Position numbers and translations under genes: made by a program. Below, piece after piece: positions 1 through 28,527 of a stretch of DNA of 28,527 nt. The notes beneath the pieces were generated by a model. It made no database searches and was not told where the DNA came from. It was given only the letters and a program-made list of their open reading frames with translations. This DNA comes from a virus: IMG/VR virus record IMGVR_UViG_3300022591_000052, positions 1 to 28,527 of that record; one strand, written 5' to 3'. Within the stretch, counting starts at the first letter, position 1; the number at the start of each line of letters is the position of its first letter.

Positions 1-51
1 TAGTGCATAATCATTGGTACTTTTCGCTGCCGCTTGATGTAGTGACAGCAT
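1..51 (-). CDS. 5' end of an unidentified gene, cut by the window edge
   Basis: An ATG at 51-49 opens a frame that stays open to base 1 (17 codons, beginning MLSLHQAAAKSTNDYAL). It lies six bases after the TAA of the upstream gene and in the same frame, so it could be translated by coupling. I see no clear Shine-Dalgarno sequence. The other two minus frames are closed here. Too little is visible to name a function. Position in the operon of a Cas4-like nuclease suggests DNA metabolism, but that is a guess. Confidence 0.45.
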   Translation of the reverse strand, partial: MLSLHQAAAKSTNDYAL

Positions 52-57
52 CAGATA

Positions 58-447
58 TTATCGAACGAACTTAGGCTCGCACTGATCTGGAGTACCCTTT
101 GGCGATGGGCAGAACCAGCCCTTCCAAGCCTTTGGAGCGCCTGGCTTTGACTCACGCCATACCAAAGCACCATGCTTGCATTGTCCTTCAGGGAAGGATG
201 TTGGGCTGGAGTACTGCTGTACTGGGGCTGATGGTTGAGCCACAGGTGTAGCACCAAGAGATTGGATAGCGTGTTGGATGTTACCAGCATTGCCAAGGGC
301 AGCTGACACTGATCCAATAAGAGCAGCGGTGTCTTGAATAGTAGCCAAGCTACCTTCTAGTTCTGCTGGTGTTGCAGCGTAGATGTTGATAAGTGTGCCG
401 TCAGCCAACTTGAAGTTGACCTGCAGTTTTGTTCCTTCTGTTGCCAT
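58..447 (-). CDS. Small protein with C-terminal Cys/His cluster (actinophage-type, function unknown)
   Basis: This 129-aa protein has two parts. Residues 1-60 look like a compact domain (LQVNFKLADGTLINIYAAT, then helical). After a Pro/Gln/Ser-rich linker at about 68-86 comes a C-terminal cluster with C90, H92, C113 and C123 in the order CKHG...WFCPSPKGTPDQC, which could bind zinc. I recall similar CxHG...FCP.PKG.PDQC tails in small proteins beside Cas4-like nucleases in actinobacteriophages. Their role is not established to my knowledge; single-stranded DNA binding is possible. The gene starts one base after the stop of the nuclease gene, with a weak TAGGAA upstream, so the two are probably co-translated. 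Confidence 0.82.
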   Translation of the reverse strand: MATEGTKLQVNFKLADGTLINIYAATPAELEGSLATIQDTAALIGSVSAALGNAGNIQHAIQSLGATPVAQPSAPVQQYSSPTSFPEGQCKHGALVWRESKPGAPKAWKGWFCPSPKGTPDQCEPKFVR

Positions 448-448
448 G

Positions 449-1111
449 TTATTTTCCTATCGTTGCTAGTGGGTCGTATATTTGTGAAAGTTCTCCGCCT
501 ACAGAGTAGCAATAGTCGCGTACTCCGCAAGTACCACACATCATTCCGATGTTGGGTAAGTAAATCTCAGCTTCCAGTCCTCGTGCAAACTGCTCAAACA
601 ACTCAGTCATTACGGGAATTGTCCATCGTTCTAGTCCAGCGACTTCAATAAACTCTGCCTTGCGAGCAGAGTAATAAAAGCCACGGGTGGGGCGTACACC
701 AAATTGCATCTCCATACAACAGGCGTAGATGCCTAGTTGCATTGCGGAGTCGGGGGTGTAAGAGCCAGTCTTAAAGTCTACCACGGCAAGCTCACCTGTG
801 GGTAGCACAGCAATTAGATCCGCAAAGGCTTTGATAAGAACTTTACCAAAGTTCTGCATGAAACCAATTTCTACACCAGGCACACCAGTTTCAGTCTGCC
901 AAATCTCCATGTTGGATTGTTGCCATACATTGATGAAGTCAAAGAACATCTTGCGACCATTCTCATCCCACCATGCTTTATCTTCCTTGTTGGGATTAGC
1001 CTTAGTGGCTCTGCCACCAGTGCGCCAATCCATAGGATTGGAGCCAGTCTTGGTTTCGACTTCAGCAATCTGCCCAATGAAGGCTTCATCCCAGATCGTA
1101 TCCCAAGTCAT
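449..1111 (-). CDS. Cas4/AddB-like PD-(D/E)XK nuclease, C-terminal catalytic part (split gene, part B)
   Basis: This 220-aa protein carries the catalytic core of a RecB/Cas4-family nuclease: E81 (GVEIGF), D98 (KAFADLIAVL) and D112-F-K114 (VVDFKTG), followed by Q125 in MQLGIYA. The C-terminus has C192, C195 and C201, the C-x2-C-x5-C pattern that with one N-terminal Cys holds a 4Fe-4S cluster in AddB and Cas4 proteins. Such enzymes resect DNA ends in recombination or repair. The family's N-terminal helical part, with its Cys and His, is missing here and appears as a separate gene at 1867-1652. The start overlaps the preceding stop by 3 bases (TGA shared with the codon before), so it looks like a genuine start rather than a broken end. 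Residues 12-30 (IGQIAEVETKTGSNPMDWR) match where an intact homologue would continue after its N-terminal domain. Confidence 0.88.
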   Translation of the reverse strand: MTWDTIWDEAFIGQIAEVETKTGSNPMDWRTGGRATKANPNKEDKAWWDENGRKMFFDFINVWQQSNMEIWQTETGVPGVEIGFMQNFGKVLIKAFADLIAVLPTGELAVVDFKTGSYTPDSAMQLGIYACCMEMQFGVRPTRGFYYSARKAEFIEVAGLERWTIPVMTELFEQFARGLEAEIYLPNIGMMCGTCGVRDYCYSVGGELSQIYDPLATIGK

Positions 1112-1296
1112 TCGCTCACCGTGCCGTATACAATCTCAGCGGCTTTCTTTAAGCCAGCAATAATGTCAGCGTTGGTTTCAGACTCAGCTGCAACTTCGAT
1201 CCGTGCTGCCAAGTTCTTGCGCATAATGTATTCGGCTTCAACGAATGCACGAGTAAACGCATCCTTGCCTACAATCTTTGCTTTGCGACTGCTCAT
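1108..1296 (-). CDS. Hypothetical 62-aa helical protein
   Basis: I do not recognise this protein. It begins MSSRKAKIVGKD, with a basic first ten residues, and is otherwise rich in Ala, Glu and Ile, predicted mostly helical. I chose the ATG at 1296 because it overlaps the stop of the previous gene in a TAATG arrangement; a GTG two codons upstream is also possible. Its stop overlaps the start of nuclease part B. It is therefore inserted, in frame-independent but tightly coupled fashion, between the two nuclease halves. Being translated just before part B, it could be an accessory to the nuclease, but nothing in the sequence proves that. Confidence 0.72.
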   Translation of the reverse strand: MSSRKAKIVGKDAFTRAFVEAEYIMRKNLAARIEVAAESETNADIIAGLKKAAEIVYGTVSE

Positions 1297-1436
1297 TACC
1301 ACTCAACTCCTAGGTACATATTCAAGAACATTAGTTCGATGCCGTACTTGTCAAAGCGTAGAGCTACGCCAAAGGATGTACGAGAGGTGTACAGATAAAC
1401 GCTGTACTTCTTATTCTTAGTCAGATACTTATTCAC
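1296..1436 (-). CDS. Hypothetical 46-aa protein, GTG start
   Basis: This short ORF starts with GTG at 1436 and reads MNKYLTKNKKYSVYLYTSRT..., ending GVEW before a TAA that overlaps the next ATG. A good Shine-Dalgarno (GGAGAA) sits 4 bases upstream of the GTG, inside the end of the preceding gene, with an 8-base overlap. The protein is basic and rich in Tyr, and looks like a small beta-strand domain (YSVYLY, GVALRF, GIELMF). Function is unknown. The dense packing and start signal are the main support. Confidence 0.65.
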   Translation of the reverse strand: MNKYLTKNKKYSVYLYTSRTSFGVALRFDKYGIELMFLNMYLGVEW

Positions 1437-1650
1437 GCGATTCTCCTAACGGTGGGGTAACTGCGGTGGCGAGGCTACCACATAGCGCACAGTTGATGTC
1501 AAGGAAATAGATACCGATTTCTCCGTCATCGTCAAACTTACATTTGACCGACCATAAATCTGATCCGCATGGGCATACTCTGATTGGGCCAAGAGAACGG
1601 TAATCCGCTTCTGCGCCTTTGGTGGGTTTAAGGTTTGCAATGTCGTCCAT
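1429..1650 (-). CDS. Small zinc-ribbon-like protein (73 aa)
   Basis: The protein has two Cys pairs: C26-P-C28 in RVCPCGSDLW and C54-A-L-C57 in INCALCGS, plus C37. They flank a beta-rich acidic centre (FDDDGEIGIYFLDI). This spacing fits a small zinc ribbon. I recall similar CxCGS...C..CGS mini-proteins in actinophage replication and recombination regions, with no defined role. The ATG at 1650 follows the stop of nuclease part A by one base, so the gene is coupled to it. Its own 3' end overlaps the next gene by 8 bases. Confidence 0.8.
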   Translation of the reverse strand: MDDIANLKPTKGAEADYRSLGPIRVCPCGSDLWSVKCKFDDDGEIGIYFLDINCALCGSLATAVTPPLGESRE

Positions 1651-1651
1651 T

Positions 1652-1867
1652 CTAGAAAGGTGGCTCGTCTGTCATTGGTGCCTTAGAAGCCTCAAAGGTC
1701 TGCAACAAGAACTTTTCTGCTGCACTGTGGAATGCACTTCCACCAATAAACCACCAAGCAGGTTCGCTAGGTGCCTGTAAATTACGCTCCAACTGGAACG
1801 CCTTGCCACATCGTAGCCATGACGTGAAAGCTGAAAACGATCTATGTTGTATGGTTGTTTCTGTCAT
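1652..1867 (-). CDS. Cas4-like PD-(D/E)XK nuclease, N-terminal part (split gene, part A)
   Basis: The 71 residues read like the first domain of an actinophage Cas4-family exonuclease: S10-F-S-A-F-T-S-W-L-R-C20 (the lone Fe-S Cys of the family), then PAWWFIGGSAFHSAAEKF with the conserved His (H47). An intact enzyme would carry on to the catalytic Asp and Lys residues. Here the frame instead ends after a short tail (TDEPPF) with a TAG, and the remainder is encoded 540 bases away at 1111-449. The ATG at 1867 is the first gene after the regulatory region; a CATAGGC/GCCTATG repeat includes its start codon. I see no strong Shine-Dalgarno. It may be half of a two-subunit nuclease, or the remnant of a disrupted gene. 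Confidence 0.8.
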   Translation of the reverse strand: MTETTIQHRSFSAFTSWLRCGKAFQLERNLQAPSEPAWWFIGGSAFHSAAEKFLLQTFEASKAPMTDEPPF

Positions 1868-1972
1868 AGGCGGAGCGTAGCATTAGCCTATGCTCGGGTA
1901 GCAATTCGACACGCCGATGTACTTTGCCTATGTGGTTCGATTTGACATACGCCTATGGGGTATGTGTAAAAT
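1865..1972. promoter_or_regulatory. Regulatory region with repeated GCCTATG and a dyad operator candidate
   Basis: The heptamer GCCTATG occurs at 1886-1892, 1926-1932 and 1951-1957, and inverted (CATAGGC) at 1865-1871 over the start codon of the first gene. Around the third copy is a dyad, ACATAC (1945-1950) and GTATGT (1960-1965), with inner CC and GG also symmetric. The minus-strand operon at 1867 must be transcribed from this stretch or by read-through. A TTTACA (1970-1965 on the minus strand) could be its -35, but the matching -10 (TGTCAA) is poor. Regulation by a DNA-binding protein at the repeats is inferred. Confidence 0.5.
1942..1972 (+). promoter_or_regulatory. Candidate sigma-70-type promoter on the plus strand
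   Basis: A perfect TTGACA at 1942-1947 is followed, after 17 bases, by TGTAAA (1965-1970), or after 19 bases by TAAAAT (1967-1972). The spacer is the dyad described above, so a bound protein would block the promoter. It points right, away from the 1867 operon and against the holin gene. No convincing plus-strand gene follows, so the product may be a short noncoding RNA, or the match may be fortuitous. Confidence 0.35.
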
Positions 1973-2043
1973 ATGAGCGAAGCGAATGCGATACGGGTAG
2001 AGGCGGCAAGGCTGATAGCCTCCAACGGGTAAACGGAAACAAT

Positions 2044-2076
2044 AAAAAAGCCCCCCGCTGTTTAGGCGAGGGGCTT
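2044..2076 (-). terminator. Rho-independent terminator of the late operon
   Basis: On the minus strand, an 11-bp stem (arms 2066-2076 and 2048-2058, one G-U pair, G/C-rich) closes a 7-nt loop and is followed by a run of T residues to 2044. It lies about 20 bases after the holin stop. This is a textbook intrinsic terminator and marks the end of the structural/lysis operon. On the plus strand the hairpin has no following T tract. Confidence 0.93.
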
Positions 2077-2094
2077 AGTCGTTCTATTAAGTTG

Positions 2095-2343
2095 TTATTG
2101 TTTCACTGCTTCATCCGCCGCAACAAGTGCGTGGTTAGGAGCAGGGAATGTATCTGCTGGATTGACATAGCGGTAGATCAAAGGAACTACAGCAGCTACG
2201 CCAGCACCGAGAAGTGCTTTGATAGATGTGGTGTGATGCACGATGTATTCGGTAAGGATACCGCCGACAAGTACATGGAACCAAGCTGCGAGAATTGTCC
2301 ACACCTTTGGTGGGATGTTAATTAAATATTTGTTCTTTGCCAT
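2095..2343 (-). CDS. Holin, two transmembrane helices
   Basis: This 82-aa protein has two hydrophobic helices, at about residues 14-34 (VWTILAAWFHVLVGGILTEY) and 40-60 (SIKALLGAGVAAVVPLIYRY), joined by a short loop with two His. A basic N-terminus (MAKNK) and an acidic tail flank them. Size, topology and place directly after a CHAP endolysin fit a small phage holin, which permeabilises the membrane to release or activate the endolysin. I chose the ATG at 2343 because AAAGGAG stands 8 bases upstream; an in-frame start 13 codons earlier lies inside the endolysin gene and lacks a comparable site. It is the last gene before the terminator. The call is by topology and context, not by a family match. 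Confidence 0.85.
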   Translation of the reverse strand: MAKNKYLINIPPKVWTILAAWFHVLVGGILTEYIVHHTTSIKALLGAGVAAVVPLIYRYVNPADTFPAPNHALVAADEAVKQ

Positions 2344-2356
2344 ACGTGTTACTCCT

Positions 2357-2851
2357 TTAGGATGCCCACTTTGGGCTACCAAATCCTACCACGAATACAG
2401 GCAACTTCTTGGTGTTGGCCGCCTTGTAGGCTCTAATCTTCACACATACTTCTCCGCCATTGGCTTGGCTACCAGTAGGTTTCTTGTCTGGGCTGGTGTT
2501 GCCCTCGATGGTAGTTACTGTGCCATCTCCGTTGTCCTTGACAACTAGACCCACATGCTCGATGCCCTTGTTATCAAAGGTAAAGAATACGATGTCGCCT
2601 GGCTGTGGCTTGGCTGTCTCATGGTTAGACCATCTGCCCTGACCTTGAAAGCCAGTGGCTCCAGCGGGCGTATAGACGCAGTTAGGCATACCTTTGAACT
2701 TAACCTCATTGGCTAGCCACATTATAAAGGATCCGCACCATGGCATACCATCATGCTTGGTGAAGGCGCCGTACTTAGTCTTGTTGTTAGGTACCTCCAC
2801 GGTACCTACCTCAGCCTGTGCTTTGGCGAGGAAGTCTGCTAGTTGGCTCAT
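2357..2851 (-). CDS. Endolysin, CHAP-domain peptidoglycan hydrolase
   Basis: The 164-aa protein is essentially one CHAP (NlpC/P60-like) domain. The nucleophile is C39 in PWCGSFIMWL, the general base H99 in IEHVGLVV, and the third polar residue is probably E116 or N118 in TTIEGNTS. QPGDIVFF before the His is also typical. CHAP enzymes cut peptidoglycan as amidases or endopeptidases at the end of infection. No signal peptide and no separate wall-binding domain are seen; the last 30 residues (AANTKKLPVFVVGFGSP) complete the fold. The start overlaps the preceding stop (ATGA) and has AAGGA 8 bases upstream. A holin follows at once, so release is holin-dependent. Confidence 0.93.
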   Translation of the reverse strand: MSQLADFLAKAQAEVGTVEVPNNKTKYGAFTKHDGMPWCGSFIMWLANEVKFKGMPNCVYTPAGATGFQGQGRWSNHETAKPQPGDIVFFTFDNKGIEHVGLVVKDNGDGTVTTIEGNTSPDKKPTGSQANGGEVCVKIRAYKAANTKKLPVFVVGFGSPKWAS

Positions 2852-3159
2852 TGTTCTATCCTTGCTTTCATTACCTCAACGTCCACCTTGATGGATTGTT
2901 GGTTTTCGATTAAGGCATCTACCTTGTTGATAAGACCAGTCTTGCCATCGTTATAGAGCGCATACTCGATACGGCTAGTGCGCTTGTCCATTTCAGTAAG
3001 ACATTCCATCAGCGGCTTTAATTCCTCACGAAGTTCGATGAGATGGTTCTCTACCGACTTGTGTACTCCGTGCTTGAATAGTCTCCAGATACCGATGCCT
3101 GTTGCACAAGCTACAAAGAAGTATCCGTATACGCCATTGGCTATGTCTGCCCAGCTCAT
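2848..3159 (-). CDS. Membrane-anchored coiled-coil protein of the lysis cassette (holin-like)
   Basis: Residues 6-25 (IANGVYGYFFVACATGIGIW) form one N-terminal transmembrane helix. The rest is charged and heptad-like (VENHLIELREELKPLMECL, later INKVDALIENQQSIKVDVEV), predicted as a long coiled coil. Proteins of this layout often sit beside endolysins in actinophages and are called holin-like or membrane proteins; a pinholin, antiholin or spanin-like role are all possible. I use the ATG at 3159, four bases after the stop of the tail gene, with a modest AAAG upstream. A longer in-frame ORF to 3306 would overlap the tail gene heavily and is unlikely. The gene overlaps the endolysin start by 4 bases. 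Confidence 0.82.
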   Translation of the reverse strand: MSWADIANGVYGYFFVACATGIGIWRLFKHGVHKSVENHLIELREELKPLMECLTEMDKRTSRIEYALYNDGKTGLINKVDALIENQQSIKVDVEVMKARIEQ

Positions 3160-3163
3160 GTCT

Positions 3164-5377
3164 TTATACCGTTCTGATTTGTAGGACGATACGCCCACCG
3201 AAGCCAGTAAAGCGGCGCTCAGGGGGTGTCTCTCGGACGAAGGTAACGCTTTCAATGACACAGCGAACTGTCTCATTGTTGGTAAAGTCTTGGAAGATAA
3301 TGACATCTCCGCCAGACTCTAGCGTTTCTAGTTGAGATAGACGCTCAGAGGCACGACCTTCATATCCAACGGTCATGTTGTTCTTGTCGCCTTCAAAGTC
3401 GTAGTTGAGTAGTGGCACTGTGTAGATGCGTTGACGGCGTACTGCTGGCAGAGCCTTGAGTTGGTAGCCGTTGAATGAATCTTCTGTGCCTACTGCCTGT
3501 GAGGTAGCAGAGTAAAGAGTAAACTTTAAGCCAATAGATTCTTTTGGTGTTACATCGTATTGATCTAAACCAGTAATGTCTTGGGTGAAGTCAAAGCCGT
3601 TGGCTACAGTGATGATGTCGGTTACTGCGCCGTTGGCATCTACGCTAGAGAGTTGGAGTGAGCCAACCATCGGCGTGGTTTGACGCAGCTTGACCAATTC
3701 AAAGTGCTTGTCCTCAAGGGTGAAGTAGCGGATTTGTCCAGTTTGGATGTAGCCGTTTGCTACCAATGTGTTTGACTGAAAGTAGACGCCTACACCAGTA
3801 ACGCCAATAGCCAACTTGTTGGTTGTGCCAATGACGCATACTGTTGGTACTTCTGCTGTGCTAGGCACACGAAGGTGGGTAGCGTAAGCCATTTGGTTAG
3901 GAGTAATCTCACGGCTCAAGTCAATTTTGACTAAGCCAGATGAGTATGTGCCATCGCCATTGTCAATGTAGTTTGTCACTGTGCAGTAAGCAAAGCGGTC
4001 ATTGAAGGTGATGGACTTACACGGAGAACCGTTGAGGTTAGTTCCGCTTGCTGGATCATAGCCGTTGGTAATGACAGTGATTGGACCATAGGTAATGTAG
4101 CCAGAGGATACGAAGCCTGATGTATCAATCTGTCCTACACGAATACCCTTGCTGGTACCAAAGACCATGTACTTGCCGACATAAGAACCGAGGGCATAGA
4201 TACGCTCACCTTTGGGCATATCAGCTGCAGTTAGCGCCTTGGTGAGTAGCGGCACAGCGCCTGATGTATCGAGGGAAAGCCGATACACAGTAGATGAATC
4301 TCCAGCATAGCCTGCTGCATAGATAGCATTAGGGCCTTCACAAATGCCAGTCCAAACCCAAGTAGGATTAGGGTGTGCATAAATAGGAAGAGTATTATTA
4401 GAAGCAAGAACAACTGTTCCTGTTAATCCAGTACTAAATGCCACGTCTGCATTGTTATGGTAGAAAGAAACCTGTGTAGCGGAAGGAACTGCAGTAACTG
4501 ACCAAGTTCCATTGTAAGGAGAGGTTAGGCTGGCTATAGTAATCTGGCTACCTACTGATAAATTATGAGCAGTAGACGTAGTTAAAGTTGCTATGTTAGA
4601 AGCAAGCATGGCAGCATTAACAGCGTAAGAAGTAATAGGGGTTATTTCATACAAGTAATTATTGATACCTGCGATGATGCGCTGCTTAACCCAACTAAGA
4701 CTAACTGATGTAACAGTACCTACTGCTGATGGATGAGTGAAGATAGATGTACCAGATGTAGCCCCTGTTAGTGGGCCACGATAGATGCCAGTAGCATTTG
4801 CAGCGTAGTAATTAACACCATCTTGGGCTACAGCATAGATAGTTCCAGATCCGCCCCATGTCAGGGTGGTGGTTGTGCCAGCAGCAGTTGTGCGATAAAG
4901 GTTTGCACCGTCTGCCCAAATGACTACATCCACACCATTAGCATCTATGCCGCCTACTAGGATAGGAGCATTAGTTGCGCTGGCTTGCTTGGTGACATCT
5001 GGCAGTAGTGTTACTTTACCGATGTTGAATACGTCTACACCAGCAGACTTGTTAAAGCGCATACCAACAGTCTCGCCTTGGATTGGTTCTTCATAGCGGA
5101 TGCCTGCGCCGTAGTGGAATGAGGACTGGCTACGAAGCCACCAACCTGTGAGTGTCTGCTCGCCTGGTTCTTTTTGCTGGTCAATTTGTTGCTTACGGTA
5201 TTGAGCCGTTTCGCGCTTGTAAGGATATTCTTTGTTTGGGCCAATGAAGAACGGTAGTCCGCCTACGGCTACATCGTAGTTGTTGGCAGTATTCTCATAG
5301 GTAGTGCCGTTGTTAGGAGCTTGACCAACAGGAACAACTGGACGTTCTGCAATATGACGATTGCCTTGTAAAGTCAT
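3164..5377 (-). CDS. Large tail protein (737 aa), probable tail-tube/nozzle or beta-propeller tail component
   Basis: This is the largest protein of the tail module. The N-terminus has PNNGTTYENTANNYDVAVGGLPFF, then GEQTLTGWWLRSQSSFHYGAGIRY, a motif I recall from large tail proteins of actinobacterial phages. The middle (about 130-500) is a series of short beta repeats, for example ILVGGIDANGVDVVIWADGANLY and NYYAANATGIYRG, which look like propeller blades. The last 150 residues are again beta-rich and include a Glu/Asp/Asn stretch (ESGGDVIIFQDFTNNETVRC). In podoviruses, a protein of this size and content forms the nozzle (tail tubular B-like); in siphoviruses it could be a minor tail protein. 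AAGGAGA precedes the ATG by 6 bases. Confidence 0.78.
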   Translation of the reverse strand: MTLQGNRHIAERPVVPVGQAPNNGTTYENTANNYDVAVGGLPFFIGPNKEYPYKRETAQYRKQQIDQQKEPGEQTLTGWWLRSQSSFHYGAGIRYEEPIQGETVGMRFNKSAGVDVFNIGKVTLLPDVTKQASATNAPILVGGIDANGVDVVIWADGANLYRTTAAGTTTTLTWGGSGTIYAVAQDGVNYYAANATGIYRGPLTGATSGTSIFTHPSAVGTVTSVSLSWVKQRIIAGINNYLYEITPITSYAVNAAMLASNIATLTTSTAHNLSVGSQITIASLTSPYNGTWSVTAVPSATQVSFYHNNADVAFSTGLTGTVVLASNNTLPIYAHPNPTWVWTGICEGPNAIYAAGYAGDSSTVYRLSLDTSGAVPLLTKALTAADMPKGERIYALGSYVGKYMVFGTSKGIRVGQIDTSGFVSSGYITYGPITVITNGYDPASGTNLNGSPCKSITFNDRFAYCTVTNYIDNGDGTYSSGLVKIDLSREITPNQMAYATHLRVPSTAEVPTVCVIGTTNKLAIGVTGVGVYFQSNTLVANGYIQTGQIRYFTLEDKHFELVKLRQTTPMVGSLQLSSVDANGAVTDIITVANGFDFTQDITGLDQYDVTPKESIGLKFTLYSATSQAVGTEDSFNGYQLKALPAVRRQRIYTVPLLNYDFEGDKNNMTVGYEGRASERLSQLETLESGGDVIIFQDFTNNETVRCVIESVTFVRETPPERRFTGFGGRIVLQIRTV

Positions 5378-5385
5378 GCTTCTCC

Positions 5386-5463
5386 TTAGATTATTCCTGC
5401 ATATTCAAATTGATCTACCGCATCATCAATCGTGCGGTGCCAGTCAGATGTCTCGTACAGCAT
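5386..5463 (-). CDS. Tiny coupled ORF (25 aa)
   Basis: An ATG at 5463 overlaps the stop of the glycine-rich gene in a TAATG arrangement and opens a 25-codon frame reading MLYETSDWHRTIDDAVDQFE, then YAGII. Its TAA lies against the AAGGAG of the next gene. It fills the only gap between these two genes. The sequence is acidic and amphipathic, not what random DNA usually gives, but no family is recognised. It may also act only to keep ribosomes running into the tail gene. Confidence 0.5.
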   Translation of the reverse strand: MLYETSDWHRTIDDAVDQFEYAGII

Positions 5464-6266
5464 TAAAAATTTATTGTGCCAGTTCCTGCTGTAATTTTGT
5501 AGACTTTATACCCAGAGCGAGATGAGGTATCTAGTGTGTAAGTTAAGCCACCACTAATAGTTGGACTGCGATAGCCTGTTGGATAAGCAAGAATAATAAC
5601 TCCAGAGCCACCTGCTCCTGGTGCAGTGCTACTGCCTCCGCCACCACCACCTGTATTTGCAGTACCAGATGTTCCGTTAGCGGCACCACCGCCACCTAAT
5701 CCGCCTGCTGGTGCAGCGTTATATCCAATACCGCCACCACCACCAGCGTAGTAAGTAGATGCTCCTGTGATAGATGAAGCTAAACCAATTCCACCATAAC
5801 CATTGTTTGAGTTATCTGATGTGCTATTTCCTGCAGCACCAGCACCGCCACCGCCACCGTTAGATGATCCTGGACCTGAGTTGTTGTAACCATGTCCACC
5901 AGCATTACCTTGACCAGTAACGCCACTACCACCATTCCAATAGTTACCTATGCCAGAAGCATAAGATCCACCAGCGCCGCTACCACCGTTTCCGCCAACA
6001 TTGTTAAATGCGGCAGCGCCACCACCATATGTGGTTATGCTTGCAAATATTGAATTGTTACCAGTTGTTCCAGAGCTAGTTCCACCAGTACCACCTGCGC
6101 CAATAGTGCAAGTATATGCAGTGCCAGGAGTGATAGAAAGTGTACTTGTAAGTAAACCGCCTGCACCGCCACCTGGGTAAGATGCACCACCTCCGCCAGC
6201 GACAACAAGATACTCAACACTGGAAGGGGCTGGTAAACCAGCCGCTAATATTCCTAGTATTCTCAT
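5463..6266 (-). CDS. Glycine-rich adhesin-like tail protein (third paralogue)
   Basis: About one third of this 267-aa protein is Gly. Runs such as GGGGG alternate with Asn, Ser, Thr and Tyr from about residue 23 to 215, as in glycine-rich phage adhesins where poly-Gly sheets carry variable loops that touch the host surface. The start VEYLVVAGGGGA and the end GGLTYTLDTSSRSGYKVYKITAGTGTINF match the same places in the protein at 11431-10484, so both share a first strand and a C-terminal module. The N-terminus (MRILGILAAGLPAPSS) is only weakly hydrophobic and not a clear signal peptide. The ATG overlaps the preceding stop (TAATG). Receptor binding is inferred from family. Confidence 0.85.
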   Translation of the reverse strand: MRILGILAAGLPAPSSVEYLVVAGGGGASYPGGGAGGLLTSTLSITPGTAYTCTIGAGGTGGTSSGTTGNNSIFASITTYGGGAAAFNNVGGNGGSGAGGSYASGIGNYWNGGSGVTGQGNAGGHGYNNSGPGSSNGGGGGAGAAGNSTSDNSNNGYGGIGLASSITGASTYYAGGGGGIGYNAAPAGGLGGGGAANGTSGTANTGGGGGGSSTAPGAGGSGVIILAYPTGYRSPTISGGLTYTLDTSSRSGYKVYKITAGTGTINF

Positions 6267-7006
6267 TATTGAATATCGCCGACCAAAGTGAATGTGTTTG
6301 AGCCAGTGCAGATAATAGAAGCAGCGCTGTATTGTGTACGCAACTTTGTTCCTGTGCCTGTAAAGGTAGAAGTTCCATCGCCAGCAACGGTTACTTGGCC
6401 TGCGCCAATTTGCTGGATGTTGATAATTTGTCCAATGGAAAATATGGCAGATGGAATGGTTAGCGTAATTGCAGATGAGTTAGATAAGGTAACTAACTTT
6501 GCTGCATCAACTGCTACTAATGTGTAGGTTGTTCCAGTTTGAGCGTTAATACCTACGGTAATAATAGGGGCTGTACCAAAAACCAATGAGCCAGAACCTG
6601 TCTCGTCAGAGACTGCCGATGCTAGGTTGGCTGAGGTTGGTGTACCTAAGAAAGTTCCAATAGAACCAGTGATGCCGTGTACTCCACCAGGGCCAGCAGC
6701 AATATGATCCTGAGTATCGGTTAAGTCCTGAGCCACAATAACGTGGCGAACTGTTGCACCTACGTTGTGGGCTTGAGCTGATGTGCCGTTGAAGCCACGA
6801 GTAATGGTTAGGCTGGTGCCAGAGGCAGCAGTAACAAGTACTAGTTCCTCTGCGGATGTATCGTAATCAAGGGCTAGGACATAAGGGAATGACCCTGGCA
6901 ATCCCACTGGTGAAGCATTAAGAATAACCGTTGTTGCTGAACTGTTAATAGCAGAACCAACAGTGTTATCAACAGCAATCGCGGAGTAGTATCGTCTTGT
7001 TGCCAT
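6266..7006 (-). CDS. Tail fibre / tail-tip protein (246 aa)
   Basis: The N-terminal 90 residues (AINSSATTVILNASPVGLP, ELVLVTAASGTSLTITRGFNG) resemble a small beta domain that also occurs near the start of the next upstream gene product (TATTFVVADGTVLTRG...), suggesting a shared attachment fold. Next come QDHIAAGPGGVHGI and FLGTPTSANLASAVSDETG, a segment common in phage fibres. The C-terminal 90 residues (LTIPSAIFSIGQIINIQQIG...TFTLVGD) form a beta-rich knob. GAGGA stands 7 bases before the ATG. The protein probably links the tail tube to the glycine-rich adhesin encoded directly after it. Confidence 0.85.
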   Translation of the reverse strand: MATRRYYSAIAVDNTVGSAINSSATTVILNASPVGLPGSFPYVLALDYDTSAEELVLVTAASGTSLTITRGFNGTSAQAHNVGATVRHVIVAQDLTDTQDHIAAGPGGVHGITGSIGTFLGTPTSANLASAVSDETGSGSLVFGTAPIITVGINAQTGTTYTLVAVDAAKLVTLSNSSAITLTIPSAIFSIGQIINIQQIGAGQVTVAGDGTSTFTGTGTKLRTQYSAASIICTGSNTFTLVGDIQ

Positions 7007-7015
7007 AGGTTATCC

Positions 7016-7906
7016 TCAGCTTGTGTAGTGGGTACGGGGTGGATATTGCTCTTGCAAACGGCGTACTTCGACAAGTAGACGTTGCTGGTACATCTGTTGT
7101 AAGACTCGGCCAATGTTTGTTGCAGAGCCGATTGGATCATTGCCTTGCTGTGCATCTGCTTCAGCAGTAGCAGCAGGTACACGGCCCATGTCAAGATACA
7201 TAGCGGTACGGTAAGCCGCACCAAGGATAATTACTTCACGGGCTGAATCAGATAGACCCGTCATAGAAAAGTCATCAGTATCATATTGAAGCGGTGTTGG
7301 CTTCTTTGTATATGTTACCTGAATAGTACGACCAGGGATAATACCTTCACGGATGGAAATGGTCTTGCCAGTATTCCATGTGGTTGGGTTAGCCATGCGG
7401 TCAATACGATAGTGGCGAACTGGTAGCCATTCACGAGATGGTCCAATGGTACGCCATGAGATGCCAAGAACATCCACTGCTTCTTGTGGAAGTGGGTAAG
7501 TAGTTACCGCAGCTTGGAAGGTGAACGTGGTGTAGTACGTTCCGAATAAATCTGGGTACACCCCGTCTATGGCAAGGTTGAGGTTACGGCGGATGACAGA
7601 TCGCGGAAAGGAGGGCGTGATTGTCACACGAGTACCAGCAGTATGAGTGGTGGCTACTGTGTCTCGAAAGCCTCTGCCATAGGCGGGGATAGTTGCCGTA
7701 TTAGTTGTACGGTCAAACTTGTCTACCCAAATAAGTTCATCGTCAATTTCGACCAAGCCTCTAGTAAGAACCGTTCCATCGGCAACAACAAAGGTTGTCG
7801 CAGTTGCGCTTAGCGCCGATGTAAGAAAAGTGGCTTGGTCTTGACGATTGGTGTAACCAGTCAGCGCAAGGCTTGTCTCGTTAATTAAATCAATAAATGC
7901 CGTCAC
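7016..7906 (-). CDS. Tail-tube A-like / head-tail adaptor protein (296 aa), GTG start
   Basis: The first 100 residues carry a beta domain (TATTFVVADGTVLTRGLVEIDDELIWVD) ending in GRGFRDTVATTHTAGTRVTI. The centre (RSVIRRNLNLAIDGVYPDLFGTYYTTFTFQ...TYPLPQEAVDVLGI) and the helical C-terminus (SDSAREVIILGAAYRTAMYLDM...IGRVLQQMYQQRLLVEVRRL) resemble adaptor or tail-tube A proteins that dock to the portal. It is placed before a large beta-propeller-like protein, the usual order for a podovirus tail-tube A/B pair. The GTG start overlaps the preceding TGA by 3 bases (GTGA). The assignment rests on layout and general features; no exact family is claimed. Confidence 0.72.
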   Translation of the reverse strand: MTAFIDLINETSLALTGYTNRQDQATFLTSALSATATTFVVADGTVLTRGLVEIDDELIWVDKFDRTTNTATIPAYGRGFRDTVATTHTAGTRVTITPSFPRSVIRRNLNLAIDGVYPDLFGTYYTTFTFQAAVTTYPLPQEAVDVLGISWRTIGPSREWLPVRHYRIDRMANPTTWNTGKTISIREGIIPGRTIQVTYTKKPTPLQYDTDDFSMTGLSDSAREVIILGAAYRTAMYLDMGRVPAATAEADAQQGNDPIGSATNIGRVLQQMYQQRLLVEVRRLQEQYPPRTHYTS

Positions 7907-8178
7907 GATGAAATCCTCGATGCTGCTTCAGCCTCACCTAAGCCAGTGGTTCCAGCTAAGGCATTAAAGGCGCCTGGTGTGTCATAATAATAATTTTTGC
8001 CGCCATTGCGGTAAGCATAAATCTGGTTAAGGGCATCAATGCCTCGGCTGTACCTTTTACCTGTAACGTTAAACGCCCAGATCTGTGCTGCTCCATTGAA
8101 GTCGTATTGAGGTACACCATTAAGGATGGTGCCTGCCAATCTATTCAGATGGTATACCGTTGTTAAACTAGTAGCCAT
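7903..8178 (-). CDS. Small virion-associated protein (91 aa), function unknown
   Basis: The 91-aa sequence has an aromatic middle (QIWAFNVTGKRYSRGIDALN and YAYRNGGKNYYYDT) and ends in NALAGTTGLGEAEAASRISS. AGTTGL...AA tails like this are known to me from several phage tail and fibre proteins. It sits just before the adaptor-like gene and overlaps its start. GGGAAAGGG lies 6 bases before the ATG. A structural role is likely from position only. Confidence 0.75.
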   Translation of the reverse strand: MATSLTTVYHLNRLAGTILNGVPQYDFNGAAQIWAFNVTGKRYSRGIDALNQIYAYRNGGKNYYYDTPGAFNALAGTTGLGEAEAASRISS

Positions 8179-8203
8179 AGATACCCTTTCCCTAGAAAAT
8201 TAC

Positions 8204-8326
8204 TTACTTGTTCTTTGTTCCGCCAACGCCTTCATACTCTCCGTATGGAGACTTAGTTGGCTTGCCTGTCAACTTATCAGGTGTACCACCGACTGCATTC
8301 TTATTGCATCCGCACTGTACGCACAT
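8204..8326 (-). CDS. 40-aa Cys-containing mini-protein
   Basis: The ORF reads MCVQCGCNKNAVGGTPDKLT then GKPTKSPYGEYEGVGGTKNK. The N-terminal C-x2-C-x-C could bind a metal; the rest looks disordered and basic. AAAGGAAAG is 5 bases upstream of the ATG, and the gene lies in the gap between two coupled mini-genes and the 91-aa gene. MCxxCGC mini-proteins are frequent in actinophage structural operons. No function is known to me. Confidence 0.72.
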   Translation of the reverse strand: MCVQCGCNKNAVGGTPDKLTGKPTKSPYGEYEGVGGTKNK

Positions 8327-8328
8327 AG

Positions 8329-8508
8329 TTACTTTCCTTTCTTAGCTGGTAGGACTTTCTTCAAATTTGGATTGGCTTTTTTTGCAGCAGGTGAAGCCTT
8401 GCGAGTGGCTGATGCCAGGATTGCTCCAGCACGTTCCATTGGAATACCCTGCTTCTTAGCAATACTGGATTGCGCCTTTGCGAATCCCATACCTTTTTTC
8501 GCTGCCAT
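8329..8508 (-). CDS. Lys/Ala-rich 59-aa protein
   Basis: This basic helical protein starts MAAKKGMGFAKAQSSIAKKQ and continues GIPMERAGAILASATRKASP, ending in NPNLKKVLPAKKGK. The pattern AQ..IA...G...E.A.AILA..TR.AS..A...NP.L..V is one I know from very small proteins encoded in phage head/tail regions. It may bind DNA or stabilise the capsid. Its ATG overlaps the preceding TAA (TAATG) and has AAGAAGG upstream. Confidence 0.75.
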   Translation of the reverse strand: MAAKKGMGFAKAQSSIAKKQGIPMERAGAILASATRKASPAAKKANPNLKKVLPAKKGK

Positions 8509-8630
8509 TACTTTGCCTTCTTCTTCAAGATAGCCATGCCCTTTTTAAGTTCACGGGCTTTTTCAGCCTTTGGTTCTGCCTTTTCGGCTGCGGCGTAAGC
8601 CTTTGCCTTACTGATTTTCTTTGTTGCCAT
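8508..8630 (-). CDS. Lys/Ala-rich 40-aa protein
   Basis: The ORF reads MATKKISKAKAYAAAEKAEP and then KAEKARELKKGMAILKKKAK, with 14 Lys in 40 residues and few other side chains. It looks like a histone-tail-like basic helix. The ATG directly follows the TAA of the previous gene and its own TAA overlaps the next ATG, so it is coupled on both sides. Perhaps a DNA-condensing or virion-packaged peptide; this is inference from composition. Confidence 0.7.
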   Translation of the reverse strand: MATKKISKAKAYAAAEKAEPKAEKARELKKGMAILKKKAK

Positions 8631-9071
8631 TTAGGCTACCCCTGTCTCTTTCATTACCTTTGCACTTTGCTTGGTAATAGTGGATGCCGCTGGCATAGAC
8701 TCAGCATTGAATGCCGAACCTAGTTTGTCGCTTGCGGCTTTGGCTTCGTTAATAGCCTTCATTGTTGTGCCTGCTGGTTGGATGCCTTCTGATCTGGCAT
8801 CGCGGTAAGCGGCTAATTCGCCATCCCATTTCTTTGCTGACATATGCTCAGCACGGGCGGCATCTCCTGCACCTAGTTCGAGGGTGCGTATCTTGCAGCC
8901 AAAGCAGCCATCAACATAACTATCATGGTTAACATGATCCGAGATGACTTCTTCGGTTGGGAAAGCCTCAAGAGAACGGATGTCGCAACCGTCACACAGG
9001 TAGACGGAAATCCAATCAGCTTTCTCATTTAGGCCGAACTGTATTTCTTTTAGATTGTGTTTGTGAGTCAT
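8631..9071 (-). CDS. Conserved actinophage-type protein with two CxxC pairs (146 aa)
   Basis: The N-terminal half has LCDGCDIRSL and, after about 28 residues, DGCFGCKIRTLELG, two C-x2-C knuckles that probably hold one zinc. The part after the second knuckle (AEHMSAKKWDGELAAYRDAR, then SEGIQPAG) matches a motif family I know from many Mycobacterium and Gordonia phage proteins (CFGC(K/R)...W...L.AY...R..G.QP). The C-terminal 40 residues are Ala/Ser-rich. The gene overlaps the end of the glycosyltransferase gene by 47 bases; the CxxC motifs require a start in that overlap. AGGAAAG is found upstream of the ATG. Role unknown. Confidence 0.83.
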   Translation of the reverse strand: MTHKHNLKEIQFGLNEKADWISVYLCDGCDIRSLEAFPTEEVISDHVNHDSYVDGCFGCKIRTLELGAGDAARAEHMSAKKWDGELAAYRDARSEGIQPAGTTMKAINEAKAASDKLGSAFNAESMPAASTITKQSAKVMKETGVA

Positions 9072-10110
9072 TCTTCACTTTCCTAAAAAAGTCTAAGTTG
9101 CGTTGGATACGCTCAGTCTCAGGGCCATTGCCCCGAACTGCTCCCGCCGCAAAGGTTATGGCTTCGTCAATATGTCGAAGGTTGTAAGCGCTGATGCTGG
9201 CAAGGTCTGCTGCTTTCCAATCCCAGACAGCGGATTCGTAGCAGTAATGCGTGGAACGAGTACGTTCCAAAGCGTTAATAGAAGCATCTAAACACCTTTG
9301 CCATTGGTTCTTACGGTAGGCATCTACCGCAACTCCGTACCACGGCTCGCCTTCTAAGGGAAGAATTTTTACACCTTTGTCAAACCATGCAGTTGAGTCT
9401 TGCTCTAGGTTATGTGCTGACTCTCCAGCCCATCGGCAGACTGCTGCTCGTTCAACATCCCACCCATCGCAGGCTAGCTGCTTTTCCGCTGAGTCAATAA
9501 CATCTTGCCAGCGTTGGGCGAAATAATATTCTCTCGTCATGTAGGTCCACATACGAGCATCGTTAGGATTCTCTTTGACTGCCATCTTTAGCAGTCCAAG
9601 GTATTGCCCACGAGATTTGTTGTTGTCAGGCTGGTGGCTAATCTTTGCTTCAGGTATGTTCACATACCGAGCATCTCCACCTTTATACCAATAAGGTACC
9701 TCGTGGCAAGGATACTTCCAGATCCAGCCGTAGCGGGAGTGGAGTTTGTCCTTTTGCCATGTAGAGCCTGTATCAAAAGATACCCAAGCGGCGTTAGTCT
9801 CTAACGTCCACTTCTTGCGTATCTTATCGAAGAAGCCTGGTTCACAGACTTCATCCATATCTAGATATAGACAAGCTTCTGCATCTGCTGGCAATAAAGC
9901 CAGTGATGCGTTACGAGCCATATCAAATCTAAATGGGTCGAAGTGAGATTCGTAGACCGTCACTCCTAATTCTCGGAGCTTATCTACTGTACCGTCTGTA
10001 GATCCTGTATCGAGGACTACTCGGTAATCGGCATCTTTAGTTGTCTCTGCCCATCGCTCACAATGAAGTATCTCATTTTTGGCAATGGAGTATGCGACAA
10101 TCTTGGGCAT
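9025..10110 (-). CDS. Glycosyltransferase family 2 (SunS-like) with C-terminal helical repeats
   Basis: The N-terminal domain is a GT-A fold: VAYSIAKNE (5-13), VVLDTGSTDGT (31-41), FRFDMARN (60-67) and the metal-binding LDMDE at 83-87. Such enzymes transfer a sugar from a nucleotide sugar to protein, lipid or modified DNA. Residues from about 170 onwards are helical and TPR-like (PNDARMWTYMTREYYFAQRWQDVI, WRQ-type repeats), as in protein-glycosylating GTs with peptide-binding repeats. The enzyme acts in the cytoplasm; a likely target is a virion protein such as the fibres encoded nearby, or the host surface. TAGGA lies 8 bases upstream of the ATG at 10110. Its end overlaps the next gene by 47 bases. 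Confidence 0.9.
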   Translation of the reverse strand: MPKIVAYSIAKNEILHCERWAETTKDADYRVVLDTGSTDGTVDKLRELGVTVYESHFDPFRFDMARNASLALLPADAEACLYLDMDEVCEPGFFDKIRKKWTLETNAAWVSFDTGSTWQKDKLHSRYGWIWKYPCHEVPYWYKGGDARYVNIPEAKISHQPDNNKSRGQYLGLLKMAVKENPNDARMWTYMTREYYFAQRWQDVIDSAEKQLACDGWDVERAAVCRWAGESAHNLEQDSTAWFDKGVKILPLEGEPWYGVAVDAYRKNQWQRCLDASINALERTRSTHYCYESAVWDWKAADLASISAYNLRHIDEAITFAAGAVRGNGPETERIQRNLDFFRKVKNDSQTQSKRNTVRPK

Positions 10111-10127
10111 ACCGCAATCCTATCACA

Positions 10128-10484
10128 CTAGGCTGTAGGTGCGTCTGGAATTATCTGCCAGTTTAGATCAGCTTCTACCCAATGGTAGAACTTACCGTCT
10201 GTTGGATAGGGAGTTGGTGCTTCCCAGCGAAAAGCATCATTGAGTACCCACGATGGGAAAGGCTGTGGAGCGATGAACGCATCCTTTGCCTCGTCATAGG
10301 AGTAACCAATACCTGCATAGTTCTTACGGATATTTCCGTTGTAGGAAGTGCGTACACACTTTTGTCCACGGAAGTCGCCATACCATTGCTCAGGGGTTAG
10401 CCCTTCAATAGTTTCAGTTTCGTCTATACCGACAATTACTTCGGTAACGATATTGTTTGAATCGAGAAATGCGTAGTGTGCCAT
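10128..10484 (-). CDS. Conserved small virion protein of cyanophage/pelagic-phage type (118 aa)
   Basis: The sequence starts MAHYAFLDSNNIVTEVIVGI, continues with CVRTSYNGNIRKNYAGIGYS (about 43-62), YDEAKDAFI and PFPSWVLN, and ends with repeats of W/P/D. I recognise this pattern from a widespread protein of marine and freshwater phages in which RKNYAGIGY and FI.P.P...W are conserved; it is usually found beside tail-fibre genes. Its biochemical role is not known. The ATG overlaps the stop of the glycine-rich gene (TAATG). Confidence 0.85.
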   Translation of the reverse strand: MAHYAFLDSNNIVTEVIVGIDETETIEGLTPEQWYGDFRGQKCVRTSYNGNIRKNYAGIGYSYDEAKDAFIAPQPFPSWVLNDAFRWEAPTPYPTDGKFYHWVEADLNWQIIPDAPTA

Positions 10485-11431
10485 TAGATTGTCACCGTTC
10501 CTGTTCCTGCTGTAAAGGTATACACTTTGTATCCTGTTGGTGTAGTTTTAGTATAAGTAAGTCCAGCGCCAATAGAGGTTAAATCTGCATAAGTGTTTGC
10601 GTAGCGAATAACTACTATTCCTGAGCCGCCAGTAGCACCATAGCCACCACCACCTACGCCACCTCCACACACGCCACCGCCTGTATTTGCGGTTCCTGCG
10701 GTATTTACAGCACCACCTCCATAAGAGGCAGAGCCATTTCCTCTGTCGGAGGCACCAGCGCCACCACCAGCATATTGAGTAGATGTTCCAGAGATAGAAC
10801 AAGAAATTCCAATTCCGCCTACTCCACCGCCACCACTTGAACCGTTGCCACCAACGCCGCCTGCTCCACCACCGCCACCTGCAGAAGCATAACTTGCAAA
10901 GTCGGTTGCGGAACTACCACCACGATAACCTTGGTTTGTTGTTCCAGCACCGTAAGGACCTAAATCTCTACCTCCGCCACCGCCTGAACCACCAGTGCCT
11001 CCAGTATTTGTATATTGAGAACCATAGCCACCACCAAGTGATGTTACTGTAGAAAATACAGAGTTATTTCCACTAGTTGCTAATGCTCCACCAGCGCCTA
11101 CTGTTACAGTAAATGATGAAACTACGGTAAGGGCTGACTCTAATGTTCCTCCGCCGCCAGTTGCAGTTACAGTTGAACGAAGTCCACCAGCACCACCAGC
11201 ACCAGTTCTATCACCAACATAAGAACCTCCACCGCCAGCAATTACAAGATAATCTAAAGTTAAACTTGGAGCAGTTGCTCCAGCAGCAGTCCATACTCCA
11301 GCAGCATTCCAAGTGAGCATCTGCCCAAGAGTTGTATCGTAATACATCATTCCTGTAAATGGTGAAGCAGGGCGATTGGCTGTTGTGCCAATGCCAAAAC
11401 CTGACTTAGATAAATCTCTAGAGCGTGTCAT
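10484..11431 (-). CDS. Glycine-rich adhesin-like tail protein with fibre-anchor N-terminus
   Basis: Residues 1-55 resemble a fibre attachment segment (SGFGIGTTANRPASPFTGMM, then YYDTTLGQMLTWN...GVW). From about 60 (LDYLVIAGGGG) to 285 the protein is Gly-rich with GGGGG runs separated by Ser/Thr/Asn/Tyr loops. It closes with GAGLTYTKTTPTGYKVYTFT, then AGTGTVTI, the same C-terminal module as in the protein at 6266-5463. Glycine-rich sheets of this sort present host-binding loops in known phage adhesins. GGAGGA plus TAA stand right before the ATG (stop and start adjacent). Probably a receptor-binding protein or an exchangeable tip. Confidence 0.87.
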   Translation of the reverse strand: MTRSRDLSKSGFGIGTTANRPASPFTGMMYYDTTLGQMLTWNAAGVWTAAGATAPSLTLDYLVIAGGGGSYVGDRTGAGGAGGLRSTVTATGGGGTLESALTVVSSFTVTVGAGGALATSGNNSVFSTVTSLGGGYGSQYTNTGGTGGSGGGGGRDLGPYGAGTTNQGYRGGSSATDFASYASAGGGGGAGGVGGNGSSGGGGVGGIGISCSISGTSTQYAGGGAGASDRGNGSASYGGGAVNTAGTANTGGGVCGGGVGGGGYGATGGSGIVVIRYANTYADLTSIGAGLTYTKTTPTGYKVYTFTAGTGTVTI

Positions 11432-12355
11432 TTATCCTCCAACTTGAGAGCGTGTATAGCGAACAATAATAATTCCCGAGCCACCACTACCACCTGATGA
11501 TACAAGTGAGTTTGTTCCTCCGCCGCCTCCACCAGTATTTACAGTACCAGAAGTGCTTTGCCCACCACCGCCGCCCAAGCCACCACCGCTTGAATTAACT
11601 GCACCACCACCGCCTGCGTAGTAGTAATGACTGCTAGAAAGTTGTCCAGTAGAAGTCGCTGCACCCATTGTATCAATAAAAGCATATGGTCCAGCAGACC
11701 CACCAACAGTTGTATTGTAAGTTGCGCCATTTCCTCCAGCACCGCCAGAGCCACCACCACCAACACCATTTTGTCCTACTGCCCCGGCGCCACCACCGCC
11801 ACCGTTGTAAACGCCACCACCATTATTACCTTGGCCAGCAGTTCCATTACCAACAGTAGAAATACCACCGCCACCACCAGAACCGCCATTGCCTCCTGGC
11901 TCCCAGCCAAATGTTGCACCTACTGCTTGTCCATTGCCGCCACCAACTGCTGCAGTTAAAGAACCAAGTTGTGAATTAACGCCATTAGTTGAAGAACGGG
12001 AATTGTAAATTGCTCCAACTCCACCTGCGCCTACTGTAGCGGCATATGTTCCAGCCGTCATAGTTTGAGAAGCATAACCGACTAAACCGCCAGCGCCACC
12101 ACCTGCTGCACCAACACCATTGTTAGCACCACCACCACCACCGCCGGCAACAGTAAGAATATCCATTGTAACTGAGCCGCCAGAAACAACTAAGTTAGAA
12201 GTTACAGTAAATGCTCGATAATAATATGTTGCATCTGAATACAAAGTTCCGCCTGTAACAGATGGAGTAAAAGACGGATTGCCTGCCAACATATCACTAT
12301 ATCGAGCAAGGGATTTGAATCCGCCTGCGTTAGACATTTTGAATATTTCGGTCAT
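11432..12355 (-). CDS. Glycine-rich adhesin-like tail protein (307 aa)
   Basis: A short N-terminal domain (about 1-60, FKMSNAGGFKSLARYSDMLA and later DATYYYRAFTVTSN) is followed by MDILTVAGGGGGG and a long Gly-rich section to the end (GGSGGSGIIIVRYT). It shares the (I/L)(T/V)(V/I)AGGGGG entry strand and the SG(I)I(I/V)V(R)Y exit strand with the two other glycine-rich proteins, but lacks their LTYT...GYKVY tail. The ATG at 12355 overlaps the previous stop (TAATG); a second ATG six codons on is possible. Likely part of the host-recognition apparatus. Confidence 0.85.
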   Translation of the reverse strand: MTEIFKMSNAGGFKSLARYSDMLAGNPSFTPSVTGGTLYSDATYYYRAFTVTSNLVVSGGSVTMDILTVAGGGGGGANNGVGAAGGGAGGLVGYASQTMTAGTYAATVGAGGVGAIYNSRSSTNGVNSQLGSLTAAVGGGNGQAVGATFGWEPGGNGGSGGGGGISTVGNGTAGQGNNGGGVYNGGGGGAGAVGQNGVGGGGSGGAGGNGATYNTTVGGSAGPYAFIDTMGAATSTGQLSSSHYYYAGGGGAVNSSGGGLGGGGGQSTSGTVNTGGGGGGTNSLVSSGGSGGSGIIIVRYTRSQVGG

Positions 12356-12660
12356 TAGGCTATTTCTACCCCACTGATGGAGAAGTTAATTGTAGTAGCA
12401 GAAGCGCCGCCAGTAATAGTATTTGTGGCTACAAGCACTTGCTTCATAGGAATAACTGTTGTGTCATAAGCGCCAACTGTAACCGTTGTAGCAATGTTAG
12501 TTCCTGCTAATCCAAGCGTAAAAGTGCCAGAAGAGGCAGCAGTATTAACTACCATAACCTCAGTCACTACAGTAGTAGTTGCCGATGGAACAGTATACAA
12601 AGTAGTTCCAGTGCTTGTTGATGCGGCTCCACGAAAGAGAACCTTTGAAGTTGTAGCCAT
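12355..12660 (-). CDS. Small beta-rich virion protein (101 aa)
   Basis: The protein is nearly all beta-prone and low in charge: MATTSKVLFRGAASTSTGTT, then LYTVPSATTTVVTEVMVVNT, ending TINFSISGVEIA. TLYTVPA.TTTVVT followed by AA..GTF(T/N)L is a pattern I know from small decoration or fibre-associated proteins in phage tail regions. It lies between a collagen-like fibre and a glycine-rich adhesin. Start codon ATG at 12660, 18 bases after the fibre stop, with GAAAG upstream. Confidence 0.8.
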   Translation of the reverse strand: MATTSKVLFRGAASTSTGTTLYTVPSATTTVVTEVMVVNTAASSGTFTLGLAGTNIATTVTVGAYDTTVIPMKQVLVATNTITGGASATTINFSISGVEIA

Positions 12661-12678
12661 TAGTTACTACGCTTTCTA

Positions 12679-13842
12679 TTAGTAGGATTGCATTATTTGA
12701 GAAACGGTTGCGCTTTGAGCAATAGCATCAGACTGCGCTATGGAATAAGTATTGGAAATATTGAATGATCCGACAGACACAACGGTTGCAATATCTCCAG
12801 CAGTAAGCGCTGTTAAACCTGTAATGGTTGTACCAGTTGTTGCTGCATAATCTACACCGCGCTCAAGTAATACACCGTTGATGTACACCATTTCAGCGCC
12901 TACTGTATAAGAAAGGCTGACTGTAAAATCATCAGTTCCTGATAAAGATGTTTCTCCACCAGTTGCTGCTTTGCGCCATTGAGTCATAGTCGCAGCGCCA
13001 GCTGCTCCCGTAGCACCCGTTGCGCCTGTGTTACCTGTGGCGCCAGTAGAGCCAGCAGATCCTGTTGGACCAGTAGCTCCCGTTGAGCCATTAGTACCAG
13101 CGGTTCCTGTTGCACCTGTCGGTCCAGTAGCACCAGTGTTACCCGTTGCTCCCGTAGAACCAGTAGCACCTGTAGCACCAGTTGCACCGTTAGTTCCAGC
13201 TGAACCAGTAGGTCCAGTAGCACCCGTACTGCCTGCTCCAGTGGCTCCTGTAGCCCCTGTGGCGCCCGTAGGGCCTGTAACGCCCACATTACCAGCAACG
13301 GCGAAAGCCCATGAAGAGAATGTTCCGCTACCGCCTACGGTATCTGCGTTGATAATGAAAGTTCCGCCGCCAACATAACTGACAGGACCTTCAATGTAAT
13401 TGGCTGGAGTAGTTGGATAAATTGCCCTAACTCGTTGACCAGCAACAAATGCTCCAGAATCAGCGACAAGGGTAAAGGTTTTAATGCCAGTACCGATAGT
13501 GACTGACGATGTGGAAGTTATTCCTGAGTAGCCCGTTCCAGTAGCGCCAGTAGAACCAGTGGCTCCTGTGGAGCCTGTGGTACCCGTAGATCCTGTTATT
13601 CCTGCAGGCCCTGTTGAACCTGTTTGCCCTTGTGAACCAGTAGGACCAGTAATGCCAGTACTACCAGTGGAACCAGTAGCACCCGTAGAACCTTGTGGAC
13701 CAACTGCACCTTGCACTCCTTGAATACCTTGTGGACCTACTGGCCCAAGTTCGATAATTTGTGGTTGAACTGAACCAACATTGTAAACGTTGGTGGTGAC
13801 TGGAATTTCAACAGTCGAAATAGAATTGACGGTAACGGCCAT
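12679..13842 (-). CDS. Collagen-like tail fibre protein (387 aa)
   Basis: There are two Gly-X-Y blocks, about residues 33-105 ([20 protein letters not shown] onward) and 195-287 ([13 protein letters not shown] and similar), rich in GATG, GSTG and GPTG. They should form triple helices as in collagen-like phage fibres. Between them is a beta domain (about 106-190, [20 protein letters not shown], ...[20 protein letters not shown]). The C-terminal 100 residues carry [20 protein letters not shown] and later [15 protein letters not shown], a known fibre-tip-like fold. The TAATG overlap couples it to the gene before. Trimeric fibre, probably host-contacting. Repeat number is likely variable between relatives. 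Confidence 0.92.
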
Positions 13843-14189
13843 TATTGCACCACGCTAGCGGTTACAACAAATGCTCCTTGCAGGATTTGGTAAACATTAC
13901 TTGATGGGTCAGTAAGGTTCAAAGCGTAGTTATAGTTACCTGCTGGCAGGTTTGCTGCCGATGTTTGTGTAGCAGTTAAGCCCATGTTAATCTGACCAAG
14001 CGCTGCTGAAATTGTAATCTTACCATTAGCTGTAGATAATTCTACAACAAGGTTATTGCTAATATCTCGAACCTGCATATCGGCGCTATAGCCTGTGAGG
14101 TTAACAGGAAGGTTGTCTATCTTCCATACGGGAGCAAGCGCAAAGGTAGTACCGTTATAGACGGTGATGTTGTAACGACCTGGATTCAC
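13842..14189 (-). CDS. Ig-like / BppU-N-like fibre-attachment protein (115 aa), GTG start
   Basis: The sequence follows a pattern common in phage proteins: an opening strand ([18 protein letters not shown]), then [38 protein letters not shown] and a closing [20 protein letters not shown] with QGAFVV. This is a compact beta sandwich like the N-terminal domains of baseplate/fibre proteins. It probably connects the collagen-like fibre, whose start overlaps its stop, to the virion. The GTG start has AAGGGAGAG four bases upstream, inside the spacing from the previous gene. Confidence 0.8.
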
Positions 14190-14198
14190 GTCTCTCCC

Positions 14199-14456
14199 TT
14201 AAATAGTTGTGATGTTTGAGCCGTAGCCATTGGCTACAAGAATGTTATATTCATCGGTAGACAGTATGTACTCATGTCCGCCGAGGTAGCAGTAATCTGC
14301 ACTAAGTGTTTCGTCTACTCCTGGTGTACGGATAGACACTGTGGTTTGTCCATAGACAAGGATCGTGTTAGCACGGGCAATACGGTAGCGCCAAAATAGG
14401 CGGCTAAAACCAGCAGGGCCTTCTTCAACCGTTGGTGGTTTGAATTTGTATGCCAT
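14199..14456 (-). CDS. Conserved small protein following the capsid gene (85 aa)
   Basis: Starting from the ATG at 14456, chosen because AAGGAGAA is directly upstream, the protein reads MAYKFKPPTVEEGPAGFSRL and has ADYCYLGGHEYILSTDEYNI with NGYGSNI near the end. PPTV.EGP.G..RLF.RY and (D/A)YYYLGGH.Y..S..E...L...GYG are motifs I know from small proteins after the major capsid gene in aquatic phages. It may be a head-completion or decoration protein. The longer frame to 14504 would run through the hairpin and lacks a ribosome site. Confidence 0.8.
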   Translation of the reverse strand: MAYKFKPPTVEEGPAGFSRLFWRYRIARANTILVYGQTTVSIRTPGVDETLSADYCYLGGHEYILSTDEYNILVANGYGSNITTI

Positions 14457-14476
14457 GTTTCTCCTTGTTAATGTGG

Positions 14477-14500
14477 TAGCCCCACCCGAAGATGGGGCTA
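14477..14500 (-). promoter_or_regulatory. UUCG-capped hairpin after the capsid gene
   Basis: On the minus-strand transcript an 8-bp perfect stem (TAGCCCCA at 14500-14493 with TGGGGCTA at 14484-14477) is extended by a U-G and a C-G pair and closed by the tetraloop UUCG. It starts about 20 bases after the capsid stop. No T tract follows, so it is probably not a full terminator. It may protect the 3' end of processed capsid mRNA or cause partial termination and so set the ratio of capsid to downstream proteins. Confidence 0.75.
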
Positions 14501-14520
14501 ACACGAATTACCGAACTAGA

Positions 14521-15555
14521 CTAGTTCTGGTGAATTGATGAAGCTGACTCGATACGTACGAGTGAAGCGTCACGATAACGCTGCCATCCGAGTACGCCGT
14601 ACCATCCGATTGGACGGAAACGCATCAACTTATCAACAACTGGTCCGAAGATAACGTGTGGTTCTTCGGCAACAGCTTCTGCAAGTGCTTGCTTACCAGC
14701 AACGAGTGTACGGAATACACGAACGCCGCCTGTTCCGTAGGTCCATGCTGAACCAAATGTACCTGAACCTGTGGTTCCGCCAGTACCGTCAGCAGCTGAG
14801 AACATACGTGGAGACTCTACGAACATAGCGCCTTCGTAAGTTCCGATTGTTCCTGGCCAGAATTCAGATGAACCTGTCTCAGAGAACTTATGGTCATCAC
14901 GCCATCCGCCAGAACCAGTTTCAGCACGAAGATCGTGTGAAACTTCTGGGTGGATACCAACCCAGTAGTACTCGCCTTGACGTGGAACAGCCTTGTTCGC
15001 ACGGAGCTTAGCAACAGCCAAACGAATATCGCGTGACTTGATGACGTCTGTTCCGAGGATAGACTTTTGAGTTGTACCGTTGGTGTATGTACCAGCGTAT
15101 GTTGAAACAGCGTTTCCGCCAACTTCAGCAATAGCGTTTGGTCCACCAACAAGTGCGTTAAGTGCAACAGTGTCGAGAGAATCGGCCATGTTGAATGCGA
15201 TGATGTCAGCGATTGCTGGGTCAACATCTGAGAGTGAGAACAACTCGAGCTTACGGGTAGCAAGTGATGCGTTACCGTATTCATTGAGTGTTACTGTAAT
15301 AGGAGTTGTGTTACCAAGTGCGACTGCATCTGGGTCAACAGACTCTGATAGTGGGGCTGTAGCAGCTGCTAGATCTGTGTAGATCTGGAATACAACTGAT
15401 GAACCAGGCATAGCCTGTTGTACTGGCTTCTTGTCTGCAACATCGCGGATAAGAGGAACAGCACGGAGAGCGAATTCAACATAACGATCATAGGCTGTCT
15501 GTACGAGTGAGGTACCGAGGGAGCCAGATGTTGTATCTGTATATGCGTTGCTCAT
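14521..15555 (-). CDS. Major capsid protein, N4-gp56 family
   Basis: The 344-aa protein follows the N4-gp56-type HK97-fold capsid pattern: LVQTAYDRYVEFALRAVPLI near the N-terminus, KPVQQAMPGSSVVFQIYTDL, ATAPLSESVDPDAVALGNTT, then ITVTLNEYGNASLATRKLEL and DPAIADIIAFNMADSLDTVA with NALVGG. The C-terminal half (YYWVGIHPEVSHDLRAETG, AMFVESPRMF, GKQALAEAVAEEPHVIFGPV, GWYGVLGWQRY) also fits. It forms the icosahedral shell around the scaffold encoded just before it. GAAGGTG lies 5 bases upstream of the ATG. This is among the most highly expressed late proteins, consistent with the stable hairpin after the gene. Confidence 0.93.
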   Translation of the reverse strand: MSNAYTDTTSGSLGTSLVQTAYDRYVEFALRAVPLIRDVADKKPVQQAMPGSSVVFQIYTDLAAATAPLSESVDPDAVALGNTTPITVTLNEYGNASLATRKLELFSLSDVDPAIADIIAFNMADSLDTVALNALVGGPNAIAEVGGNAVSTYAGTYTNGTTQKSILGTDVIKSRDIRLAVAKLRANKAVPRQGEYYWVGIHPEVSHDLRAETGSGGWRDDHKFSETGSSEFWPGTIGTYEGAMFVESPRMFSAADGTGGTTGSGTFGSAWTYGTGGVRVFRTLVAGKQALAEAVAEEPHVIFGPVVDKLMRFRPIGWYGVLGWQRYRDASLVRIESASSIHQN

Positions 15556-15606
15556 GTGTCACCTTCTTTCTATAAGGTTTGTGCGGATGGGGTTGTGTTG
15601 CTTAAA

Positions 15607-16110
15607 CTACCCGCGAGTAAAGCGACTACCTGGATTGCCAGTCAATGCGTCTAAGTCATCTTTGCTAAGAGCCTTAGAGTTTAACTTTGCCATTATGTCG
15701 GCATCCCGTGTGGGAGTAGTTGCATTTTGAGTGGCAGCGTTGATGCGTTGATACGCAGCACGGTTTGTCTGTTCTTCTTCGCTGATAGGAGCAGCTTCTT
15801 CTTGGGTTGTCTTGAAGCCGAATACATCGGCATTCTCGCTTAACCAAGCATCTACCTGCTCAGGCGTTTCAATATCGCCAGGAATAAACTTGGCGATCTT
15901 GTCGGATACGCCCTTTGATGCCAATACGTCTTTGACTGAACGACTGCGTAAGTCGGATTGAATCTTGGCTAATTGCTCGGCCAAGTCTTTCTTTTCTTTC
16001 TCTGCTCGCTTAAGTGCTTTGCGGAGATTTGCAGGACCGTTAGGATCCACCTGCGCTGGTGTATCTTCTAGGTCTAGGTCGTCATCTTCATCTTCATATT
16101 GGTTTGCCAT
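15607..16110 (-). CDS. Capsid scaffolding protein (167 aa)
   Basis: A very acidic N-terminus (YEDEDDDLDLED at about 4-15) leads to a charged coiled coil (LRKALKRAEKEKKDLAEQLA at about 29-48), then KDVLASKGVSDKIAKFIPGD and a helical region (TPEQVDAWLSENADVFGF). The tail is polar and ends SRFTRG. Composition, size and position directly before the capsid gene are those of phage scaffolds, which guide shell assembly and leave before packaging. AAAGGGAG stands upstream of the ATG. A 123-base gap precedes it, in which I see no gene or terminator. Confidence 0.92.
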   Translation of the reverse strand: MANQYEDEDDDLDLEDTPAQVDPNGPANLRKALKRAEKEKKDLAEQLAKIQSDLRSRSVKDVLASKGVSDKIAKFIPGDIETPEQVDAWLSENADVFGFKTTQEEAAPISEEEQTNRAAYQRINAATQNATTPTRDADIMAKLNSKALSKDDLDALTGNPGSRFTRG

Positions 16111-16233
16111 GTGGCACTCCCTTTCGTTAGTTGTGACGCAGGCCGCAAGTCATCCCAGGGGAAGGATGGTTGGCTCCCACTCTCAGTCTTTAATACGCGT
16201 CATCCATGCTGATTGGTGGAGACGGAACTTAAT

Positions 16234-17340
16234 TTAGGAAACGCCTTGGGCTGTTCCTATGCCTAGTGATTGGCCTTGCGCACTAGCACCTGCTGAGCCA
16301 CCAAATTGTGATGTCTCTGCTGTCGCTAACTTCTGACGTGCGGCTGCTGCTTGTACAGCTTCTGGACCATTAAGGGATTCTTGTAAACCTTGTGCGGTGT
16401 TGTAGTTAACTCCAAGACCAGCGCCATAGATGTTGGCTAGTGTGCCTGCTTGCTGTCCAAGTTGTTGTGCTTGAGCAAATGCTTGTGCTTGCTTAGCATA
16501 GGAAAGCGCACCAGCGCCCATTCCTTGAGCAACTTGTGAAGCACCCATAACATCTTGGATACCAGCATTAGCAGCGGCTGCTGCCGTTGTTCCCTTTTGC
16601 GCCATAGCGTTAAGGATTGGCTGTGCTTTTGTAGGATCCATTATAGCAGCAGTAATGCCACCAAGGTTGACTCCGTAATACTGTGACAAAGCATTTGTAA
16701 TCGTTGGGTCTGCATTCATGGCAACATTCTTGTATGCCTGAACAATATCTCCAACCTCAGCCGCTGACTTGTCATTAGCGATAAATGCCTGAAGGTCTTG
16801 TGGCTGGTCATAGAAGCCAGCAGGAAGTCCCATGTTACGCAGGGTATCCTTGATGTTGTTTTCAGCTGTAAGGATTTGACCTTCGGTAAGCATGGATAAT
16901 CCATTGGCTACACGGGCAGCATTAGTGTTACCAAAGCGAGTTTTATATTCAGGTGTTTGAAGAAGCGCTTGGTAATAGCCACTAGATGTAGTAGGGGCAT
17001 TTGGTGAAGTAGATAAAGTTAATAAAGTGTCTGCTAAATCGCCTAATCCCTGTGCCTGAAACTGTTGACGGAATTGGTCAAAAGCGCTAGCAGCCTGTGA
17101 TTGTAAAAATGGATTAGCGTTTGCCTTGGCAATAGCGGCAGCATCAGCAGCAGCCTTTTCATTAGCAGATTGAGTAGCGAGGAATGTACGAGTCTGTGCA
17201 TTCTCTGCTTTGCTAGCATCAATTTCTGTTTGCATTTGAGAAATTATGTTATCTAGATTGGATTTAACTGGGGCTGATGGCTTGGTAACTGATTTAGCAG
17301 CCTGTATATTAAACCCTACATCTTCAGGATTAGTCGCCAT
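16234..17340 (-). CDS. Candidate internal virion / ejection protein (368 aa)
   Basis: The protein is Ala/Gln-rich and helical. A coiled coil at about 25-75 (NLDNIISQMQTEIDASKAEN...) is followed by a globular middle with TLRNMGLPAGFYDQPQDLQA and FIANDKSAAEV, a stretch I recall from large virion proteins of actinobacterial and marine phages. The C-terminal 110 residues are Gln/Ala repeats (YAKQAQAFAQAQQLGQQAG). No signal peptide or membrane helix is seen. It follows the 441-aa gene with one base between stop and start, and in related phages such parts may be fused. A role in the inner core or DNA ejection is inferred. Confidence 0.7.
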   Translation of the reverse strand: MATNPEDVGFNIQAAKSVTKPSAPVKSNLDNIISQMQTEIDASKAENAQTRTFLATQSANEKAAADAAAIAKANANPFLQSQAASAFDQFRQQFQAQGLGDLADTLLTLSTSPNAPTTSSGYYQALLQTPEYKTRFGNTNAARVANGLSMLTEGQILTAENNIKDTLRNMGLPAGFYDQPQDLQAFIANDKSAAEVGDIVQAYKNVAMNADPTITNALSQYYGVNLGGITAAIMDPTKAQPILNAMAQKGTTAAAAANAGIQDVMGASQVAQGMGAGALSYAKQAQAFAQAQQLGQQAGTLANIYGAGLGVNYNTAQGLQESLNGPEAVQAAAARQKLATAETSQFGGSAGASAQGQSLGIGTAQGVS

Positions 17341-17341
17341 G

Positions 17342-18667
17342 CTATGCGTTTACTCCAAATCGTTGTAGGATGCTAGAAGCAAGGTCTGAATAAGTAGCCC
17401 GTGCATTTTGTTTGTATTGCCATGATGGGTCTTGCTTGATTGTTGCCTCAAAGCTGGCAGGATCCATAACAGTCTTGCCATCGCCCTTAAGATACTTTTG
17501 TACATATGGGTCATTGACAGTAACGCTATTTGGGTCTTTCTCTAGCAACGCTGCAACTTTGTCAATAGCAGGTTGAGCCACTTGCTTGAGAGTTTGGTTA
17601 GCGTTAACCAACTGAGTTTGAAGATGGCCATATTGACCAAGGGCAGCATTCTTAAATGACTGCTCAACATCTTCAATCTTCTTGGTGCCAGCCTCAATCT
17701 TGGACAAATCTAAGCGGGCATTAACATTTAATTCTTTTGTTGTAGGGTCAATGACTGGTACGCCATATTCCCCAGCAAGCTGAATATATTTATCTATGTT
17801 TGGTTGCTCTGCTTGCTGTGCGCCAGAAGCTACAGCCTTTGCGTAATAATCTGTAAGTTGCTTTTGTAGCCAAACATTTGGGTCAAATCCTGGTGTGCTA
17901 ACTTGGCTGCTTACTGTTCCGTCTGGGTTAACTGCTGTTGTAGTTACTTCCTGATTGCCAGGCTTCTTAGCCTCGTTAATCATGGCTTGTTGCCATGTAA
18001 TTGTCTTACCCTTTGAATCCTTGAATGGAGACTGCATATCAATAACAGTCGGCATACGGTTAAAGACTTTTTGGAATGCTTGATAGAAGTAGCCATCAGC
18101 AGTCTTGCTGTAGTCAGTTACTCGGCTTGTAGTTGTTGGTGCATTCTGACCAAAGCCAGCAGCGGACAAACTAGAGAGATAATCGTTTGGATCCATTTGG
18201 CTCTGTTGTGCGCCAAGAAGAACCTGAATCCACGCATTCTGAATACGGGTTGGATTCTTTTCAGTCTTAGCGATGAGAGCATGGCTGACCAAGTTTTTGC
18301 GAATTTGAGCAAGGTTAACTGGCAAACGAGATTGAGATACTAAGTCGCCAATGGCAGTAGGAACTACCTTGCTGCCTACTTTAAGCGGAATAGCGCCTGA
18401 AGCGTTAAGGCTTGTACCAGTGTTAGGATCATAGATATTTGTGCCAGTGCCAGTTGTAGCGCTGAATGCACCTGATGGTGCGCCACCGTATCCACCAGCT
18501 GAACCAAATCCAGTTGCAGTTGCAGCTGGCTTTAAGTCAGTAGGTAGCAACTTAAGTTTTTGAGCCTGTGCTGCTGGAAGAGTCTGTACAGAATTGTCGC
18601 TATAGGTTACATGAATGGTGCCGTCTGCTGGATTAGCAACAGAACTTACTGGTGTAGGAGTAGCCAT
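17342..18667 (-). CDS. Candidate internal virion protein (441 aa)
   Basis: Residues 1-50 form a small beta unit (GTIHVTYSDNSVQTLPAAQA). A Gly/Ser/Thr linker follows to about 110, then mixed helical domains (KNLVSHALIAKTEKNPTRIQ and YFYQAFQKVFNRMPTVIDMQ). The end, PYVQKYLKGDGKTVMDPASF followed by QDPSWQYKQNARATYSDLAS and ILQRFG, is a C-terminal motif (DP.(W/Y)....A......A..IL..FG) I know from phage virion proteins. It lies 3 bases after the 1477-aa gene and before the 368-aa gene. Probably a core or ejection component. Confidence 0.7.
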   Translation of the reverse strand: MATPTPVSSVANPADGTIHVTYSDNSVQTLPAAQAQKLKLLPTDLKPAATATGFGSAGGYGGAPSGAFSATTGTGTNIYDPNTGTSLNASGAIPLKVGSKVVPTAIGDLVSQSRLPVNLAQIRKNLVSHALIAKTEKNPTRIQNAWIQVLLGAQQSQMDPNDYLSSLSAAGFGQNAPTTTSRVTDYSKTADGYFYQAFQKVFNRMPTVIDMQSPFKDSKGKTITWQQAMINEAKKPGNQEVTTTAVNPDGTVSSQVSTPGFDPNVWLQKQLTDYYAKAVASGAQQAEQPNIDKYIQLAGEYGVPVIDPTTKELNVNARLDLSKIEAGTKKIEDVEQSFKNAALGQYGHLQTQLVNANQTLKQVAQPAIDKVAALLEKDPNSVTVNDPYVQKYLKGDGKTVMDPASFEATIKQDPSWQYKQNARATYSDLASSILQRFGVNA

Positions 18668-18670
18668 TTA

Positions 18671-21600
18671 TTAACCTAACTTTGAGAATACGCTTTGGAT
18701 AACTGGTGCCAAGCGAGGGTCATTTGCGGCAACAGCATCAAGGTGATTTTGCCAGTTTTGATTTTCGTCATTAACTACAGGGCCTTGAATGTTTAGCATC
18801 TTGTATTGATTTAAGCGCTGAGCATGTACCGAGTAGTCATTCATCAAGCCGCGCACAAGATTGGCTTGTTCATGGGTTGGGGTATTTGGATTGCTTGGAT
18901 CCAAAATTTGCTGGAGTTGAGAGTATGCTTTATTGGCATCGTTCTTGCCATTTTGATTAGTGTAAGAATCATACCATATTGGATACAAGTTCTTCATCTT
19001 GGTCATAACGGCAGACCAACGTTCATTCTCTTGCTTCTCTGTAAAGGTATCGTAGTTTGCCTTAGCTTGTTGGATAACCTTTGTATGAGTAGCCTTGTCG
19101 CCAGCAATCAACGCATCGCCTTCAGCGATATAGAACTGGGTAAGTAGTTGAGCAGGTGTACGGTTTGCACGAAGCCCCATACCGAGAAGTTCGTTGTAAA
19201 CAGTTCTATCGTTTACTGCCTTTGGATCCTGTGGGATAAGGAAGAATGCACCACGTTCTAGGTTTGATTCTGGGCTAAACCATTGTGGGTTATTCTTGAT
19301 ATAGTCAACTGTGCCTTGAACATATGGATACTTAGCACCTGGGATAAGGTTATCAGTCTTGCTAACTGTATAAGATACAGACTTTGAACCATGCTCGCCA
19401 AGGAAGGTAAAAAGGGCATCATTGTAGTTACCCTTTTGCTTGACCAGTTTCCAAAATTCATCACGTAATCCCACATCTTCTTGGGATACTTGTGGGGCTA
19501 ATGGTGAAAGCAAGCCAAGCATGGACTTAATAATCAAGATGCTTCGAGCATTATCCTTAATGCGATTCACATAGTCTTGAATTTGATTAGGCTCAGCATT
19601 GGGTGGTGGTACTTGACCATGGTAATAAGCAGCTGCTAATGCTCCAGAAAGGGCATTGCTGAACTGGTTATTCCAGTCAACTCCGTTAATTCCAGCGGCA
19701 TCTACTAGGCTCTTCATCCATGCTGCTGGAATCATTGAATCAATAATTCCGCGCTTAAAGGATATATCGCCAATGGTTCCCTTAATCATAGGATTAAGAG
19801 ATGGGAAAAAGTCTGAAAGTAAGTTACCGCTGACAGAAAGGAATGGCGATACGCCAGGTGTTTGCAGTTCTGGTAGTACGGACTTCAAAGAAGTCATATT
19901 ACCTTTAACGGTAAGTGGTAATCCAGATACCATAGGAACATTAAACGCTTTTAGTGTACCTTGGACTGCTTCACCGAATGCTCCAGCTCCAGGGATATAA
20001 ACAAACTTGTTGCCCTGATCATCTGTTTCCATGAAGGATGGGTCTGATAAAGCATGCTCAGATAATTGATAGAAGCGCAATCCCCGTGAAAAAGCAGGTG
20101 ACATAATGCTTGTGTCTTTAAGTACACGGAAAGCACGTTTTAATGCCTGCTCTTGAGCAAAGTAAAATGGCAAGAAGTTGCGAGAAAGTTGAGCAAACTG
20201 GTTGCGTAGCGCAGTGTTGTGAATCTGTGGCAACATAGAATATGATGCTTGTGTCTGAGCAAAGCGCAGAGCTTGGTTTGCTTCCATTGTGCCGTTTTCA
20301 ATCATAGGCACATACTTGGCATAAGCATCAGCAACGTGCATCAAATACAAAGGCTCACGAGAAAGATTACTAACAATCGGATCCATAACCTTTTTGAAGC
20401 CAAGGTTAGCAACTGTAGTAATCAAGTTCTTGCTTGGTATATAAGGCTCAAGCATTGGACCTGATACAGCTGCTGGCATAGACTTAGGCATCTTTTGAGC
20501 CATAGCAGCCAACTGGTTAATATCTGTTGGATTACCTTCAGATAAGTTCTTGGCTATGTTCTTAAGAACAGTGCCATCCTTACCGATAAGCATACCTAGT
20601 GTGTTATCTACACGGTCAGCAGCAAATGCTCGTGGGTCTTGCTTTACCCAGCGTACAAGAGTCTTTGATTCTGCGTTGTAAGGCTTGTAGTTTCCAGCCA
20701 ATGTAGCAAGGATGCGGTCATGCTCCTTGTTGATGAGAGACTCACGAAGTTTTTGATACTCCTGATGTTGAGCCATATAGTCAATATGGTCCTCAATTTG
20801 GAGTTTGCTTTTTTCGCCAAGTGCGTTGAGGAAGTCTCCAGCAATGTTCTTGTTAACATTCTCATTGGCAGCACGTTGTAGGTTTGTTGCATAACGTGGT
20901 ACAAAGTGTGGGCTATCTGCTGAGTAGGTTGTATACTCAGGCAAGTCACGGAACATTGGGCTGTTCTTTTGAATCTGATAATAATAGTGAGTCATCTTGC
21001 CTGATTGGTAGGCGGTGGATGCTTCTTCACCATGACCAGGCGAAACTGCTTCTGAAATGATATGACCCTTGTTGGCCATAATCAGTTGAGTAGCAAGATC
21101 CATTTGCTCAGATGCAGTCATCTTTGCAGCAAACTTAAGTCCAGTAGCCTTTGCTTCTCTGAATGTAGGGAAGCCAGTCTTATCCCAAGCGGTGCTAATA
21201 CCTTTAGATATTCCTAGTGAGGTAAGAGCAGCAGGCAGGATATGCTTTGCTTCTCCAGAGGTAAGGTCATAATCAGCCTTTGCGGCAGATGCTCCGAGCT
21301 TAGCCTTGAATGTATTGACTACGCCATAGCGAGCAAAGGTAGGGATAAGTTCTGCCGCAGCAACACGTAGACCAAATCCTGCTGTAGCAAGAGCTAATGG
21401 CTTAAAAATTGTATTGGTATATTTGTCTGCAATAAAGTCATCGGTAGCGCCCATGACTTTCTTTACTCTGCCCAAGTCGCGCACAGCACGTTTCATGGCA
21501 TAAAAGTCTGGTATGTTAAACATATCGTTAGCGTGATGTGGGTTAATACCATCAACTGCTGTATCGCCAGCCTTTGTTACATATTCTCCCAATGGCTCGC

Positions 21601-23104
21601 CAGTAGGTTTTGAACCAAAGATTTGTGTGCCAACTAGAGGCTCATCAACCTTATTAGTTTCTTCAAAGGCTTTCTTGACGATAGCATTATCATCAGGCAA
21701 TCCCATTGCTTTAAGCGATTCAAAGTATGTTTGATTCTTGATAATGCGAGCAGCGTTAATATCGTTAGCCGCTACTGCTTCAGCATACTTGCCAGCCATT
21801 TCCTTTGCTGCTGAATCGCCCATACCGAAACGGGCAATACGGTAAATGGTTGTAGCAGAATCTGGAGCATTCCAGCGGAATTGAGATAATGATAGTTTGC
21901 CAGTTTCGGCATCTACGCTGTATGGCATATATCCACTAAAGGTTTTATAGACGCCAGAGGTTAACTTATTAACCTTTAGTTGATCCTGAAGTGGCTCAGT
22001 AAATTTAGCACGAAGTAATGTGCGCTGTGGAAGCATCGCTTGACCAGCAAGGTTGCCACTCATCTCATCAAAGAAAAGACCAGTCTTGAAGAACTGATGA
22101 ACTTGGTCAACATCGTTCATTGAACCTAAACGACCCGCAGCGGCTGCGCCTAATTGTGGATATTTAGCAGCAATAATTCCCGATGCCTCAGAACTGCTTT
22201 TAGCATTTTTGGCAGTATCTGCAATATCTTCAATGGCACGATTGTAGTTGCGTGATGTGGAGTTAAATATTCCAGATCCATTACGGACTGCATCAATCTG
22301 GTCTGCTGTAATAGCCATGCCTGACTGAGATTGCAAAAAGTCTTTAACTCCTGGAATCGCTCTCATCAGAGGATATTTGAGTTGTACTTCTCCAGCCTTA
22401 TCCAAGGAAAGAAGTCTGCCACCACGCATAGCTTGACCAAAGCGGCCAATAATATTTAATGGGTCAGCTTCAATGTCAGTTCCCATATCTGTAACGCCAG
22501 ATACGAATGAACCAACAGAGCCAAACAAACCTTTATCGGTAGACTTGAAAGCCTTACCTGCTGCATCTAAACCAACAGCATCTAAAGCAGTACCGATAGC
22601 GTTGGAAAAATCACGACCTGCTGAAACTTTATAGTTTGGATCTTCAGATTTTGCGATAGCGCTTTTATAGCCAGGAAAAAGGTTGGCTAATTTGCGTTCC
22701 GCTGCCATAGCAATATCTGCTCCGATAGCAGTTCCTGCTGGTCCTGCTAAAGAACCAAGTGCGCCGCCACCAATTACACCTAGTGTCGCAGCAAAGCCTG
22801 GAAGAAAACCGTTATCTGTGTATACGGCATGAATAAACTTGTAGTCTTTTTGAATCTCTTGGAGTGGCTTAGCAGCCCAAGACATAGCGGTAGACAAACC
22901 GTTACCAACTCTTCCCCAAAAACTTTGGGTATTGTTGGCTGAACCATGCTCCGCAATAGCATCTTGTGCGCCGATAGTATTTACGGCATGGGAAACAACA
23001 AGAGATGTGGATTGTGGATCAGATGAATTTGCAACATCAGCAGCTGCGCCAGGGTTGGCTGCAAGTGTTGGTGTTACCCAGTTACTCCAGTTAATACCAG
23101 CCAA
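18671..23104 (-). CDS. Giant virion protein (1477 aa), candidate ejection/internal core protein, TTG start
   Basis: The longest gene of the window begins with TTG at 23104, two bases after the previous stop. No ATG with a ribosome site lies nearby, so a coupled TTG start is most likely. Residues 99-134 are hydrophobic and Gly/Ala-rich (GFAATLGVIGGGALGSLAG...IGADIAMAAE), a segment able to enter membranes. Near residue 980 is RNFLPFYFAQEQALKRAFRV, a motif found in very large virion proteins of tailed phages. The C-terminal 250 residues are helical and charged (HTKVIQQAKANYDTFTEKQE). No tape-measure-like heptads dominate. Length and position suggest a protein that leaves with DNA to span the envelope; a tape measure role is less likely but open. 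Confidence 0.72.
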   Translation of the reverse strand: MAGINWSNWVTPTLAANPGAAADVANSSDPQSTSLVVSHAVNTIGAQDAIAEHGSANNTQSFWGRVGNGLSTAMSWAAKPLQEIQKDYKFIHAVYTDNGFLPGFAATLGVIGGGALGSLAGPAGTAIGADIAMAAERKLANLFPGYKSAIAKSEDPNYKVSAGRDFSNAIGTALDAVGLDAAGKAFKSTDKGLFGSVGSFVSGVTDMGTDIEADPLNIIGRFGQAMRGGRLLSLDKAGEVQLKYPLMRAIPGVKDFLQSQSGMAITADQIDAVRNGSGIFNSTSRNYNRAIEDIADTAKNAKSSSEASGIIAAKYPQLGAAAAGRLGSMNDVDQVHQFFKTGLFFDEMSGNLAGQAMLPQRTLLRAKFTEPLQDQLKVNKLTSGVYKTFSGYMPYSVDAETGKLSLSQFRWNAPDSATTIYRIARFGMGDSAAKEMAGKYAEAVAANDINAARIIKNQTYFESLKAMGLPDDNAIVKKAFEETNKVDEPLVGTQIFGSKPTGEPLGEYVTKAGDTAVDGINPHHANDMFNIPDFYAMKRAVRDLGRVKKVMGATDDFIADKYTNTIFKPLALATAGFGLRVAAAELIPTFARYGVVNTFKAKLGASAAKADYDLTSGEAKHILPAALTSLGISKGISTAWDKTGFPTFREAKATGLKFAAKMTASEQMDLATQLIMANKGHIISEAVSPGHGEEASTAYQSGKMTHYYYQIQKNSPMFRDLPEYTTYSADSPHFVPRYATNLQRAANENVNKNIAGDFLNALGEKSKLQIEDHIDYMAQHQEYQKLRESLINKEHDRILATLAGNYKPYNAESKTLVRWVKQDPRAFAADRVDNTLGMLIGKDGTVLKNIAKNLSEGNPTDINQLAAMAQKMPKSMPAAVSGPMLEPYIPSKNLITTVANLGFKKVMDPIVSNLSREPLYLMHVADAYAKYVPMIENGTMEANQALRFAQTQASYSMLPQIHNTALRNQFAQLSRNFLPFYFAQEQALKRAFRVLKDTSIMSPAFSRGLRFYQLSEHALSDPSFMETDDQGNKFVYIPGAGAFGEAVQGTLKAFNVPMVSGLPLTVKGNMTSLKSVLPELQTPGVSPFLSVSGNLLSDFFPSLNPMIKGTIGDISFKRGIIDSMIPAAWMKSLVDAAGINGVDWNNQFSNALSGALAAAYYHGQVPPPNAEPNQIQDYVNRIKDNARSILIIKSMLGLLSPLAPQVSQEDVGLRDEFWKLVKQKGNYNDALFTFLGEHGSKSVSYTVSKTDNLIPGAKYPYVQGTVDYIKNNPQWFSPESNLERGAFFLIPQDPKAVNDRTVYNELLGMGLRANRTPAQLLTQFYIAEGDALIAGDKATHTKVIQQAKANYDTFTEKQENERWSAVMTKMKNLYPIWYDSYTNQNGKNDANKAYSQLQQILDPSNPNTPTHEQANLVRGLMNDYSVHAQRLNQYKMLNIQGPVVNDENQNWQNHLDAVAANDPRLAPVIQSVFSKLG

Positions 23105-23105
23105 G

Positions 23106-23552
23106 TTAGAATGCCTGTCCTATTCTCTCAGCAAGATACCTCATGGTTGGAGAAGCGTCTGGTTGAGATGCCATATTGTTAAAAAGGCTGTAAGCAGTTT
23201 GATACTGGCCTTGAACATCGGCATTAGTTTGGATAGGATGTGGCGTTGTTACATGTTCCCAAGGGCGATTAGATATTCCAGTAAGTGAAGGAAGTGGCTC
23301 TTGAGGTTCGGGTGTTGGCGCTGGTTGTGATTGTCCAGCCTGTGCGATGTCAGCAGCAGGCATTGGCTTTACATCAGGAGTAGCAGCCATAGGCGCTTGC
23401 GCCTGTAGGTTCATCATTTCTGCGCCATCACCATAATTAGGCATGTCAGAGATGTACCGTTGTGCTTGCTTTGATGCAATTCCGCCATCGGTTCGTGTGC
23501 TTAATGCACCTGGGAGAGATGGGGTTGTCGCTGGATTAGCTGGTTGACCCAT
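23106..23552 (-). CDS. Pro/Gln/Ala-rich protein of the head module (148 aa)
   Basis: The protein is mostly disordered. An N-terminal part (GALSTRTDGGIASKQAQRYI followed by MPNYGDGAEMMNLQ) precedes a Pro/Ala/Gln linker (about 55-95), then a helical end (QYQTAYSLFNNMASQPDASP, MRYLAERIGQAF). LS.RTDGG...KQ..R......YG is a pattern seen in small proteins between portal and scaffold in aquatic phages. AAGGAGAA is just upstream of the ATG. It could be a minor scaffold or head-completion protein; role unknown. Confidence 0.78.
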   Translation of the reverse strand: MGQPANPATTPSLPGALSTRTDGGIASKQAQRYISDMPNYGDGAEMMNLQAQAPMAATPDVKPMPAADIAQAGQSQPAPTPEPQEPLPSLTGISNRPWEHVTTPHPIQTNADVQGQYQTAYSLFNNMASQPDASPTMRYLAERIGQAF

Positions 23553-23554
23553 GT

Positions 23555-23776
23555 TTATTCTCCTTCTTGTAGTGTTTCAATGGTACGGGCTGCATACTCG
23601 TGGAATGTTTTTTGGTCATCCACGAAACTTGCGCGTGTATCTAACATATGTGTTAGTACACTAAAGAAATTTGAAAATACGGTAAATATGTCCGATACCG
23701 TGTCGGAGAGAAGGGCGAGAACATCCCATACACTAATGTGTACGGGGCTGCGCCCACCCTGCTCATCGTAATTCAA
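23555..23776 (-). CDS. Small acidic amphipathic protein (73 aa), TTG start
   Basis: The frame opens with TTG at 23776, four bases after the preceding stop. The protein (NYDEQGGRSPVHISVWDVLA, then LLSDTVSDIFTVFSNFFSVL) has a strongly amphipathic middle with Leu/Phe/Val every third or fourth residue. An acidic tail (SFVDDQKTFHEYAARTIETL) follows. Ribosome binding is weak (GAAG), so translation is probably coupled. I do not recognise the family. Position between portal and head-associated genes suggests a head role. Confidence 0.65.
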   Translation of the reverse strand: MNYDEQGGRSPVHISVWDVLALLSDTVSDIFTVFSNFFSVLTHMLDTRASFVDDQKTFHEYAARTIETLQEGE

Positions 23777-23780
23777 TTTG

Positions 23781-23978
23781 CTACTTCATTGGCTTTCCAG
23801 CAGTGGTGCCTACGCCCTTTGTGCCAGATGGTTGTACGCTGTACTTAATTGTTGACTTTCCTGTACCAGCTGGGCCAGACTTAGCTTGGATCTTTGCAGG
23901 CTGTACTGGAGCCTTACCATGTCCGCCTTGCATCTTTGGCTTTGGAACGGAACTTGTCATTGATGACTTTGTTGCCAT
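23781..23978 (-). CDS. Basic, disordered 65-aa protein
   Basis: The ATG at 23978 is chosen because TAGGAGA lies about 6 bases upstream; an in-frame extension to 24086 overlaps the portal gene and has no site. The protein is MATKSSMTSSVPKPKMQGGH and then Lys/Gly/Pro/Thr-rich to the end, with no large hydrophobic residues except a few Val and Ile. It looks like a DNA- or surface-binding tail rather than an enzyme. Located right after the portal gene. Confidence 0.75.
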   Translation of the reverse strand: MATKSSMTSSVPKPKMQGGHGKAPVQPAKIQAKSGPAGTGKSTIKYSVQPSGTKGVGTTAGKPMK

Positions 23979-24018
23979 TGTGTATCTCCTATAGGTTGTT
24001 GTTTGAACAGCAGTAGTA

Positions 24019-25866
24019 CTAGACCGCTGTTCTCCTGATAACGCCAGCTGAAAGTTCAGGCGCACCAGAAGATGAAAGACCTGCAAGCAGGGTTTGTAAT
24101 GAAGGACGTCCGCCAGGAGCCATACCCTGTTGGCCAGGTGCTACTCCTTGCATACGACCAGTTGCACTTAGACCTTGAGGTATTTGCCCTTGGCCAGTAG
24201 GCTCCCCTGGAGGAACCTGACCTGGGGCTTGTGCCTCACCAGCGGCTGCAACTTCAGGGGAAACTTCTTGTGCTTGCGCTTGTTCAGACTCAAACGCTTC
24301 TTCAATAACATCCTCAATGGCTTTGCCAGCTTGACGGCCAGCAATTACTTTAGCCATTGCGGTAAGAATCTTGGAAGGATCTTGTCCTTGTGCAACCATG
24401 GCAGGAAGTGCTTGTGCATAACCTGACACTGCTTGAATAAGAGAATCTCTTAATTCTTCAATTTCAACTTTTTGTTCTTCCATGGTGACGTTAATCTCCC
24501 ATGGCATTTGACGGCGCAAGAAATCTCGTGAGATAAGTTTATCACCACGTGCTTGCAAACCGAATACCAAAGCACGGTTTGGATCAAGTCCAGCCATAAG
24601 ACCATAAGTGACATCGCACCAGTAGTCGCCTTGAATTGCTTCCTTTGGCTTGTAGGTGATTTCATAAGGAGCGCCAGCGTTAACACCGCGTACTTCCTTT
24701 TCAATGTCACCAAAGTACATCTCGTCCATCTTGAAACAGATACGCATAACATGGCGGAATGTTTCAGCAAGAACTGCTTGTGCTGTTTTGACCTGAGTAT
24801 CAAATCCACCCATAAGGGCTTGTACGCCACGACCAGTAACGATAGAACCTGATTGCTGTCCTAGTCGGCCTTCTGGGTAACGTGAGCCTGTGCGAAGTTC
24901 TTGGTCAAGTTGTTGTGACTCTTGGAAAATTCCGTTAGGAATGTCTAGACCAACACGGCGAATCTTTTCAGGGTTGGCAGAGCGAATAGTCGCATCTGGA
25001 CCAATCTCAAGAACGTTTACATCAGAAGGCAAAGCAAATGGTGCTTGTACTGACTTCTGCGCTGCTTCAAGTTGAAGGGTGGCGAATCTTGCACGGGCAA
25101 CTTGTACCCACATGATGTCATCAAATTGTCCACGTTGGTTTTCATCGGAGTCAACGCCAGGACGGATAGCAATAACGATAGGCAATTCACCGAGCTTGTT
25201 CTTAGCACGGCTAAGGACTAGGTTCATGCGCTCTGGGATAAAGAGTGTTAGTTCTTCTTTGTCCTGATAGCGAAATACCTCAAGCATACGCTCTGAGTTA
25301 CGGTTCTCGTACTTGCCACGAATCTCTGATTCATGCTCAGGGAAGTCGTTGCATAGTTCGCGTACTGTCTTTTGATAACGCTTGGTATAGGAAAGCAATT
25401 TGCCGAAACGGTCATACTCTGGGTATGCACCGATTGGGCTGTCAATGCGAATCATCGGGCGATTGTTTTCGTAGTCTGGCTCTACGATAAAAGCCAGCAT
25501 TCCAAAGGTGATGTAGCGATCTGCACCTGAGTACATCAAAGTCTGAAGGTTGCAAGAGTCACGATAGCCAGCGGCAATCATGCTACGAATATCAGCACGT
25601 TTTCTAGCACGATCTGAAGTGCTGTTGGTTGTCATGCAGGAGAAGGTAGGAAGTGGGGCAATTACTTCAGATACATCACGAGCTGCAACGTCAATGAAGT
25701 TGGCAACCATTGGCTTAGGAAATTCATCGGGGAACATTCCTGGGAATACTTGCTGGATGTCGCCTTGGCGAATAGCCATAAGGTCAGACCAACGAGAGTC
25801 GCGTGTATGGTACTTATCACGCAGTTTGCGGACTTTAACCGCTAACTGGTCAATATCTTGTGCCAT
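24019..25866 (-). CDS. Portal protein (615 aa)
   Basis: Starting at the ATG at 25866 (GGAGG is 8 bases upstream and forms part of an earlier ATG), the protein reads MAQDIDQLAVKVRKLRDKYH. Features of portals are seen: an N-terminal helix followed by FIDVAARDVSEVIAPLPTFS, GYRDSCNLQTLMYSGADRYI, then FGMLAFIVEPDYENNRPMIR with DSPIGAYPEYDRFGKL (clip/wing), a stem-like section (LEAAQKSVQAPFALPSDVNV), SRYPEGRLGQQSGS, and a Gln/Gly/Pro-rich tail (GQVPPGEPTGQGQIPQG). It is the dodecameric DNA gate of the head. The gene overlaps the end of terL by 17 bases. Confidence 0.9.
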   Translation of the reverse strand: MAQDIDQLAVKVRKLRDKYHTRDSRWSDLMAIRQGDIQQVFPGMFPDEFPKPMVANFIDVAARDVSEVIAPLPTFSCMTTNSTSDRARKRADIRSMIAAGYRDSCNLQTLMYSGADRYITFGMLAFIVEPDYENNRPMIRIDSPIGAYPEYDRFGKLLSYTKRYQKTVRELCNDFPEHESEIRGKYENRNSERMLEVFRYQDKEELTLFIPERMNLVLSRAKNKLGELPIVIAIRPGVDSDENQRGQFDDIMWVQVARARFATLQLEAAQKSVQAPFALPSDVNVLEIGPDATIRSANPEKIRRVGLDIPNGIFQESQQLDQELRTGSRYPEGRLGQQSGSIVTGRGVQALMGGFDTQVKTAQAVLAETFRHVMRICFKMDEMYFGDIEKEVRGVNAGAPYEITYKPKEAIQGDYWCDVTYGLMAGLDPNRALVFGLQARGDKLISRDFLRRQMPWEINVTMEEQKVEIEELRDSLIQAVSGYAQALPAMVAQGQDPSKILTAMAKVIAGRQAGKAIEDVIEEAFESEQAQAQEVSPEVAAAGEAQAPGQVPPGEPTGQGQIPQGLSATGRMQGVAPGQQGMAPGGRPSLQTLLAGLSSSGAPELSAGVIRRTAV

Positions 25867-27760
25867 AGAATGTGCCTCCATTGGCTGCTAGTTTTTCTTG
25901 CATCTTTGCGTATTCTTCGAGGTTGACTACTTTGCGACTTGCGATCTGGTTGCGTGTGGCAAATGGATTCTTGACGAATGAGCCACCGTAGGCACCTGAC
26001 TGATTGAGATAGTCACGCATCTGCGTCTCTGCGAACCAAAGAGCCATTGGACCATCTTGCTTATTCTTCGTTCCAGCTGACCAAGTAATCAACTGCTCAA
26101 TAAGCGCCTTGATATGTTCGTTGTCGGCCCGTGGCAATTCCAGTAGGTTGTTCTTCATAAATTTGCCTTGGTTGTCAATCGAGCCGAACAATCCCGCCAT
26201 TGACGCTACACCGAATTCAGCGTCCATCTTATTTGCACCCGTGTAGTGTTGAACGAGTCGGATACCTCGAGAAGCGAGGTGGCGGTTAATCTCTTCATCT
26301 TGCGTAAGGAATAACTGGAAAGCGTTCTTCTCAATTACCCATACCTTTGGACTGTATCGTTCTGTCCAGTTCTTAATCAAATCTCTAATCTGCTGTGGCG
26401 TAGGCGCTGGCATTCTCGATGCTTCGAGAAGGTAGCGCTTGCCTGAAGTTCTATCTCCTGCCATGACGACAGAGAAGGTATCTCCCGACATCGCTGGATC
26501 CATAGAGCAAACAATGTATTGGTCTTTCAAGTCTGCTGGATAGCCAGGTGAGCCTGGCATCAGTGGACCGAAAGGGCGATAGCCATTGACTGAACCGCGT
26601 ACACACTCAGGGCTGAAGATTGCCGTTGACTCGACATCTTGCTGCTGGTAAACCATAGCCCAAGTCTTTGGGTCAATTAAGCCTCTGCGCTTGCGAAGAT
26701 GCTCACCCGACCAGCGTGGGTATAAACCGTTTTTATCAGGGAGCGTATCGTCAGCATCCCATGGGCGGTCTGACTTTGGCCAAAGCGTTACCCAATCCTT
26801 TGGGTCATCCTTGAATTCAAGAACGGCTGGCATTGCGAGGTATGTCCATGGGCTTGCGCCATCTGGGTATCTCTCAGGGTTACGCATCTCTCGGTATAAA
26901 TCCATTGGGTCTACACGAGTACCGACAACAAGAATCTTTCCCGTTGGACCGACACGAGTCAAGACTTCCTGCTGAATCCAACGCAACTGCTTCTCATACT
27001 CTCCAGCGTTAGCGAGAGTCACGCAGTCATCCAAAATGATAAGGTCGGCACGGGCGCCGTAAATCTGGCCGCCGATACCTAGTGCTTGTACCGTTGGGTC
27101 TTTTTCACCCGAGTCGCGCTCAAGGTAGATGGCGTCTGCTGTCCACTTATCTGCGGTGGCTTTGAAGCCTTCCACTGGTGCGTAGCGCCTTTGAAGTTCT
27201 GCCCATTGAGGCGAGGTCAAGCGTTGCTTGATCGCATAAAGAAACTCTTTCGCCATACCTTGAGTCTTAGAGACTAGCTTGATACGGACGTTAGGATTTG
27301 TGACAATGCGATAGGTAACATAGTCAATCGAGACGGTCATGGACTTGGCATGCTCAGGAGGCATGTTGACCAAGACGTAATTCTTAAAGCCCTTTTCATA
27401 GGTCATGTTGCCGTGTAGCCAGGCTGGCTCACCTTCTTCAAGAAGGGAGGTGACGTTTCGTTGATGGTCGAAAGTCATCGAGTTAAGGTACTTGCTTCTA
27501 AAGTCCTCAAAGCTGATATTGGCATCATCGTCTGAGACAACGCCTTTTCGTTTCTGTAGAACGCGAAGAAGGTCAATAGCCTCTTTGAACTGTGGATCAG
27601 AGGAGCGATAGTACTCGTAAGACTTGACAGATTTGCCTACGGCGCGGCATGCGTCCTCGACTGTCACGCCTTCTTCTATCAGCGCGAGAAGGCGCTTCTT
27701 GGCATCGGGCGCGGAAAGCGTAGCCCCTGGGGCTAGCTTGTACGCGTTGCTTTTTGCCAT
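25850..27760 (-). CDS. terL: Terminase large subunit with N-terminal HTH-like segment
   Basis: Using the ATG at 27760 (AAAGGA 9 bases upstream) the protein is 636 aa. The ATPase has a Walker A-like MPPEHAKS at 133-140 and Walker B LIILDDCV at 240-247, followed by VVGTRVDPMDLY. The nuclease part shows YIVCSMDPAMSGDTFSVV, WVIEKNAFQ and an Asp/Glu/His region near the end (PRADNEHIKALIEQL). It cuts and pumps DNA into the head through the portal. Residues about 23-62 (LLALIEEGVTVEDACRAVGK, then SVKSYEYYRSSDPQFKEAI) look like the helix-turn-helix of small terminases, and no separate terS was found. First gene of the late operon, preceded by a palindrome-rich leader. Confidence 0.95.
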   Translation of the reverse strand: MAKSNAYKLAPGATLSAPDAKKRLLALIEEGVTVEDACRAVGKSVKSYEYYRSSDPQFKEAIDLLRVLQKRKGVVSDDDANISFEDFRSKYLNSMTFDHQRNVTSLLEEGEPAWLHGNMTYEKGFKNYVLVNMPPEHAKSMTVSIDYVTYRIVTNPNVRIKLVSKTQGMAKEFLYAIKQRLTSPQWAELQRRYAPVEGFKATADKWTADAIYLERDSGEKDPTVQALGIGGQIYGARADLIILDDCVTLANAGEYEKQLRWIQQEVLTRVGPTGKILVVGTRVDPMDLYREMRNPERYPDGASPWTYLAMPAVLEFKDDPKDWVTLWPKSDRPWDADDTLPDKNGLYPRWSGEHLRKRRGLIDPKTWAMVYQQQDVESTAIFSPECVRGSVNGYRPFGPLMPGSPGYPADLKDQYIVCSMDPAMSGDTFSVVMAGDRTSGKRYLLEASRMPAPTPQQIRDLIKNWTERYSPKVWVIEKNAFQLFLTQDEEINRHLASRGIRLVQHYTGANKMDAEFGVASMAGLFGSIDNQGKFMKNNLLELPRADNEHIKALIEQLITWSAGTKNKQDGPMALWFAETQMRDYLNQSGAYGGSFVKNPFATRNQIASRKVVNLEEYAKMQEKLAANGGTFYGTRY

Positions 27761-27815
27761 TGTATTTAATCCTTTGATGGAGCTGCCTATGGGCAACCTT
27801 TGGGTTATTTATGGG

Positions 27816-27981
27816 GGCGCCTTAAGCGCCAAATCTTTTACTCCCTATGGGGAAGCCTACAAGGCTTACGGCTTCCAACCCTGATCGTCAGCCCCAAAGG
27901 CTGACTTTATACCGTAGTTCGTCTCAACGGCTACGTTCGCTTGAGGCTCACTCTGCCGTGAGCCGAACGGGTAGACCCGTT
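27816..27981. repeat. Run of perfect hairpins just upstream of terL
   Basis: In 166 bases I see these arm pairs: GGCGC/GCGCC (27816-27830), GGAAGCC/GGCTTCC (27851-27876, with a competing inner AAGCC/GGCTT pairing), GTCAGCC/GGCTGAC (27887-27905), CTCAA/TTGAG (27923-27945) overlapping CGTAG/CTACG (27913-27935), GGCTCAC/GTGAGCC (27945-27964) and AACGGG/CCCGTT (27966-27981). All arms are perfect. In the minus-strand leader of terL they would make a chain of stems; on DNA they could be protein-binding or packaging signals. Confidence 0.8.
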
Positions 27982-27990
27982 TTATTTTAT
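27966..27990 (+). terminator. Terminator-like hairpin, plus strand
   Basis: AACGGG (27966-27971) pairs with CCCGTT (27976-27981) around a TAGA loop and is followed by TTATTTTAT on the plus strand. This resembles a weak intrinsic terminator facing right. There is no plus-strand gene upstream, so it would stop only antisense transcription, or serve a gene arrangement beyond the window. Confidence 0.4.
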
Positions 27991-28408
27991 CCCCTATATA
28001 TACTAAGGTGGTGGATTTAGGCTTTATCCCGCCCTAAGCCCTGTGATTTACACCACATCATCTAAAGTCAGTATTCTACGCCTACTTTAGCGTAAAAATA
28101 ATTTAGACCTGTGGTTTAATAATCTCAGTATTTGAGATAAATTTAGCTGGGCGCCGATCTATATTTAGAAAAAATATTTGGGTTGATAGTCACCCGTCCC
28201 ACGCCCGTATATTAAAACCCTAGGGGTTGATTAACCCGTCCGAATAGCCGTGCGGGAAATACTTATCTCCCACCCGTAGAAGTAACACTTTATTTTTTGG
28301 CGTGATAGCCGTTTAATATCCATGTATAGCGCCCTAATAAATAGATATACGGCGGGAATTGGGGAGAAGCGGAGAGTTATGATGGAAAGCACGGGGGACA
28401 GTACCTAC

Positions 28409-28438
28409 CCGCCTAACCGCATGAGTTACCGCCTAACC
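28409..28438. repeat. Iteron-like direct repeat, 20-bp period
   Basis: CCGCCTAACC occurs at 28409-28418 and again at 28429-28438, exactly 20 bases apart, close to two helical turns. A related CCTGCCTAC follows. With only two full copies it may be a protein-binding pair or a remnant of an iteron array. Confidence 0.5.
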
Positions 28439-28527
28439 TGCCTACTTTCCCCCGATCCATAACGGGGCAGCCCTAGCCCGTGGGCAGCTGCCTAGACTTA
28501 ACATAATCCGCGGCATGGGAGAGTAAT

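Follow-up and report, generated by a model that had tools for sequence, protein, structure and literature searches.

A Cas4/AddB-like phage exonuclease that is probably built from two separately translated subunits

The window analyzed here, a phage contig of 28,527 nucleotides (28.5 kb), encodes a Cas4/AddB-like nuclease in two open reading frames, A and B. These very probably specify two subunits, translated separately, of a single PD-(D/E)XK exonuclease belonging to the "iron-staple" type. The subunits would be made from one operon and would co-fold into a heterodimer. Within this, A would supply the N-terminal helices, the first Fe-S cysteine and the motif I histidine, and B would supply the catalytic aspartate, the Asp-x-Lys motif, QxxxY and the C-terminal Cys-x2-Cys-x5-Cys array. 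A metal cluster ligated by one cysteine from A and three from B would then staple the two chains, and the most likely task of the assembled enzyme is the trimming of DNA ends during replication and recombination of the phage. Nucleases of the Cas4/AddB type are known as single chains, in which a single metal cluster clamps the N-terminal part to the C-terminal part (PMC3466216). In AddB and Cas4 this iron staple consists of four cysteines, one near the N-terminus and three toward the C-terminus, and is needed for stability, such that the loss of any of the four renders Sso0001 insoluble (PMC3466216).

Subunit A (71 amino acids; 1652-1867, minus strand) corresponds to the N-terminal part of the exonuclease. 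It contains Cys20 (codon 1808-1810), the putative first Fe-S ligand, and His47 (codon 1727-1729), the histidine of motif I, which is found within GGSAFH. Subunit B (220 amino acids; 449-1111, minus strand) represents the remainder of the nuclease and harbors Asp98 (818-820), the Asp112-Phe-Lys114 motif (Asp112 at 776-778 and Lys114 at 770-772), Gln125xxxTyr129 and Cys192-x2-Cys195-x5-Cys201 (536-538, 527-529 and 509-511, respectively). An earlier sequence-only reading of this DNA had named these residues, apart from Gln125xxxTyr129, and had described each part as having its own start and stop and as coupled to its neighbors, and its coordinates, reading frames and residue assignments all proved correct.

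Both ORFs belong to the same family. They match consecutive parts of PHROG_1870 (A at 14-71, 2e-5; B at 77-296, 8e-32) and of PHROG_69 (A at 82-142, 5e-10; B at 158-323, 3e-12), and A does not fall into a different family. Against PF12705 (PDDEXK_1), B is aligned at 75-246 with a score above the cut-off (4e-12), and A at 3-50 gives a weak match below it (E 0.01). Each also matches actinophage proteins annotated as "Cas4 exonuclease" or "exonuclease". Taken together, A and B display the profile match of the Cas4-like/PF12705 phage exonucleases of PHROG_1870 along with the motif I His, the motif II Asp, the motif III D/E-x-K and QxxxY, as well as the one N-terminal and three C-terminal cysteines, the latter spaced C-x2-C-x5-C, of the iron-staple nucleases (AddB, Cas4, Dna2 and Exo5). 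The exception is that these elements are spread over two ORFs, at 159 distinct loci, rather than residing on one polypeptide, a state that is usual among iron-staple nucleases but is not chemically required. Aligned to unsplit homologues, A stops at the point where B takes over. Between His47 and the N-terminal Trp of B lie 20-32 residues in four split proteins (those of the window, phage LanE43AprF5, L037 and L111) and 19-27 residues in the five fused ones compared, which argues that no sequence has been lost at the cut.

The genes of the window lie mostly on the minus strand and include those for terminase, portal, major head protein, tail and lysis functions. The portal is 46-50% identical to the portals of LanE43AprF5 and AprE7, which are cultured phages of Planktophila (PMC10202952), making a host among the freshwater Actinobacteria likely. 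Elsewhere within the window, three minus-strand proteins (5463-6266, 10484-11431 and 11432-12355) match one and the same part of PHROG_2295, a family of unknown function, and represent paralogue repeats in the tail region. A beta-1,4-glycosyltransferase-like gene (9025-10110, minus strand; PHROG_13126, E 5e-78) is situated amid the structural genes.

On the minus strand, the lysis genes are followed by a hairpin, A, three small ORFs (z1, z2 and z3), B and then a gp49-like gene. The hairpin (2048-2076, minus strand) is terminator-like, with an 11-pair stem containing eight G-C pairs and a T run as its tail, and its position between the lysis genes and A makes it probable that A opens a transcription unit of its own. 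Thereafter the genes are tightly packed, with a single base between the stop codon of A and the ATG of z1, followed by overlaps of 8, 7 and 4 bases; the 4-base overlap is the ATGA through which z3 runs into B. The gene that follows B (58-447, minus strand; 129 amino acids) resembles gp49 of mycobacteriophage L5, on the basis of matches to PF25690 (2e-5, at 25.1 bits against a cut-off of 27) and PHROG_364 (1e-5). A gp49-like gene also adjoins B in LanE43AprF5 and in L103, a longer relative, where the counterpart matches PHROG_364 at 5e-6. The region upstream of A (around 1868-1885) is without a Shine-Dalgarno-like sequence and B has one; of 107 gap-type relatives, defined below, 25 have a motif resembling a ribosome-binding site ahead of A and 96 have one ahead of B. 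As the first gene of its unit, A may be translated from a leaderless mRNA.

To place the pair among its relatives, viral contigs were scanned with A, B and their profiles, giving 255 loci from which duplicates were then removed. A and B are separate ORFs at the 159 distinct loci mentioned above and form a single ORF at 12; the search for the same split in related genomes, suggested with the sequence-only reading, is thus positive. Every B locus with at least 1 kb of upstream sequence has A upstream on the same strand (212 of 212, of which 200 are separate and 12 fused), and in each of the six loci with A only, the contig ends less than 600 bases downstream of A. Cys20 and His47 are invariant in all 155 A proteins, and Asp98, Asp112, Lys114, Gln125, Tyr129, Cys192, Cys195 and Cys201 are invariant in all 154 B proteins; the tail of A past about residue 58 is poorly conserved. 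Pooled dN/dS values, calculated over the same 223 locus pairs, are 0.123 for A and 0.117 for B, and these matched values were used in place of an unpooled median for A of 0.26, which included saturated pairs. A and B are thus under equal purifying selection, and A, whose decay in relatives had been raised as a concern, is not degenerate.

A search of 22 phage records with PF12705 (mostly 33-50 kb in length, with the isolate LanE43AprF5 among them) found half-matches but no third, intact copy; in some of these the B half alone exceeds the search threshold, and A is recognized there by its own profile. No relatives were confirmed in the genomes of bacterial species. Phages with the split nuclease form a large group, most of which probably infect freshwater Actinobacteria. 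As judged from these comparisons, the split is no fresh lesion and is long-maintained, although it is dispensable for function in the family, given that intact single-chain relatives exist.

The split loci are found in two layouts. The overlap layout is seen at 47 loci, where the end of A runs 1, 4, 8, 11, 14, 17 or 20 bases into the start of B and no other gene intervenes; examples include LanE43AprF5, with 17 bases, and L037, with an ATGA junction. In the gap layout, seen at 112 distinct loci including the window, A and B are separated by 168-749 bases of small ORFs. The window contains three of these on the minus strand. The first, z1 (1429-1650; 73 amino acids), is Cys-rich and, by eye, zinc-ribbon-like (CPCG...CxxC); its family is present in the gap of 99 of the 112 loci, and it has no match in Pfam or PHROG. 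The second, z2 (1296-1436; 46 amino acids), is optional and its family is found in 27 of 112. The third, z3 (1108-1302), encodes a helical-looking protein of 64 amino acids or slightly fewer, overlaps B through ATGA and belongs to a family found in 109 of 112. Both z1 and z3 could be nuclease partners. In another lineage (L164 at 3739-3987, and the gaps of L169, L170 and L149), the same site is occupied by a different small ORF that overlaps A as well as B and is weakly similar to z3 (hhalign probability 9%).

The presence of three small ORFs between the halves in the window, and of gaps of 168-749 bases at 112 distinct loci, is what would be seen if the gene had been broken by insertion of small ORFs (1112-1651 in the window), leaving the halves as remnants without nuclease function. 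This was the alternative offered by the sequence-only reading, and we regard it as extremely improbable. The nuclease is split without any insert in 47 relatives, which are spread across the other main branches of the tree, and both halves are held at a dN/dS of about 0.12 with their catalytic and cysteine residues invariant. Moreover, neither half was found alone where the DNA was long enough.

The tree also bears on the order of events. The overlap layout occupies most branches outside the clade of the window, and gaps with other small ORFs are seen separately in the lineages of L164, L149 and L117, from which it appears most likely that the split came first and the intervening genes later. 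The intervening genes of the window are probably such later additions, and not the cause of the split, given the 47 loci that are split with nothing in between. One overlap-type pair, L111/L112, is sister to the clade of the window in a quick tree and lies inside that clade, with weak support, in a more careful one; the latter position makes a loss of the insert in this pair possible. A single origin of the split has a p-AU of 0.06, a value that neither establishes nor rejects it. Two long-branched single-chain nucleases, one in L120 (865-1704) and one in P. acnes phages (L098), are placed by the tree within the split group and may represent re-fusion or more than one split.

Two ORFs could nonetheless yield one A-B protein, through RNA splicing of the gap, programmed frameshifting or bypassing. 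Self-splicing introns often interrupt phage genes (PMC3653736), and where A and B overlap, a single slip close to the stop codon of A would fuse the chains, with 26 of the 47 loci being of the +1 type. The overlap frame varies among relatives, however, such that 19 loci at -4 and two at -1 would need a -1 shift and 26 would need a +1 shift; hence no one frameshift is conserved. In the gap layout, the interval varies from 168 to 749 bases in length and holds conserved protein-coding ORFs, and in the window, where A and B share a frame, 18 in-frame stops lie between them. An Rfam search of window positions 1-4000 gave no intron match, Pfam gave no intein match for the gap ORFs, and in the overlap layout there is no gap for an intron or intein to occupy. 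A single protein is, on this evidence, quite improbable. As a rule for the group, a spliced or FRAMESHIFTED A-B product was rejected, with B in the -1 frame at 21 loci and in the +1 frame at 26, no intron family matching and 18 in-frame stops in the window.

The likely arrangement of the two separately translated chains was explored with AF2, in which window A, a read-through spacer and B were modeled as a single chain with 29 paired read-through rows in the matching frame. The pLDDT is mostly 76-94 in A and mostly 77-97 in the core of B, is below 50 in the spacer, and the pTM is only 0.58. As one unit (1-456) and in one alignment, the model superposes on AdnA with a Z score of 14.8 (221 residues, 3.5 Å). 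Z scores for the same A+B unit are 14.2 with AddB, 13.4 with ACE1 (an Argonaute-associated Cas4-family protein), 12.4 with Dna2 and 11.2 with the Cas4 protein SSO0001. A second model, of the distant lineage L169, has a pTM of 0.71 and superposes on AdnA with a Z of 15.9 over 226 residues; the predicted viral protein that it matches best is the Propionibacterium phage Procrass1 exonuclease. In the predicted A+B superposition the N-terminal helices pack on the core as in the iron-staple fold.

These models support the placement of A and B together in a Cas4/AddB fold, as single-chain pseudo-complexes with an artificial spacer, rather than multimers, in which the shared alignment rows could steer the placement of A relative to B. 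At the level of a pseudo-complex, they support the sequence-only proposal that the two chains assemble. A zinc version of the iron-staple fold exists in 3L0A (PMC3466216), and the metal in the predicted A-B cluster may be either Fe-S or zinc. Every check put forward with the sequence-only reading that has been run favors its preferred two-chain interpretation, from which we infer assembly, an Fe-S cluster and activity.

The surroundings of B offer a guide to function. In L103, B is followed by the gp49-like gene and by ORFs for a DnaB-like helicase, a RusA-like resolvase and primase, and P. acnes phage P9.1 has a similar neighborhood. With such neighbors, the A-B enzyme is likely to have a role in end-processing during replication and recombination. 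The downstream DNA primase of L103 is itself present as two overlapping ORFs (6242-6604 and 6459-7094), an arrangement shared with P9.1, where gp31 and gp30 are both annotated as DNA primase. The replication region of L103 also contains a match to the HslV-family peptidases (7660-8232; PHROG_1040).

We lean, with some reserve, toward a broader proposal: that the nuclease is an obligate two-chain enzyme in which a single Fe-S cluster, ligated 1+3, acts as an inter-subunit staple and possibly as an assembly or redox switch; that this state has become fixed throughout a major group of freshwater actinophages; and that small co-translated genes have repeatedly inserted at the split site. A long-maintained, natural two-chain clamp would provide a direct way to probe the purpose of the staple, and a two-chain nuclease allows one to ask whether assembly gates activity and how split-gene enzymes persist. 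The nuclease can also be missed in phages of freshwater Actinobacteria, because its halves are scored singly. Tests can make use of a phage and host already in culture, LanE43AprF5 and Planktophila LanE-43.

The closest known relatives are the single-chain Cas4 exonucleases of cultured actinophages, including Propionibacterium phage P9.1 gp36, Rhodococcus phage Takoda gp56 and Gordonia phage Looper gp81, which share the family (PHROG_1870/PF12705), motif order and cysteine ligands. The neighbors in P9.1 and Takoda are also similar to those seen here (a DnaB-like helicase in both and primase in P9.1). All three of these nucleases are one chain, whereas that of the window is two. A phylogenomic study of Cas4 described a clade of Cas4-like proteins from mycobacterial and Propionibacterium phages, and the word "split" is absent from it (PMC5704561). 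The nuclease domains of AddB and AdnA have the same predicted fold over A+B (Z 14-15), and AdnA shares the C-x2-C-x5-C spacing. These domains are, though, the C-terminal parts of large helicase-nucleases, in contrast to the small, stand-alone nuclease encoded here by two genes. The CRISPR Cas4 proteins Sso0001 and Pcal_0546 are alike in fold and four-Cys arrangement, but CRISPR genes do not adjoin A/B, and B scores 29.6 bits with TIGR00372, below the NCBIfam cas4 cut-off of 65.

Enzymes encoded by two adjacent phage genes are known, chiefly among the ribonucleotide reductases, such as nrdA-a/nrdA-b of Aeromonas phage Aeh1 and nrdJ of Thermus phage phiYS40 (PMC3653736). These are a different enzyme, and many of the splits trace to homing endonucleases, introns or inteins (PMC3653736), none of which is seen at A/B. 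Within the open-licence papers searched, there was no description of a catalytically intact, two-gene nuclease of the Cas4/AddB type, and a split of such a gene with all catalytic residues retained, as in the roughly 150 relatives here, appears to be previously undescribed.

The sequence-only view that a split phage Cas4 would be undescribed does need qualification, as a viral Cas4 gene in two pieces, the nearest precedent, is known from the archaeal Thermoproteus tenax virus 1 (TTV1), in which TP1 carries the first cysteine and gp7 the other three (PMC4625639). There the N-terminal half has been repurposed as the nucleocapsid protein TP1 (PMC4625639), a precedent for the idea that A and B have likewise ceased to form a nuclease and serve separate purposes, with A, for example, binding DNA or acting as a regulator. 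We consider such repurposing very improbable here: A and B always co-occur, and every catalytic and cysteine residue is invariant in both halves, as would be expected only if A and B still act together. The two systems also differ in the state and position of the break: TTV1 Cas4 is inactivated, is cut within the QhxxY motif and has lost catalytic residues, including a Glu (PMC4625639), whereas A and B are cut between the motif I His and motif II and keep all of the catalytic residues.
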